This document shows, in pieces, positions 1 to 47,623 of a stretch of 47,623 nucleotides of DNA. The notes beneath the pieces are model-generated. The model saw only the letters and a list, made by a program, of their open reading frames with translations, made no database searches and had not been told where the DNA came from. How positions within the stretch are numbered: position 1 is the stretch's first letter; the number at the start of each line of letters is the position of its first letter. The stretch is taken from NCBI GenBank assembly GCA_002719335.1, contig PBHE01000005.1:12330-59952 (forward strand), written 5' to 3'. A program made the translations under genes and the position numbers. Source of the DNA: Acidimicrobiaceae bacterium (GTDB lineage: Bacteria > Actinomycetota > Acidimicrobiia > Acidimicrobiales > Poriferisodalaceae).

Positions 1-1269
1 GTACTTGACGAACTAGTAGAACGCCACACTTCATGGTGGGCGGCCGAAGATTGGATGACTCAGTTCGGCCCGGACCCTGAGCGCAGTAACTATCCCGACA
101 AATATCGGCCGCTGATTCCTGAAGCCCTGTGGGGTAACTATGACGTGCCTGGGTGGACCGCTAACGGAATCGAACCCTACGGGGTTCAAATGGATCCCGT
201 AGCGGCAGATGGAATGCTCTTCTTCAAAGGCTTCTTCGGCTTACTTCTAGGTCTGCACCGCTATGTATCAAATGATCCCAAGTGGAACAGCCCCTTTGAA
301 ATGATTCGCGACGGCGAACACACTTTTACCTGGACTCACTCTGGCGTAATGAGCCATCTCGCTGAGCAATGGCACGGGCGTCAAATGGGTTGCCATTGCG
401 AAAACACAAAAATATGGCCCTACTGACTGGCTGGTGCCGGTCTCGGTCTGAGACTTCACGATCAACTTCTCGACACAAACCACCATGGTGCTTTTGATCA
501 CTGGTGGGGGTACGCGGCAGACAACTACATAACTTGGGACGGAGACCAAGCGGTCGCCATGGACCTTTACTATGACCCCGTCGTCGATGAACATGTCCGA
601 ACTCCGGTCGGATTAATCGCGCCGACTTGGTACCTCGCCCCTCAACGCAGAGAGGTGGCTGAAACAGCGTGGAGGTTTGGCGCCTCGGTAATGGGTCTAT
701 TGGGGGATGGAGATGTCGGCATGAATGATGCTCGCGATGGTCTCATGTTGGCCTGGTTTACCGGCGAGTTTGCTGACGGAGCCATCAAAGAGAAGCTGTG
801 GGAAGCCTGCGACACTTTCTTCGAACCCACGCAGGATCCAGACTCCGGCGAGTTCACCTTTGGTTTCGGCCTCGGTGAGATTCACCCTCGGGGACAATTT
901 AATGCCCGGGTCATGGCCGGCTGGGTCTGCCAGCCCGGAGCGTGGGCCCAAATATTCGACAATCCGAATCTGGCAAAGCATTCCCAGCCTTGCGTGGAAA
1001 GAGTCGACTTTCCGCGAGTCGCAATGAGTCAAGCCCACTGGAACGAAGGGTCGCTGCATCTAGCGGCTGACCCATGCAACGGCGCAGCGAATGGCACTCG
1101 GACAACGATGACTATCCGCCGTCTACCCACTGATGGTGAATGGATTCTTAAAAGTAGCGATGAAACATTGACTTCCTGGGACGTCGCGGGAGGTTCAACA
1201 CAGATCGAGTTGATCGCTGACGGGTCGTCCTTCACATTGACCGCTTTAGATGAAACAGTAAGCGCATGA
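1..1269 (+). CDS. Linalool dehydratase/isomerase-like protein with in-frame UGA (candidate selenoprotein), 5' partial
   Basis: The frame is open from base 1, so the N-terminus lies outside the window. It runs 141 codons, meets a single TGA at 424-426, then continues 280 sense codons in the same frame to a TGA at 1267-1269. Residues before the TGA read CHCENTKIWPY and after it LAGAGLGLRLHDQL, a seamless continuation. This resembles the (alpha/alpha)6-barrel Ldi family, whose Castellaniella member converts myrcene, linalool and geraniol; I recall catalytic Cys171 and Cys180 there. Here the Cys of CEN and the TGA codon are also nine codons apart, so the TGA replaces the second catalytic Cys. A SECIS-like hairpin follows at 434-459. 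The gene overlaps the next by ATGA, which argues against decay. TGA ends other genes here, so the codon is not generally reassigned. Alternatives: nonsense mutation (TGC/TGT to TGA) or sequencing error. Family call from recalled motifs, moderate certainty; substrate unknown. Confidence 0.72.
434..459 (+). promoter_or_regulatory. SECIS-like hairpin just downstream of in-frame UGA
   Basis: GTCTC (440-444) pairs perfectly with GAGAC (450-454) around a five-base loop GGTCT (445-449). A G-T pair (439/455) extends it, and after a small internal loop GTG (434-436) pairs with CAC (457-459). The loop GGT starts 19 nt after the TGA at 424-426. Bacterial SECIS elements sit inside the coding region directly after UGA and present a GGU-type apical loop to SelB. 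The E. coli fdhF element, as I recall it, has the same GGUCU loop at the same distance. The element is also translated, encoding the GLGLRLHD stretch. Confidence 0.7.
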
Positions 1270-2240
1270 ATTCCGCCGTTGAAACTGCTACTGGACCCGT
1301 TTCGGCATCAGAGCTGGGTCGAGTACTGATGCATGAACATGTTTTCGTCATATCTACTGAAATCCAGCAGAACTACCCCCAGGAGTGGGGAGAAGACCAA
1401 CTTCGGATTGATGACGCCGTCGACCGGCTCACCGAACTAAAGGCAAACGGCATCGACACCATCGTCGACCCAACAGCGATTGGACTCGGTCGCTACATCC
1501 CACGGATTCAAGCTGTTGCAGCCAGAATCGATCTCAAGATCATCTGTGCCACGGGCCTTTACACATTTAACGAACTTCCCCACTATTACCGACGACGCAC
1601 CGCCAGCAAGACTGATGCCCTCACGACCCATTTTGTTCAAGACATTGTTAACGGCTTCGCCGATACCGGAGTCAAGGCTGGCGTCATAAAGTGCGCGACC
1701 GACAAGCCGGGTCTGACGCCTGACGTTGAGCGGGTGCTTCGCGCATGCGCGCAAGCTCATCGAGAAACCGGTTGCCCCATAACTACCCACACGAACGCCG
1801 AGCGAGAGCGGGGGCTTGATCAACAACAAATCTTTGCCGAAGAAGGCGTCGATTTGACTCGGGTAGTGATCGGACACTGCGGAGACTCTCAAGATCTCGA
1901 TTACCTACAAAAGCTCCTTGACGCTGGAAGCATCCTTGGCATGGATCGATTTGGCATCGACGGCTACCTCACGACAGAACAACGAGTCGATGTCGTTGCT
2001 GAACTTTGCCGACGAGGCCACGCCGATCAACTGGTATTAAGCCACGACGCTTCCTGCTACATCGATTGGATCGAGGGTGAGGTACCGCTCGCTCCTCTGC
2101 CGAACTGGCACTACCTACACATCAGCAAAGACGTCATACCCGCCCTTCTCGCTGCCGGTGTGGCGGAGTCGCAGATTGAGACCATGTTGGTGGACACGCC
2201 GCGAAGGTTTCTGCAATCACAGAATCTTGGCGGGTACTAG
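1266..2240 (+). CDS. Phosphotriesterase-family metal-dependent hydrolase
   Basis: 324 aa, an amidohydrolase-superfamily TIM barrel of the phosphotriesterase/lactonase type. The binuclear metal ligands are all visible: H23 and H25 in MHEHVF, K142 (carboxylated lysine position) in VIKCATD, H175 in THTNAE, H204 in IGHCGD and D261 in SHDA. Such enzymes hydrolyse lactones, phosphotriesters or related esters in the cytosol; substrate cannot be read from sequence. The start ATG lies inside the ATGA overlap with the Ldi-like gene, so translation is coupled and the two probably act in one pathway. The stop is 10 bases before the thioesterase start. Confidence 0.85.
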   Translation: MNSAVETATGPVSASELGRVLMHEHVFVISTEIQQNYPQEWGEDQLRIDDAVDRLTELKANGIDTIVDPTAIGLGRYIPRIQAVAARIDLKIICATGLYTFNELPHYYRRRTASKTDALTTHFVQDIVNGFADTGVKAGVIKCATDKPGLTPDVERVLRACAQAHRETGCPITTHTNAERERGLDQQQIFAEEGVDLTRVVIGHCGDSQDLDYLQKLLDAGSILGMDRFGIDGYLTTEQRVDVVAELCRRGHADQLVLSHDASCYIDWIEGEVPLAPLPNWHYLHISKDVIPALLAAGVAESQIETMLVDTPRRFLQSQNLGGY

Positions 2241-2250
2241 CCTCGCAAAC

Positions 2251-2598
2251 ATGAGCGAACTACAAGTCGGCCTCCTTTTTAGTGACACAGTCGAAGTAAC
2301 GGACGAGATGTCGCCACCGCATCTGCCGACCAAGGTTTTGTCCACTCCGGACATGGTCGGCCTTATTGAGGGCACGTGTTTGTTTGGCGTCCAACCCCAT
2401 CTTGACGAAGGACGAACCACGGTAGGCATTCATGTGTGCGTAAGCCACGAAGCTGCCGCTGCTTCAGGAGAAAGTGTCACAATCGATGCTGAACTAGCAG
2501 AAATCGACCGTAAACGGCTCGTATTCAATGTGAAGGTCAGCCATGGGGACACCTTGGTGTCCCAAGGAACACATCAGCGCTTTATCGTCGGTGGATAA
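2251..2598 (+). CDS. FlK-like hot-dog thioesterase
   Basis: 115 aa from ATG 2251; the frame is open further upstream but inside the previous gene. The hot-dog thioesterase pattern resembles fluoroacetyl-CoA thioesterase FlK: STPDMVGLIEGTC carries the Thr/Ser and Glu positions, and GRTTVGIHVCVSHEAA carries the conserved GxTxVG strand and the catalytic-type His. Expected role: cleavage of a short acyl-CoA or protection from a toxic one. It is the third gene of the Ldi-like operon. A TAGCCT 7 nt before the ATG could also give a leaderless transcript. Specificity for a fluorinated acyl group is not implied. Confidence 0.75.
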   Translation: MSELQVGLLFSDTVEVTDEMSPPHLPTKVLSTPDMVGLIEGTCLFGVQPHLDEGRTTVGIHVCVSHEAAAASGESVTIDAELAEIDRKRLVFNVKVSHGDTLVSQGTHQRFIVGG

Positions 2599-2829
2599 CT
2601 GGTTCTGCTTGGGTGTCAAGACGTCATTTGGTAACACACGTCACGGGAATTGCCATTAATCGATCATTTCGATGCGACAATTTGTGGCCGCCCGTCGCGA
2701 TATTGAGGACCCTGATGGTCACACCACTGAAAAGGGTTTACGTATCGTTAGCTCAACAATTAGTGAGTCGACGATTTGAAGTGACCAGGCTGTTCACAAG
2801 AGCTATATCTGTCGGGCCCAGAAGCCGAA

Positions 2830-3804
2830 CTAGGGCTCAATAACAATTTTGCCGATGGCTTTCCGATCGATGAGGCTCCGAAGTGCATCTGAGGCTTCTT
2901 CAAGCCCATACCTTGCGGAAATATGCGGGCGGAGTCGGCCATTGGCAACCCATCGAAGAAGATCCTCCGCTATTTCGTTTGCTAAGTCGGGCTGACGGGC
3001 AGTCATGGCTCCGTAGAAAACTCCAACGATTTGACAACTCTTCAAGAGCGTGAGGTTCAGCGGTATGGCTGGAATGCCAGCTGTGAAGCCAATCACCAAG
3101 AACCGTCCACCCCAGCCGATTGCTCGGAGCGCCTGCTCCGCGTAGTCCCCGCCGACGACGTCGTACACGACATCCACTCCAGCTCCATCGGTGAGCTCCT
3201 TCGCTCTTTCTTTAAGACTTTCTTCCGCGTAGTTGATGGTTTCATCAGCGCCGCGTTCCCTACAAAGATCCAGCTTTTCTTCGGTTGAGGCGGCAGCAAT
3301 CACCCGCGCTCCCATTAGCTTGCCTAGCTCGACCGCTGATAATCCGACGTGTCCTCCGGCACCGAGCACGAGAACAGTTTCGCCTTCTTGTAGATCGCCT
3401 CGATGTTTCAGACCGTAATAAGTAGTTCCGTGCGCATATAGCAATCCAGTCGCATCAGCGAACTGCACTTCATCGGGCAGCACCCGCACTGCAGACGCCC
3501 TGGTGACGGCAAACTCTGCGTATCCTCCCACGGACCCGAGCGGACAAAGCACCCGAGCTCCAAGCTCCAGGTCGTCAACTCCGTCGCCCTTGGCCGTTAC
3601 AACGCCAGCCACCTCTCCCCCGGGTACATATGGAAGATCTGCTTTGAACTGATATTTGTCCTCCAACATCAAAGTGTCAGGAAAGGTAACTGACGCTGCT
3701 TTGACTTCGATGAGAACTTCACCTGGCCCGGGAATGGGGTCATCCAGTTCCACTATTTCCAGATCTTCTGGTGGTCCGAATTGTTTGCACACTACTGCTC
3801 GCAT
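2830..3804 (-). CDS. NADPH:quinone oxidoreductase family (MDR) protein
   Basis: 324 aa medium-chain dehydrogenase/reductase of the quinone oxidoreductase subgroup. The N-terminal GroES-like domain ends near residue 120; the Rossmann motif GAGGHVGLSAVELGKLMGA lies near residue 148. There are no catalytic zinc cysteine ligands, typical of quinone/enoyl reductases rather than alcohol dehydrogenases. It would reduce quinones or an enone with NADPH. ATG 3804 has TAGTCT exactly 6 nt upstream, a leaderless arrangement. Converges with the thioesterase gene across about 230 bases in which I see no gene. Could also be a crotonyl-CoA or enone reductase. Confidence 0.85.
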   Translation of the reverse strand: MRAVVCKQFGPPEDLEIVELDDPIPGPGEVLIEVKAASVTFPDTLMLEDKYQFKADLPYVPGGEVAGVVTAKGDGVDDLELGARVLCPLGSVGGYAEFAVTRASAVRVLPDEVQFADATGLLYAHGTTYYGLKHRGDLQEGETVLVLGAGGHVGLSAVELGKLMGARVIAAASTEEKLDLCRERGADETINYAEESLKERAKELTDGAGVDVVYDVVGGDYAEQALRAIGWGGRFLVIGFTAGIPAIPLNLTLLKSCQIVGVFYGAMTARQPDLANEIAEDLLRWVANGRLRPHISARYGLEEASDALRSLIDRKAIGKIVIEP

Positions 3805-3810
3805 CCGACC

Positions 3811-3816
3811 AGACTA
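3811..3816 (-). promoter_or_regulatory. Leaderless -10 box (TAGTCT)
   Basis: On the minus strand TAGTCT ends 6 nt before the ATG at 3804. The same TANNNT-N6-start arrangement recurs at many genes in this window. Confidence 0.5.
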
Positions 3817-3892
3817 CGGTCGCTACGGCATAGATGTCGGGGGGAACGGCGGAATCCACGACTTCATGGATTGGCAGGAGGCCACCGAGGGT

Positions 3893-4429
3893 TTAATCAT
3901 TCTCCGAATCGCGGACGAGATTAAGAGCATCGCTGTGCTCTTCACCATCTGAGGCCCCGTTTCCTAGGGGCCCTCCGTACACCTCAGTTTCGAACCAGTC
4001 GCGGAATTCCTGATCACGTGTGGTTCGCCAGTGATCCCATGTCGTTCGCCCCACAGGTGACAAAAAAGCACCCAACTTGATGAGTTGCATTCGCATCTCT
4101 AAATGGACCTTTCCGACTAGGCCCTCTTTCCAAGCGTCATAGGTGTCAAAAAGATCAATTAGGTCTGCACCGAGAAGATTTAACGCCCGGAAATACTCTT
4201 CGCCCTGTAGCTCATCGCCCGACCAGTCTTTAATCAAAAACTGGCTGAAGTTTGGGTCGCGCGAGATCGCGAAATATCTGTCATACAGCCGATCGGTAAG
4301 GCCATGCCCAAACTGTGTACGGCTATGTTGCAGAGTCTGGCGGGCTTCAGCACCGATGAACACAATTGAAAGAGACAAAACCACGGCCTCGGCGATTTGA
4401 GCCCAGTTCGCGATGTGGTCAAGTGTCAT
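3893..4429 (-). CDS. Conserved hypothetical membrane-anchored protein
   Basis: 178 aa. One hydrophobic segment near residues 10-28 (EAVVLSLSIVFIGAEA) precedes a soluble region rich in aromatic and charged residues, with an acidic tail (DGEEHSDALN). The layout resembles small actinobacterial proteins with an N-terminal membrane helix and a helical cytosolic part; no enzymatic motif is seen. The ATG has a good AGGAAG about 6 bases upstream. The gene sits 25 bases after a small two-helix membrane ORF in the same direction, suggesting co-transcription. Function unknown. Confidence 0.65.
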   Translation of the reverse strand: MTLDHIANWAQIAEAVVLSLSIVFIGAEARQTLQHSRTQFGHGLTDRLYDRYFAISRDPNFSQFLIKDWSGDELQGEEYFRALNLLGADLIDLFDTYDAWKEGLVGKVHLEMRMQLIKLGAFLSPVGRTTWDHWRTTRDQEFRDWFETEVYGGPLGNGASDGEEHSDALNLVRDSEND

Positions 4430-4454
4430 CTGATCTTCCTAACCTTTGGCAGGG

Positions 4455-4610
4455 CTATGAACCCTTTAAACGTTTGACGACCTGGCGCGAGCCGAGATCG
4501 ATAAGTGCAAACAGCACCGCCCCAATAGCTAATTCAGCCCAGCCGCCTCCATTCGCCACAATGAACAGGGCTACAAGAACCGCAACAAGAGGTCGTGTTA
4601 AATAGCGCAC
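4455..4610 (-). CDS. Small two-helix membrane protein
   Basis: 51 aa from a GTG at 4610 to TAG. It reads VRYLTRPLVAVLVALFIV, a Gly-rich turn (ANGGGW), then AELAIGAVLFALIDLGSR and a basic tail KRLKGS, so two membrane helices with positive ends. It lies directly upstream of the 178-aa membrane-anchored protein. No clear Shine-Dalgarno precedes the GTG, and an in-frame TAG eight codons upstream limits the start. Hydrophobic pattern and spacing support it; otherwise a prediction. Confidence 0.45.
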   Translation of the reverse strand: MRYLTRPLVAVLVALFIVANGGGWAELAIGAVLFALIDLGSRQVVKRLKGS

Positions 4611-4654
4611 ACTTTTAGTGAACCACGACCCCTACCTGAACTCAGGGATAGGCG

Positions 4655-4660
4655 TACCCT
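4655..4660 (+). promoter_or_regulatory. Leaderless -10 box (TACCCT)
   Basis: TACCCT followed by exactly 6 nt and the ATG at 4667. This supports that ATG over the TTG at 4661. Confidence 0.5.
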
Positions 4661-4666
4661 TTGCCT

Positions 4667-5935
4667 ATGGACACATCTCGCTTTCCTCTCATCCCCGGCA
4701 CTCAACCAATACTGGTGACCAATAGTGAGGGCGTATGGCTTGAGGCGGCCGGCGGACGTCGAATTCTGGATGCGGGAGGTGGTGCGATCGTTACCAACAT
4801 CGGTCACGGACGCCCTGAAATCGTCGAAGTCGCCGCCAAGGCATTGGGGCAATTGGATTACGTCGTTCCTGTTTTTGCCACCGAATCACGAGTCGCGTTA
4901 GTCGATGAGGTGTGCGACAACTGGCTCCCGGACCCCTCTTGGCGTTGTGTTTTCGTCAGTGGCGGTTCGGAGTCCATCGACGCCGCCATACGCGTCGCAC
5001 AATTACATCATGTCGCATGCGGTCGACCCGAACGCCACAAAGTAATCGGACGAGACGTGTCGTACCACGGGGCAACGATCGGCGCATTAGCAGTCGGTTC
5101 TCATGATCGGCGCCGAAAAGGCCTTGAGTTGGCTCTGCCTACTATGCCGAAAACAAGCCACCATGATGCAGAACAACTAGAAAAAATCATTGAAGTGGAA
5201 GGCGCTCACACCATTAGCGCGTTCGTAGGGGAACCAGTTATTGGTGCTGCGGCCGGGGCCTATGTGCCCCCTGACGATTACTGGCCGAAAATCTCCGAAA
5301 TCTGTGCGCTTCACGACATTCTCCTCATTGCTGACGAGGTGATGACCGGCTTTGGTCGACTCGGCACCGCCATGGGACATCAGGCGCTCAACTTCACTCC
5401 TGACATAATTGCTGCGGGCAAAGGGCTAGGTGGCGGGTATGTGCCAATCGGCGGCGTGTACACCCGCGCTGACGTCGTCGAACCGATCGGCGAAACTGAC
5501 CTCGCGTTGATGTTCTACACCTTCGCTGGTCACGATCTCAGTTGCGCTGTAGCGGGGAAGGTTCTAGAGATCCTCCGCGAGGAAAATCTCGTCGAGCGGG
5601 CGGCGAAAATGGGGGTCTTGTTAAGGGAACGACTGGACGACGAATTTCGGGAGCATCCCAACGTAGAGGAAGTCCGTGGGCGAGGCCTGTTGCAGGGACT
5701 CGGGCTGCTCGCCGACCGCGCTACCGGCGAACCATTTCCTCGTTCGGTGGCATTCGCTGACAAGGTGACAAGTGTCGCTCTTGAACACGGAGCGTGGATT
5801 TATCCGTCGGGTTCAGGAGTTTTCGATGACGCGATCATGTTCGGACCGCCGTTTGTTGTTGAGGAGGATCACATCGATCAAATGGTGACCATTGCCCGCC
5901 AGGCTATTGATGTAGCAGCCGCTAGTCTGAGTTAA
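4667..5935 (+). CDS. Class III pyridoxal-phosphate aminotransferase
   Basis: 422 aa. Fold type I PLP enzyme: VSGGSESIDAAIR is the phosphate-binding region, the VSYHGAT motif stacks the ring, the ADEVMTGFGR motif carries the ring-nitrogen Asp, and the Schiff-base lysine lies in AAGKGLGGG (about residue 252). This group uses omega-amino acids, amines, taurine or glutamate semialdehyde with pyruvate or 2-oxoglutarate. The start is ATG 4667 because of the leaderless -10 box. Its end is only 6 bases from the convergent cupin gene. Substrate not resolved; a beta-alanine/taurine or acetylornithine-like role is possible. Confidence 0.88.
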   Translation: MDTSRFPLIPGTQPILVTNSEGVWLEAAGGRRILDAGGGAIVTNIGHGRPEIVEVAAKALGQLDYVVPVFATESRVALVDEVCDNWLPDPSWRCVFVSGGSESIDAAIRVAQLHHVACGRPERHKVIGRDVSYHGATIGALAVGSHDRRRKGLELALPTMPKTSHHDAEQLEKIIEVEGAHTISAFVGEPVIGAAAGAYVPPDDYWPKISEICALHDILLIADEVMTGFGRLGTAMGHQALNFTPDIIAAGKGLGGGYVPIGGVYTRADVVEPIGETDLALMFYTFAGHDLSCAVAGKVLEILREENLVERAAKMGVLLRERLDDEFREHPNVEEVRGRGLLQGLGLLADRATGEPFPRSVAFADKVTSVALEHGAWIYPSGSGVFDDAIMFGPPFVVEEDHIDQMVTIARQAIDVAAASLS

Positions 5936-5941
5936 ACACTT

Positions 5942-6337
5942 TCACTCAGGTGGGGCACAGGGCACAGTTACCATCTCGGCTGGCGTCACGACCTCTAATG
6001 CCTCGAAGTCTTGTGAGCATGCGATCTCGTTGTGGATCATCCCTGGTGGGATAGATAGTGCTGCTCCAGCGAACACTCGTTCAGAACGGCCTCCCTCAAA
6101 CTCTAGGTCTACCCAACCGTTCAGGACGTATACGAATTGGAGGTCGCACTCGTGATAATGCCAGCCGGTTGTTTCCATAACATCGGTGGCTCGCATTACT
6201 TGGGCGCGGTATTCGCCATCGGTGAGGTGACCCAAACCCGTGTCTCGATATTCGAAAAACGATCGGCGTCCGGTTCTGCCGAATTCGGCGTCGGCGAGCT
6301 GCTGACACAACAATTCTGTCATTGCTGTCGATTTCAT
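5942..6337 (-). CDS. Single-domain cupin protein
   Basis: 131 aa. Both cupin motifs are readable: motif 1 around GWHYHECDLQFVYVLNGW with two histidines and a following acidic residue, and motif 2 around PPGMIHNEIACSQDFEALEV. It likely binds a divalent metal and may be an enzyme of small-molecule metabolism or a sensor. The ATG at 6337 has a strong GGGAGG. Its neighbour upstream on the same strand is the mycothiol-dependent enzyme, 41 bases away, so they are likely one transcript. Confidence 0.8.
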   Translation of the reverse strand: MKSTAMTELLCQQLADAEFGRTGRRSFFEYRDTGLGHLTDGEYRAQVMRATDVMETTGWHYHECDLQFVYVLNGWVDLEFEGGRSERVFAGAALSIPPGMIHNEIACSQDFEALEVVTPAEMVTVPCAPPE

Positions 6338-6378
6338 TATTCCCCTCCCAAGTATCTAGTTGATCACACCACTGACTT

Positions 6379-7119
6379 TCAGACTTGCAAAAGGCGTTGA
6401 TGGTCGTCGAGTAAGTCTGTGTCGCCGAAGGTTTCAAGCGTGGTGTGGTGAATGCGGTTCCATACGAATAAGAGAAGATCGCCCGCCGGGCCTCGAGCGG
6501 CAACGTCTCCTTTTCCATGAGCGCTTTCGACGTCAATCCCGTCCTTACGTCGCGTAATCATCCACTCGCCGTCGGCGTCTGTGGCATGTAGGTGCACAGT
6601 CCCGACACCTGCGAAGGCGGTAGGTAATCGCTCGCTGACAAAGAAGTCGTAAAACTCGTTGATCCCATCGACTGCGACCGCGGCGTTAATCGCAGTTTGC
6701 TCTGCTGTGACGGCCTCTATGTCCCAACGATGCACGGTGGCTTCGTGAGTCATGCGACGCATCCAAAACACTGCTTGGCTCGTATTTCGGCTTGAGGTCC
6801 AGACTTCATCATTTGAGTCGTACCGCCATAAGACTTCAATCATTTCGTGGGCGGCCGTTTGAAACCAGTCGGACAGCTGTGTGGTGTGAGGGCGATTAGC
6901 TGGATCATTGGCCCATGAGGCAACACCTCCATCGCCTATAGGAGCACCCTGGCTTACCGATTTCGCAACAAAGGAAAACACGAGCCCCGCGTGGGTCACA
7001 GCGTCGGCCAAGGTCCAGTCCGCAATGTGTGGCACGGGTCGATCACCATTTCCGGATGCGAGGGCCGCTATACGAGTCGTAGCTTCCTCAAAGGCTTGCC
7101 TATATTCCTCAGCGCGCAC
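6379..7119 (-). CDS. Maleylpyruvate isomerase-family mycothiol-dependent enzyme
   Basis: 246 aa from GTG 7119, chosen because GGAGGT stands 7-8 bases upstream; the frame is open further to about 7158. The DinB-like four-helix N-terminal domain shows the metal-binding histidines in HIADWTLADAVTH and MTHEATVHRWD, followed by a small C-terminal domain with the LLLFVWNR element. Family members use mycothiol, the actinobacterial glutathione analogue, for isomerisation or thiol transfer. This is one of the clearest taxonomic hints here. The exact reaction is unknown; many members are uncharacterised. Confidence 0.8.
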   Translation of the reverse strand: MRAEEYRQAFEEATTRIAALASGNGDRPVPHIADWTLADAVTHAGLVFSFVAKSVSQGAPIGDGGVASWANDPANRPHTTQLSDWFQTAAHEMIEVLWRYDSNDEVWTSSRNTSQAVFWMRRMTHEATVHRWDIEAVTAEQTAINAAVAVDGINEFYDFFVSERLPTAFAGVGTVHLHATDADGEWMITRRKDGIDVESAHGKGDVAARGPAGDLLLFVWNRIHHTTLETFGDTDLLDDHQRLLQV

Positions 7120-7424
7120 GCTCGTTACCTCCGTCTCCGGAACCATGAGCCAGCACAAGGTTATGCCGAATCCTAGTAAATGAGCTCGACGAGCCTCCCA
7201 GTTGAGCCAGAATCATTCCGCAGAAGTGGCCGCGATCGGCGGTCAGGTCAAGAATACGAAATCGATCTAGCACCTAGGTACCCCTCATTGCTGCGAGCCC
7301 AGTCAACTACCGACATCACTTATCAGAATCTAGATGTTCGCCAAAAGTGGGTCCGGTGAGTCTCTAACACCCTAATTTGGTTAATGATCATCTGACTCAA
7401 ATCGAATTTGCGATTGGAATGCTG

Positions 7425-7772
7425 ATGTCGAAGTTCGTTGGTATTTACAATGCCGAAGGTTCGCTGATCGGTGAACTTCGGTACCTATGGAAAAAATTAG
7501 GTAACCGCACGTCGTGCAGCTTGTGTGACCTCACGCACGGATTGAACCCTTTCGGGAAGTCGTCATGGCGAACTGCGTGCCGCGACCTCGGCGTACCGAT
7601 CGACTTGTTGCACAAAAACGAAGCGAAACCCGAACAACTTTCGGTCATTGACTCCCTCCCCGCAATCGTCCGACTGGAAGGGGATTGTTGGGTGCAGGTA
7701 ATGAACTCCAACGAGATCGCCTCGTATCGCGGCGTCCCACGTGAATTACTCACACGACTCAAACAGCTTTGA
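7425..7772 (+). CDS. Conserved hypothetical protein with CxxC
   Basis: 115 aa from ATG 7425, with GGA 6 bases upstream; an alternative ATG lies at 7419. The N-terminus has a small beta pattern (FVGIYNAEGSLIGELRYLWKKL) followed by CSLCDLTHG, a CxxC plus His that could bind metal or form a redox pair. Such proteins are recurrent in bacteria as short unannotated genes, but I do not know a function. It precedes the NIPSNAP gene by 65 bases, which has its own promoter-like box. Confidence 0.6.
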   Translation: MSKFVGIYNAEGSLIGELRYLWKKLGNRTSCSLCDLTHGLNPFGKSSWRTACRDLGVPIDLLHKNEAKPEQLSVIDSLPAIVRLEGDCWVQVMNSNEIASYRGVPRELLTRLKQL

Positions 7773-7825
7773 ATCGTTCTGGTTGGTTACTGAACTGCCT
7801 CGAAGCACACTTCGAATCTCGCAAG

Positions 7826-7831
7826 TAAAGT
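7826..7831 (+). promoter_or_regulatory. Leaderless -10 box (TAAAGT)
   Basis: TAAAGT ends exactly 6 nt before the GTG at 7838, fixing that start. Confidence 0.5.
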
Positions 7832-7837
7832 CAGTTC

Positions 7838-8170
7838 GTGACCAACTTGGAACTTTACGAACGACGAACCTACGACGTGACGGTCGGTCAAATGGGCAAA
7901 GTTCTCGAGTTGTATTCCAACGAAGGGTGGCCTGCACTCGAGGCGGGGGGTCATTCCAAATTCCTCGTCGGCTATTTCGTTTCAGACACCGGTCCACTGC
8001 ATCAGTTGATCCATATTTGGCGGTTCGGCAGCGATGCTGAACGTCGCGAATTCTGGAAAAACTTGTTTGGTGACGAGGATTTCATGGCGTTCGCTGCTCA
8101 ACTGCGGCCACTTCTGGAACGACAAGAGATTCAACTGATGCAAGCGGCGCCCTGGGGTCCCCGACCCTAG
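7838..8170 (+). CDS. NIPSNAP family protein
   Basis: 110 aa, start GTG by the leaderless box. LELYERRTYDVTVGQMGKVLELY and the later HIWRFGSDAERREFWKNL pattern match the NIPSNAP family, a ferredoxin-like dimeric alpha/beta barrel fold. Bacterial members often lie in aromatic or terpenoid catabolic clusters and are thought to bind small molecules; their catalytic role is poorly known. Another barrel-type small protein lies at 8549-8866 on the opposite strand. Confidence 0.78.
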   Translation: MTNLELYERRTYDVTVGQMGKVLELYSNEGWPALEAGGHSKFLVGYFVSDTGPLHQLIHIWRFGSDAERREFWKNLFGDEDFMAFAAQLRPLLERQEIQLMQAAPWGPRP

Positions 8171-8202
8171 GAACTACTGGGCGTTGCCTAGACGCGGAAA
8201 GA

Positions 8203-8217
8203 CCCCCCGAAGGGGGC
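8203..8217. terminator. GC-rich hairpin after NIPSNAP gene
   Basis: CCCCC and GGGGG separated by GAA form a tight 5-bp hairpin 33 bases past the NIPSNAP stop. There is no T-run behind it, so termination is plausible but not assured. Confidence 0.45.
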
Positions 8218-8309
8218 CTATCCCAGAAGCTTCCGAATCGGTTTACCCCATTCGTTGCCAGTACAAGCCTTCCCCTCCCCTGCTCTGTCACACCCTTGCG
8301 GGCCGACGC

Positions 8310-8419
8310 CACTTCCGCTCTCGCTTCGGTGTTTCCTACTTCAGTGTTCCCACTTCCGCTTGCGCTTCGGTGTTCCTACCTCAGTGTTCCCACTTCCGCT
8401 TGCGCTTCGGTGTTCCTAA
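8310..8419. repeat. Tandem repeat, 40-bp unit, about 2.7 copies
   Basis: Copy 1 at 8310-8350 (41 bp), copy 2 at 8351-8390 (40 bp), partial copy 3 at 8391-8419. Each begins CACTTCCGCT and contains GCTTCGGTGTT. Copies 2 and 3 are identical over 28 bases; copy 1 differs by a few bases and one insertion. It lies between convergent genes and has no inverted-repeat spacers, so it is not a CRISPR array. Confidence 0.85.
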
Positions 8420-8548
8420 GTTCGGTTTGTTCTTGAGTTGATAATGATGGTGGACCGAAGTCCTGGTCAACCGACCAACAGTTGTTCTAGCACAAGAAAA
8501 ACAGGGCCGTGACCAGCCACCTCAAGATGTGAAGTCTAGTGACTTGGT

Positions 8549-8866
8549 TCAATCTGCAATCGCGTCATACATGACCACTTGGTCAGCCATCCGAAGCTGT
8601 GGATGTGCGTCGGCAACATCTTTACGAAGCTGCACAAACCAATCGCTAGTGGAGACTTGATCCCAGAAGCGCCCATACGCTTCCATCGAATCGAAATCGC
8701 ACACATAAAGGGCCGTTTCCATACCCCCAGTTCCGGTCACTGGGCGCATCAGGCGAGGATTCTGTGCCCCCCACTGCTCATGTTGAGACTTCGCGGCGCG
8801 TGATCCAACCTCAACGCCATGGATGGCTTGTGGCGTACCTTCCCAACGAGTTGCGACACTAATCAC
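8549..8866 (-). CDS. Small dimeric alpha/beta-barrel-like protein
   Basis: 105 aa from GTG 8866, which has GAAGGAG 5 bases upstream. MISVATRWEGTPQAIHGV, then ALYVCDFDSMEAYGRFWDQV and a C-terminal QVVMYDAIAD give the beta-alpha-beta pattern of ferredoxin-like dimeric barrels (NIPSNAP/EthD-like). No catalytic residue is obvious. Function unknown; fold assignment is inference from pattern. Confidence 0.6.
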   Translation of the reverse strand: MISVATRWEGTPQAIHGVEVGSRAAKSQHEQWGAQNPRLMRPVTGTGGMETALYVCDFDSMEAYGRFWDQVSTSDWFVQLRKDVADAHPQLRMADQVVMYDAIAD

Positions 8867-8999
8867 ATCAGCTCCTTCTCTCGGTTAACCCGCCGCGCTT
8901 GAGTGACGGCGGCACCAGTTCAGCACATGGATTAGTCGCTTCGGTTCCTAAAAAAATTTTCGGCATCACAAATCCTGAGGCTTGCTGGCCAGCGGATTC

Positions 9000-9878
9000 T
9001 CAAGGGAGCGAAATTGGGCCCATCTCAATAGGGGTAGCAACGTCGTCGTTCCATTCCATGAGCGAGCCGTCATATAGAGCTATGTTTTCCCACCCAATGA
9101 TGTGAAGAGCAAGAAAGGCGCTGCTCGCTGCTATTCCGCCGCCACAGTAAGTGATGAGGCGTTCGAATTTATTAGCTCCAGCTCTGTCGAAAGCTTCTTG
9201 AAGTTCATCGGGGTTTCGTAGAGCCCCTGAAATTGGATCAGTTAAGTTGGCGGCCGGAACACTGATGCTTGAAGGAATTCGACCAGGCCTGCCATAGAAC
9301 TGTCCTCTTCCTTCGAACTGCTCTTCGGTGAGAGCGTTAACTAATCCAATTGAGGGGTCTTCGATTGCCGCTAGAACCATTGCTTTGGTCGCAATCCAAT
9401 CGGTTTTCGCGAAACCGTCGAATATCTGGGGGTCAACGACAACTGGTTCCTTTGTCACCGGCCGACCATCATTTACCCAGTCGTCATAGGTGCAATCGAG
9501 CAGGCGTACGTCACGTGCTCCAGCTTGTCTGAGCATCCACCAACAGCGATGTGTAACAGGATGCACGGCTCCGCCGTACAACACGAACGTTTGCTCGTTG
9601 GAGAACCCGAGAGTACCAATCAACCGGTGAACTTGAGTTGCCTCTAAAGCCGTGAATGGAAATGAGCCATTGGGATCAGAGAGGTCGTCCACCATGTGCA
9701 GGTACTGGGCACCATGAAGGTGCCCGGCCTCATAGTTCGAACGCATTGAGAAAAAGTCCGAAGGTCCCGGCGGTCGCGGACGAAAGCCTGCCCGAACATC
9801 GAGAATCGCCACGTCAGGATCTCCTGAGTGGTCTTCAAGCCAATCTGCTTGGACGAAAATTTCATCATAGTCAGCCAT
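9000..9878 (-). CDS. Two-domain rhodanese sulfurtransferase
   Basis: 292 aa from ATG 9878 (GGGTGG upstream); the longer frame to 9926 lacks signals. Domain 1 (about residues 8-130) is an inactive rhodanese domain containing VAILDVRAGFRP. Domain 2 has the active-site loop YCGGGIAAS with the persulfide-forming Cys, near residue 254. Thiosulfate or 3-mercaptopyruvate sulfurtransferases donate sulfane sulfur to cyanide, thiols or cofactor pathways. The CGGGIAAS loop, rather than CRxGxxT or CGSGVTA, leaves specificity open. Confidence 0.85.
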   Translation of the reverse strand: MADYDEIFVQADWLEDHSGDPDVAILDVRAGFRPRPPGPSDFFSMRSNYEAGHLHGAQYLHMVDDLSDPNGSFPFTALEATQVHRLIGTLGFSNEQTFVLYGGAVHPVTHRCWWMLRQAGARDVRLLDCTYDDWVNDGRPVTKEPVVVDPQIFDGFAKTDWIATKAMVLAAIEDPSIGLVNALTEEQFEGRGQFYGRPGRIPSSISVPAANLTDPISGALRNPDELQEAFDRAGANKFERLITYCGGGIAASSAFLALHIIGWENIALYDGSLMEWNDDVATPIEMGPISLP

Positions 9879-10023
9879 CGAACCACCCGGCCAATTCTGA
9901 ATTTGATACCGCCGTGCGGTATTCAAGTCGCTCGCCGTGAGTCGAACAACACCTGTCTCGGGCCAGTGGTTGAATCAGCCGGTTTTTAAATACGTAGTAA
10001 CCCGGTGCTGACGAATCAGTGAC

Positions 10024-10029
10024 TACGAT
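10024..10029 (+). promoter_or_regulatory. Leaderless -10 box (TACGAT)
   Basis: TACGAT followed by 6 nt and ATG 10036, supporting the small gene as real. Confidence 0.45.
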
Positions 10030-10035
10030 CATCTA

Positions 10036-10281
10036 ATGAAATTCGATCGCCGTTTTGCTGGAGGCGCCCAACGCTATTTGCGGATCAGACCAGACGGTCG
10101 AACGTACGAGTGTGTGGTATTTCTTGATCACCGATTGGGGTGTCCACACCGTCATTTCGGCGACCCAGCGGCTGACGATTGCGGGTGCGGTTCGTTAGCT
10201 GAGTTACGAGCTGAAGATGCCACCCGAGATGAGCGCTCCATTAATTTCCGTCGTCTACTCGGTCGATTTCTCCGTCGGTAG
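10036..10281 (+). CDS. Small Cys/His-rich hypothetical protein
   Basis: 81 aa, basic C-terminus (NFRRLLGRFLRR). CPHRHF and DDCGCGS give three cysteines and two histidines within about 20 residues, a possible metal site. The leaderless -10 box in front is the main support. Its end overlaps the end of the convergent nitroreductase gene by 41 bases, which is tolerable for tail-to-tail genes. No family recognised. Confidence 0.42.
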   Translation: MKFDRRFAGGAQRYLRIRPDGRTYECVVFLDHRLGCPHRHFGDPAADDCGCGSLAELRAEDATRDERSINFRRLLGRFLRR

Positions 10282-11056
10282 TCATCGTTTCAGAAACGTA
10301 CCTATCGCGGGATTGAGCGTCTTTATAGATTGAGTGGCGGCGCTCTTTTTCAATGTAATGATCAATGTCATTGCGACTTCGCAGGTTCTCCGTTGCCGCT
10401 TCGTTCCAGTGAATAACTTCTTCGATCGGACGTCGCCAGCGGCTTTCTGCTCGTCTCCTTGGCCAACCAATCGGCACAATTCCGTAGGGAGTATGGGTGG
10501 CTGGAAAGCCGAGGAGTTCGCGTAGCGCCTGTGCTGTTTGGGGCTCACCTCCACCGGAGAGCCAGGCTGAACTCAGTCCTACTGCTGTAGTAGCCAACTG
10601 GAGGTTTTGGATCGCGGCGCCGACGGATACAAGCAGAATGTTCCAACGGTTTTCTTTGTACTCGGTGTCATCAAGTTCGGGTTCGAGCGCTGTGGGAAAT
10701 GTGTCCGCCCAACGGGCATCGACGAACACCACCATGAGCGCGACCGAATCATGTACCCAATGTTTTTTGTGAACGTGTGGAAACCCTTTGCAGTGCTCGT
10801 TGAGTCGGTCGGCTTGGCTTGCCATCACGGACGCAACTTCGCGTACGCGTGAGGGTTCTTCCACGACACATATTTCCCAGGGTTGTGAGTTCGCGCCCGA
10901 TGGCGCCCAGCGACCAGCGTCGGCGATATTCTCGAGCGTCTTTCGCGGTATTTCCTCCCCAGGTTCGAAACTTCTTACACTCCTTCGCGAACTCACTAAT
11001 ACGTTAAAACCTTTGAGTGTTTTTTCGTCGAGTTTCGGTTTCGTCAGCTTTCCCAT
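10241..11056 (-). CDS. Nitroreductase family FMN oxidoreductase
   Basis: 271 aa. SSRRSVRSFEPGEEIPRKTLENIADAGRWAPSG is the classic N-terminal FMN-binding arginine cluster, with ANSQPWEI after it. GAAIQNLQLATTAVGLSSAWLSG forms the dimer helix, and the GIVPIGWPRRRAES segment the second FMN contact. NAD(P)H-dependent reductases of this family reduce nitro compounds, quinones, flavins or enones, or dehalogenate iodotyrosine. The start ATG has TATGTT 6 nt before it. Substrate unknown. Confidence 0.86.
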   Translation of the reverse strand: MGKLTKPKLDEKTLKGFNVLVSSRRSVRSFEPGEEIPRKTLENIADAGRWAPSGANSQPWEICVVEEPSRVREVASVMASQADRLNEHCKGFPHVHKKHWVHDSVALMVVFVDARWADTFPTALEPELDDTEYKENRWNILLVSVGAAIQNLQLATTAVGLSSAWLSGGGEPQTAQALRELLGFPATHTPYGIVPIGWPRRRAESRWRRPIEEVIHWNEAATENLRSRNDIDHYIEKERRHSIYKDAQSRDRYVSETMTTDGEIDRVDDGN

Positions 11057-11062
11057 GTCGAA

Positions 11063-11068
11063 AACATA
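11063..11068 (-). promoter_or_regulatory. Leaderless -10 box (TATGTT)
   Basis: On the minus strand TATGTT ends 6 nt before ATG 11056. Confidence 0.5.
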
Positions 11069-11172
11069 GGCGAAACAGAGTCTCGCATTCGCGCGTCATA
11101 TAACACCAGACTAGGAACTCTCGGCTCGATGCATCGCCTACGCCTGAAGTCGAACATAAGGACCATCCCTAT

Positions 11173-11178
11173 TAGAAT
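11173..11178 (+). promoter_or_regulatory. Leaderless -10 box (TAGAAT)
   Basis: TAGAAT followed by 6 nt and GTG 11185. This is the closest match to TATAAT among the boxes seen. Confidence 0.55.
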
Positions 11179-11184
11179 CTCGCC

Positions 11185-12054
11185 GTGATCCTGATTGGCT
11201 TATCGACCCTGATAATCCTCACCTCCATCACAGCAAGTGGGATAGGGCTAGCGGCGGCGGACCGACTCACAGAAGATAGTTTGCAACGCTTAACCGGAAT
11301 CGCATCTGGGTTGCTGTTGGGTTCAGCGCTCCTGGTGGTTCTACCTGAGGGCTTTCACATGGCTTCGCGCCAGGATGGCCTTGCGTACAGTCCGCTGGCG
11401 TTAGGTACTGCAGTGGCTGGAGGCTTTATCTTCATGCTGATTTTAGAAGGCATGGGACTTAGCCACGCTATTCACGAGGAGCACCACGACCACCACGCGG
11501 GGCATGGTCATGGCCACGTTCATCATCCCAAATCCGGTTTGGTGATGGCAGTAGGTCTCTCAATGCACGCAATAGGTGACGGCCTTGCTATTGGAGCAGC
11601 TACAGCCTCAGGTCAAACATCGATCTCGGTGCTGGTTGCCTTTGGTGTTCTAGTTCATCGGGTGCCAGCGGCCCTGAGCCTCGGCGTGTTCTCATCACAC
11701 GAAACCGCTACTCGGAAGTCGATATCTAGCGGTTTGTTGCTCTTCGCCTTGGCTACCCCTGCCGGCGCGATCTCTGCTTATTTCGTTTTAGATGACGCCA
11801 GCGGGCCGTTGGTAGGGGTTGTCTTGTTGTTTTCCGCTGGCACCTTCATTTACGTCACCACGGTTGATACTTTGCCTTCAATCCACAACCCTGAGACCGG
11901 TCCGCGGTCGGCCCGAATTGTGGTGGTGAGCGCAGCCCTCTTCGCCGCGGCGCTTTTCGCTTTGAACACGGCAGGGGTCCTCGAACACGGTCAGCATGAC
12001 CAAAATGGTCAGCAGTACTCAGATTTGAGCAAACCCTTGGATGGCGGGGTTTAG
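11185..12054 (+). CDS. ZIP-family divalent metal transporter
   Basis: 289 aa polytopic membrane protein with about eight helices. A His-rich cytosolic loop (HEEHHDHHAGHGHGHVHH) lies near residues 95-112, as in ZIP transporters, and helix 4 carries the metal-binding signature MHAIGDGLAIG. Helix 5 has VLVHRVPAALSLG, where the usual HKxPE is altered to HRVPA, so the second metal site lacks its Glu. Likely imports Zn2+ or another divalent metal. Begins with GTG and a leaderless -10 box. Confidence 0.87.
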   Translation: MILIGLSTLIILTSITASGIGLAAADRLTEDSLQRLTGIASGLLLGSALLVVLPEGFHMASRQDGLAYSPLALGTAVAGGFIFMLILEGMGLSHAIHEEHHDHHAGHGHGHVHHPKSGLVMAVGLSMHAIGDGLAIGAATASGQTSISVLVAFGVLVHRVPAALSLGVFSSHETATRKSISSGLLLFALATPAGAISAYFVLDDASGPLVGVVLLFSAGTFIYVTTVDTLPSIHNPETGPRSARIVVVSAALFAAALFALNTAGVLEHGQHDQNGQQYSDLSKPLDGGV

Positions 12055-12057
12055 TCA

Positions 12058-12093
12058 GGCGCGGCCGCTAAGGACTCCGCCTTGGCGCGCGCC
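12058..12093. terminator. GC hairpin after ZIP gene
   Basis: GGCGCG (12058-12063) pairs with CGCGCC (12088-12093), and inside AAGG pairs with CCTT. It starts four bases past the ZIP stop codon. No T-run follows, so it is a candidate terminator or mRNA-end hairpin. Confidence 0.4.
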
Positions 12094-12291
12094 CATCATT
12101 GATCATCCGAAGGGGTCGCCGCTCAACTGAGCAAATAGGGCTTAAGCATCGAGTTTGTAATTTTCGCCGGTGCATTCGAGGAGAAGTCAGCGCCGAAAGA
12201 AGCACTCGCGGCAACGGGGTTCGAAGTGATCGAGCCGAGGGGTACGGCACTTACTACAGGACACTTCGAGCCGGGCGCTCGTTTTGCTTAC

Positions 12292-12297
12292 TACGCT
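12292..12297 (+). promoter_or_regulatory. Leaderless -10 box (TACGCT)
   Basis: TACGCT followed by 6 nt and GTG 12304, which sets the arabinofuranosidase start well inside the longest open frame (12226). Confidence 0.5.
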
Positions 12298-12303
12298 CAC
12301 ATC

Positions 12304-13794
12304 GTGAACAGCGCCTCGTTTTACCTTCACTCGCACCACAACGCCGGGCCGGTGGACCCACGTATTTTCGGGGGCTTCCTCGAGCACATGGGGCGTGCTG
12401 TATATGAAGGCGTATTCGATCCCTCTTCTCGGCATGCGGATAAATTCGGTTGCCGAATAGACGTTTTGGCTGCTCTGGCTGAACTTGAGTTCACAGTGAT
12501 GCGTTATCCGGGCGGAAACTTTGTCTCTAATTACCACTGGCGCGACGGAGTCGGCCCAGTCGAGACTCGCCCAATCCGCAGGGAGTTGGCGTGGGGGACG
12601 ATAGAACCAAACAGCTTCGGCACAGACGAATTTCTCGGCCTTTGCGAACGCACTGGGTGGTCCCCGATGTTTTCAGTCAATCTTGGAACAGGATCTCCTG
12701 AAGAGGCCGCAGATTGGGTTGAGTACACCAACGGAGCACTGGGCACGGACATCACTCGTAAACGCCAATCTGGAGGCAATTCCGCACCGACGAGAGTTCC
12801 CTTGTGGTGCCTCGGCAACGAAATGGACGGGCCTTGGCAAATTGGTCACATATCTGCTGCAGAGTACGGAAGTAAAGCCCGTCAAGCCGCCCACATGATG
12901 AAACTGGTTGATCCGTCAATTGAATTAGTGGTCTCGGGCACTTCGCTTCCAGACAACACGACCTATCTCGACTGGGACCGTGAGGCCCTAGAAGCAGTCG
13001 GCGGCTTCGCTGACTATGTCTCAACCCACCGTTATCTGGATAACTGGTCGAATGACACCGCCGCATTCTTGACCTCCGGCGCAGCGGTTGACCAACAGAT
13101 CGCGGAAATCGACGCTGTGTGCAGGTATGTGGCGGGTCGACGAAGATCAGGCCGGCGGCCATTTATCGCGTTTGATGAATGGAACGTCTGGTATCGGACA
13201 CGAAACAGGTCAGGTACATGGGCGGATGGCGCGTTTCCAGCTCATTTGGTAGAGGAGGTTTACGATCTTCAAGACGCGCTTGTGTGTGCGCAATTCTTAT
13301 TGAGTTTTATTCGCAACGCCGATGTGGTGAAGATTGCCAACATCGCTCAAATCGTGAACGTCATAGCTCCTGTCCTCACCGACGGAGACAACCTGCTACG
13401 TCAGAGTATCTTCGAAGCGTTGTCAATGTTCGTAGGTCGAAGGCACGGGATTTCGCTACATGTTGGCTACGACGGAGGGCAGGTGCCGTCGCCTGATTTT
13501 GGTGATGTGGCAATGGTCGACGGTGCGGCCATTCTCGACGTTAATCACGAACTGCATGTTTACGCTGTGAATCGCTCGGTCGATGAGACCGTTGAACTCG
13601 AAATCAATTTGGCCGGTGCCGATCTTGAAATGTTGTCTATGGATGTTCTTCACCATTCAGATCCAGCGACGCAGAACACTTGGGAAGCCCCGAACGCCGT
13701 GAAGCGGGTGCCGGGAGAAATGTCGAACGGTGCCCGACGGGTAATGAAACTTCCCCCGCACTCTTTCACCGCGGCCACCATGAGCGTTTCGTGA
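12304..13794 (+). CDS. GH51-type alpha-L-arabinofuranosidase
   Basis: 496 aa. The N-terminus has PRIFGGFLEHMGRAVYEGVFDP and the RYPGGNFVSNYHWRDGVGP substrate-binding strand typical of GH51. The acid/base Glu is in GNEMDGPW (about residue 173), and the nucleophile Glu in AFDEWNVWY (about residue 292). The C-terminal part is the beta-sandwich found in GH51 enzymes. No signal peptide, so it acts on imported arabino-oligosaccharides in the cytosol. It is the only clear polysaccharide gene here; no sugar transporter lies adjacent. Confidence 0.88.
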   Translation: MNSASFYLHSHHNAGPVDPRIFGGFLEHMGRAVYEGVFDPSSRHADKFGCRIDVLAALAELEFTVMRYPGGNFVSNYHWRDGVGPVETRPIRRELAWGTIEPNSFGTDEFLGLCERTGWSPMFSVNLGTGSPEEAADWVEYTNGALGTDITRKRQSGGNSAPTRVPLWCLGNEMDGPWQIGHISAAEYGSKARQAAHMMKLVDPSIELVVSGTSLPDNTTYLDWDREALEAVGGFADYVSTHRYLDNWSNDTAAFLTSGAAVDQQIAEIDAVCRYVAGRRRSGRRPFIAFDEWNVWYRTRNRSGTWADGAFPAHLVEEVYDLQDALVCAQFLLSFIRNADVVKIANIAQIVNVIAPVLTDGDNLLRQSIFEALSMFVGRRHGISLHVGYDGGQVPSPDFGDVAMVDGAAILDVNHELHVYAVNRSVDETVELEINLAGADLEMLSMDVLHHSDPATQNTWEAPNAVKRVPGEMSNGARRVMKLPPHSFTAATMSVS

Positions 13795-13795
13795 A

Positions 13796-14464
13796 ATGGT
13801 CGAAGGAAAGGATTCCAGGGTGAGGAAAGTCGAGGACCTTGAGCTCCGAGAGTCGGTGCGCCTTTGGCTTTCGAGCCCGACTGGTCTTAATTGTGGCGTT
13901 ATGCCGCCCACACTTAACGCCCTTCAAGACCCGCGCCCGGACATCCTCGGAATTAAACACATCGGCGGCGATCTTTGCGGTGATTTTGAGGTGGTGACAG
14001 TCCTAGTTCGACCTTCAACCAAAAGGTTTGTTTCGGTCGCAGGTCAAACGAGTGCTCAACGATTGCAGGCTGATCGGGTATATCTTGCCTGTTTCATGGC
14101 AGAAGAACGATTTACTGAGAGTCAGACGGAGGTGGCTCTTCGGCTCGGAATTGGTCTTGTCCGGATCGACACCAATCTGGACTGTCACCGTGACGTGCCA
14201 GCGCCCATCGCGAGTCCGAGTTTACGGACGCGTCGAGAGTTATTGAATCAAGTTGGTTTCGTGGAGTGTCAACTCTGCCAGATCGCGTTTTCTTATTCAC
14301 TAGGTGAAGAGACCAACAACGAAGCCTCCGTGCTCTGGAACGAGATCTGGGCGGATCGCCAGGGGCGGCTGCGCAACGAAACTGTTTCCGATCGCCGCTA
14401 CTTATGCCCCGACTGTACCCAGAATCTGAAAACACTCTCGTCGAGCCCTAAGGAGAGTTTTTAG
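13796..14464 (+). CDS. Hypothetical protein with C-terminal two-CxxC zinc site
   Basis: 222 aa. The N-terminal 150 residues have alternating strands and helices (FEVVTVLVRP, FVSVAG, DRVYLACF, GIGLVRI) that recall a nuclease-like fold, but I cannot identify a catalytic motif. Residues 160-205 hold CQLC and CPDC about 50 residues apart, a likely zinc knuckle. It begins one base after the arabinofuranosidase stop, so is probably co-transcribed, though a functional link is unclear. GTG 13820 with AAGGAAAGG upstream is an alternative start. Confidence 0.6.
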   Translation: MVEGKDSRVRKVEDLELRESVRLWLSSPTGLNCGVMPPTLNALQDPRPDILGIKHIGGDLCGDFEVVTVLVRPSTKRFVSVAGQTSAQRLQADRVYLACFMAEERFTESQTEVALRLGIGLVRIDTNLDCHRDVPAPIASPSLRTRRELLNQVGFVECQLCQIAFSYSLGEETNNEASVLWNEIWADRQGRLRNETVSDRRYLCPDCTQNLKTLSSSPKESF

Positions 14465-14468
14465 AATC

Positions 14469-14630
14469 TCAAACCTTTCCGCTCCGGCGACGCCTGTTCA
14501 GCCGGCCAACGGCCAACACATCCCAATCGGTCTGCATAGCCAATGTCCTTGTGACTCGCCCGCTACCACTAATGATGAGGCGCTTCGGGTCATCGGCATT
14601 CAAATGAGACTTCCCGCCCGTTGACGTCAT
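14469..14630 (-). CDS. Candidate 53-aa basic protein
   Basis: ATG 14630 to TGA, GAGGAA just upstream. It contains PKRLIISGSGRVTRT and ends LNRRRRSGKV. The KR..ISGSGRVTR element is reminiscent of the KRFKxTGSGKxxR element of ribosomal protein bL35, but the rest does not match and the resemblance may be chance. It lies 31 bases downstream of the VOC gene in the same direction. Weak prediction. Confidence 0.3.
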   Translation of the reverse strand: MTSTGGKSHLNADDPKRLIISGSGRVTRTLAMQTDWDVLAVGRLNRRRRSGKV

Positions 14631-14661
14631 TTCCTCGGACGTTGGCGAAAACTCCGAACTG

Positions 14662-15429
14662 TTACGAGATCAGGATTCGAGTTCCAAAAATGTTGATGTC
14701 TCGATCACGGACATCACTATCGGCGTCGAGAACAAGAGCAAAGATTCCTTCTCCTTTGGAGTTGAGAAACTCCTCGATCTCGGCTCCTATTTGTCGAGAA
14801 GTGTCGATAGGCGATAGCAATTCGATAATCCCGCCTTTCGGTGGACGAACTATTGAGCTCACTACTCCTCTATCGGGATCTGCTTGCGATGGATCGGCTG
14901 GCAAGCCCAAACCGTTGGAATACGCCTCGCGTGCCAGACCCGCATCGCGGGTCGCAATAATTACTTTCTGAATCCCGGAATAATGTGGGGACCTCGTGAC
15001 GGGATTTTCGGGTTGAACCACCGACCCGTCGGGGTAAATCCGGACGAGTACACCATGGGTTGAACTCGGGTGGATATCTCTACCCCCAGCACCTCGCATC
15101 AACGGAAGAACCTTGATACCTCGTTGGAGCAGCACTTCACCTTCAGCGTTGGGATCCGGCGCCTCAAGCATCAACGCGTAGATTCCCTCGCCTCGACGAT
15201 CAAGAAACTTTTGGAGAGCTTGGCTAAGTGGTTCATCGGGGTTCGAGGGTGCCATCAATTCGATATTGCTTCCGCCAACTGGTTGACACATAGCCACGTG
15301 CGCGCCCAGAGAAGGCACCGTTTCTGGCGAAAAGTCGGCGACCGGCATACCAAAACGAGTTCGGAACGTCGTCAACGCGTCTTCGAAATCATTGACGGCG
15401 ATCGCTATGCGCGGCATGGCTGTAATCAT
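14662..15429 (-). CDS. Tandem VOC (glyoxalase-like) domain protein
   Basis: 255 aa, ATG with AGGAG upstream. Two repeated vicinal-oxygen-chelate units: residues 1-115 (PRIAIAVNDFEDALTTFRTRFGMP to GEGIYALMLEA) and about 150-250 (KVIIATRDAGLAREAYSNGLGLP to GEGIFALVLDA). The shared NIELMAP/IIELLSP and GEGIxAL elements show internal duplication. Related to methylmalonyl-CoA epimerase-like and ring-cleavage dioxygenase-like proteins. The usual metal ligands (His/Glu) are not all evident, so it may be non-catalytic. Function unknown. Confidence 0.75.
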   Translation of the reverse strand: MITAMPRIAIAVNDFEDALTTFRTRFGMPVADFSPETVPSLGAHVAMCQPVGGSNIELMAPSNPDEPLSQALQKFLDRRGEGIYALMLEAPDPNAEGEVLLQRGIKVLPLMRGAGGRDIHPSSTHGVLVRIYPDGSVVQPENPVTRSPHYSGIQKVIIATRDAGLAREAYSNGLGLPADPSQADPDRGVVSSIVRPPKGGIIELLSPIDTSRQIGAEIEEFLNSKGEGIFALVLDADSDVRDRDINIFGTRILIS

Positions 15430-15536
15430 GATGACTCCTGTCTCACGTCGTGGAGCCTAAGCGCTTACAACGACAGGTTGTTCACGACACTCGGTCAGCA
15501 AAGAAACTAGGAGAAGGCCACCCGCCGAAGCAATTA

Positions 15537-15983
15537 TTAGGGTCGTTGGGTTTCGATCGCATCGATCAGTCGCCGGCCGTTTTTCAGCGACCATGTGATT
15601 GGGCCGTGCTTGGTGTCAGCGGTCACCAAGTCAGAAGAACCACTGCGCGTGATTTTCAGATTGATGACCGCGGCCAGCGGGAGTCGACCCTCCCACATTT
15701 GCGACTTTGATGTCCGGTATACCGCTTCATCCGTGACTTCCAAACTGACTAGCCGCGTGGCTCCCGCCTCATCGGTCTCGGTTACTCGCTGAAATCTCAA
15801 CACGGCTTCAGTGTGCCAGAGCAAGTAACCCGCGTCACTCCAATTCCAACACTGTCGAAGAGCTCTCAAGCGGGTCTCGATTTCGGTAATTGACTTGCGT
15901 GCCGAACTCAAACATGTTGGAATCGGTGCGTTATCAAGAGCGGTGCACTTCTGTGCACCCAGCAACCTGGGGTGGACACCCAA
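15537..15983 (-). CDS. Hypothetical protein
   Basis: 148 aa if started at TTG 15983; no ATG or strong ribosome-binding site marks the true start, and downstream starts are possible. The C-terminal half is a beta-rich pattern (LRFQRVTETDEAGATRLVSLEV, LPLAAVINLKIT, GPITWSLKNGRRLIDAI) resembling a small PH-like or bacterial domain. No family recognised. It is transcribed divergently from the sulfhydrylase gene. Confidence 0.5.
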   Translation of the reverse strand: MGVHPRLLGAQKCTALDNAPIPTCLSSARKSITEIETRLRALRQCWNWSDAGYLLWHTEAVLRFQRVTETDEAGATRLVSLEVTDEAVYRTSKSQMWEGRLPLAAVINLKITRSGSSDLVTADTKHGPITWSLKNGRRLIDAIETQRP

Positions 15984-16048
15984 GGTGCTTGCCTACCTTG
16001 TGTAGGGATATGGCTGAGGTTTAGCGACCGACGCAATGAAGTGTCCTA

Positions 16049-16132
16049 GAGATAGCCGTTTCCCGGCCATCTCACGGCGCAAGCATCTCTTTTGGTCCAC
16101 CCCTCTTAAGTGCCCAACACCACTAAGAGAGG
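16049..16132 (+). promoter_or_regulatory. Structured leader of O-acetylhomoserine sulfhydrylase gene
   Basis: Hairpin 1: GAGAT (16049-16053) pairs with ATCTC (16069-16073), with GCCG/CGGC stacked inside. Hairpin 2: CTCTTA (16103-16108) pairs with TAAGAG (16124-16129), extended across one bulged A by CC/GG (16101-16102 with 16131-16132). Hairpin 2 buries GAGAGG, the ribosome-binding site of the gene starting at 16138. The arrangement suggests translational control. It does not show the conserved core of the SAM riboswitch classes I know. Confidence 0.45.
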
Positions 16133-16137
16133 TAGTC

Positions 16138-17451
16138 ATGACCAACAGCTGGGGATTTGAAACGAAACAAATTCATGCAGGCCAGCAACCCGATCCAACA
16201 ACCGGAAGCAGATCAGTACCGATATATCAAACCACGTCATACGTTTTTCGAGATACCAATCATGCTGCCGATCTTTTCTCTTTGAGTGAAGTAGGAAACA
16301 TCTACACCCGGATCATGAATCCAACTCAGATGGTTTTGGAAGCAAGGCTTCAGGCCCTTGAAGGCGGAACTGAAACAGCTATTGGCATACCCGGAGCGTT
16401 AGCAGTTGCGTCGGGTCAAGCTGCAGAAACTCTTGCCATTTTGAACCTCGCTGAGGTAGGCGACCACATTGTCGCGTCTGCCTCCTTATATGGGGGTACG
16501 TACAACCTGTTGCATTACACGCTTCCCAAAATGGGTATCGAAACGACATTCATCGAAGATCCAGATGATCTAGAGGCCTGGGCTGGGGCTGCGCAAGCCA
16601 ACACCAAGCTCTTCTACGGCGAAACCATCGGCAATCCGAGGAACGATTGTCTAAACATCGCGGGGGTCGCACAAGTCGCTCACGACATCGGTGTTCCTTT
16701 AGTGCTTGACAACACTGTTGCGACCCCTTATTTATTCAACCCGTTGAGCCTCGGGGCGGACATCGTGGTTCATTCCATGACCAAATTTATTGGGGGGCAT
16801 GGTAACTCCATAGGCGGGGTAATCATTGACGGTGGCACGTTCGACTACGGGGCTAGCGGCCGATTCCCGAACTTCACCGAACCTGATCCGAGCTACCACG
16901 GGTTGGCCTATTGGCCCGCATTAGGTGCTGGCTCATTCATCATCAAAGCACGGGTGCAGTTACTTCGCGATATTGGTGCTGCTGTCTCTCCCCAGAACGC
17001 GTTTTATTTCCTGCAGGGCCTAGAAACGCTAAGTTTGCGAATGGAGCGGCACTTTACGAATGCTCAAGCAGTAGCGGAATACCTAGATGCTCACCCCAAA
17101 GTTGAGCAAGTGCAGTACGCGGGCCTATCTTCCAGCCCTTGGCATTCTCGTCTTCAGGCTTACGGAGAAGGCCGTGGCTATGGCTCGGTTCCTGCCTTCA
17201 CGATTCAGGGCGGAGTCGAAGCTGGGAAAAAGTTTATTGACGGCTTAGAGCTTCATAGCCATGTGGCAAATATCGGCGATGTTCGAAGTCTCGCTATTCA
17301 TCCCGCTTCAACAACACACTCCCAGCTCACCGAATCTGAACAGAACGAGGCCGGTGTTTCGCCAGGTTTAGTTCGTTTATCGGTGGGGCTCGAAACTCTC
17401 GACGACATTGTCGAAGATCTGGATAAAGGTTTCGCCGCATCTGGCACATAG
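16138..17451 (+). CDS. O-acetylhomoserine sulfhydrylase (aminocarboxypropyltransferase)
   Basis: 437 aa Cys/Met-metabolism PLP enzyme, ATG with GAGAGG upstream; the open frame upstream is not coding. FETKQIHAGQQPD and VPIYQTTSYVF open the protein, and YTRIMNPTQMVLEARLQALEGG is the phosphate region. The PLP lysine is in VHSMTKFIGGHGNSIGGVI, about residue 215. The long insertion and about 430-aa length match MetY rather than the 380-400 aa MetB/MetC. It makes homocysteine from O-acetylhomoserine and sulfide in methionine synthesis. The structured leader suggests regulation. Subfamily choice moderately sure. Confidence 0.88.
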   Translation: MTNSWGFETKQIHAGQQPDPTTGSRSVPIYQTTSYVFRDTNHAADLFSLSEVGNIYTRIMNPTQMVLEARLQALEGGTETAIGIPGALAVASGQAAETLAILNLAEVGDHIVASASLYGGTYNLLHYTLPKMGIETTFIEDPDDLEAWAGAAQANTKLFYGETIGNPRNDCLNIAGVAQVAHDIGVPLVLDNTVATPYLFNPLSLGADIVVHSMTKFIGGHGNSIGGVIIDGGTFDYGASGRFPNFTEPDPSYHGLAYWPALGAGSFIIKARVQLLRDIGAAVSPQNAFYFLQGLETLSLRMERHFTNAQAVAEYLDAHPKVEQVQYAGLSSSPWHSRLQAYGEGRGYGSVPAFTIQGGVEAGKKFIDGLELHSHVANIGDVRSLAIHPASTTHSQLTESEQNEAGVSPGLVRLSVGLETLDDIVEDLDKGFAASGT

Positions 17452-17551
17452 ATCGATCGCATTCTTGGATCGGTTGTCCTGCATCATGAGGCTTGCACTC
17501 ATTGCTCGTGAAAATCATTAATACTTGATCACCATTGGCGAGGAGATGATC

Positions 17552-18454
17552 ATGCGTATCGGTTTTATAGGTGTGGGCAATATGGGTGGTCCGATAGCCG
17601 CCCACTTGGTGGCAGCCGAACACGAGTTGCAGGCATTTGACCTCAATGACCAGTCGCTGGAACGAGTAGTTGAGTTAGGCGCTCGGAGAGCGACTTCAGC
17701 TTCGAACGCTGCGGAGGGCGCTGAAGTTGTGTTTTTGTCGTTGCCTATGCCCAGCGACGTTGAGCAAGTCGTTTCCGGGGATAGCGGTCTTTTCGATGTG
17801 ATGGCCTCTGGAACCACCGTGATCGATCTCAGCACTAGTTCTCCATCCTTGAGTCGCCGTCTCGCGGTTGAGGGCGAAGACCTAGGCATTGATTTTCTTG
17901 ACGCGCCCGTATCTGGTGGCGTGTACGGCGCGCGCAAAGGAACTCTGGCCGTGATGGTTGGTGGATCTGAGGAAGCCTTTGCGAGGTGTCAATCACTGCT
18001 GGAGACGTTCGGGGCGAAGGTAGTGAGGTGTGGCGCCGCAGGCGCTGGGAACGTCGTCAAGGCCGTCAACAACATGCTTGCCTTCATTGGGATGATGGGA
18101 ACCACCGAGGCTCTGCTGCTTGGTGTAAAGGCCGGGGTAGATCCCAGGATCTTGCGAGAAGTTGTCGAAGCGAGTAGTGGCGCCAGTTTCGTTTGGAACA
18201 TTGGAACTAGAGCAATATTGCGCGATCGATTAGCCCCCTCATTTACTAACGCCTTAGCTTGCAAAGACATCGGATTAGCGGTGGACCTAGCGGAGGAGTT
18301 CGAAGTTCCTGTACCCATGGGACGACACACTCAGCAGCTACTCGAAAACTACCGAGACAAGGGCTTTGCCGACGAGGACGTGCTCGCGACGATCCGGTTC
18401 CTGGAGGAGGAGGCAGACTATGTCGTTCGCGGTCTCGCTCCCGACGTTGGGTAG
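17552..18454 (+). CDS. NAD(P)-dependent beta-hydroxyacid dehydrogenase
   Basis: 300 aa from ATG 17552, set by GAGGAG six bases upstream. IGFIGVGNMGGPIAAHL is the dinucleotide-binding motif, DAPVSGGVYGARKGTLAVMVGG the substrate-binding motif, and the catalytic lysine lies in GNVVKAVNNMLAF. 3-hydroxyisobutyrate dehydrogenase / tartronate semialdehyde reductase family. It would interconvert a beta-hydroxyacid and its semialdehyde, possibly in valine or glyoxylate metabolism. The next gene has its own promoter. Confidence 0.87.
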   Translation: MRIGFIGVGNMGGPIAAHLVAAEHELQAFDLNDQSLERVVELGARRATSASNAAEGAEVVFLSLPMPSDVEQVVSGDSGLFDVMASGTTVIDLSTSSPSLSRRLAVEGEDLGIDFLDAPVSGGVYGARKGTLAVMVGGSEEAFARCQSLLETFGAKVVRCGAAGAGNVVKAVNNMLAFIGMMGTTEALLLGVKAGVDPRILREVVEASSGASFVWNIGTRAILRDRLAPSFTNALACKDIGLAVDLAEEFEVPVPMGRHTQQLLENYRDKGFADEDVLATIRFLEEEADYVVRGLAPDVG

Positions 18455-18540
18455 CCCTCCGAGACGCGATCTGTGTGGAGCACGGCTCGGCCGTGTCACG
18501 AGTTTCAAAGCATTCGCCGCGTGGCAAACGTAGACCCAGT

Positions 18541-18546
18541 TAACTT
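18541..18546 (+). promoter_or_regulatory. Leaderless -10 box (TAACTT)
   Basis: TAACTT followed by 6 nt and ATG 18553. Confidence 0.5.
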
Positions 18547-18552
18547 GCTTTC

Positions 18553-19587
18553 ATGGCCCCATCGTTGCGCTTCGGCATCGTCCATGACTTTCGTTGTCCC
18601 CAGGGAAGTGAAATACCGATGCCGCAGGTGTACGGCGAGACTTTTGAACAGATCGAACATGCTGAGCTACTTGGTCTAGAACTCTGCTGGTTTACCGAAC
18701 ACCACTTCATTGCTGACGGCTATTTACCCAACTTTGTGCCAGTTGCGGCGGCAGCAGCATCAAGAACCACTGATATGAGATTTTCGACAGACATCTGTCT
18801 GTTGCCATTCAGGCATCCCATTCGCCTCGCAGAGGACCTCGCTATTCTCGACAACATCTCTAATGGTCGGATGGAGCTCGGCGCCGGAATGGGTTACGCG
18901 ACGCACGAATTTCAAGGGTTCGATATCCCAATAAGTCGGCGGGTTTCGCTAACCGAAGAAGCACTGCAGGTTCTTCAGCTGGCATGGAGCGGCGAGGCCT
19001 TCAATTTCGAAGGCAAACGGTATCGATTCTCAAACCTTCGAGTCACTCCAGATCCAGTTCAACAAGGCGGGCCGCCACTGTGGCTTGCAGCTACCAGTCC
19101 GGCTGGGGCCAAGCGTGCGGCTGCGTTTGGAACTCATTTACTTCCCCAGGGACCGAAGTCATTGACTATCGATCCCTGGAGACAGGCAGTTGGAGACGCC
19201 AGTGATCGTCGGGTCGGGTTGATCAGAGGGGTGTTCGTTACTGACGACCCGGACAGAGAATGGGAGCCTGTAGCTGCTGCGGAACGGTACCGGCGCGATG
19301 TTTATGTTGGGCTGATCAAGGCAAGCAAAGACCACAAATCAGAGGTGGCGAGCCGATCGGTGCCTAAGGAAACAAGAGATCCGATCCCGTTGAATCCTCT
19401 GGTGTGGACGGTGGGTAGCGCAGATCATTGTGTCGCCGAACTACAGGAACTTATTACTAGTCATGGCATAACTGATCTGGTGACCTGGGGCGGTCCCCCA
19501 GGGCTGGCTCCGTCCGTTATGAACGAGTCCCTCACAAAGTTCGCTCAGGAGGTGATTCCCCGCTTGCGATCACAACTCGAACGATAA
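18553..19587 (+). CDS. LLM-class (luciferase-like) flavin oxidoreductase
   Basis: 344 aa TIM barrel. LRFGIVHDFRCP starts the barrel, LLGLELCWFTEHHFIADGY has the typical WFTEHH, and LPFRHPIRLAEDLAILDNISNGRMELGAGMGY is the hallmark central stretch. These F420- or FMN-dependent enzymes include alkane, alkanesulfonate and terpene monooxygenases and F420-dependent reductases. The WFTEHHF form with GRMELGAGMGY is close to the bacterial luciferase/alkanal monooxygenase group. Cofactor and substrate not decided. A terminator-like hairpin follows. Confidence 0.85.
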   Translation: MAPSLRFGIVHDFRCPQGSEIPMPQVYGETFEQIEHAELLGLELCWFTEHHFIADGYLPNFVPVAAAAASRTTDMRFSTDICLLPFRHPIRLAEDLAILDNISNGRMELGAGMGYATHEFQGFDIPISRRVSLTEEALQVLQLAWSGEAFNFEGKRYRFSNLRVTPDPVQQGGPPLWLAATSPAGAKRAAAFGTHLLPQGPKSLTIDPWRQAVGDASDRRVGLIRGVFVTDDPDREWEPVAAAERYRRDVYVGLIKASKDHKSEVASRSVPKETRDPIPLNPLVWTVGSADHCVAELQELITSHGITDLVTWGGPPGLAPSVMNESLTKFAQEVIPRLRSQLER

Positions 19588-19628
19588 TTTAGCTATTCCA
19601 CTTCGGGGGGTTTAGCAGCAAAAACCGC

Positions 19629-19656
19629 TTGAGCCGCCCCGGGGGGAGCGGCTCAG
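19629..19656. terminator. Strong hairpin after LLM gene
   Basis: GAGCCGC (19631-19637) pairs with GCGGCTC (19648-19654), plus one or two flanking pairs. It lies about 45 bases past the LLM stop and before the convergent microprotein gene, so it could serve both strands. No long T-run follows. Confidence 0.55.
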
Positions 19657-19688
19657 CAACTTTCAGGCATTCTGATTACATGACGGGA

Positions 19689-19793
19689 CTAGCGAACGAA
19701 GTGCTGCAGCCACATGTTTGCGAGGCGACGCTCGACTTGGTCATCCCAGAACGATCCTGGTTGTAGTTTGGGCAGGCGCCTAAAGAATTTCAT
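19689..19793 (-). CDS. 34-aa microprotein
   Basis: MKFFRRLPKLQPGSFWDDQ, then VERRLANMWLQHFVR and a TAG stop. ATG 19793 has GGAG seven bases upstream. The sequence is basic and amphipathic with three aromatic clusters, with no membrane helix and no known family. It is isolated in 330 bases that otherwise hold no gene and has an upstream inverted repeat. The combination of ribosome site and protein-like composition makes it plausible. Confidence 0.45.
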   Translation of the reverse strand: MKFFRRLPKLQPGSFWDDQVERRLANMWLQHFVR

Positions 19794-19884
19794 GGCGGTT
19801 CTCCGATGTTAAAGGGCTACTCCAATTCTACCGGCCGTAAGTTACCCAATGGTCATCAATTTAATAGTTGTTAATGAATTCATA

Positions 19885-19901
19885 CATCTGTTTTACAGAT
19901 G
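19885..19901. repeat. Perfect inverted repeat CATCTG-N5-CAGATG
   Basis: 6-bp arms (19885-19890 and 19896-19901) with loop TTTTA, in an AT-rich stretch that also holds the palindrome ATGAATTCAT (19874-19883). It lies upstream of the microprotein and downstream of the minus-strand gene ending at 19935. It could be an operator or a weak terminator for that gene. Confidence 0.5.
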
Positions 19902-19934
19902 ACTATCCACTAACCGGAGCAATGGCCGTCACTT

Positions 19935-20345
19935 CTACACGAGAGGCGCAGCACGCAAGGCCTCTTTCCACGCTCTAAAGCGGCTATGCCATTCACCATC
20001 GGGCCCTTTCCCGCCTCCGGCATGTTCAGCCCGAACCTCAAAAATATAGAAAATTGTTGAATCGGTCGGATTCAATGCCAAATAGCGGCAGGGCCCACGC
20101 GTAGGCCCCGCGCGCCACAGCAACCACCCAAAGATCCTCCTTTTGAACGCCGCATCGGGCCTTCCTTCCAGATTCTCTCCCAGACCCAGCAATACCGGAG
20201 GCGCCTCGTCCCAAGCCCTAGCCGATATGTTTCGATCTCGAGTAGGCGTTTCCGGGAGTTCGCTGAGCGAGATCGGGGTGTAGTCGAAAGGCCGCTCATC
20301 CGATGGAAGCGCTCGATCAGGTCGTGATCCTTCAGAAGATCTCAT
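19935..20345 (-). CDS. Hypothetical protein
   Basis: 136 aa, ATG with GGAG six bases upstream. The N-terminal 50 residues are polar and Pro-rich (likely disordered); the C-terminal part (FGWLLWRAGPTRGPCRYLALNPTDSTIFYIFEV) forms a compact strand-rich domain ending in a Trp/Arg helix. No motif recognised. It is 77 bases from the acyl-CoA dehydrogenase gene on the same strand but shows no obvious functional link. Confidence 0.5.
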   Translation of the reverse strand: MRSSEGSRPDRALPSDERPFDYTPISLSELPETPTRDRNISARAWDEAPPVLLGLGENLEGRPDAAFKRRIFGWLLWRAGPTRGPCRYLALNPTDSTIFYIFEVRAEHAGGGKGPDGEWHSRFRAWKEALRAAPLV

Positions 20346-20422
20346 TAGCTACTCCGACTCCAATAATCCCAACTAGTTAGCACAGCTACTCGCCTTTGGA
20401 AATTCCCCCACCGAGGCACCCA

Positions 20423-21670
20423 TTAGGAACGTTTGCGCTCATTCCAGGGTCCAGCATCAGCTCTTGGTTCTTTGGGGAGACCCAGTACCCGTTCCCCAAC
20501 AATGTTTCGTTGAATTTCATTGCTACCTGAGTAAATGGACCCAGGGCGTGCACCCACGAAAGTAGTCACCCACGCCTGGGACGAATAGGGAGAGCCCACA
20601 TCGTCCACGCCGACTCCTGTGGCAGCGTCACGACCAGAGGGAGCGGTTGCATCCATCCCGATTACGTCCATCGCCAGTTCGGTGAATCGCTTGTGATGCT
20701 CAGACCACAGCAGTTTGTTAAGTGACGATTCAGGTCCTTGGCTGTATCCGCGAAGTGAACGGGCGACCGTCTGAAGACCCATGAATTTCATTATTTGGGT
20801 TGTGGTGTACGCCTGTACGAACCTTTGTCGCATAAGAGCACCATCAAGTTTTCCATAGTCCCTGGCAACATCGACCAGTCGCTGCCATTCTTCGCCGTAT
20901 CGAATGCCATTAGTTGTCGCATCGTCACCGCGTTCATACGCCAACAAGGTGTTCGCAACAGCCCAACCGTTGTTGACTCCACCCAGCACATTCTCTCGAG
21001 GGGCACGCGCGTCGCTAAAGAACACTTCATTGAAATCATGGTGGCCTGAAGCATTAACAATGGCGCGGACCTCTACTCCTGGTTGGTTGATTGGGCAGAG
21101 GAGAAACGAAATCCCTGCATGTTTGACGGCCGAAGGGTCGGTGCGGCACAGCACGAAGATCCAGTTCGCGTTGTGACCTTGGGAAGTCCAGATCTTCTGC
21201 CCATTAATCACCCACTCATCTCCATCGAGTTCAGCGCGGGTTGCTAAAGAAGCTAAATCTGAGCCCGAGTTCGGTTCGCTATACCCCTGACACCACACGT
21301 CAGTTCCGTCAAGTATTCGGGGAAGGTAATGATTTTTCTGTTCGTCGGACCCCCATTCGATAATGGTGTGGCCAATCATTCCGATGGAGAAAATATCGTT
21401 GTTGGAGCCACTTGGGACTCCTGCCTCAACTAATTCCTCCGCCAGAACAGTGCGTTCCATCTGAGTCAGGCCCGCTCCCCCATATTCGGAAGGCCAAGCA
21501 ACAGCTAGGAGTTGATGTTCCGACAGTGTGCGTCGCCAGTTGGCGACGAATGCTGCGCGCTCATCAAGAGTAAAGCCACCCATGCCGCTCCACCCAGAGG
21601 GGAGATTCTCTCCCAGAAAGTTTTTGATGTCAGCTCGAAAATTTGCTGCTTCGGCGCTGTAATCCTCCAC
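20423..21670 (-). CDS. Acyl-CoA dehydrogenase
   Basis: 415 aa from GTG 21670, which has GAGGAG eight bases upstream; the frame extends to 21709 without signals. Full acyl-CoA dehydrogenase fold: N-terminal helical domain, WCQGYSEPNSGSDLASLATRA (FAD-binding strand), WVINGQKIWTSQGHNANW, and the C-terminal helical domain with SNEIQRNIVGERVLGLP. Oxidises an acyl-CoA at the alpha-beta bond, passing electrons to ETF. It is divergent from a second, diverged dehydrogenase at 21882; the pair may form a heteromeric enzyme as in actinobacterial sterol side-chain degradation. Confidence 0.9.
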   Translation of the reverse strand: MEDYSAEAANFRADIKNFLGENLPSGWSGMGGFTLDERAAFVANWRRTLSEHQLLAVAWPSEYGGAGLTQMERTVLAEELVEAGVPSGSNNDIFSIGMIGHTIIEWGSDEQKNHYLPRILDGTDVWCQGYSEPNSGSDLASLATRAELDGDEWVINGQKIWTSQGHNANWIFVLCRTDPSAVKHAGISFLLCPINQPGVEVRAIVNASGHHDFNEVFFSDARAPRENVLGGVNNGWAVANTLLAYERGDDATTNGIRYGEEWQRLVDVARDYGKLDGALMRQRFVQAYTTTQIMKFMGLQTVARSLRGYSQGPESSLNKLLWSEHHKRFTELAMDVIGMDATAPSGRDAATGVGVDDVGSPYSSQAWVTTFVGARPGSIYSGSNEIQRNIVGERVLGLPKEPRADAGPWNERKRS

Positions 21671-21869
21671 GACTACTTCTCCTCTGGGCTGTTCGCAAAC
21701 TGAGTTCACATTACGCAGTTACGGACCAGTTTGACGGCAGAACCAATGGAAGAATGTCTGGCGGACACCCAGCAAACAATCGTCAACTCCAGTCGAGGAC
21801 CACACAACAGCAAAAAGCATCTTGCGGTTTTCGCCACACACCTCTTTCGATTTCAAACCGACAGCGATC

Positions 21870-21875
21870 TATTGT
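21870..21875 (+). promoter_or_regulatory. Leaderless -10 box (TATTGT)
   Basis: TATTGT followed by 6 nt and ATG 21882; AAGGA also precedes the ATG but too closely for a good ribosome site. Confidence 0.5.
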
Positions 21876-21881
21876 CAAGGA

Positions 21882-23078
21882 ATGGACTTTGATTGGCCGA
21901 CAGACGACGACCCTCAGCGCCTAGACATACGCAATTGGTTACATCAACACGGCGGAGATCCCACACAGGAGGCGTTAGCCACGGCAGGTTTCGTCGCTCC
22001 ACACTGGCCCAAGCCATACGGGTTAGCGGCCGATCCCATTCACCAACTCATTATTGACGAAGAACTCTCGGCCGCTGGAGTGCGAAGAGCCGCCGGCGGG
22101 ATAGGGCTCGGCTGGGCTGGGCCGACGATTCTGTTCGGCGGCACACCCGAACAGCAAGAACGCTACCTTTGGCCGATCCTGACCGGACAAGAGGTCTGGT
22201 GCCAACTCTTCAGTGAGCCAGACAGCGGCTCAGACCTAGCGAATCTTGCAACTCGAGCTGTTCGAGACGGTGATCGTTACATCGTCAATGGTTCAAAGAT
22301 CTGGTCATCGGGAGCTCATCGAAGCCAATTCGGCATTCTCATCGCACGCACAGACCCCGACGTACCAAAGCATCGAGGAGTTTCATATTTCATATGCCCA
22401 ATGGATACTCCAGGACTTGAACTTCGACCCATTGTCGACATGACCACCGCGTATTCGTTCAACCAAACCTTCTTCACTGACATGGAGTTGCCTATCGAAA
22501 ACCGCATCGGCGAAGAGAACGACGGATGGCGACTGGCCAAAGTCACGTTAGGCAACGAGAGAGTCTCTTTGTCGGGTGAGGGTGCGCTCTGGGGAAGTGG
22601 TCCTAGCGCAACTGACCTATTAGATGTGGTTCGCAGCGCAGGAGGAGTAGAAGATCCGGTGTTACGCGACCGGGCATCACGTCTACACATTGAAGGTGAA
22701 ATATTGAGGCTCATTCGCCTGCGCACCCTTACATCTCAACTCCAGGGACGACAGCCAGGGCCTGAAGCCTCAGTCCGTAAAGCACTGGCCGACGAACATG
22801 GCCAAAACGTGATGCGCCTGGCCAAGGACCTCATGGGAGCTCAAGGCATGCTGACTAACACCGGGCCCCTTGGACAGCCTGCTGAATTTCCCTTCACTCA
22901 ATCCGCGGTTGAAGGTTGGCAGAATTGGCATGGCGGTTTTTTGTTTTCGCCTGCACTCACCATTGGTGGGGGAACCAGCGAAGTCCAACGCAACATTATC
23001 GCCGAGCGAGTTTTGGGACTGCCTCACGACATCGACGTCCAATTCGGAAATAGCTGGACTCAAAACCAAACGGGCTAG
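21882..23078 (+). CDS. Acyl-CoA dehydrogenase
   Basis: 398 aa, start set by the leaderless box. VWCQLFSEPDSGSDLANLATRAVRDGDRYIVNGSKIWSSGAH is the FAD region, and GGTSEVQRNIIAERVLGLP the C-terminal end. It shares the general plan of the divergent neighbour with clearly different sequence, so the two are not recent duplicates. It probably acts on a CoA ester of a branched or cyclic acid; the pair is a candidate alpha2beta2 dehydrogenase. Confidence 0.9.
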   Translation: MDFDWPTDDDPQRLDIRNWLHQHGGDPTQEALATAGFVAPHWPKPYGLAADPIHQLIIDEELSAAGVRRAAGGIGLGWAGPTILFGGTPEQQERYLWPILTGQEVWCQLFSEPDSGSDLANLATRAVRDGDRYIVNGSKIWSSGAHRSQFGILIARTDPDVPKHRGVSYFICPMDTPGLELRPIVDMTTAYSFNQTFFTDMELPIENRIGEENDGWRLAKVTLGNERVSLSGEGALWGSGPSATDLLDVVRSAGGVEDPVLRDRASRLHIEGEILRLIRLRTLTSQLQGRQPGPEASVRKALADEHGQNVMRLAKDLMGAQGMLTNTGPLGQPAEFPFTQSAVEGWQNWHGGFLFSPALTIGGGTSEVQRNIIAERVLGLPHDIDVQFGNSWTQNQTG

Positions 23079-23136
23079 CTGCTCCGAATCCCTATTAACT
23101 GTCAATCGCAACCTGTACAGGCCCTATCGTTGCGAC

Positions 23137-23580
23137 CTAGGCCTCCGCGACGGCTTTGAGGTTCAACAACGTCCGATCGATGTTCTCCAACAGCAGCTTG
23201 TGTCGATTCATTTTTTGGAAAAACTCTCCGTCAAGAATTGGGGCATCGAAGCTCTCGGTGACCCGGCAGCCGTTATCAGTTGACTCAATCTCGTATCGCC
23301 AAGTTGTTCCGCGGCCGTCGTCAGCAGGGACCTCGAACGCCCATTCTTTGCCTGGGTCGGCCGCCACAACGACACAGCCCATGTCCCATTTCTGGCCTCC
23401 GTTTTGGTTGTAGCCCCGAAATGTAGCCCCCACCGCGGGTCCGGCCGAGTCATCCTCCCACTCAGCTTTGTAACACTCTGGACTGAGTTCGCTGATGCGC
23501 GTCAAGTCCGTCAAAATTGCATAGACCGCGTCCGAGCTCACCTTGATATCGATACTCGTCGTACCGGCGGTCTCAACCAT
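23137..23580 (-). CDS. SRPBCC/START-like protein (polyketide cyclase type)
   Basis: 147 aa from ATG 23580 with AGAGGA upstream. SIDIKVSSDAVYAILTDLTRISELSPECYKAEW is the opening of the START-like helix-grip fold, and KWDMGCVVVAADPGKEWAFEV, TTWRYEIE and the long C-terminal helix complete it. Such proteins bind hydrophobic ligands or act as cyclases/aromatases. No catalytic residues are evident. Converges with the acyl-CoA dehydrogenase gene. Confidence 0.8.
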   Translation of the reverse strand: MVETAGTTSIDIKVSSDAVYAILTDLTRISELSPECYKAEWEDDSAGPAVGATFRGYNQNGGQKWDMGCVVVAADPGKEWAFEVPADDGRGTTWRYEIESTDNGCRVTESFDAPILDGEFFQKMNRHKLLLENIDRTLLNLKAVAEA

Positions 23581-23804
23581 GTTTCGATCCTCTTTCCTTG
23601 CGTCACCAGGCATTTCGGCCAAAGCTACTGCCGTAACGATAGTGACAAAAGCGCTGATGCACCTATCCACTCAGGGCCACTAAACCCCAGTTAAGTTGAG
23701 CTGAAGTTTCACGGCCTACCCATAGCCGTCGTGCCAAACTTCGAACCGAGATGAGCCCCTACATGCGACTCCGTCGACGCCCCTAACCACGAGGCCGGGA
23801 CGGC

Positions 23805-24557
23805 TCAACTCGTGAAGTGTTGGTTGATGGTTTGATGCCACTTATTACGCGACAGTTCGCTGTGAACTGCAGCCATACCGGTTGCATATTTGCTGAGTCG
23901 GACTGGCCGATGGCCACGTCGCCACAACGCACGGTCGATGGGGCCAGGGCCGCGGGGGGATTTCGTTTCAATCACCACACCTTTTATCAACGCTTCTTTC
24001 CCCACGACCGCTTGACACTTCACTCCCAAATCTGCGGTTAAACGCACCCCGTTCTCAACATCAACAACCGATATGCGTTCGTAGGAAGTCTGCAGAGTCG
24101 ATGTCAGCGTCGCAGCGAAGCCTTCTCTCCCCAAGACCTCATTTACGAACTGTGCGCCTTTGATCGTCAAGTTCGGGTCTAACGAAAAATCGTCGGGGAG
24201 ACGACGTTTCACACTTTGTCCACGCTGGTCGCGAAGCTTTACTTCCACCGTAGATTTCTGCGCATCCAGATATGTTCGGGTCCGCACCTTCCAACGCCTT
24301 CTGCGGCGGTGAGCCGTGGCACGAAATGATTCCAGATCCGTGGTATCGAAATACCAAGATTCATATGCGAACGACCGTTTCCCGGCTATTTCCAATGCAG
24401 TCAGGGAACCGGACACCATCGAGAAAAAATTGTTCGCTTCTTCTTCGCTGACTATATATTTCCGATCGAAACGCTGTTCGAGAGAAGCGAGGCTGTCCAT
24501 ACCTTCGACATCAGTGGCAGGGAACCGTTCCACTAGCGACTCAAACCAAAATGTCAT
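23805..24557 (-). CDS. VTC-domain protein (polyphosphate polymerase-like)
   Basis: 250 aa. RFDRKYIVSEEEANNFF opens the triphosphate-tunnel fold of VTC domains; YESWYFDTTDLESFRATAHRRRRRWKVRTRTY carries the basic tunnel residues, STVEVKLRD the EVK strand, and GVVIETKSPRGPG the KSP-type end strand. Yeast Vtc4 makes polyphosphate with this fold; bacterial members are largely uncharacterised. The start overlaps the DUF4956 gene by ATGA, and CotH lies further upstream, a recurring bacterial trio. Confidence 0.85.
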   Translation of the reverse strand: MTFWFESLVERFPATDVEGMDSLASLEQRFDRKYIVSEEEANNFFSMVSGSLTALEIAGKRSFAYESWYFDTTDLESFRATAHRRRRRWKVRTRTYLDAQKSTVEVKLRDQRGQSVKRRLPDDFSLDPNLTIKGAQFVNEVLGREGFAATLTSTLQTSYERISVVDVENGVRLTADLGVKCQAVVGKEALIKGVVIETKSPRGPGPIDRALWRRGHRPVRLSKYATGMAAVHSELSRNKWHQTINQHFTS

Positions 24558-25111
24558 GACTTCATTCGGTAATGGACATCGACATTGGTGCTGTCATTAA
24601 CCAAGTCAACCCGTCGAATTCTCACGCGACGCACTGAAACCTGATCAGTTCCGCCCAACAAATCCTCTAGAACTCGAATCAACTCACCGTTGTCGGCGTA
24701 CGCCCTATCGAGAATCATGTTTTGGTGAAAATGCCCTCTAAGTAGCGCTTGATGGTCACCAAGCCAGAGCGTCACCAGAACGGCTGCCATCAGAAGCGGG
24801 GATACATACGTTGGCTCAAACTGAACCCCGCCTAGGAGACCTAACGCTAGAGAGCAGAAGTAATAGGCAATTTCTTGTTGACCTAACTCTGAGGACCGCA
24901 ACCGGATAATCGACAGCACCCCAAATAGCCCTAACCCAAGACCAAGGTTGACTTCCACATGCGTGAACGCGGTGGCGATAGCCATCACACCGACGTTGAC
25001 TCCTAGAAGAGCAACGACCATGTCCCGTCTTCGATTGCGCGGGAAATACAGACAGAAGACCAAGACAAGCACTGCCACCAGGTCGATGCCAACCAACACT
25101 GCTCGATTCAT
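24554..25111 (-). CDS. DUF4956-family membrane protein
   Basis: 185 aa. Four hydrophobic helices (residues 5-22, 30-48, 56-66 region, 84-117), then a soluble domain of about 60 residues. The conserved stretch GLGLGLFGVLSIIRLRSSELGQQEIAYYF matches the DUF4956 signature. AGAGGAT precedes the ATG. Translationally coupled to the VTC gene; family function unknown, often paired with VTC and CotH. Confidence 0.85.
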   Translation of the reverse strand: MNRAVLVGIDLVAVLVLVFCLYFPRNRRRDMVVALLGVNVGVMAIATAFTHVEVNLGLGLGLFGVLSIIRLRSSELGQQEIAYYFCSLALGLLGGVQFEPTYVSPLLMAAVLVTLWLGDHQALLRGHFHQNMILDRAYADNGELIRVLEDLLGGTDQVSVRRVRIRRVDLVNDSTNVDVHYRMKS

Positions 25112-25189
25112 CGGACAATCCTCTTGGCCTGCGCTGTTAAATCGTTGTCCACCTTAAACCCTCCGACCCACAGATCATGGTTATGGAAA

Positions 25190-26602
25190 TCAGCCATTAG
25201 CTCGCGCGAAATCAAGAGATGAGCCCAACTTCGATAACGCCGCTTTCCACTTTTCTAATTCCAAAGCGTCTTGATGTGTTGCTGCTGCTTCCGATGTCGC
25301 GTCGTGAATCTGGCCTGCCCATTGCTTAAGAATGGCTCCGGTGCTTTCTGCCGAGAAAGGACCTTCCAGAAACGCGGCCCGAATTGCCTCGCTTTCGTCT
25401 ACAAACGTGGTCCACGTGCCGATCAACCGATCACACGTGGCGGACCATTGAGGAATATTCCATTGGCCGTATGGGAACGGCCGACAGTCGTTCGTAATTT
25501 CGCCCCACTTGTCGGCGATTGGGGTGACGGGGTTGGCGTCCGACACGATATTGGCGAAGGCGCTGTCAAGGTCCCAGGGAATCAGGTGAAGGCGGCCCAT
25601 AGCGGGCTCTTCGTACCAGTAGAAATTGTGGTTGTTGCAGCCGTCGAAGCAGTACCAATGTAAAGGGCCGTCATCGTTTCGGATGGCTCTATCGACAACA
25701 GCCCACCGAATTATTTCTTCGACGTCCATCCACTTTGCAACTATTTCAGGCAATTCGTTCTTCTCCGCCGCTGCCAGTTCTTCAGAGAAGGCAAGGATGT
25801 AATCGACTGTCACCTCGTCCTCTTCATTTGTCTTCAAGGCATCCCTGAACTCAGATCGTTTGCGGGCAGAGCCCTGGTGATTCAGAGGCCACACCTCCTT
25901 GTACAGATTCCCGTCTCCATCATCAAATTGTCGATCCACGAACCTTCCGTCGATCTGCTCAACAAACGAATACAGACCTACGTAATTACCGTTGATCACT
26001 AGGCGAGCGTGAGTTGCTCGCGGTGCCGGAACTCCCATCTTTCTGAAAAGCCAATATCCGAGTCGCTCATGCATTTGAGTCGGATCAAGGTTCATGGAAT
26101 GGAATTGAAGCTTTTTCACTCCCCAAAAAGTTCGCGAGCTGTCTTCCCAGTTGATCTTGACCTTCATCGAAAGTTTGGTGCAGGTCTTTGCTCCATCAGG
26201 TTCGAAAAGACTTCCACCAGCAAGGCATCCGACCCAAGCCCCGATTGATCCCTTATATCGGATGCCAACGGGACTAATGGTTTCGCCTTCAAAGGTAAGG
26301 CTTCCTTCCACATATTCTTCTTCACTGGGGTCGTCGTTGATCTCAGCGAAAGCCGCGTCTGAAATGGTGAGTTCAAAGGTATGGAGTAATTCTTGATCGT
26401 AGAGATAATCAGATAACCCGCTTTGCCAATTCGGGGAGGGAATCTCGACCGGGGCACCGACCGTGGTTACCGTTGGGTCCTCTTCGCCGATTTCGACTTC
26501 GCCTACTACCTTCTCAGAAGTCGTTGGGCTTGAACTGTCCGCAGCGACGCAACCTGAGGCCAGCACTGCCAGCAGCACAAAAACGTATTCCCGTCTCATC
26601 AC
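25190..26602 (-). CDS. CotH-kinase-family lipoprotein
   Basis: 470 aa. A lipoprotein signal peptide with lipobox LASGC lies at residues 14-18, followed by a Ser/Thr-rich linker. LHTFELTISDAAFAEI begins the CotH domain; WGVKKLQFHSMNLDPTQMHERLGYWLFRKMGVPAPRA and NGNYVGLYSFVEQIDGRFV are hallmark segments, and WDLDSAF carries the metal-binding Asp pair. CotH proteins are atypical secreted protein kinases. GTG 26602 and ATG 26599 are alternative starts; TATAAG lies 6 nt before the GTG. Confidence 0.86.
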   Translation of the reverse strand: MMRREYVFVLLAVLASGCVAADSSSPTTSEKVVGEVEIGEEDPTVTTVGAPVEIPSPNWQSGLSDYLYDQELLHTFELTISDAAFAEINDDPSEEEYVEGSLTFEGETISPVGIRYKGSIGAWVGCLAGGSLFEPDGAKTCTKLSMKVKINWEDSSRTFWGVKKLQFHSMNLDPTQMHERLGYWLFRKMGVPAPRATHARLVINGNYVGLYSFVEQIDGRFVDRQFDDGDGNLYKEVWPLNHQGSARKRSEFRDALKTNEEDEVTVDYILAFSEELAAAEKNELPEIVAKWMDVEEIIRWAVVDRAIRNDDGPLHWYCFDGCNNHNFYWYEEPAMGRLHLIPWDLDSAFANIVSDANPVTPIADKWGEITNDCRPFPYGQWNIPQWSATCDRLIGTWTTFVDESEAIRAAFLEGPFSAESTGAILKQWAGQIHDATSEAAATHQDALELEKWKAALSKLGSSLDFARANG

Positions 26603-26732
26603 CTATGTCTTATAGCACCCTGCATCAAAGGCGGTGGACTCGTCGCCAATATGCATCAAGCGCAGATTGTCGGGTTGAGTGATTTGCTAATTATGATCAA
26701 TAGTCGTTCCTCCATTGACTGACAGGACAAAA

Positions 26733-27089
26733 ATGCCCAAAAAAGCAGCAACCAGTGGCGGTGTACTAATTGCTCTCGGCGTGATCGTCACAATCGTGTC
26801 CGACTCACAGAGTGTGACTTCACTAATTCCCGCGTTTATCGGAGCAGTGTTTCTAATTCTGGGGCTCTTAGCTCGCGCCAAACCTGATCTCAATCATCAC
26901 CTCATGCATGCCCTGGCAGCCATCGCACTTCTAGCCGTGCTGGGTAGCCTCGGTTCACTCATTAGTCGTAGCAGCACAGGTTGGGCTCTTTTCGCTCAGC
27001 TCGCCACAACCGTGATCGCAGGGTTTCTTCTCCAGCAGTCAGTGATGGCGTTTAAAAACCGTTCAAAACTCACAACTGAGGAGTCCTGA
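26733..27089 (+). CDS. Small four-helix membrane protein
   Basis: 118 aa from ATG 26733, with AGGAC upstream; a TTG at 26715 is less likely. Four hydrophobic stretches (VLIALGVIVTIVS, LIPAFIGAVFLILGLLA, HALAAIALLAVLGSLGSLI, ALFAQLATTVIAGFLL) indicate four transmembrane helices with short loops and a basic C-terminus. Family unknown. It is divergent from CotH, with about 130 bases between. Confidence 0.7.
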   Translation: MPKKAATSGGVLIALGVIVTIVSDSQSVTSLIPAFIGAVFLILGLLARAKPDLNHHLMHALAAIALLAVLGSLGSLISRSSTGWALFAQLATTVIAGFLLQQSVMAFKNRSKLTTEES

Positions 27090-27190
27090 AGTTACGCATT
27101 CGTTCAGCATGCAATTGGGTCTGTATTTCTAGTTGAACTTCTACCGAAGTTGAGTGATTCGGAGACCTTGACGAAAAGCTGCTCCAAGAT

Positions 27191-27226
27191 TCGATGCTGG
27201 CTATTGGTGCACGGAACCAGCATCGG
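27191..27226. terminator. Bidirectional terminator-like hairpin
   Basis: GATGCTGG (27193-27200) pairs perfectly with CCAGCATC (27217-27224), extended by C-G and T-G pairs. It sits 8 bases from the stop of the minus-strand ligase and between convergent genes. Confidence 0.6.
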
Positions 27227-27234
27227 TGCAGCAC

Positions 27235-28773
27235 CTAGACCTGCTTGATGTGCCCTTCCCAATGACGTGACCGTAGCTGTCTCTTAAGAATCTTACCGGT
27301 GGGGTTTCGGGGCAGTTCAGCTACAACTTCCATCGATCGTGGCAGCTTGTAACCCGCGAGGCGGCCACGACAGAACTCCATGATCATCTCCAAGTTCACC
27401 GTCGCATCTGGCTGTGTGACCATCACCGCGTGCACCCTTTCACCAAACTGTTCGTCAGGAACTCCAATCACAGCAACATCTGTAACTCCAGGGACCTCGT
27501 ACAGCAACGCTTCGACCTCAGCGGGGTAAACGTTCTCACCACCCGTCACCACCATGTCTTTAGCTCGGTCCATGATGGTCAGGTAACCCTCAGACCGCAC
27601 CGCTATGTCGCCGGTCTGGAACCACCCGTCAACTATGGCCTCTTTGGTCGCCTCGGAGTCTTCCCAATAGTGATGCAAAACCGATGGTCCTTTGGCGAGA
27701 ATTTCACCCGGCTGACCATCGACTACATCTTTCCCTTGCCGATCAACCAAACGGACTTGGAATCCAGGGTTGACACGCCCCGCGGATTGACGGTGAGGGC
27801 TAGAGGGCTCGTGATCGGCCGGCGAGAGGGTGGTAAGCGCCCCTGCCACTTCCGTCATCCCGTAAAACTGTCGAAGTCGGACCCCTGGAAAGAGAGCTTC
27901 GACTTCTCGCAAGAGCTCCGGGGCGATCGGCGATGCTCCGTAGGACATCTCGCGCATCGACGACAGATCGGGTGCGTCAACTCGGGTTCGGACAGCTTCA
28001 ACCATGGCATGGAACATCGCCGGAACCGCAGTCAGGTACACCGCTCCCACCTGTTCGATATCTTCGAGAATCGATTGTGGATTGAATCCAGCTCGAAGAT
28101 GGAGTTCGGCGCCGTTTGCAAGGCCCATCAGACTGTTTGATAATCCCGCAAGGTGAAACATGGGTGCCGCCATGATGTGGCGAGCACCGACGAACATTCC
28201 GGCGTTCTCAGCGCTATCAATCAAGGCCGACCGCGCGAGAGCCTCGTGTCTAAGGGGGATGCCTTTAGCTCGGCCAGTAGTGCCGCTAGAAAACCCGATA
28301 GCGAACACGTCACTGGGTTGAGGAGGGGGTGGAAGGTTGCCATCAACCGATTCCGTTGCATCCGGCACCCAAGTCGGCGGGCACTCCTGGTCCGGGTGTA
28401 GAGCGATGCGAATCGGAGGGAGGTTTGACGGGAGCTGATCAATTAGTTTCTGACCCGAAACGATAGCCACCGGTTGGACAAGGTCGAATAGAGGCCCATG
28501 TTCAGCCGGAGTGAGTCGCCAGTTCAACAACGCGGGAATAGCTTGTAGCCGAGCGAGGCCGAATACGTGGACTACAAACGATGTCGAATTGGTGTCTAGA
28601 ACGCCCACTACGTCGCCTCGAGTAACCCCAACAGCGTTCCACCCCAACGCACAGCGTTCGATCTGCTGCTGTAGCTCCGCGTAGGTGAGCTGATCTCCAT
28701 ACTCATCAACTAGCGCCACCGCGTCGGGATGCAGTTCAGACCTCCAGCGCAGCAGTTCATTCAAAGACAGCAC
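27235..28773 (-). CDS. Class I adenylate-forming acyl-CoA ligase
   Basis: 512 aa from GTG 28773, four bases after the stop of the monooxygenase gene; upstream in-frame codons lie inside that gene. A3-like motif FSSGTTGRAKGIPLRH, A5 YGMTEVAG, A7 WFQTGDIAV, A8 MVVTGGENVYPAEVE and the C-terminal PRNPTGKILKRQL with the catalytic Lys are all present. It would activate a carboxylic acid to its CoA thioester. It is the last gene of the minus-strand catabolic block; substrate unknown. Confidence 0.9.
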   Translation of the reverse strand: MLSLNELLRWRSELHPDAVALVDEYGDQLTYAELQQQIERCALGWNAVGVTRGDVVGVLDTNSTSFVVHVFGLARLQAIPALLNWRLTPAEHGPLFDLVQPVAIVSGQKLIDQLPSNLPPIRIALHPDQECPPTWVPDATESVDGNLPPPPQPSDVFAIGFSSGTTGRAKGIPLRHEALARSALIDSAENAGMFVGARHIMAAPMFHLAGLSNSLMGLANGAELHLRAGFNPQSILEDIEQVGAVYLTAVPAMFHAMVEAVRTRVDAPDLSSMREMSYGASPIAPELLREVEALFPGVRLRQFYGMTEVAGALTTLSPADHEPSSPHRQSAGRVNPGFQVRLVDRQGKDVVDGQPGEILAKGPSVLHHYWEDSEATKEAIVDGWFQTGDIAVRSEGYLTIMDRAKDMVVTGGENVYPAEVEALLYEVPGVTDVAVIGVPDEQFGERVHAVMVTQPDATVNLEMIMEFCRGRLAGYKLPRSMEVVAELPRNPTGKILKRQLRSRHWEGHIKQV

Positions 28774-28777
28774 AACT

Positions 28778-29905
28778 TCACTCAGCCGGATCTTGACGTG
28801 CCAGTAGCCCTTGGCCGTACGTGTCGTAGGCGACATTTGAGGCCACATGGTGCATGGCTGAACCGTGAGCGTCTCGAAAACATCGTTGAAGGACGCTGCG
28901 ATTAAAGATCGCTGCCGCTCCGGCGAAGTGATACAGCCGGCTCACAGCGTTGACGGAACTCTCCGTGCAAAAAGCGAGCATCGCAACGACCTTCTGTTCT
29001 TCTGAAGAACTCAACCCGTTGTTTCTCGCACATTGATCATCAGCAGCGGTTAGTTCTCCCAAACCAAATGCCTTGGCCGCTTCTACCTCAAGCTGCGTTT
29101 TACCCAACTCATATTGAAAAGCACCCCTGTCCGCTAAGCGGCCATCGTTGCCTCGGGATTTAGTAGTTGCATATCTGGCGGTCTCATCGATCAGGCGCTG
29201 ACAAACTCCGAGTGAAAACCCAAGATTTTCACCCGCTACATACGCCTGATAACCGAGCGTGTACATAGGGCCGCCTCGAAGCGGACTGGCCAAAGGGTCG
29301 GCTAATAGGTGGTCTGGGACAAAAACCCTGTCAAGGGTTACATCCACACTGCCTGTTCCCTTGAGAGCCATCACATCCCAGTTGTCACTGAGGGACACGT
29401 CATTAGCGCTGACGGCCGCAAGGCGCACTGAGAGGTGCTCCGTGTTCTCAACTCCAGCAAGAAAAAACCATTCAGCGTGGGCTGCGCCGCTGGCGTATCG
29501 ATAGTGCCCACTCAACTCAATGCCCCCGTCAACGACACTGAATGTGCCAGAAGGAGCGGCAACTGCTCCGAGAAATGGCACGGCGCCGGATCCAAAGACG
29601 GTGTCGATTCCTACGTCGTTCAGCTTTGCTCCGCAGATACCTGCGGCGCCGGCGTGGTTAAAGCCTGTCCACCCCGCAGTGGGGTTTGAGTAACTAAGAG
29701 CCTCGAAGTAGCGAAGTTGCGACGCCATCGGCAATTCATCGCCACCGATCTCTGATGGCACCTTCACTAGCGGCACCCGAAGTTCTCTCATCACGTCCAC
29801 AAGCGCCGGCGGCGCCGTATTGAGTAGTTCGGCCTCTTCGGCAGTCCCATCGAGTTCGCTGTGACGAGAACTGATCTCCGCCAATAGAACTTCAATCTCT
29901 CTCAT
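28778..29905 (-). CDS. Acyl-CoA dehydrogenase-fold flavin monooxygenase (HsaA/DszC type)
   Basis: 375 aa from ATG 29905 (GGAG six bases upstream). It has the acyl-CoA dehydrogenase fold, but the middle region (LSGHYRYASGAAHAEWFFLAGV) and the C-terminal RDAHGSAMHHVAS with paired His follow the two-component FMNH2- or FADH2-dependent monooxygenases such as HsaA, DszC and IndA. These hydroxylate aromatic or sulfur compounds and need a separate flavin reductase, not seen in this block. It also resembles reductive-type acyl-CoA dehydrogenases; the assignment is moderately firm. Confidence 0.75.
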   Translation of the reverse strand: MREIEVLLAEISSRHSELDGTAEEAELLNTAPPALVDVMRELRVPLVKVPSEIGGDELPMASQLRYFEALSYSNPTAGWTGFNHAGAAGICGAKLNDVGIDTVFGSGAVPFLGAVAAPSGTFSVVDGGIELSGHYRYASGAAHAEWFFLAGVENTEHLSVRLAAVSANDVSLSDNWDVMALKGTGSVDVTLDRVFVPDHLLADPLASPLRGGPMYTLGYQAYVAGENLGFSLGVCQRLIDETARYATTKSRGNDGRLADRGAFQYELGKTQLEVEAAKAFGLGELTAADDQCARNNGLSSSEEQKVVAMLAFCTESSVNAVSRLYHFAGAAAIFNRSVLQRCFRDAHGSAMHHVASNVAYDTYGQGLLARQDPAE

Positions 29906-30067
29906 CGCCAACTCCGTCTCAAAGGCTGTCCCCCCACAACTTCTCTCATTTTCAGATCAGCCTTCGGGATCGTTTTGAGTTTTACCCAACGGCCTAAGAA
30001 ACTCAACTCGATGCGGCTGGGCGGCGTTGACTAGAGGAGCTTCGACGGGGCACTGCGAACTGATGTT

Positions 30068-30982
30068 TTAGGTCAGCCACTCGATAAGGGCGGCGACAAC
30101 GTCTTCACCGCGATCGTCTTGTAAGAAATGGCCACCCGGCTGAAACTCCTGGTGCGGTTGTCCGCTGGCCCCGGGCACTCGGTCAACGAATTCATTATGG
30201 AGGTGACCTAGGACCCGGTCGTCAGGGCACCACAAGGTCAAAAATGGCTTTTCCCATCGGTCAAGCACTTCCCAAGCAGCGAGGTTTTCGTTCACGCCGC
30301 CATGGCTGGGGGTGATTGGCACCAACGTTGGGAACTGGCGAGCCCCAGCCATGTGCGACTCGTCAGGAAACGGAGCACGGTACCCGTCCATCTCCGCTTC
30401 AGTAAGCTCTCGCGCTGCAGTTGCATGTTGGAGCATCGCCCCGGCGTCCATGAACTGCATACTCTGCGACTGCTGGAGCCATTTGTCGAAGCCAGCGCCA
30501 ATCGATTCTCCTATAGGAAGTCCCGTATTGCCGATAGCAATCCGTCCGAATCGGTCTTGCTCTTCCGCGGCCACTCGTAAGCCAATCAAACCCCCCCAGT
30601 CTTGTGCGAACAGGACTGATTCACGGAGGCCGATCACGTTGAGGAATTCCTTTAGCCAAGCCACGTGTTGCGCATAGGAATAAGCAGATCGATCGGTTGG
30701 TTTGTCAGAGCGACCAAAGCCAATCAGATCGGGAACCACACAACGGAACCCTGCGTCTACAAGCGGGGGGATCATCCTCCGATACAAATATCCCCAAGTT
30801 GGCTCCCCGTGAAGGAGCAAAATGGGGACACCGGCGTCAGGTCCAACGTCTACGTAGGCCATCCGAAGTCCGTCAACTTCGACGTAGCTCGCTTCGTAGT
30901 CGAAGTCAGCCAGCGATGCGAATCGTTCGTCTGGAGTCCGGACAAACTCTGTTCCGTTGCGTGAGGTCATGCTCTGTGACAT
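30068..30982 (-). CDS. Haloalkane dehalogenase-like alpha/beta hydrolase
   Basis: 304 aa. LLLHGEPTWGYLYR is the oxyanion region of haloalkane dehalogenase subfamily I, and nucleophile D128 followed by W129 (FAQDWGG) matches the DhlA Asp124-Trp125 pair. A catalytic acid candidate is D255 (CPDD) and the base is H285 (GGHFLQDD). It would release halide from a haloalkane giving an alcohol. The start ATG is preceded by TAATGT at 7 nt. Epoxide hydrolase or ester hydrolase function remains possible, but HGEPTW and DW favour dehalogenase. Confidence 0.8.
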   Translation of the reverse strand: MSQSMTSRNGTEFVRTPDERFASLADFDYEASYVEVDGLRMAYVDVGPDAGVPILLLHGEPTWGYLYRRMIPPLVDAGFRCVVPDLIGFGRSDKPTDRSAYSYAQHVAWLKEFLNVIGLRESVLFAQDWGGLIGLRVAAEEQDRFGRIAIGNTGLPIGESIGAGFDKWLQQSQSMQFMDAGAMLQHATAARELTEAEMDGYRAPFPDESHMAGARQFPTLVPITPSHGGVNENLAAWEVLDRWEKPFLTLWCPDDRVLGHLHNEFVDRVPGASGQPHQEFQPGGHFLQDDRGEDVVAALIEWLT

Positions 30983-30989
30983 AAACCGA

Positions 30990-30995
30990 ACATTA
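30990..30995 (-). promoter_or_regulatory. Leaderless -10 box (TAATGT)
   Basis: On the minus strand TAATGT ends 7 nt before ATG 30982. Confidence 0.45.
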
Positions 30996-31045
30996 ACTTT
31001 GGGAGAGGCAGATTTCCTGTTAGCTGAAGGTAAGAGTTGCGGCCG

Positions 31046-32581
31046 TCACTTCGAGTAAGTGGCGCGCAATCGATTTTTCAGAATTTTTCCGAGTGCGTTT
31101 TTTGGCATCATCTCGACGAATTCGATGCGTCGAGGGATCTTGTATCCCCCGATCAGCTCTCGACAGTGGTCGATGATCGCCTTGCTATTCAATGAGGTTT
31201 CGGGCTTGGCTACGATCACGGCTGTGACTATTTGGCCGAGGCGTTCGTCAACTGTCCCGATAACCGCGCATTCGTGAATGTCTGGATGTTGGTAGAGCGC
31301 TGTTTCCACTTCGGAGGAGTAGACGTTTTCGCCCCCACTGATGATCAAATCCTTTTCTCGGTCGATGAGATAGACGTATCCGTCGTCGTCTATCCGAGCA
31401 ATGTCTCCAGTACGTAGCCAACCGTTACTCAATGCTGCTGCTGTTTCTTCGGCCATGTTGAGGTAGCCCTTAGTGATGTTGGGGCCGCGCGCATGGAGGA
31501 CACCTGTCTCCCCTGGTGCCAAGTCGTCGCCTTCGGAATTGCTCACCTTGAGATCGACAAGGCAATTTGGTTTGCCGACTGAGGCAAGCGTGGGTGAGTC
31601 GTGTTCGATGGCTCGCTGAAATTCGGCGGGATCGAACACTGTTAGGGCGGGTGAGGTTTCGGTGAGGCCATAACAGTTGAACAGTTGCGTGTGCGGGAAG
31701 CCTTGGGCTGTGCGCCTGATCCACGCCGGATCCATGGGTGATGCTCCAAAGCCCATGAGTCTGAGCGACCTTGTGTTCGCGGACTCCAATACTGGATCGG
31801 TGAGGGTCATCATGAGCATTGTGGGAACTGCGATTGTCATCGTGACTTGGTGTTCTAACACTGCATCCAGGAAAGCTGCTGGTGAAAATGCTGGAACGTA
31901 GACGTGTGCCGCCCCCATCAAGATCCAACCGGTTGCTAATAGGTCAGCGGAGTGGAACATTGGCGCTAAATGTAAGTACGTGTCATCAGGTTCACCTCGC
32001 GTCGCAAGGGTGAAGCCTGCCGCGCACGACAGGATGTTGGTGTGACTCAAACGGACGCCTTTGCTGCGCCCGGTAGTGCCGCCGGTATAAAGAATGAGAG
32101 CGTCATCGTCGGGCGACACATCAGATAGGCCGACTCCTGCCGCCGTTTTAAACAACTGGTCGTAGTGCGGGATGCCGGCGCTACTTTCACCGTCAAGGCA
32201 GATCAACTTGTCGCGCCACGGTGCCAGCTCAGTCATGTCAAAGATCGGAAGAAAGTCGGCTTCAACGAAGACCACTTCGCAAGCTGAATCCTCAAGGATG
32301 TGGGCAATCTCTACTGGGGCTAGCCGCCAGTTGACGGGAACAGCAACGACACCTGCATGAAAGGCTCCCCATTTCAGTTCATCAAAACGAATCGAGTTGC
32401 GGGCATAGATGGCTACACGTTCACCTGAATTAATTCCGAGGCCACGAAGCAAGCCAGCGGCAACGGTGATTCGCTCACTGAAATCGCGCCAGGTGGTTTC
32501 ACCTTGGCGGTCGCGCGTGGCTGGCCGCTTACCAAAGTGACGTCCGACACGGACCATCGCTTCACCCAGCGTCGGCATCAT
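31046..32581 (-). CDS. Acyl-CoA synthetase
   Basis: 511 aa, ATG with AGGA seven bases upstream. Adenylate-forming motifs LILYTGGTTGRSKGVRLSH, YGLTETSP, WLRTGDIARID, LIISGGENVYSSEVE and MPKNALGKILKNRL (catalytic Lys) are all present. It resembles medium/long-chain acyl- or aryl-CoA synthetases. It lies 40 bases after the small partner of the iron-sulfur pair. Together with the second ligase at 27235 it gives the block two CoA-activating enzymes of distinct sequence. Confidence 0.9.
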   Translation of the reverse strand: MMPTLGEAMVRVGRHFGKRPATRDRQGETTWRDFSERITVAAGLLRGLGINSGERVAIYARNSIRFDELKWGAFHAGVVAVPVNWRLAPVEIAHILEDSACEVVFVEADFLPIFDMTELAPWRDKLICLDGESSAGIPHYDQLFKTAAGVGLSDVSPDDDALILYTGGTTGRSKGVRLSHTNILSCAAGFTLATRGEPDDTYLHLAPMFHSADLLATGWILMGAAHVYVPAFSPAAFLDAVLEHQVTMTIAVPTMLMMTLTDPVLESANTRSLRLMGFGASPMDPAWIRRTAQGFPHTQLFNCYGLTETSPALTVFDPAEFQRAIEHDSPTLASVGKPNCLVDLKVSNSEGDDLAPGETGVLHARGPNITKGYLNMAEETAAALSNGWLRTGDIARIDDDGYVYLIDREKDLIISGGENVYSSEVETALYQHPDIHECAVIGTVDERLGQIVTAVIVAKPETSLNSKAIIDHCRELIGGYKIPRRIEFVEMMPKNALGKILKNRLRATYSK

Positions 32582-32621
32582 GAGCGTGTCCTTTGAATTT
32601 GTCCTCGGTCCGGACCAAGCT

Positions 32622-32978
32622 TCATCGTCGAGTTGGTGGCGGATCGCCCGTGTAGAGATTCTTCACTCCACCCTCTTGATACGAGGCTGCAGCGGCATCC
32701 TTAAAGCGAGCCGAGGCCTCGTATTCCTCTATGGGATATTCATCATGTTCGGCCACCACTCGGATCTCGGTCACGTCTCGGATGTCAAGCCCTAACCGTT
32801 CCGCTATTTCAGCGTCCGACAAACCACGTTTTCGGGTGCCATCGTTTGGCAAAAACTCGTTGATATCAACTTGATAGGAATTGGTAAGAGCCAACACTTC
32901 AGCTCTGTAGCGGTCGTAAAGGTCTGGGTCGACGACGTGGAAACCGTTGAGTTCTCCTCGCTCTATCGGGCTGCTCAT
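32622..32978 (-). CDS. Small hypothetical partner of the iron-sulfur pair
   Basis: 118 aa from ATG 32978 inside an ATGA overlap with the upstream iron-sulfur gene; the frame further upstream is not coding. LSDAEIAERLGLDIRDVTEIRVVAE has a helix-turn-helix-like pattern, but the acidic protein (ends GDPPPTRR) looks more like an enzyme subunit than a regulator. No cysteine is present. No family recognised; the tight coupling suggests it is part of the same complex. Confidence 0.6.
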   Translation of the reverse strand: MSSPIERGELNGFHVVDPDLYDRYRAEVLALTNSYQVDINEFLPNDGTRKRGLSDAEIAERLGLDIRDVTEIRVVAEHDEYPIEEYEASARFKDAAAASYQEGGVKNLYTGDPPPTRR

Positions 32979-33832
32979 ATAAGCACCCGCTGTTCCGTGC
33001 CCACCGGGCATGCACGAATACATTCGAAGCACTGCCCTTGGCTGACTCCCGAATATGTGATTGACCACATAGTTCGTGTAAAGAAACTGCCGTAAAGGAT
33101 CATCTTCCGTTTTCTGGCGTCAGGCTCGTCCAGAACTCGTTCGAGGGCGGCTTGATAGCCGGGGGTCCAGTAGTGATACACCCGGTCGCGGCATTTTTCT
33201 TCGTTATAGCGCCGTTTGATCACTAACCCTTCTTGGATTTCACCTCCCAAGCAGCCACCGTCGTCGATTGGGCAAACCGCCATGCATGGAGTTGTCCCTT
33301 TTTCATCCCACATCTCCACGCATTGTGGCGCCGGACAAGCAGCCTCTTGTAACGGCCCGTCGACTGGAAGGGGAAGCGTGGTCAAAATTACGGTTAAGTA
33401 GAGAAAGCCATAAGTAGGGTCAAGAACTGGGCCGGCCAAACTTGCACTACCTGCCCCTGACGCGATGGCTGCAGCTTTAAAATCAAGAAATGCTTTGTCG
33501 TTCTCATCTGTGGACGTCGGAACGTTGAGCGCGTAGTACCCGAAAGTATCTTCGATGTGTCGCGCGACAGAACTACCCAGCGCAGCCATTCGGTCAGCTG
33601 TGCCGACAGTTTCCATCACTTCAACCCGAGGGCTTTGCCATTCAGCGGCGCGAGGAGCGGCTCCACCGAGCACGATCATCGACTTAACGTCCGTCAATAG
33701 GTCTGATGGACGAAGGCCGGGTTCAGCGTCTTCGAGAAGAGCTGGGTCGCCTACCCTGGCAACTTCGGCGCCCCTTTTTCGGGCCATTTCAAGTAATCCA
33801 GACTTGATCGATACCCAATCCAGTTCATCCAT
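32975..33832 (-). CDS. QueG-like double iron-sulfur protein, copy B
   Basis: 285 aa from ATG 33832, which overlaps the preceding stop as TAATG. Nine cysteines at 166, 171, 183, 187, 194, 214, 268, 271 and 275 match copy A exactly with an offset of 12, including TPCMAVCPIDDGGC and QCFECIRACPVG. A GLG-type turn is replaced by ASGAGSASLAGPVLDPTYGFLYL, as in the QueG/reductive-dehalogenase iron-sulfur region. Likely binds two [4Fe-4S] clusters and forms a heterodimer with copy A. Epoxyqueuosine reductase activity is not claimed: the length is shorter and the context is catabolic. Confidence 0.75.
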   Translation of the reverse strand: MDELDWVSIKSGLLEMARKRGAEVARVGDPALLEDAEPGLRPSDLLTDVKSMIVLGGAAPRAAEWQSPRVEVMETVGTADRMAALGSSVARHIEDTFGYYALNVPTSTDENDKAFLDFKAAAIASGAGSASLAGPVLDPTYGFLYLTVILTTLPLPVDGPLQEAACPAPQCVEMWDEKGTTPCMAVCPIDDGGCLGGEIQEGLVIKRRYNEEKCRDRVYHYWTPGYQAALERVLDEPDARKRKMILYGSFFTRTMWSITYSGVSQGQCFECIRACPVGTEQRVLI

Positions 33833-34725
33833 TATTTCAACTTTCGTCGGTACCGACCTACGGGGCAGACGCGCATGCACTCAAAGCACTGGGAGACGCT
33901 CTCCTTGTACCTGCCGATCGAGGACATGTTTCTTCGAAAATCGTCCGAGTAGATAAGTTCGCGTCGTTCGTCCGCGTCATCGATTCCAGTCAAAATCTCG
34001 ACCTGCTTGATGTGTCCCCGTATTCCGAAGTTCATGGCGCGGGTAGAACAACGTTCTCGGTCGAAGAAACTGCTCGTGATCTCACCGTCTTCAATCGTGG
34101 CGTCGATGCAACCGCCTTCATCGGCCGGGCACACCGCCATGCAAGGTGTTTTCCCTTCCATCTCGTACATGCGCACACATGACCGAGCGGGGCACACATT
34201 CTCTTCGAGTTGGTGATCCGGCGTCAGCCGCATAGTGGTGATAGCAGCCGCAAAGAACATAATCCCATAGGTCGGGTTAAGAATGATGTTTGCGGCTATG
34301 GACCTGGTGCCTAGCCCGGCTAACACGGCTGAAAGCATCATGCTCAGCGGCGGTTGTTGCCCAGAAGTAGGCAAGGCTGGGGCGTGCATAGCTAAATAGC
34401 CATGAGTTCGTTCTATATGTTCAGCAATAACGATCGATGCAACGTTTTCGCGAAAGTCGTAGCCGGTGATCTCCATCAATCGTCGATTGGGGCTTTGCCA
34501 GGCCGCATTTGTTGGGCCAAGGGACGCGGACACGACGACGCTCTGGGCACCTGGAAGAAAATCTTCTGGCCTGTGTCCTACCGGGACATACTCGTTGAAC
34601 GCATCTGCCGCAGCGACGCCGACAAGCGTTGCCCCGGCGGTTATCCCAACTTGTTTGATGGCGTTTGTTACGACCTCTAGGTCGCCGGGGTCAGTCGCTT
34701 CGACTTCCCCCTCAACTGTCGTCAT
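33832..34725 (-). CDS. QueG-like double iron-sulfur protein, copy A
   Basis: 297 aa, with AGGGGA near the ATG. The N-terminal region (about residues 20-120) is followed by GLGTRSIAANIILNPTYGIMFF, the motif near the corrinoid/iron-sulfur domain of QueG and reductive dehalogenases. Cysteines at 178, 183, 195, 199, 206, 226, 280, 283 and 287 include TPCMAVCPADEGGC and QCFECMRVCPVG (CxxCxxxCP). First gene of a three-gene coupled unit. It may carry electrons or bind cobalamin; corrinoid residues cannot be judged by eye. Confidence 0.75.
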   Translation of the reverse strand: MTTVEGEVEATDPGDLEVVTNAIKQVGITAGATLVGVAAADAFNEYVPVGHRPEDFLPGAQSVVVSASLGPTNAAWQSPNRRLMEITGYDFRENVASIVIAEHIERTHGYLAMHAPALPTSGQQPPLSMMLSAVLAGLGTRSIAANIILNPTYGIMFFAAAITTMRLTPDHQLEENVCPARSCVRMYEMEGKTPCMAVCPADEGGCIDATIEDGEITSSFFDRERCSTRAMNFGIRGHIKQVEILTGIDDADERRELIYSDDFRRNMSSIGRYKESVSQCFECMRVCPVGRYRRKLK

Positions 34726-34863
34726 AAGTCCCCTAATGTTGGGCTCCCCAAGAGCACCTCGTTAAACGTCCATTTTAATCAAATGTGCGGTGCGCGTGTT
34801 ACTGCTACCCGCTGCCTGAACTGATTTGTGAAGCGTCCTGGAGCAAGTGCTCACATCGGAGCG

Positions 34864-35655
34864 CTACTTCGTTCTTCCATAGAAGGTTTCAAGTGCCGAC
34901 GCCGATAGCCCGACACCGGGCTCATCGTTGTAGGCAAACACTGCCAGGACACGGGTTACCGAACCTTCCGTCGGCGTCACCCGATGCAAAGCATTTCGAC
35001 CCCGAAAAAGCACTAGATCACCCGGATCAAAGTTGAGTTGGGAGATATTCTCAGCACCGTTAAGAACTGCGTCAACTCGGTCGAAAGCCATTTCCCCAGT
35101 ATCTGAGTCACGGACTTCTGGCACGTACTCAAAAATTCCGCCGCTTTGGGGCTGTTGAAGCAACGTAGTCACCGCGAATGATGAGTTGTCGAAGTGCCAT
35201 CCAAGCTCGCGTCCTCTCGGCGCGTAGTGAACGTTGATGGATGAAAAGCTATCCGCATAGGGATACACAGCTTCCACACCAAGTAACGCGCAAAGGAATG
35301 CTCGAAATCGATCATCTTCATACACATCGCGTAACGGAGAGTCCATAGATATTTGATCATCAGCGATAAGACCCTTGCTGCTCACGAGTTGGCGATTAAA
35401 CGCATGATCATCGGAAAATTGTGGGTCTTGGGGGGTGAGATAGACGTTGTGAGTCGAGTTCGCATAGAAAGCTTCTCCTTGGCGAGCCACAGATTCAGCA
35501 ACGACACGACTTATGAATTTGGACCTGAAAAACCCTCGGAGAACTAAAGCGCCAGAATTATTGAACTCCGACAGTGCCTGATTTCTATAGTCCAGGTCGC
35601 TGATCGGGTGTCGCTTCCAGTCAATCCAGGCATCAGCCAGCGGTCCGGAAATCAT
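34864..35655 (-). CDS. 2-oxoglutarate/Fe(II) oxygenase (PhyH-like)
   Basis: 263 aa. The double-stranded beta-helix facial triad is visible: H154 and D156 (GWHFDNSS) and H224 (NALHRVTP), with R235 as the likely 2-oxoglutarate salt-bridge residue. The N-terminus (ALSEFNNSGALVLRGFF) is typical of phytanoyl-CoA dioxygenase-like enzymes. It would hydroxylate a small substrate or free/CoA acid. It follows the Rieske oxygenase by 44 bases, so the two probably act together. Confidence 0.8.
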   Translation of the reverse strand: MISGPLADAWIDWKRHPISDLDYRNQALSEFNNSGALVLRGFFRSKFISRVVAESVARQGEAFYANSTHNVYLTPQDPQFSDDHAFNRQLVSSKGLIADDQISMDSPLRDVYEDDRFRAFLCALLGVEAVYPYADSFSSINVHYAPRGRELGWHFDNSSFAVTTLLQQPQSGGIFEYVPEVRDSDTGEMAFDRVDAVLNGAENISQLNFDPGDLVLFRGRNALHRVTPTEGSVTRVLAVFAYNDEPGVGLSASALETFYGRTK

Positions 35656-35699
35656 CGCCCCACGACGCTACTGCCAAACGGTAACGATCGTTGACCTCG

Positions 35700-36857
35700 T
35701 TAATTCGAGTCACCATCAGGGCAACGATCGAGGCCTTCGAAGCGATCCGCCAACATGTTGTAGAAGCGATGCAAAGATGCCTCATAACGCGGAGACAGAC
35801 GCCCACCGCCAAATCGACCCCTGTCAATGCCCCTTTGAGCTTTCTGACAGATCTCAATGTCCTGATCGTTCACCAAAGCCCAAAAGTCGACCAATCGATC
35901 TAGATCTAGGGGGCTCGGATCGTGAGGGGTTGACCAACTTATGTGTTCGCGACTCCTGCCCACTCCGAGAGGCTCAAGCAGAAATGTGCATGTGTGATTT
36001 GGTAGAACCGTCAGCATCACGTTGGGGAACAGGGCAATGTGACGGCCGCTCTCGGCATCAGAGGCGGACAGACCAGTCGCGTTGGGTAACGTCGTCCACT
36101 CGCCGTTCTCACCTGCCGAAACGGGGGTTGTAGTTTGGCCGCAGTATCGGCCCGGTCCCTGAAATCGATAATGGTCATCGACCCGGCTGACCTTAGCCAG
36201 CTCGGGGTGAACCCAAGCTAGGTGGTAGTACTCTTGAAAATTTTCTGTAAGCAGTTTCCAATCTGCTTCGACCGTGTACGCGGCGGTTTTGCGAACTGCG
36301 TATCGTTCGAGTGCATAGCCGGCGAGTCGCTCTTCTAGATCCCCAAACCAACTCGTGAGGTCCGGGACGTCAGAGTTCAGGCTGACCCAAACGACGTTTA
36401 CGAACTCGCCAACGCACACCGAACGAAGACCAAAATCATCTAATTCGAAGTTCTCCACTAGTTCTTTCTCGAAAAGTGGGGTGGCAATAAGCCTGCCCTC
36501 GAGATCAAACGTCCAACGGTGATACGGGCATCGTAAAACGGTCCCGATCTCTCCGTCTTGCTCGACGAGTTCAGTCCCTCTATGTGAGCACGAATTGAAG
36601 TAGGCGCGAAGTTCACCTTGATCGTTGCGGGTAATGATGATTGAGGTGCCGGCGATTTCGCGAACAACGACGCGCCCTACTGGAACCTCGTCGACCATAG
36701 CCACACCGCACCAACCTTTACCGAAGATCGCGGCTCGTTCTTGCGCGTGGTAATCGGGGTCCGTGTACGCCTCTGGAGGCAACGTGGTCGAATTGGCCAC
36801 ATCTTCGCGAATGTTTGCCCAGGCCTCCGGCCGGCTCCAGTCTTTCACCGAAGACAA
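35700..36857 (-). CDS. Rieske non-heme iron oxygenase (alpha subunit)
   Basis: 385 aa. The Rieske [2Fe-2S] ligands are C90, H92 (FNSCSHRG) and C110, H113 (LRCPYHRWTF). The mononuclear iron site has H212 and H217 in NFQEYYHLAWVHPEL, with the acidic ligand in the C-terminal LVNDQDIEICQKAQ segment. The layout resembles choline/glycine-betaine/stachydrine-type or aryl dioxygenases. No ferredoxin or reductase gene lies in the block, so electrons must come from elsewhere. The start may be TTG 36857 or GTG 36848. Confidence 0.87.
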   Translation of the reverse strand: MSSVKDWSRPEAWANIREDVANSTTLPPEAYTDPDYHAQERAAIFGKGWCGVAMVDEVPVGRVVVREIAGTSIIITRNDQGELRAYFNSCSHRGTELVEQDGEIGTVLRCPYHRWTFDLEGRLIATPLFEKELVENFELDDFGLRSVCVGEFVNVVWVSLNSDVPDLTSWFGDLEERLAGYALERYAVRKTAAYTVEADWKLLTENFQEYYHLAWVHPELAKVSRVDDHYRFQGPGRYCGQTTTPVSAGENGEWTTLPNATGLSASDAESGRHIALFPNVMLTVLPNHTCTFLLEPLGVGRSREHISWSTPHDPSPLDLDRLVDFWALVNDQDIEICQKAQRGIDRGRFGGGRLSPRYEASLHRFYNMLADRFEGLDRCPDGDSN

Positions 36858-37006
36858 ATCTTAGATCTCTGACTGCGTTCGCGTCACCAGTTGGCAGTCA
36901 ACCTACGAGCATCAACGCGAACCGAACTTCATATTTAACAGCAATGAAGATGTCCTTTCGCTTGCCGTCAACACGACTGCAGCCACTAGAGGGGTCATCG
37001 GCTTGC

Positions 37007-37012
37007 TACCGT
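37007..37012 (+). promoter_or_regulatory. Leaderless -10 box (TACCGT)
   Basis: TACCGT followed by 6 nt and ATG 37019; it sets the MOSC start far inside the longest open frame (from 36815). Confidence 0.5.
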
Positions 37013-37018
37013 CGGACC

Positions 37019-37894
37019 ATGAGTGAAATACGAGTCGAGGAAATTCACATTCACCCAGTGAAGTCGTGTCGCCGCATCGAAGTAGACGAAATTGAAATCG
37101 TGGCCACTGGGTTAGCCCACGATCGTGAGTGGCAGATAGTCGACGCTGAGGGCGTCTGCGTAACTCAGCGCAAACATGCGTCCCTCGCAACGATAAAGAC
37201 TGCCTTGGATGGCGACACGGTTGTTTTGTCAGCACCACAACACGGCTCGACGACCTTAAGTCGCGACGGTGCGCCACCGGTAACGGTGTTGCCGCTGGTA
37301 GGGAGAAGACCTGTTAATGGCATCGACGCCGGGGACGAGGCAGCAGCCTGGATCTCAGATTTTCTCGACGATAAACACCGCTTCGCGGCCGTCACCGATG
37401 ATTCAAACCACCGTGCCCCTTCTTCAATCGACGTATTCGAACAACCGCTATCCTTCGTTGACCTCGCTCCGGTCCTATTGGCAAATTCTGCATCGTTGAG
37501 ATGGCTGCAAGAACGAGCAGTCGAACCATTCGGAATGGATCGGTTCCGTGCCAATGTGATCGTGGACGCCAGCGACCCTTGGGTCGAAGACACTTGGCAC
37601 GAAATGACTATCGGTTCTGTCACGATGACCGCGGAGCTTCCGTGGCCGCGCTGCGCGATTCCACAGATCGATCAAGACTCCGGCGAACGACATCGTGAAC
37701 CTGCCGTGGCACTCCGCGCCTACCGCTGGTGTAGCGAAGCGTCAACCCTTGAGGGCAACTTGCGTTCAATGATGGAAGGCAACGGCGTGTTCGGTATGGG
37801 CTGTCGAATTGGCCCCGCGGGCGCGATCCTCGCGGTTGGCGACGTCCTGACTGTGCAATCACTCCAAGACCCAATACTGGCGCCGCCAACCTGA
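37019..37894 (+). CDS. MOSC-domain protein (YcbX-like)
   Basis: 291 aa. VEEIHIHPVKSCRRIEVDEIEIVATGLAHDREWQIVDAEG is the N-terminal beta-barrel of MOSC proteins, and the C-terminal MOSC domain shows FRANVIVDASDPWVEDTW and a Cys in WPRCAIPQID, the candidate molybdenum-binding Cys. Such proteins (YcbX, mARC) reduce N-hydroxylated compounds using molybdenum cofactor. No iron-sulfur domain is fused, unlike YcbX. Divergent from the Rieske gene. Confidence 0.84.
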   Translation: MSEIRVEEIHIHPVKSCRRIEVDEIEIVATGLAHDREWQIVDAEGVCVTQRKHASLATIKTALDGDTVVLSAPQHGSTTLSRDGAPPVTVLPLVGRRPVNGIDAGDEAAAWISDFLDDKHRFAAVTDDSNHRAPSSIDVFEQPLSFVDLAPVLLANSASLRWLQERAVEPFGMDRFRANVIVDASDPWVEDTWHEMTIGSVTMTAELPWPRCAIPQIDQDSGERHREPAVALRAYRWCSEASTLEGNLRSMMEGNGVFGMGCRIGPAGAILAVGDVLTVQSLQDPILAPPT

Positions 37895-37896
37895 CA

Positions 37897-37918
37897 ATCG
37901 GGGTAAAGGAGTACCGAT
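37897..37918. terminator. Hairpin between convergent genes
   Basis: ATCGG (37897-37901) pairs with CCGAT (37914-37918) in the 23 bases between the convergent MOSC and amidohydrolase stops. A short, weak stem. Confidence 0.35.
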
Positions 37919-39300
37919 CAGGGCCTTGAGAACGGTCGTCGAGGAACTAGAAGGCCACGGCCGGGAATGCCATCCACTGATGACCCTTCAGCAACGATTT
38001 CTCCCCTGCTGATAGTGAATTTGGGCCAACCTGTAATTTCCCAGCCGTCATAAGGTGAGTACCCCGAAGCCGAATGCATGTTGGCCCCGTCGATGACACG
38101 TGTTTCGGTGGGGTCCAAAACGACCACATCAGCGTCGGAGCCCGGCGCTATGCATCCTTTTTGTGGGTACATGCCAAACAGCTTGGCGGGGTTGCTGCTA
38201 GTAACTTCAACGAATCTGGCTAACGAAATTCGATTACGAGCTACGCCCAACGACCAGAGCATTGGCATGCTGGTTTCTAGCTCAGCCATACCCTGACGCA
38301 ATTCTGATGGACCCAGATTCGGATCTAGCTTTTGCTCCAAGGTCCATGGGGCGTGATCAGTAGCGACCGTGCTTACCGTCCCGTCGGCAACTCCTGCCCA
38401 CAAAGCATCACGGTCTTGTTCTTCTCTCAGTGGTGGTGCGCCTGCGTATTTCGCGCCGTCAGGCTCATCGAAACGAGACCGTTCAAGGTGGAGGTAGATC
38501 GGTCGTGTCTCGACGTAGAGGGGAAGTCCCCGTGCCCGGGCGCCTCGGCAGGTATCGAGCGCTGCTTGGCTTGATAGGTGAACTATGTAGGTGGCTGCGC
38601 CACTGATTTCACAAAATCCGACCGCCCGTTCAGTCGCGATTCGTTCCGCTACAACCGGCCGCGTCTCGGGATAATGCCGATGTTCCGTTAGGCCCGCTTC
38701 GCGCACTAATTCACCACAACAACCCATGAGAGCCGCGTCCTCGCAATGTAAGAGCACTACTGATCCCACTGCTGCAGCTACGCGCATCGCTCTAAGGAAT
38801 TCTTCCACGTTGCGATCGAAACGTTTAAAAGAGAGAAAAATTTTGATACTGGGATGCCCGGATGCGGCTAACTCGGGAATCTGAGCCATTGCCGTTTCGT
38901 CAGGGTCCAACAGAACCGGGTGTTGAAAAAAGTCCGCTAAGGAGTTGGCTTGCGCGTCGTCGATATCACGCCGTAGGCCTTCAGCCATTTGTTCGCCCTT
39001 ACGGGGAAAGGACATGTTCCCCACTGTCGTTACACCGCCTGCCAACGCGGCGCGGCTACCGATCTCAAAATCGTCAGTCCAACTGTTGATGCCTGGGCCT
39101 GTTCGGGGTGGGGAAAGGTGGACATGGGCATCGACCCCACCTGGCAAGACAAACATTCCTTCGGCGTCGATCTCTCGCTTACCAGACATGATCCCGCCGA
39201 GTTGCACGATTCGACCACCATCGATTCCTATATCTGTGACAGAAGCGCCACTTGCTGTTGCGACGGTGCCGTGTTTGATGACTAAATCCATGTGTTCCAT
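37918..39300 (-). CDS. Hydantoinase/dihydropyrimidinase-like amidohydrolase
   Basis: 460 aa, ATG with GGAGG close upstream. Binuclear metal ligands: H59 and H61 (DAHVHLSP), carboxylated K153 (PSIKIFLSF), H185 (LLHCED), H241 (IVHLSS), and Asp in ATDHAPWT. Cyclic-amidohydrolase group: dihydropyrimidinase, hydantoinase or allantoinase, which opens a cyclic amide. It is divergent from a SDR-amidase-CoA-transferase operon, suggesting a shared pathway. Substrate unknown. Confidence 0.87.
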   Translation of the reverse strand: MEHMDLVIKHGTVATASGASVTDIGIDGGRIVQLGGIMSGKREIDAEGMFVLPGGVDAHVHLSPPRTGPGINSWTDDFEIGSRAALAGGVTTVGNMSFPRKGEQMAEGLRRDIDDAQANSLADFFQHPVLLDPDETAMAQIPELAASGHPSIKIFLSFKRFDRNVEEFLRAMRVAAAVGSVVLLHCEDAALMGCCGELVREAGLTEHRHYPETRPVVAERIATERAVGFCEISGAATYIVHLSSQAALDTCRGARARGLPLYVETRPIYLHLERSRFDEPDGAKYAGAPPLREEQDRDALWAGVADGTVSTVATDHAPWTLEQKLDPNLGPSELRQGMAELETSMPMLWSLGVARNRISLARFVEVTSSNPAKLFGMYPQKGCIAPGSDADVVVLDPTETRVIDGANMHSASGYSPYDGWEITGWPKFTISRGEIVAEGSSVDGIPGRGLLVPRRPFSRP

Positions 39301-39368
39301 TATCCTCCATCAGCCGACAATGAATCAGTGTGAACATCAAGCAAGAGAGTTCAGGTCGAAGTCGTAAC

Positions 39369-39374
39369 TAATCT
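39369..39374 (+). promoter_or_regulatory. Leaderless -10 box (TAATCT)
   Basis: TAATCT followed by 6 nt and ATG 39381. Confidence 0.5.
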
Positions 39375-39380
39375 GGCGAC

Positions 39381-40133
39381 ATGATGATGCTTGAGGGACG
39401 AGTCGCGTTGGTAACAGGTGCACAGCAAGGAATCGGCAAGGCCGTTGCCGAAGCGATGGGGCGTGAAGGTGCGTCGGTGGTGGTGCAGTATTTCGACGAC
39501 ATCGACGCTGCTAATGAAGTCGCTGCTTTAGTTCGTACTCACGGGCCGGACGCTGTCGTTGTGCAGGGCGATGTTGGGGTCCGGGGGGACTGCGAGGCTG
39601 CCCTACATGCAGGAAGAGAACTGGGCGGCGTCAATTTACTCGTCAATAATGCTGGGATCTTCCCACGCCGCTCATTCGTAGATATGAGCGATGATGATTG
39701 GAACAACGTTCAGAACGTGAACGTCGTGGGGGGATTTCGTTGTTTGCAGTTAATGGCACGTGATCTAATCACAGACGGGCGCCGGGGAACGGCTGTGAAC
39801 CTTTCGTCTGTCGCCTTTTTTCGTAATTCTGCTCAAGGTGCTCACTACGCAGCAAGCAAAGGAGCAATCATCGGATTTACCCGAGCAGTATCCACTGAAC
39901 TTGCGCCACATGGAATTCGAGTAAACGCTATCGCTCCCGGAATCGTCGACACGGCCCAACCTCGTGATGGGATGACCGAGCAACAAATTGCCACCGCTAG
40001 CGCTCTTGTACCCCTCGGCGCCATGGCCACCCCTGGTGAGATCGCCGACGTCGCGGTATTTCTTAGCTCTGATCTCTCTCGGCACATCACCGGCCAGACC
40101 CTTCAAGTCAATGGCGGCACGAACTTCAGTTGA
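39381..40133 (+). CDS. Short-chain dehydrogenase/reductase
   Basis: 250 aa classical SDR: TGAQQGIGKAV (cofactor glycine motif), LLVNNAGIFPRRS (NNAG), catalytic Ser in NLSSVAF, catalytic Tyr-Lys in GAHYAASKGAIIGF, and the C-terminal ITGQTLQVNGGTNFS. Close in plan to 3-oxoacyl-ACP reductases and glucose/ribitol dehydrogenases; Asp/Phe in the second strand (VQYFDDID) leaves NAD/NADP preference open. First gene of the plus-strand set; the amidase starts about 70 bases on. Confidence 0.88.
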   Translation: MMMLEGRVALVTGAQQGIGKAVAEAMGREGASVVVQYFDDIDAANEVAALVRTHGPDAVVVQGDVGVRGDCEAALHAGRELGGVNLLVNNAGIFPRRSFVDMSDDDWNNVQNVNVVGGFRCLQLMARDLITDGRRGTAVNLSSVAFFRNSAQGAHYAASKGAIIGFTRAVSTELAPHGIRVNAIAPGIVDTAQPRDGMTEQQIATASALVPLGAMATPGEIADVAVFLSSDLSRHITGQTLQVNGGTNFS

Positions 40134-40203
40134 TCGCGTCAACGCGAGACCGCCCTCGTTTGTTAATAAGCGGCAACGCGTCAGAGTGAGCCATGATGAG
40201 CAG

Positions 40204-41415
40204 GTGAGCACTCACCGTCACATAAAACAACAGCTAGATCGCATAACCGAGCGAGACGGGACCGTAAGGGCTTGGGTTCATCGCCATGAAGACGACGCGA
40301 TATTGGGTGCGCTAGCAACCGCGCCACCGGGGCCGCTGTCAGGCTGGACCCTCGGAGTGAAAGATGTCATCGATACTTTCGATCTCCCCACTGAACGCGG
40401 CTCTCCCATCTACGCCGGTCGCACCACTTTGAATGATGCCGCCTGTGTGGCCGTAGCCCGTGAGGCCGGTGCAGTTGTCATTGGCAAGACAGTGACCACC
40501 GAGTTCGCCCTATTCACTCCCAACGTCACGACAAATCCCCACAATCCCGAACACACTCCGGGTGGCAGCTCAAGCGGATCAGCCGCGGCAGTAGCCGACG
40601 GACAAGTCCGTGCGGCATTTGGGACCCAGACAGTGGGATCGGTGGTTCGACCAGCGGCCTATTGCGGCGTGGTGGGTTTCAAACCCACGCATCAGTTGGT
40701 ACCACTGACTGGCGTTGCGACTTTGTCTCACGCATTCGACACCGTCGGGTGGTTCACTCAAGGTGTGGATGATTGCGCCACGATGTTTTCAGCGCTTACT
40801 GGCACCAAAATATTAGCGGCCGAACAGCCGTTGCGGATTGGCCGCTACCGCTCACACCAATGGGATGCTGCAGCAGCTGAAACGGTCGAAGTGATGAATT
40901 CAGCATGTGATGCCCTGATCGAGCGCGACGCAGAAATAGTCGACCTCGACCCCCTCGCACACCTCGAATCAGTTTTCGAGGCGGCTAACACAATTCTTCA
41001 TTATGAGATCGTCAGGGTATTCGCCTGGGAACAAACCCACCATTACGAACTGATCACCGATCTTGCACGCAAGATGTTAGTCAGAGCCAAAGAAGTGACT
41101 CACAAGCAATATATCAAGGCTCATTTGACACTTATCGAGGCGAGACGCGAACACGACGAGTTCATGGCTATCAACGCTTTTGATGCCCTTTTGACACCAA
41201 GCACACCTGGTGAAGCACCCCCCATAAAGACCACAGGTGATTCGGTGTTTAATAGAGTTTGGACAGCACTCGGGGTGCCGGCCATTCACCTTCCATTAGG
41301 GATGGGTCCGACTGGACTTCCCCTGGGTGTCCAGTTGACAGGGCGGTCTTGGGGAGATGGTGACCTTCTCGCGTCCGCCGCCCTTAGTGAAGCAGCGTTC
41401 AATGGTGACACATGA
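40204..41415 (+). CDS. Amidase signature-family hydrolase
   Basis: 403 aa if started at GTG 40204; GTG 40186 is an alternative and neither has a strong ribosome site. The Ser-cisSer-Lys triad is visible: K53 in GVKDVID, cis-Ser in GGSSSGSAAA (about 122-126), nucleophile S146 in TVGSVVRP (the usual GGSIR is changed to VGSVVR). Hydrolyses an amide or carbamate, releasing ammonia. The ATGA overlap with the CoA-transferase couples them; it could remove a carbamoyl or amide group after ring opening. Confidence 0.85.
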   Translation: MSTHRHIKQQLDRITERDGTVRAWVHRHEDDAILGALATAPPGPLSGWTLGVKDVIDTFDLPTERGSPIYAGRTTLNDAACVAVAREAGAVVIGKTVTTEFALFTPNVTTNPHNPEHTPGGSSSGSAAAVADGQVRAAFGTQTVGSVVRPAAYCGVVGFKPTHQLVPLTGVATLSHAFDTVGWFTQGVDDCATMFSALTGTKILAAEQPLRIGRYRSHQWDAAAAETVEVMNSACDALIERDAEIVDLDPLAHLESVFEAANTILHYEIVRVFAWEQTHHYELITDLARKMLVRAKEVTHKQYIKAHLTLIEARREHDEFMAINAFDALLTPSTPGEAPPIKTTGDSVFNRVWTALGVPAIHLPLGMGPTGLPLGVQLTGRSWGDGDLLASAALSEAAFNGDT

Positions 41416-42599
41416 GTAAGTTGGCGCCGCTAGCAGGGATTCGCGTACTCGATGTTTCTAGTGTGTTGTCAGGGCCATTGGCGTCGATGTTGCTCGCTGA
41501 CTTGGGTGCCGAAGTCATCAAAGTAGAACCGCCAGCGGCCCCAGACTTCACTCGAAGCACGGGTGACGCCCACAACGCGATGACCGCTTACTTTTACAAC
41601 ACCAATCGCGGGAAAAGAGCAATCGCGGTCGATGGGCGGCAGCCAGCGGGTCAACGAATCTTGCGAGCGCTTGCAGATCAAGCTGATGTTGTGGTGCAGA
41701 ACCTGCGCCCAGGAAAGGCTGCAGGTATCGGACTCGACCCCAATGAGTGTCTACTTCGCAACCAGTCATTGATCTACGCCTCGATCAGCGGTTACGGCAG
41801 TGACGGCCCCAGCGCTTCAGAACCGGTGTACGACTACGTGATTCAAGCTGTTACCGGCATGGTCGACGTGCAACGCGATCCGATCACCGGCCTTACTGAA
41901 CTCACGCGACACTTTGTAGCGGACAAGATCACCTCGCACGCCACCTTCGAAGCAATTCTTGCTGCTTTGTTCGCCCGGGAACGCGATCCACAACGCCGAG
42001 GTCAACATGTCGAGGTCAGCATGCATGAGGCCAACTTGGCCTTTATCTGGCCCGACTCGATGATGCAGCACAGTCTGATCGAAGAGCCCGACGCGCCTAC
42101 CGTCTATCCCGGTGATTACTACCGGGTATATCCCACTAGCGACGGAGCAATAGTGGTGATGCCGCTCATGGGACCGCTAGACGGTATCTGCGCGGCGATC
42201 GGCAGCCCTGAACTCGCGACAGATCCTCGTTTTTCTGTCTTAGGGTCCGAACACTTGCACCAATTTCAAGACCTACTCGCCGAACAAATCGGTCATTGGA
42301 CCACTGAGGAAGCCCTAGCCGTCTTCAGTAGGCACGACGTCGCTGCCGGGCCAGTCGTTTCGCGGTCTGAGGTTCACCGGCATCCCCAGGCCGTCGCACG
42401 CGACTCAATTCCGGAGCACCAAGATCCCGTCATCGGCAGGATCCGCAGCGCCCGCCCTGCTTGGCGTCTTAGTGGCACCCCCGAGGTCCTCAATGAAGGA
42501 GCACCAAATTTCGGGGAACACACTGACGTCGTCCTTGCCGAACTTGGCTACAGCCCAGAAGAAATTGAGCATTTGCGTCAAGAAGGCTCAGTCGCGTAA
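41412..42599 (+). CDS. Family III (CaiB/Frc) CoA-transferase
   Basis: 395 aa. GIRVLDVSSVLSGPLASMLLADLGAEVIKVEPP is the universal N-terminus, followed by NRGKRAIAVDGR and VVQNLRPGKAAGIGLDP. The VADKITSHATFEAILAALFARERDP segment and HVEVSMHEANLAF complete the family. These interlocked dimers move CoA between acyl-CoA and free acids through a catalytic Asp. Coupled to the amidase by a four-base overlap, it would activate the acid formed in this pathway. Confidence 0.9.
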   Translation: MSKLAPLAGIRVLDVSSVLSGPLASMLLADLGAEVIKVEPPAAPDFTRSTGDAHNAMTAYFYNTNRGKRAIAVDGRQPAGQRILRALADQADVVVQNLRPGKAAGIGLDPNECLLRNQSLIYASISGYGSDGPSASEPVYDYVIQAVTGMVDVQRDPITGLTELTRHFVADKITSHATFEAILAALFARERDPQRRGQHVEVSMHEANLAFIWPDSMMQHSLIEEPDAPTVYPGDYYRVYPTSDGAIVVMPLMGPLDGICAAIGSPELATDPRFSVLGSEHLHQFQDLLAEQIGHWTTEEALAVFSRHDVAAGPVVSRSEVHRHPQAVARDSIPEHQDPVIGRIRSARPAWRLSGTPEVLNEGAPNFGEHTDVVLAELGYSPEEIEHLRQEGSVA

Positions 42600-42756
42600 C
42601 TCGAACAACTGGTTCGCATTATCAAACGGCCTGTAAACGGTGCGATCACTCGCATGTGGTCCTATGCGTTCAACGAACCCCAGTGAAATCACGATGCAGA
42701 TAGCGGACATCAACCTGGTACCCCCACCCAGCGAACAAGAGGAAGCCGGAACGGAA

Positions 42757-42762
42757 TACTCT
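42757..42762 (+). promoter_or_regulatory. Leaderless -10 box (TACTCT)
   Basis: TACTCT followed by 7 nt and ATG 42770. Confidence 0.4.
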
Positions 42763-42769
42763 ATTGGCA

Positions 42770-43297
42770 ATGAACAATTCACCTGATGACCCAAAGCCAG
42801 ACACCCTCAACGACATCGGTGTGCTGAAAAGACGCGAAGTTGAGGCGCGAATTGTGGCACCGCTCATCGAACGCTTCGCTCAAGAATTTGGAGAAGAACG
42901 AGTCACAGAAATCGCCAGACAAACCGTAATTGATGTCGCACGAGATCAAGGCGCCGTCTTAGCCGAAGCGATGGGTGGCAACGGGCTCGCAGAGTTCGCG
43001 AATTCCATGACCAATTGGACTAAAGGCGGTGCCCTTGAAATCGAGGTGCGTGAGCAAACCGAAACGACGTTCGCGTTCGACGTAGTCGGATGTCGTTACG
43101 CCGACATGTACCGCGAACTAGACATCGCGCAGCTCGGAGCGCTGCTCTCGTGTAATCGCGACGGAACAATGGTCCAAGGATTTAATCCCGAAATTAAATT
43201 CGAACGGAGTCAAACCATCATGGGAGGAGCCGACCACTGCGACTTCCGCTATTCGCTAGATTCAGGCGAAACCCCAGTGGAGATCAGTGACCAATAG
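42770..43297 (+). CDS. L-2-amino-thiazoline-4-carboxylic acid hydrolase-like protein
   Basis: 175 aa from ATG 42770. FEFDVVGCRYADMY-type Cys region (VVGCRYADMYREL), LGALLSCNRDGTMVQGFNPEIKFERSQTIMGGADHCDFRY match the ATC-hydrolase family, with Cys and the terminal HCDF element. The family name comes from a Pseudomonas enzyme that opens a thiazoline ring; many members are uncharacterised. Located beside a cyclic amidohydrolase and amidase, so a heterocycle-opening role fits. Function inferred. Confidence 0.72.
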   Translation: MNNSPDDPKPDTLNDIGVLKRREVEARIVAPLIERFAQEFGEERVTEIARQTVIDVARDQGAVLAEAMGGNGLAEFANSMTNWTKGGALEIEVREQTETTFAFDVVGCRYADMYRELDIAQLGALLSCNRDGTMVQGFNPEIKFERSQTIMGGADHCDFRYSLDSGETPVEISDQ

Positions 43298-43359
43298 CGT
43301 CTCATATCGTCGCTAGCCACTGCGGGATCGTCAGATTTAAGCTTGTCGTGCTGTCGGGT

Positions 43360-43593
43360 TCAGATCGGCGTATAACCGCCATTGACCCCCACAGCGGTAC
43401 CTGTCGTGAACGACGCGTCATCTGACAACAAGAACGCTACGACTGCCGCCTGCCTCTCCGGGTCACTCACTCGAGGAATAGGTGTCTTGATATTTTGACG
43501 AGGCAGTCGTACACCCTCAGGGACTGGTGTCGTGTGGTGACTGTTGTCTTCAGCGGACCGCTCCGCCACCGGTAACAAATACCCGCCTCCCAT
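43360..43593 (-). pseudogene. C-terminal remnant of a short-chain dehydrogenase
   Basis: The last about 45 residues (TPIPRVSDPERQAAVVAFLLSDDASFTTGTAVGVNGGYTPI) match the C-terminus of SDRs, but the first about 35 residues do not and the Rossmann, NNAG and YxxxK parts are absent. No SDR coding continues upstream before the zinc-ribbon gene at 43635. Probably a decayed gene fragment; a functional 77-aa protein is unlikely. Confidence 0.6.
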
Positions 43594-43634
43594 CAAATCG
43601 TTTCGGTATATCGGTCATTTCAAAAAGTTGAGTT

Positions 43635-44231
43635 TCAACATTTCACTCCCCTACCTGCGCAATAGACGCATCCGCCTCGCCCTTGTTTTATTGACGAATG
43701 TCGCGGTGTTACTTCGCGTCCACAGGCGTCACATCTACATCGCCACGGGATCTTCGACCCTGGATAGGGCTCTAAGGGTGTCATGCCAGCCGCGGCCATT
43801 AACTCTCTCGCGTCCTTTTCGTTGACCTTTCGAGACACCGAACGTTTCTTGTTGGCGCAAGTTCGACAACCGCCACCGTTACTTTTCACATTGTGGAACG
43901 AGGGCGAACACCTGGTTCCACAGATCGTGCATTTACACAGCCACGCGGCCTTAGCCCCTGGATAAGGTTCCAGCGGTAGGAGCCCTGCTGATCGCATCAC
44001 CGGCACCGTTTCAACGTCAGTGAAGCGGCGAGACGATGACCTTTGTTCAACGCCACAGAAGCGGCATCCACTTCCTCTCTTCACGGACGTGTAGAGCGGC
44101 GTAACTTCATGGCCGCAGCTTTCACATTTGCATTTCCATGGGGTATCGGCGCCTGGGTACGGCTCAAGAGGCGTGAATCCAGCCCTTTGCATGACGGGCA
44201 AAGTTTCGGCGTCGGTTAAACGGTGGCGCAT
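43635..44231 (-). CDS. Triple-repeat zinc-ribbon protein
   Basis: 198 aa made of three repeats of about 65 residues. Each has the element GxxPLEPYPGxxxxW, then CxCxxCG (C34/36/39, C99/101/104, C165/167/170) and CxxC about 17 residues later (C56/59, C122/125, C188/191), joined by TP..HS.VK.G.GG. Similar treble-clef repeats occur in proteins tied to homing or phage endonucleases and DNA binding. No nuclease domain is present here. An in-frame TGA lies eight codons before the ATG. Probably nucleic-acid binding; function unknown. Confidence 0.7.
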   Translation of the reverse strand: MRHRLTDAETLPVMQRAGFTPLEPYPGADTPWKCKCESCGHEVTPLYTSVKRGSGCRFCGVEQRSSSRRFTDVETVPVMRSAGLLPLEPYPGAKAAWLCKCTICGTRCSPSFHNVKSNGGGCRTCANKKRSVSRKVNEKDARELMAAAGMTPLEPYPGSKIPWRCRCDACGREVTPRHSSIKQGRGGCVYCAGRGVKC

Positions 44232-44252
44232 AATGCCGTTTCCGGGTGGGTT

Positions 44253-45596
44253 TCACTTCGACGCACGTTGCCTTTCATCGGCTGGATACCACCACATGAC
44301 GATCGCTGAGATCAAATAGGCCCCCCCAGCAAAGGCCCACGCCCACCGAAATGCTGTGATGCTAGATGCGTCCCGGTTACCAAGGATGGCGAGCGCAGTG
44401 GCCGCTCCAAGGCCTTGCACGAGTCGGCGGTTGGTCTGTAAAGCGGCATTGCCTTCCGCAAGAAGGTCATCGCTTAAGGAGTTAAGAGCGGCACCCATGC
44501 CAATGACTCCGACCTGGCCACCTCCCCAGCCAAAGACGACAAGACCAACCGCTAGAGCGAGGAACGAGGGCTCGTTGTCAAGAGTGATCATCCACCAACC
44601 GATTCCAGCTGCTGCGATTAACCCACCTGTGCTGAGCACCATTCGGTAGCCGTGACGGTCTGCGTAACGGCCGGCTAGCACCGAATTAAACGAGAGAAGC
44701 ATGGGGACAGCCATCGCTAAGCCACTTTCGATGGTCGACCACCCCCAGACATTCGCAAGGAAGAGTGGCATCGAGAAAAACCACGCAAAAATGGCAGTCT
44801 GGGTTGCAGTTTGGCTGATCAACGCCCACACGTACCGGCGATCGGTGAACAGTTCTGGACGAATAAGCGGATACCGATGTCGCGTTACTCGAACACCGAA
44901 CAAAAGCAACAACACCAACGCCACAGGGGTTAAAAGCCACCAACGCTGCAGAATCACTAACGCCAACGCAGATGCTCCTGAGCCCCCAAGCAGGCAACCG
45001 AGGAAATCGATAGGGCGTTTTTCGCCTTTGCGTTCGTCAAATACTTTGGGGGCAAAAACTGCCGCGAGTACACAAAGTGGGATCGGAAGCAGTAACCCGG
45101 CTCGCCAACTAGTAAGGGTGACAAGTGTGGCCCCGACTACAGGCCCCAGGAGCGCTGCCGTGGCTCCGCCAACTCCCACCCACCCCATCGCTGTTCCTCG
45201 ACGATCAAGCGGGAAGGCGGGCAGAGCGAGCGGAAACGCGGTGACCGTGAACAAGGCGGCGCAGACGCCCTGCGCTACACGCGCCCCGATCAGCACACTT
45301 ATGTTTGGCGCGCTCGCACCAATGAGAGCGAAACAAGCGAAGGCTCCCATCCCGGTCATGAACGTACGTCTCCAGCCGATTCGATCGGCGAGTTGCCCTA
45401 CGAGCAACATGACAGCAGCAATAGCGATGGTGAAACCAGTCGTGATCCAGGCCAGCGTGGTCCGAGCGCTATCGGGGAAGGCTTCTTCTATTTCCGGAAA
45501 TGCAACAGCAACAGCAAGCACATCGAGGACCAGGACATAACACATCGACGCGACGAGTAACCCCAACCAGGCCCGGGTCGTCGATCGCTCCGACAT
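44253..45596 (-). CDS. Major facilitator superfamily transporter
   Basis: 447 aa from ATG 45596; the frame opens to about 45683 but the extra part is not obviously coding. About 12-14 helices: first helices LVASMCYVLVLDVLAVAVAFPEIE, motif A LVGQLADRIGWRRTFM, and GVCAALFTVTAFPLALP. Resembles the drug/multidrug efflux group (DHA2-like). Exports a drug or metabolite by proton antiport. It ends 21 bases before the zinc-ribbon start on the same strand, and the MetE-like gene lies 115 bases upstream. Confidence 0.82.
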   Translation of the reverse strand: MSERSTTRAWLGLLVASMCYVLVLDVLAVAVAFPEIEEAFPDSARTTLAWITTGFTIAIAAVMLLVGQLADRIGWRRTFMTGMGAFACFALIGASAPNISVLIGARVAQGVCAALFTVTAFPLALPAFPLDRRGTAMGWVGVGGATAALLGPVVGATLVTLTSWRAGLLLPIPLCVLAAVFAPKVFDERKGEKRPIDFLGCLLGGSGASALALVILQRWWLLTPVALVLLLLFGVRVTRHRYPLIRPELFTDRRYVWALISQTATQTAIFAWFFSMPLFLANVWGWSTIESGLAMAVPMLLSFNSVLAGRYADRHGYRMVLSTGGLIAAAGIGWWMITLDNEPSFLALAVGLVVFGWGGGQVGVIGMGAALNSLSDDLLAEGNAALQTNRRLVQGLGAATALAILGNRDASSITAFRWAWAFAGGAYLISAIVMWWYPADERQRASK

Positions 45597-45711
45597 ATCC
45601 ACATCTGGTAGGGGCCCGGGGGTCGAGGTGATCGAAAAGACGGTCGCCTGAAGTGATTTTTCGGTCGATCGAAACTGGTCCACGGGGCTTAAGTCGTTCG
45701 GTAGAGGTGTG

Positions 45712-46749
45712 TTAAGTACGCGGTGAACTAACGGCGGCGTGTTGGTCTAGCAACGGACCGAGGCCCGCAAGGGGTCGACGCCCAAGGCCGCACTCGGTGG
45801 CCACACCAAATCGCGTCAAAACCTGAGAGGCGGCGTCAATACGGCGACGGGTACCGTCCTCTCCTCCGGTCTCGTGAACAAGGCCCAGATAGAGTTCGGT
45901 GGTGTCGGGAACATTGAGGTCCGCTAACGGTTGAAAGTATTCGACGTCGTCGCGGGTGCGCGGTACTGGCAGATGGATCCACTCCACCGAGCGGTCAAGA
46001 CGTTCGAACACGATGCCTGCCGCCCAGGCAAGATGGCTGGCGTCGGAAGGCTCCGTAAAGTGCCGGTGACCAGCATCCCCGTAACAAAAATGGTAGCCAA
46101 GCTCCACCGAATCGGGGATCAGACTCCCTAAGTGCAACACGTGTTGGGCGATCTCGGAACGAGTGGCGATGCCGCTCTCCCCCGAGTCGAGGTAGGTCCA
46201 TATGCCCTCAAGGATCCCAAACTCAATGACGACTTCCCACTGGATCGCCAACGAACCATTCGGGATGTTGTCAACAATGCGGGAGACCTCCTTCTCCATC
46301 GCAACTACCCAAGCTTCGAAAACAGCTGGTCGGGAAGCTGGAGCGACGTACATCGTGGTGACGCTGAGCGGCGAGGGCAGGCCCACCATGAACCGCTGAT
46401 GGGGGGCGAGGGTCCCTTCCTCGCGTGCACGTTTGAATAGCTCCCACGAACCCAATGCAGCATCCGCGTACCCAAGATCGACTAGGTCAACAGACTGCGC
46501 ATCGTCGGCTATCACAAACTGTTGAAGTTCGCGCCCGAGGTAACTTGAATCGGGTGTTTGCGCCACGACCTGTGGACATTGGGCAAGTTTGGCGTGCTGC
46601 CAACGGATCCATGCGTCGCGTTCTCCGACTTCTCCGTCAGGCACCCGTCGGAGGTGATCACTTAGGTGGTCATGGACAAGCCGGAATAATTGGTTTGGGT
46701 CAGTGACAGGCGCGCTACCCACCAGATGGGCGCCGACAATTTCAGTCAT
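45712..46749 (-). CDS. MetE-like zinc-dependent methyltransferase-type protein
   Basis: 345 aa, ATG with AGGAG. TIM-barrel UROD/MetE-like pattern: the zinc ligand candidates are H220 and C222 (GYHFCYGD) and C320 (ATECGLGRRP), with E172 or another Glu as the fourth, matching the HxC...C arrangement of cobalamin-independent methionine synthase. LGLVHETGGEDGTRRRIDAASQVL is a typical end segment. It lacks the N-terminal MetE domain, so it resembles short MetE-like proteins that demethylate or transfer methyl from unusual donors. Donor and acceptor unknown; it sits beside an exporter. Confidence 0.75.
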   Translation of the reverse strand: MTEIVGAHLVGSAPVTDPNQLFRLVHDHLSDHLRRVPDGEVGERDAWIRWQHAKLAQCPQVVAQTPDSSYLGRELQQFVIADDAQSVDLVDLGYADAALGSWELFKRAREEGTLAPHQRFMVGLPSPLSVTTMYVAPASRPAVFEAWVVAMEKEVSRIVDNIPNGSLAIQWEVVIEFGILEGIWTYLDSGESGIATRSEIAQHVLHLGSLIPDSVELGYHFCYGDAGHRHFTEPSDASHLAWAAGIVFERLDRSVEWIHLPVPRTRDDVEYFQPLADLNVPDTTELYLGLVHETGGEDGTRRRIDAASQVLTRFGVATECGLGRRPLAGLGPLLDQHAAVSSPRT

Positions 46750-46968
46750 AACCAGTCAAGATCTCCTTTGGTCTCTACGCATGGGAACCCATCGCCGGGG
46801 ATACCGCTTAGCTGCATCCTGTAGCGGGGGCAGAATCCTCACCCTACAAAGACCATATTAAGCGCGGCATTAGTTACACGATACGGACCAGACAATCCCA
46901 ACTGGTAGCTCACAGGCGGGAGCGATAGGCCGCAATTTCAGCAACACCACAGCAATCTAAAACTCCGC

Positions 46969-47100
46969 TTAGCGACCAGGAGGGGAGGTACCTTTCTTTC
47001 TCCTGTCGCCAAGGAGATCTCGCAAACCGAGAATCAGTCCAACAGTAAGGATCGTTGCCGCGATTTTGCCAAGGCGCTTTAAGGTCCGCTTAACCGCCAT
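46969..47100 (-). CDS. 43-aa single-helix membrane microprotein
   Basis: ATG 47100 (GAGG six bases upstream; an in-frame ATG at 47103 is also possible) to TAA. MAVKRTLKRLGK is a basic start, then IAATILTVGLILGLRDLLG forms one membrane helix, then a basic and Pro-rich tail. Composition fits a small inner-membrane protein. The 219 bases between this gene and 46750 hold nothing I recognise. Confidence 0.5.
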   Translation of the reverse strand: MAVKRTLKRLGKIAATILTVGLILGLRDLLGDRRKKGTSPPGR

Positions 47101-47275
47101 CATTGCCTCACTTCGTACGACAGACCGGAGAGCACTACTTTCTGTCAGATCTGACTGTAGGCGGAAATTTCATCTCACAAACGGCATCCCGAACTGACGA
47201 CTCCATCCTTTCCCAAGAGCACTTCTTCTCCCATTTTTTTATTTCGCGCATTTCCATGAATGTTGTTCGTGATTA

Positions 47276-47596
47276 TTGGAGGAGTTGCTCAGTTTCGCAG
47301 AAGTACCAACCCCAACGCCGATCCAGTGGTTAGAAGCGGATGAAGATTGGACAGCGGCTCCCCAACTGGGACTTCTAGCCAAGATCTTCAGTCAGGATTG
47401 TCACAATCTTAATAAGGTTCAGCAAGGACTGAAGAACCTTGCCAGCCAACGAGTCGTCCTAGCCGACTATCAAGAAACGAAACTCCGCCACTTCCACGAA
47501 CTGCTTCAACATCGATTAGAAGTGGACTACAACGAGATGCTTAATGGCGATCAAGCTGAGAACCCCTCCCCCAACGCCGGGACACCGAGGTTCTGA
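47276..47596 (+). CDS. Stand-alone Rieske-oxygenase C-terminus-like protein
   Basis: Up to 106 aa. LGLLAKIFSQDCHNLNKVQQGLKNLASQRV and YQETKLRHFHELLQHRL resemble the C-terminal end of Rieske oxygenases (QDxxNLxxVQxGL ... YQExxIRHFH). The Rieske cluster and the N-terminal iron site are absent and nothing in the 170 bases before reads as oxygenase; an in-frame TGA lies at 47270-47272. The start is uncertain: TTG 47276 or TTG 47285, with GGAGGAG overlapping them. Either a separate small protein or a truncated gene remnant. Confidence 0.5.
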   Translation: MEELLSFAEVPTPTPIQWLEADEDWTAAPQLGLLAKIFSQDCHNLNKVQQGLKNLASQRVVLADYQETKLRHFHELLQHRLEVDYNEMLNGDQAENPSPNAGTPRF

Positions 47597-47623
47597 CTGG
47601 AGACCTCAACTAGGGTCGAATCG

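Follow-up and report, generated by a model that had tools for sequence, protein, structure and literature searches.

The window analyzed here, a 47,623-nucleotide stretch of an Acidimicrobiaceae contig, begins inside a gene whose reading frame is open from base 1 to a terminal TGA (1267-1269) and holds one internal stop, also a TGA (Table 1). The gene starts at an ATG 237 bases upstream of the window (L020:9764) and comprises 501 codons in total; its 5′ part, just upstream of the window (L020:9764-10000), contains ambiguous bases. The stop codon overlaps the ATG of the next gene, at 1266, as ATGA. Our reading thus agrees with a first-pass annotation of this DNA on the singly interrupted frame, on the overlap with the next start and on its view that TGA is not reassigned globally, since TGA terminates this gene and others. 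The source genome (G000; 2.32 Mb, 50 contigs) is 82% complete. Elsewhere in the window, we note a pair of neighboring, similar proteins that carry iron-sulfur-type Cys clusters (CxECxxxCPVG) at their C-termini and whose frames overlap by 49 bases (32975-34725, minus strand), and a protein of three four-cysteine zinc-ribbon-like repeats (CxCxxCG ... CxxC) at 43635-44231, also on the minus strand.

Table 1. Features of the selenocysteine (Sec) locus and loci of predicted double-Sec relatives. Positions are those of the window.
Feature	Position	Strand	Basis
Putative Sec-containing gene of the linalool dehydratase/isomerase (Ldi) family	1..1269	+	PF18566, E 3.8e-7; 5′ end beyond window edge
First catalytic Cys codon, TGC (Ldi C171 equivalent)	397..399	+	HMM alignment with Ldi chains 7ad2/5hlr (VCEP)
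TGA, predicted Sec codon at the second catalytic Cys (Ldi C180 equivalent)	424..426	+	Alignment with Ldi VQC; TGA in 45 and Cys in 8 homologs
Predicted bacterial SECIS hairpin	439..455	+	Stem 439-444/450-455, loop GGUCU 445-449
Phosphotriesterase-family hydrolase/lactonase-like gene	1266..2240	+	PF02126, E 8e-101; same place in L033-L039 and L043
FlK-type thioesterase	2251..2598	+	PF22636, E 1.4e-28; in this position in most close-clade members
Predicted double-Sec loci			L029, L091, L095-L099, L101, L102, L104, L115-L120, L123

When read through the TGA, the window fragment matches the Pfam family Ldi (PF18566) with 30.4 bits against a gathering threshold of 26.1. The same family is matched by 15 of the 15 members of our first alignment (best E-value 2e-17), the full-length relative L033 reaching 36.5 bits. 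A phmmer search of the window fragment against the PDB returned nothing real; a profile search succeeded instead, and the sole credible matches of the family profile were Ldi chains (E 3e-5). The HMM alignment places G-C-H-C-E-N-T-K-I-W-P-Y-U of the family on G-I-V-C-E-P-D-N-Y-F-V-Q-C of Ldi, so that the UGA falls on the second active-site cysteine of Ldi, C180. The C-x8-C spacing is identical in Ldi, and in the present family the two aligned columns hold C...U, U...U or C...C. C171 and C180 of Ldi correspond to C170 and C179 in the numbering of PMC6600392, where both thiols were essential, exchanges to Ala and Ser yielding folded but inactive enzyme.

For the close relative L033, AlphaFold2 (with 37 homologs) gave a model of mean pLDDT 90.9, all of whose top matches are structures of Ldi (Foldseek, E 4e-10). 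In a VIA-align comparison, Ldi gave a Z score of 33.9 (2.5 Å over 324 residues), with the next fold at 18.5. As modeled, the protein is an (α/α)6-barrel of the Ldi type. With Ldi of Castellaniella defragrans (PDB 5G1U, 5HLR/5HSS, 5I3T; PF18566) it shares the fold, the position and spacing of both catalytic cysteines, and two motifs, C-E at the first Cys and K127-G128. It differs in the predicted Sec at C180 (in relatives also at C171) and in an extra C-terminal β-rich region of about residues 410-495; overall identity is about 15%, and there is no evident signal peptide. In the HMM alignment, a conserved Phe (Phe157) stands where Ldi has His129, a residue with an active-site role. The only two near-invariant Cys columns in 37 sequences are the catalytic pair, and the capping disulfide of Ldi (C48-C101; PMC6600392) is not conserved. 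Because of the exchanged His129 and the lack of conserved cysteines for this disulfide, the name “linalool dehydratase” (EC 4.2.1.127) is unsuitable for the protein.

Homologs were sought in 84,980 species genomes, which yielded 13 loci, and further loci came from the class, the order, one family and one other phylum. Homologs were counted after identical stretches had been removed. At the column of the window TGA, 45 distinct genes likewise have TGA (hereafter Sec genes): 28 are of the Cys...Sec type and 17 have TGA at both catalytic sites. Cys occupies both sites in eight homologs, and three have lost the pair (Ser/His or Thr/Ala). A homolog on a Streptomyces plasmid (34% identity, annotated “hypothetical protein”) is likewise Cys...Cys. 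The first-pass annotation had held that Cys or TGA in aligned homologs would speak for Sec; apart from His or Ala in the three loss-type genes, the column contains nothing else, and never Trp. The gene is constrained on both sides of the TGA, with same-frame Ka/Ks of 0.02-0.03 on the 5′ side of the TGA and 0.05-0.09 on the 3′ side. The latter values indicate strong purifying selection, and we therefore conclude that the part 3′ of the UGA is translated in frame.

Most Sec genes occur in the window’s own order (records named Acidimicrobiales or Acidimicrobiia), and L045, L107 and L108 come from the phylum to which a Myxococcales MAG belongs. In a maximum-likelihood tree, the catalytic-site states are clustered, with 7 changes in total and with Cys...Sec genes nested among Sec...Sec genes. 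We also observed a Cys...Sec homolog (L044, CAJXCK010000001.1) in a MAG labeled Gammaproteobacteria whose genome contains no tRNA-Sec; its presence there may reflect transfer or mis-binning.

The hairpin downstream of the TGA consists of GTCTC (440-444), GGTCT (445-449) and GAGAC (450-454), with the first loop G at nt 19 after the TGA, exactly as the first-pass annotation had described it. Both strands of the 47.6-kb window were scanned for a TGA followed, after 16-23 nt, by a small GGT-containing loop on a stem of at least 5 bp; this pattern occurs twice, at the site in the gene and once on the opposite strand. Comparison across the family separates the two kinds of gene. All six stem pairs and the GGUCU loop are present in 45 of 45 Sec genes and in none of the eight Cys...Cys genes, which retain only 2-4 of the six pairs, and one stem pair covaries, being U-A in some genes and C-G in others. 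Codon choice follows the same division: the Leu-Gly-Leu codons in and beside the loop are CTC GGT CTG in every Sec gene, and the Arg of the hairpin is always AGA or AGG in Sec genes, most other Arg there being CGN. In the Cys homologs, by contrast, Gln or Lys replaces this Arg and the loop codons are variable. In fact, the gene-wide minimum of synonymous diversity (6-codon window) lies at codons +3 to +8 after the UGA, with 0.23 against a mean of 0.56.

Folding energy is less telling than this comparison. The first-pass annotation had suggested RNA folding as a check, and the hairpin has −7.1 kcal/mol in its minimal form and −9.9 kcal/mol with three flanking pairs (433-462), but its stability alone is not exceptional (z −0.5), and folding of an isolated 40-mer favors a different structure. 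Since single-sequence stability is ordinary, we built the case for a SECIS on comparison and not on energy. The SECIS of E. coli fdhF has the same loop, GGUCU, starting 19 nt after its UGA, as in the window hairpin. The stem sequence otherwise differs from that of fdhF and, unlike in E. coli-type SECIS, a bulged U is not evident in the window hairpin, U17 being paired in the prediction. The bSECIS model (PMC13188914) describes a loop of 3-9 nt, a stem of 4-16 bp, a G in the first two loop positions, a distance of 16-37 nt from the UGA and an MFE of at most −7.5 kcal/mol. The window hairpin falls within these constraints with a loop of 5 nt, 6 pairs, G in first position and a distance of 18 nt, the energy being that of the 433-462 structure, as the minimal hairpin stays at −7.1 kcal/mol. 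It also resembles the drawn model (PMC13188914, Fig. 2A) in its 5-6 bp upper stem, 18-nt spacing and leading loop G.

Genes for Sec synthesis and insertion are found in the source genome. selA (391.9 bits) and selB (286.2 bits) are neighbors on contig C36, and selD (363.6 bits) lies on contig C12 (L022:4285-5360, minus strand), all three above curated cut-offs. The selD gene has an in-frame TGA of its own (GAG-U-ACK) and is a second Sec gene in this genome, and Sec decoding is therefore likely in use there. The Sec form of SelD (UxxK) and the window protein are thus alike as Sec genes of one genome, whereas SelD is an unrelated protein and a common, known selenoprotein. Of the sel genes that the first-pass annotation had named, selC alone was not recovered: neither a covariance search nor ARAGORN nor BLAST with a relative’s selC found tRNA-Sec in the 82%-complete assembly. 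The weak covariance matches were, according to ARAGORN, tRNAs for Ser, Cys, Leu, Thr, Tyr, Asp and Gly, and BLAST gave short fragments only.

In close relatives (L053-L060), selC is present and adjoins a gene that reads as a sigma-70-type factor. This whole stretch is missing from the source assembly, where only a 117-base match of 77% identity remains, and the absence of selC is consequently best explained by assembly incompleteness. A tRNA-Sec that exceeds the family cut-off occurs in about 41 of the 44 genomes with a Sec gene, the exceptions being G000, G1019 and G406; scores in the relatives are mostly 63-68 bits, and a subset is read by ARAGORN as tRNA-SeC(tca). A few of the genomes were obtained along two search paths and may represent one species. 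Three genomes of the same order with Cys...Cys genes (G662, G577 and G517; two of the three less than 80% complete) are without tRNA-Sec, while Cys...Cys genomes of the Myxococcales phylum have it. We note that tRNA-Sec is also kept in the genomes of the pair-loss homologs L121/L124 (G640; Thr/Ala) and L032 (G227; Ser/His).

In sum, the central claim of the first-pass annotation, Sec insertion at UGA 424-426, is supported by the TGA/Cys column, by a SECIS confined to the Sec genes and by selA, selB and selD. Judging from sequence, we put the probability of Sec insertion at this codon, in a protein of Ldi fold, at roughly 95%. SelD would make selenophosphate and SelA would convert Ser-tRNA-Sec; SelB, on the in-frame hairpin, would then deliver Sec-tRNA(UCA) to the UGA. 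Sec would take the place of the second catalytic Cys, near the first, in the active site of the (α/α)6-barrel.

Other readings of the TGA fare much worse. SelB/SECIS-guided recoding to other residues, for example to Cys by an unusual tRNA-UCA, occurs in nature, and the failure to find selC in the source’s own assembly would agree with it; yet the relatives carry a canonical tRNA-Sec(UCA), and selA and selD exceed their cut-offs here, which leaves insertion of another residue very improbable. The draft state of the assembly and the ambiguous bases close to the window could suggest a nonsense mutation, a pseudogene or a sequencing or assembly error in one assembly. This is extremely unlikely, since the TGA is shared by 45 distinct genes, Ka/Ks is low downstream of it and the SECIS is conserved; the genes come from many independent assemblies, one of them the single-contig 5-Mb genome G157. 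Termination at the TGA followed by re-initiation would give two proteins (1-426 and from ATG 559), and an ATG-started ORF at 559-1269 is present. However, the residues between the TGA and position 559 are as conserved as the rest, the predicted fold is one continuous barrel, the SECIS is found only alongside TGA, and the double-Sec genes would require two closely spaced interruptions, all of which makes two separate products hardly credible. Genome-wide reassignment of UGA (e.g., to Trp) or reading by a near-cognate tRNA has nothing beyond the open frame in its favor and is practically negligible, given the TGA stops of this and other genes, aligned homologs with Cys and never Trp, and the presence of selA, selB, selD and a SECIS.

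Sec insertion appears to go further in relatives of the window gene. In the 17 genes with TGA at both catalytic sites, the two UGAs are 27 nt apart (H-U-E-N-T-K-I-W-P-F-U), and RNAalifold predicts two consecutive hairpins, with the second UGA included in the loop of the first. The eight pairs of this first hairpin are present in 17 of 17 double-Sec genes, in 1 of 28 single-Sec genes and in 0 of 8 Cys genes; the one single-Sec gene, L094, is nested among the double-Sec genes. Its codons CCR and GGA occur in 17 of 17 double-Sec genes. These genes share 21 conserved Gly columns, of which only two are invariant in codon: the one in the SECIS loop (GGT) and the one at codon +3 (GGA). The latter pairs in the first hairpin, though GGA is the rarest Gly codon in the double-Sec set. 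Base changes in the first hairpin are all compatible with pairing and are one-sided, without double compensation, and its support therefore comes from conservation. For its loop to begin with G, the closing G-U pair must be open, and in three genes the leading base is A; because of this loop-start base, the first hairpin fits the bSECIS model only partly.

A single SECIS serving both UGAs is disfavored, since the first UGA would precede the start of its loop by 46 nt, beyond the 16-37 nt range of bSECIS. The favored reading, from the predicted RNA structures, is that of two SECIS elements, the first with a Sec codon in its loop. We consider it probable that in these genes both catalytic cysteines are Sec, each UGA with its own SECIS-like hairpin and one Sec codon inside the apical loop of the other’s SECIS, which would be a new arrangement. 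The active site would then pair two selenols as acid/base or nucleophile in a non-redox lyase/isomerase. Double selenoproteins are known, for example UxxU Prx-like proteins and the metal-binding double selenoprotein MbdU (PMC13188914, Table 1). The 17 relatives resemble these in having two predicted Sec residues in one protein, but differ in the spacing of 9 positions between these residues, both of which would replace catalytic Cys in an active site of lyase type, and in the two consecutive hairpins with the second UGA in the first loop.

The neighborhood of the window gene gives some indication of function. In its clade, the gene is accompanied by genes for a 3-hydroxyisobutyrate-dehydrogenase-like and an acyl-CoA-dehydrogenase-like protein, followed by the phosphotriesterase/lactonase-like and FlK-type thioesterase genes, with an FMO-like flavoprotein nearby, and on the basis of these enzymes it looks like a region for catabolism of a hydrophobic carbon compound. 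The order HIBADH / acyl-CoA dehydrogenase / Ldi / PTE is found only in the closest clade and was rejected as a general guide to function; as other Sec clades have different neighbors, we assign no pathway. Ldi is oxygen sensitive and is thought to use acid/base or covalent Cys catalysis on linalool (PMC6600392, PMC6013536). We tentatively suggest, at slightly less than even odds, that the window protein has lyase or isomerase activity toward an alkenol-like or terpenoid compound and that Sec serves it as acid/base or nucleophile. As to what selenium would contribute, a low-pKa selenolate might serve as acid/base or nucleophile in dehydration, hydration or isomerization of an alkenol, alkene or similar hydrophobic substrate, or Sec might guard an oxygen-sensitive dyad against over-oxidation; this too is a possibility to which we give a little under half the weight.

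Neither Ldi nor PF18566 appears in an inventory of May 2026 that covers 119 prokaryotic selenoprotein families, no NCBIfam model (June 2026) matches any of 37 family members, and a search of openly accessible journal papers found none that mentions both Ldi and selenoproteins. The first-pass annotation had proposed a new selenoprotein family. This holds in so far as the family is unlisted in both resources, but the enzyme family itself is known and appears here in its Sec form. What is new, then, is the Ldi family as a selenoprotein together with the double-Sec layout, while decoding of the window gene would follow the standard mechanism. Annotation with TGA as a stop splits such genes in two or three, and the enzyme consequently goes unnoticed.

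Most known selenoprotein families belong to the thioredoxin-like redox world; the one added here lies outside it, with Sec replacing catalytic thiols in a family whose characterized member performs dehydration and isomerization. The natural Cys...Cys, Cys...Sec and Sec...Sec versions would allow a direct test of what selenium contributes to such chemistry, and they bear on the disputed mechanism of Ldi, acid/base or covalent. The double-Sec genes, with their consecutive hairpins, make the ribosomal decoding of two nearby Sec codons testable.

Follow-up and report, generated by a model that had tools for sequence, protein, structure and literature searches.

The first gene of this locus raises the question of whether a TGA triplet within its reading frame ends translation or encodes selenocysteine (Sec) and, if the latter, what such a residue would do in a relative of linalool dehydratase/isomerase (Ldi). 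We addressed this in the window, i.e., the whole 47,623-nucleotide stretch of DNA that was analysed. Its 5' edge cuts the gene, ~79 codons of which lie upstream on the contig, and the portion within the window (positions 1-1269, forward strand) encodes a protein of the Ldi family (PF18566) from which the N-terminus is missing, ~420 C-terminal residues being left. The features of this gene are:

1-1269, forward strand: Ldi-family selenoprotein gene, assigned on PF18566, a profile match to the PDB, an AlphaFold model with its fold match, and dN/dS
397-399, forward strand: TGC codon for the Cys at the position of Ldi Cys171, replaced by TGA in 23 homologues, from profile alignments and reading of the loci
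424-426, forward strand: in-frame UGA assigned as selenocysteine, equivalent to Ldi Cys180, from the TGA and Cys counts across loci and the alignment register
439-455, forward strand: bacterial SECIS hairpin (stem 439-444/450-455, apical loop GGTCT at 445-449), from covariation, codon bias, a synonymous null and likeness to fdhF

Translated from base 1 with the TGA at 424-426 read through, the frame remains open to a second TGA at 1267-1269. The resulting protein matched the Pfam profile PF18566 with an E-value of 3.8e-7 and 30.4 bits, above the curated cut-off of 26.1, as did all 44 homologues scanned (44/44, E<=0.001). NCBIfam holds no model. Under translation table 11 the frame formally ends at the first TGA, as it would if this triplet were a genuine stop, a mutation in a pseudogene or an error of sequencing. 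However, purifying selection was evident both before and after the UGA, with dN/dS well below 1 in either part, and 72 loci carry TGA at this same column together with a conserved SECIS. On these grounds the stop, pseudogene or error reading, to which we grant hardly any probability, was rejected.

The recurrence of the triplet became evident in a first survey of 61 genomes, namely the window's own and 60 relatives. An Ldi homologue was matched in 18 of them. In 17 of these it contains either a single in-frame TGA or two; in the eighteenth it is a fragment that stops short of the TGA column. The single-TGA pattern reads GCHCENTKIWPYULAGAG and the double one GCHUENTKIWPFULAGAG, with the two TGAs nine codons apart. 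A wider scan, restricted to one genome per species, yielded 79 named loci that, together with the window, made 80 loci read at both columns: 49 were Cys/Sec, 23 Sec/Sec and 8 Cys/Cys, and the Sec/Cys state was found in none of the 80. TGA at the second column thus occurs in 72/80 loci from four bacterial phyla, the TGA-bearing loci belonging to Acidimicrobiia, Gamma- and Alphaproteobacteria, Myxococcota (Myxococcales) and Candidatus Entotheonella; the Cys/Cys form is also present in the Chloroflexota isolate Ktedonospora. Except for L109 and L125, which have an upstream frame break in the contig, the homologue frames contained no other in-frame TGA. A quick tree built with both columns masked placed at least two state changes at the second column and at least three at the first. 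Across the loci read, Cys/Sec interchange is seen at both catalytic columns. The criterion for a bacterial selenoprotein, an in-frame UGA at a column where homologues carry Cys, is met (72 Sec, 8 Cys, n=80).

Separately, the metagenome-assembled genome (MAG) of a Candidatus Microthrix contains a second, Cys/Cys copy (L028 / L120) on a 3633-base contig. Since this copy is nearly identical to those of the gammaproteobacterial MAGs L122 and L127, the short contig may have been assigned to the wrong bin or acquired by recent transfer.

That the frame stays open once TGA is translated would also be expected if UGA had been reassigned to a standard amino acid, e.g., Trp or Gly. Yet in many of these loci TGA is also the terminal stop of this gene, the next gene downstream closes in its own frame as expected, the column holds Cys in the Cys forms and never Trp or Gly, and a SECIS is present. 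Code reassignment, the least credible of all the readings considered, was ruled out by the terminal TGAs, the Cys forms and this hairpin.

All Sec loci carry the SECIS hairpin, with its loop 18 nt after the UGA; the loop is GGUCU, or GGUAU in one locus. The consensus GG[CT]CTC-GGTCT-GAG[AG]C holds in nearly all Sec loci, and the variants (L098, L109, L129 and two further loci with T replacing the last C) all remain paired. Across 65 distinct sequences the six stem pairs are unbroken, with one covarying pair (CG in 46, UA in 15, UG in 3 and GC in 1); pairing was lost when the partner strand was slid, and RNAalifold recovered the identical helix unaided. Codon usage points in the same direction. 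The Arg in the 3' arm is encoded by AGA or AGG in 70/70 loci having Arg there, as compared with 8.5% in the same genes, and the loop Gly by GGT in 72/72 against a background of 19%; the AGR Arg codons, rare in these genes, are therefore taken as forced by the hairpin. Under a synonymous null, in which codons were sampled from each gene's own usage, the hairpin has a probability of 0.0046 per locus (about 0.5%), whereas it was present in 71/71 Sec loci tested and in 0/8 Cys loci. We give no joint probability, because shared descent makes the loci non-independent.

The published model of a bacterial SECIS specifies a 3-9 nt loop with G in the first two positions, a 4-16 bp stem, a distance of 16-37 nt from the UGA and an energy limit of -7.5 kcal/mol (PMC13188914). 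The window hairpin meets this model in loop, stem and spacing, but its core, at -7.1 kcal/mol, narrowly misses the energy limit, which the other three hairpins tested satisfied (-9.2 to -10.3 kcal/mol in relatives). The isolated 51-nt stretch prefers a different fold. On both strands of the whole window, no other UGA combined 60 open codons on each side with a GGTCT-type hairpin.

We further inspected the genomes for the Sec machinery. The window genome encodes adjacent selA and selB, and its selD (contig C12, 40386-41327, minus strand; L032 / L035) has a TGA of its own, in frame, within the motif GAGUACK; this gene therefore encodes a Sec-containing selenophosphate synthetase, i.e., a second selenoprotein in this genome. 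A search for tRNA-Sec in the same genome, which is 81.6% complete, returned only other tRNAs below the cut-off. In 5/5 congeners a tRNA-Sec with anticodon TCA was found, in three of them ~18 kb from selB; the selAB contig of the window genome ends short of that distance. Among the relatives, SelB scored above the cut-off in 17/17 genomes with a TGA-bearing Ldi gene, and such a gene was absent from all 13 relatives without SelB. In other phyla and clades, where most genomes are drafts, SelB was detected in 14/16 Sec-type and 3/7 Cys-type genomes and was not found in two of those 16 Sec-type drafts. The host therefore fulfils the requirement for a Sec machinery with selA, selB and a Sec-type selD of its own, the tRNA-Sec being found only in congeners. 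Collectively, these data indicate that the UGA almost certainly encodes Sec, an assignment made in the absence of selenium or protein data. An earlier note on this DNA had argued that the position itself favours Sec over random nonsense, and Sec is further supported by the covarying SECIS, the Cys/Sec interchange and the Sec machinery. As we envisage it, SelB and tRNA-Sec would read the UGA at 424-426 as selenocysteine under the direction of the hairpin at 439-455.

In the clade with UGAs at both catalytic columns, nine codons apart (23 loci, including L086-L088, L090, L093 and L094), a hairpin overlaps the second UGA and places its loop 20 nt after the first. It is complete in 23/23 double-Sec loci, with 24% expected per locus as background and an occurrence of 2/9 in comparable single-Sec loci. 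However, the first base of its loop is variable, and z-scores for general folding did not separate the groups. This hairpin is thus only a candidate for decoding of the first UGA.

Where the Sec would lie in the enzyme was inferred by comparison with Ldi. Searched as a single sequence with phmmer, the window protein had no real match in the PDB, and a profile of homologues was therefore needed. A 16-homologue profile retrieved Castellaniella Ldi as the only confident PDB match (E 1.5e-4), with hCENtkiwPyC aligned on vCEPdnyfvQC, i.e., Cys on Cys at both columns. The same register was obtained against the canonical Cys-type Ldi of Actinomycetota, with an hhalign profile-profile probability of 99.6. 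The nine-residue spacing of the two catalytic Cys is hence met in the window family, with Sec replacing Cys at the second or at both columns. In the printed profile alignment, in which Ldi MYKGH faces (L/F)(F/Y)KGF, the column of Ldi His129 is Phe. The titles of PDB entries name the variants C171A and C180A, which gives the numbering of the catalytic pair in Castellaniella Ldi; in PMC6600392 the pair is numbered 170 and 179. Both Cys are essential, since their serine exchanges fold but are inactive (PMC6600392). Acid/base or covalent catalytic roles have been proposed for these residues, which are reported as reduced (PMC6600392).

For the fold, we modelled the full-length protein of the congener L053, 92% identical to the window protein, with Sec entered as Cys. 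The AlphaFold model reached a mean pLDDT of 91.6 and displays the (alpha/alpha)6-barrel of Ldi, to which it aligned with a Z-score of 32.8 (2.7 A over 323 residues, about 15% identity), the next family scoring 17.8. Distances could not be read in the model, and the putative active-site placement therefore rests on the profile alignments. We hold the Ldi fold and the placement at the catalytic column with very high confidence. These results bear out what the earlier note had proposed, that the Cys codon of the CEN motif (397-399) and the TGA (424-426) lie nine codons apart, that they match Cys171 and Cys180 of Castellaniella Ldi, both catalytic, and that the UGA falls on the second of them: both columns coincide in the profile alignments, and the PDB titles and the serine exchanges agree with that pair. 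Neither outcome that would have refuted this proposal was encountered. The family residue at the TGA column is Cys in Castellaniella Ldi, in the canonical Actinomycetota Ldi and in the eight Cys forms of the subfamily, and, as far as alignment can tell, the TGA does not fall outside the active site, as its column is that of a Cys on which catalysis by Ldi depends. Sec would accordingly take the place of Cys180 with Cys171 retained, and in the sister clade both catalytic positions would be Sec. Taken jointly and leaving chemistry aside, Sec encoding and an Ldi fold with the UGA at the catalytic column have, in our estimate, a probability of about 0.93.

We then considered the gene surroundings, in which two genes follow that of the Ldi homologue:

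1266-2240, forward strand: phosphotriesterase-family hydrolase (PF02126), whose start overlaps the Ldi stop; conserved in close relatives
2251-2598, forward strand: FlK-like thioesterase (PF22636); conserved in close relatives

Both likely belong to the same operon as the Ldi homologue. Upstream, the congener L053 has a 3-hydroxyisobutyrate-dehydrogenase-like gene and then an acyl-CoA-dehydrogenase-like gene, the latter overlapping the start of the Ldi homologue. These neighbours in close relatives suggest an operon for small-molecule catabolism, a function that is only predicted and whose substrate is unidentified. Beyond the close clade the neighbourhood is not conserved and offered no clue to the substrate. 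The FlK-like gene, of the fluoroacetyl-CoA thioesterase family, adjoins the Sec gene, and its true substrate could hint at the pathway. Another clade with a single Sec has a different neighbour from that of the window, namely an arginine-deiminase/dimethylargininase-like gene immediately preceding the Ldi homologue (L061:6700-7974, L073:7063-7974). Elsewhere in the window, a SAM-I/IV riboswitch (15926-16041, forward strand; 43.4 bits, above the cut-off) lies just ahead of an ORF whose start is at 16036.

The chemistry is much less certain. Non-redox chemistry of the Ldi type, inferred by analogy with Ldi and on a substrate that remains unknown, is in our view roughly an even call. Its more specific form, a cofactor-free hydratase/isomerase-type enzyme in which a selenol (a selenol pair in one clade) serves as acid/base catalyst on a small organic substrate, is proposed only tentatively and falls somewhat short of even odds. 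The selenol or selenolate might then act as acid/base, or as nucleophile, like the thiols proposed in Ldi, and the reaction would be the addition or removal of water or a double-bond shift. The main rival is that the Ldi scaffold hosts a Cys/Sec or Sec/Sec pair that does redox chemistry by forming a selenylsulfide or diselenide. Redox enzymes make up the majority of characterised selenoproteins (PMC13188914), the two positions occur as a pair, with both being Sec in one clade, and Ldi His129 is not kept; nonetheless, we deem this option unlikely, as the fold and closest relatives are those of Ldi, with reduced Cys and acid/base or covalent catalysis (PMC6600392), and neither the gene nor its neighbourhood showed anything thioredoxin-like or any peroxidase. 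Alternatively, kinship with Ldi could be confined to the fold, with Sec as covalent nucleophile or metal ligand in another reaction, e.g., hydrolytic or of the lyase type. The low identity to Ldi, the hydrolases among the neighbours and the appearance of GH127 enzymes, which use a Cys nucleophile, as weak fold matches of the model would fit this proposal, but the exact register of both Ldi catalytic columns and a structure match to Ldi far above all other folds render it improbable.

A May 2026 review lists 119 prokaryotic selenoprotein families and subfamilies, Ldi not among them (PMC13188914). The full-text literature, searched in open-licence papers only, returned nothing relevant on an Ldi with selenocysteine; unpublished, subscription or preprint reports are possible. 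In our judgement, a known enzyme family is met here in a new form that contains selenium, and the current catalogue thereby gains a widespread family of selenoproteins that it lacked. We predict that automatic annotation splits or truncates these genes at the UGA. If the non-redox reading holds, Sec would be moving protons rather than electrons, which raises the questions of what benefit selenium brings where Cys is thought to do the former and why one clade replaced both catalytic Cys. Solved structures and active-site Cys mutants of the Cys homologue make the matter testable.

Among known systems, Castellaniella defragrans Ldi (PDB 5g1u, 5hlr, 5i3t) shares with the window family the Pfam family PF18566, the (alpha/alpha)6 fold and the register of the catalytic Cys. 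The window family differs in having Sec at the second column, or at both in one clade, an extra beta-rich C-terminal part, no apparent N-terminal export signal or disulfide, and Phe in place of His129. Because of this last substitution we do not call the window protein a linalool dehydratase, and the reaction may differ from that of Ldi given the same change and the missing export signal and disulfide. The Cys-type Ldi of other Actinomycetota (L162-L168) likewise have two Cys nine residues apart, in CEPxxxxxxCN, but they carry Cys only, without an in-frame TGA, and a long N-terminal part ahead of the Ldi domain. As for decoding, fdhF of Escherichia coli presents a GGUCU loop 18 nt after its UGA, as in the window family, although its stem has a bulge whereas the 5-nt loop of the window SECIS is closed by C-G; FdhF itself is a molybdopterin redox enzyme, and the window protein, which is not, belongs to a different family.

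Follow-up and report, generated by a model that had tools for sequence, protein, structure and literature searches.

Three consecutive genes, which we name A, B and C, make up a compact trio of about 2.1 kb on the minus strand of the stretch of Acidimicrobiaceae DNA that we analysed (47,623 nucleotides, hereafter the window). Gene A (33832–34725) codes for a QueG/RdhA-superfamily protein of 297 residues with nine cysteines. Gene B (32975–33832) codes for a paralog of A, 285 residues long and also with nine cysteines, while gene C (32622–32978) codes for a small protein of 118 residues, predicted to be all-helical and helix-turn-helix-like, without any cysteine. As read in the window, all three are open frames of the minus strand. 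The TAA stop codon of A overlaps the ATG start codon of B in the string TAATG, and the end of B overlaps the start of C as ATGA, in keeping with the coordinates, strand and overlaps proposed in the initial annotation. Both a Tat motif and a membrane-like segment are absent from 42 A and 42 B sequences, and the best reading of this absence is that the three proteins would be cytoplasmic.

The cysteines of A (positions 178, 183, 195, 199, 206, 226, 280, 283 and 287) and those of B (166, 171, 183, 187, 194, 214, 268, 271 and 275) differ by a constant offset of 12 in all nine pairs, just as the initial annotation had claimed. This is not a matter of chance, since A and B are homologous and align from end to end. 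The spacing common to the two families, C-x4-C-x11-C-x3-C-x6-C-x19/20-C-x53-C-x2-C-x3-CP, recurs in all 32 A homologs and in 31 of 32 B homologs, the lone exception (locus L021) being cut by a contig end. Long spacing in the segment C-x4-C-x11-C, together with the stretch of 53 residues ahead of the last motif, is the signature of the family. The divergent A proteins of Rokubacteria (L118–L127, ten loci out of ten) have their fifth cysteine shifted to CP-x-C. Eight of the nine cysteines align with the canonical two-cluster pattern of single-copy short relatives and do not vary among the 22 A and 22 B sequences of our alignments; the ninth, Cys194 in B, is extra. We infer that each twin provides eight ligands for two [4Fe-4S] clusters. 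These two predicted cluster sites rest on sequence, because the ferredoxin half of the B structure model is of low confidence.

Compared profile to profile, the A and B families align over their whole length with 34% identity (E 1e-83). They are paralogs, issued from an ancient duplication on the fold of QueG, reductive dehalogenases and CblC. Pfam gave no usable match for A or B. In NCBIfam, the reductive dehalogenase family TIGR02486 (cut-off 160.35 bits, reached by neither) matched A with 14.3 bits (E 0.028) and B with 26.5 bits (5e-6), and the QueG family TIGR00276 (cut-off 200 bits, again reached by neither) matched A with 13.0 bits (E 0.038) and B with 18.9 bits (6e-4). Against the PDB, the family profile of A retrieved QueG at E 0.03 and that of B at 0.0036, and a joint profile that included the short relatives found QueG 5d08 at 1e-9 and PceA 4uqu at 6e-7. 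Against the QueG profile, that of A scored 95% (E 3.6e-8), with a match extending into the first cysteine motif, and that of B 20% only (E 0.001). Among the iron–sulfur subunits a structure model was available for B only, the fold of A being taken from its homology to B. This AlphaFold model has a mean pLDDT of 71; its N-terminal half is good, and its C-terminal, ferredoxin half lies mostly under 70. It has 46 PDB matches under E 0.001, all of them QueG or RdhA, with CblC coming next. The Z scores are 14.5 for QueG (152 residues), 11.9 for PceA, 9.9 for the B12 chaperone CblC and 7.2 for CblD. B, as modelled, is shown to have the N-terminal cobalamin-domain fold of the QueG/RdhA/CblC superfamily, a fold that A would share by homology.

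A tree of 58 rows places all A sequences on one branch (95/99) and puts the B sequences to one side, a placement that is weakly supported (72/18, 70% of bootstraps). The two branches are separate, run roughly parallel across phyla and stand apart from both QueG and the short relatives, with the reservation that the tree program warns of long branches, which makes the outer joins unsure. Profiles, fold and tree agree with the earlier view that the twins are related to QueG and to reductive dehalogenases while being shorter.

Could A and B simply be a diverged QueG that acts on tRNA? The closest solved structure is indeed QueG, but we find the idea hardly credible. The genome of the window has its own QueG, above the family cut-off (G000:C26:38951-39955, 230.7 bits), and so do eight of ten relatives that carry the trio, one of the other two falling just under it (198.7) and one having weak matches only. 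A and B reach 13–19 bits where 200 are required, are shorter, lack Asp134 and sit on branches of their own. With this separate gene in place, neither A nor B is the QueG ortholog of the genome, and the initial annotation was right in not regarding them as plain QueG orthologs. This genome also has, on a different contig (L050 175-2280, G000:C40), a 701-residue homolog of NpRdhA-type dehalogenases, with E 1e-199 to 4ras.

Catalytic positions were located by hand count on a HMMER alignment, and an error of one residue is possible at Tyr246 of PceA, a residue named in PMC10008544. This position corresponds in A to an invariant Asp90, next to an invariant Tyr89 and within an invariant GYDFREN motif, and in B to Ala, Ser or Thr. 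Two residues further on stands an Arg that never varies in the alignments of A and of B, and that PceA has as well. The position of QueG Asp134, a residue named in a PDB title, is occupied by Gln in the A protein of the window and by a variable Asp/Asn in B. As for the functional residues Asn272 and Arg305 of PceA, their positions are conserved in neither A nor B. The Tyr89–Asp90 pair, invariant at the very site where B has Ala, Ser or Thr, points to A as the likelier catalytic subunit of the two.

When A was used to search species-level genomes, 32 loci were retrieved. Going by record titles, they belong to Acidimicrobiia (12), Acidobacteriota (15, including Holophagales and Thermoanaerobaculia), Rokubacteria (2), Planctomycetota (2) and Tectomicrobia (1). 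The organism of the window is a near relative of Acidimicrobiales/Acidimicrobiia MAGs, the A proteins of L001 and L002 being 99% identical to its own. With B searched as a single sequence, the A+B pair is present in 10 of 61 relatives. With a B profile, it is present in 10 of 297 genomes from the phylum of the Acidobacteriota locus L015, in 12 of 95 from that of the Rokubacteria locus L020, and in 2 of 246 and 1 of 5 genomes of the Planctomycetota and Tectomicrobia panels. All 35 positive genomes have exactly one A and one B, adjacent on one contig. Among 396 genomes of the window's phylum the pair occurs in the window's own genome only, while in each of five others a lone, distant single-copy relative is found (E 1e-11 to 1e-13). 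A search of plasmids with A gave no match.

Gene C goes with the pair. It comes after B in 30 of the 32 loci. At L021 a contig end cuts B, and the remainder of B followed by C is found on another contig of the same genome; at L029 (genome G453) C sits on a separate contig, unlinked from A and B. An independent search for C hit the very genomes that have A+B, 10 of 61 among the relatives and 12 of 95 in the Rokubacteria panel, and gave nothing in the remaining 51 and 83 genomes of these two panels. The third partner that the initial annotation had attached to the twins is thus found in exactly the 22 A+B genomes and in 0 of 134 others, and when ten A+B genomes from several phyla were searched, all ten had C too. 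Overlap of A with B is seen at 21 of 32 loci, and of B with C at 15 of 30, gene gaps in relatives being approximate since the genes were placed by tblastn with start codons chosen by a script. A few loci are looser: 2.8 kb and a kinase-like gene separate A from B at L021, and gaps of about 0.2 kb exist at L014, where the B frame was found in part, and at L029. A, B and C are an obligate trio, a tight three-gene unit.

What might C be? The description of this protein as free of cysteine holds for the 12 Acidimicrobiia loci (L001–L012) and fails in other lineages: C has one or two cysteines in the other 18 of the 30 loci where it follows B, and from 0 to 3 in Rokubacteria L118–L127, where the sole zero is a fragment cut by a contig end. 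The protein is well conserved, with 25 invariant columns in an alignment of 22 rows. No useful match was found in Pfam, NCBIfam or PDB sequences, the Pfam helix-turn-helix families being hit at E 0.03–0.1. Its model has five helices (pLDDT 71), and Foldseek gave no match under E 0.001 (best E 1.3). The best structural match has a Z of 6.5, and most matches are helix-turn-helix domains (sigma region 4, NarL), which agrees with the sequence, bearing in mind that a Z under 8 to helical folds may be chance. As modelled, C looks like a helix-turn-helix protein. It would then be tempting to see in the trio a redox- or corrinoid-sensing regulator, with A and B sensing through their clusters and C binding DNA. 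We consider this improbable: the likeness to sigma region 4 and NarL is of the kind just cautioned against, C is mostly acidic (pI 4.58 in the window, median 5.28 of 38, range 4.54–9.46), the helix that would recognise DNA hardly varies from phylum to phylum and contains invariant Glu and Arg, and C accompanies A+B one to one across these phyla. In view of this strict co-occurrence and conservation we lean towards a subunit rather than a transcription factor.

The genes that surround the trio in the window are, as the initial annotation had it, of a catabolic kind, and all are on the minus strand. Upstream come a 2-oxoglutarate Fe(II) enzyme resembling HalD/WelO5 (34864–35655), with an HFD metal motif, which lies beside the trio in close relatives too, and a GbcA-like Rieske oxygenase alpha subunit (35700–36857). 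Downstream are an acyl-CoA ligase (AMP-binding; 31046–32581), an alpha/beta hydrolase of the haloalkane dehalogenase family (30068–30982; 379.6 bits, NF002043 cut-off 265), an HsaA-like flavin-dependent monooxygenase with an acyl-CoA dehydrogenase fold (28778–29911) and a second acyl-CoA ligase-like ORF (27235–28848); in L002 and L008 the counterpart of this ORF is hit when the first ligase is searched by tblastn. We rejected a halogenase role for the HalD/WelO5-like neighbour, as HFD is found in every copy in which the motif was read; this motif presumably points to a hydroxylase.

In loci L001–L008 the Rieske, 2-oxoglutarate and ligase genes recur in most cases, with gaps mainly at contig ends. 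Elsewhere the company changes. A luciferase-like oxidoreductase, encoded on one strand or the other, comes after C in 14 Acidobacteriota loci, and tblastn found no ligase there. In Rokubacteria an acyl-CoA ligase is near the trio in L020, L025 and seven of ten further loci (in L120 a protein of the branched-chain-transporter type comes after it), and such ligases are near the trio in three phyla. In L020 (7258-7980) and L025 (2471-3190), A begins where a PaaA-like di-iron gene ends, a gene that stays below the PaaA cut-off (105.7 of 280 bits). The trio is the constant part, and its surroundings are, where they can be named, those of oxygenase and CoA-ligase catabolism. Because the neighbours differ by lineage, no single substrate follows from them. 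No electron donor was recognised among the identified neighbours.

Farther away in the window, a SAM-I/IV riboswitch (15926–16041, plus strand, 43.4 bits) lies just upstream of an ORF (16036–17451) that we take to code for an O-acetylhomoserine sulfhydrylase. A run of three genes on the minus strand (23805–26602) presumably specifies VTC-domain, DUF4956-type membrane and CotH-type proteins, and a protein of 198 residues (43635–44231, minus strand) contains three similar cysteine-rich repeats (LEPYPG...W.C.C..C).

With such neighbours, A and B might be corrinoid-free iron–sulfur carriers that feed electrons to the nearby oxygenases, C serving as a docking subunit. An oxygenase-type gene stands beside the trio in several lineages (Rieske and 2-oxoglutarate, luciferase-like, PaaA-like), and neither the QueG nor the PceA catalytic residues are retained. 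Yet the types of oxygenase are unrelated to one another, at many loci none was identified next to the trio, and the part of the protein that matches known folds is precisely the cobalamin-domain half, with the Tyr–Asp pair invariant in A. We see this role as possible, but unlikely.

Rokubacteria invite another thought, that the trio belongs to a corrinoid methyl-transfer route in which a MetE-like core methyltransferase would receive the methyl groups. In two of these genomes a MetE-like gene (L118 2-1000; L119 9084-10079, about 332 residues) lies 1 to 6 nucleotides upstream of A, with a UroD-type, MtaA/CmuA-like gene farther upstream in L119, and in four more a MetE-like gene is found within about 9 kb of the trio. 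Core methionine synthases use methylcobalamin in vitro, according to PMC7857596. Against it, MetE-like genes exist in 58 of the 95 genomes of that phylum, most of them without the trio, and no MetE-like match was seen beside the trio in the other loci searched. The QueG/RdhA fold, moreover, is to our knowledge not that of a methyl-corrinoid carrier. All in all, this route strikes us as very improbable.

The explanation that we prefer, and to which we would give about an even chance, is that A, B and C form one cytoplasmic three-component oxidoreductase, probably corrinoid-dependent, in which A is catalytic. A and B would derive from the old duplication of a QueG/RdhA-like protein, each keeping the N-terminal cobalamin-domain fold and a ferredoxin-like part with two [4Fe-4S] clusters, and would most likely act as a heteromer. 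Cellular ferredoxin or flavodoxin might be the source of electrons, which would pass one at a time through the four clusters of B, as second iron–sulfur subunit, and of A to a low-potential centre located in A. Known homologs of this fold have a base-off corrinoid as this centre, and A would probably have one too. A could then perform the reductive step, in which it might take off a halogen or an oxygen, or reduce an epoxide or some other activated group, the substrate being a carboxylate or a CoA-linked intermediate supplied by the neighbouring oxygenases and ligases. C would be the small helical, helix-turn-helix-like subunit, required for assembly or for substrate docking. Homology, the gene trio, the cysteine pattern, the N-domain fold of B and the strict co-occurrence are established; we infer complex formation, the clusters, the role of C and the choice of A as catalytic subunit, and both the corrinoid and the class of substrate are guesses. 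We count several observations against it: no cobalamin riboswitch was found near the trio in the 17 sources searched; QueG Asp134 and PceA Asn272 and Arg305 are not kept; B reaches 20% against the QueG profile and the ferredoxin half of its model is poor; the neighbours vary with lineage; C is unlinked in G453, a gap separates A from B in L021 and the B branch is weak.

A bolder version of the preferred explanation can be formulated, though we regard it as doubtful. The trio might be a corrinoid reductase of a new kind, heteromeric and tolerant of oxygen, which cooperates with oxygenases in aerobic catabolism and has the helix-turn-helix protein as an obligate structural subunit. By analogy with QueG, which takes oxygen from an epoxide on tRNA, it might – again doubtfully – take oxygen (from an epoxide, for example) or a halogen off CoA-linked intermediates.

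We found no description of this trio in open-licence papers. It is a real, conserved and uncharacterised three-gene system of the QueG/reductive-dehalogenase superfamily, shared by marine and soil bacteria. Few chemistries are known for the QueG/RdhA fold, and each of the solved enzymes that have it houses, as far as we know, its cobalamin site and its two clusters on a single chain. A conserved version made of two paralogs and a partner, found across several phyla of uncultured bacteria, would represent a new layout and perhaps a new reaction. The trio would also be a candidate for B12-type reductive chemistry in the carbon cycling of sea and soil. Its compactness means that it can be expressed and tested directly.

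How does this system compare with those already known? With QueG, the epoxyqueuosine reductase (5d08, 5d6s), A and B have in common the N-terminal cobalamin-domain fold, a T-x-x-x-x-x-P-D-like segment ahead of the first cysteine motif and eight cluster cysteines in the same order. They differ from it in being a two-gene pair with a third partner, of about 290 residues each, in their first motif (C-x4-C-x11-C-x3-CP instead of C-x2-C-x2-C-x3-CP), in the extra ninth cysteine and the 53 residues that precede the last motif, and in lacking Asp134. The short single-copy QueG-like proteins of L052–L055 (about 265–330 residues) belong to the same superfamily and have the eight-cysteine pattern, but they occur as one gene per genome searched and occupy a separate branch of the tree. 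In L053 and L055 the gene after the short QueG-like one resembles what we take, from its sequence, to be a B12-binding radical SAM protein.

PceA (4uqu) and NpRdhA (4ras) share with A and B both fold and cluster order. Tyr246 of PceA, by contrast, is Asp in A and Ala, Ser or Thr in B, and the positions of Asn272 and Arg305 are changed. Unlike reductive dehalogenases, A and B have no Tat motif or membrane-like segment, and both halves of the pair keep predicted clusters. The T7RdhA of Acidimicrobiaceae (PMC10008544) is a separate, longer and single protein. CblC/MMACHC and CblD/MMADHC resemble the B model by their nitroreductase-like fold (Z 9.9 and 7.2). These two are a pair of homologous partners as well, but are not known to carry iron–sulfur clusters, whereas A and B have the predicted cluster ligands. 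As to duplication itself, NpRdhA has a duplicated cobalamin domain within one chain, while A and B are a duplicated pair in two chains.
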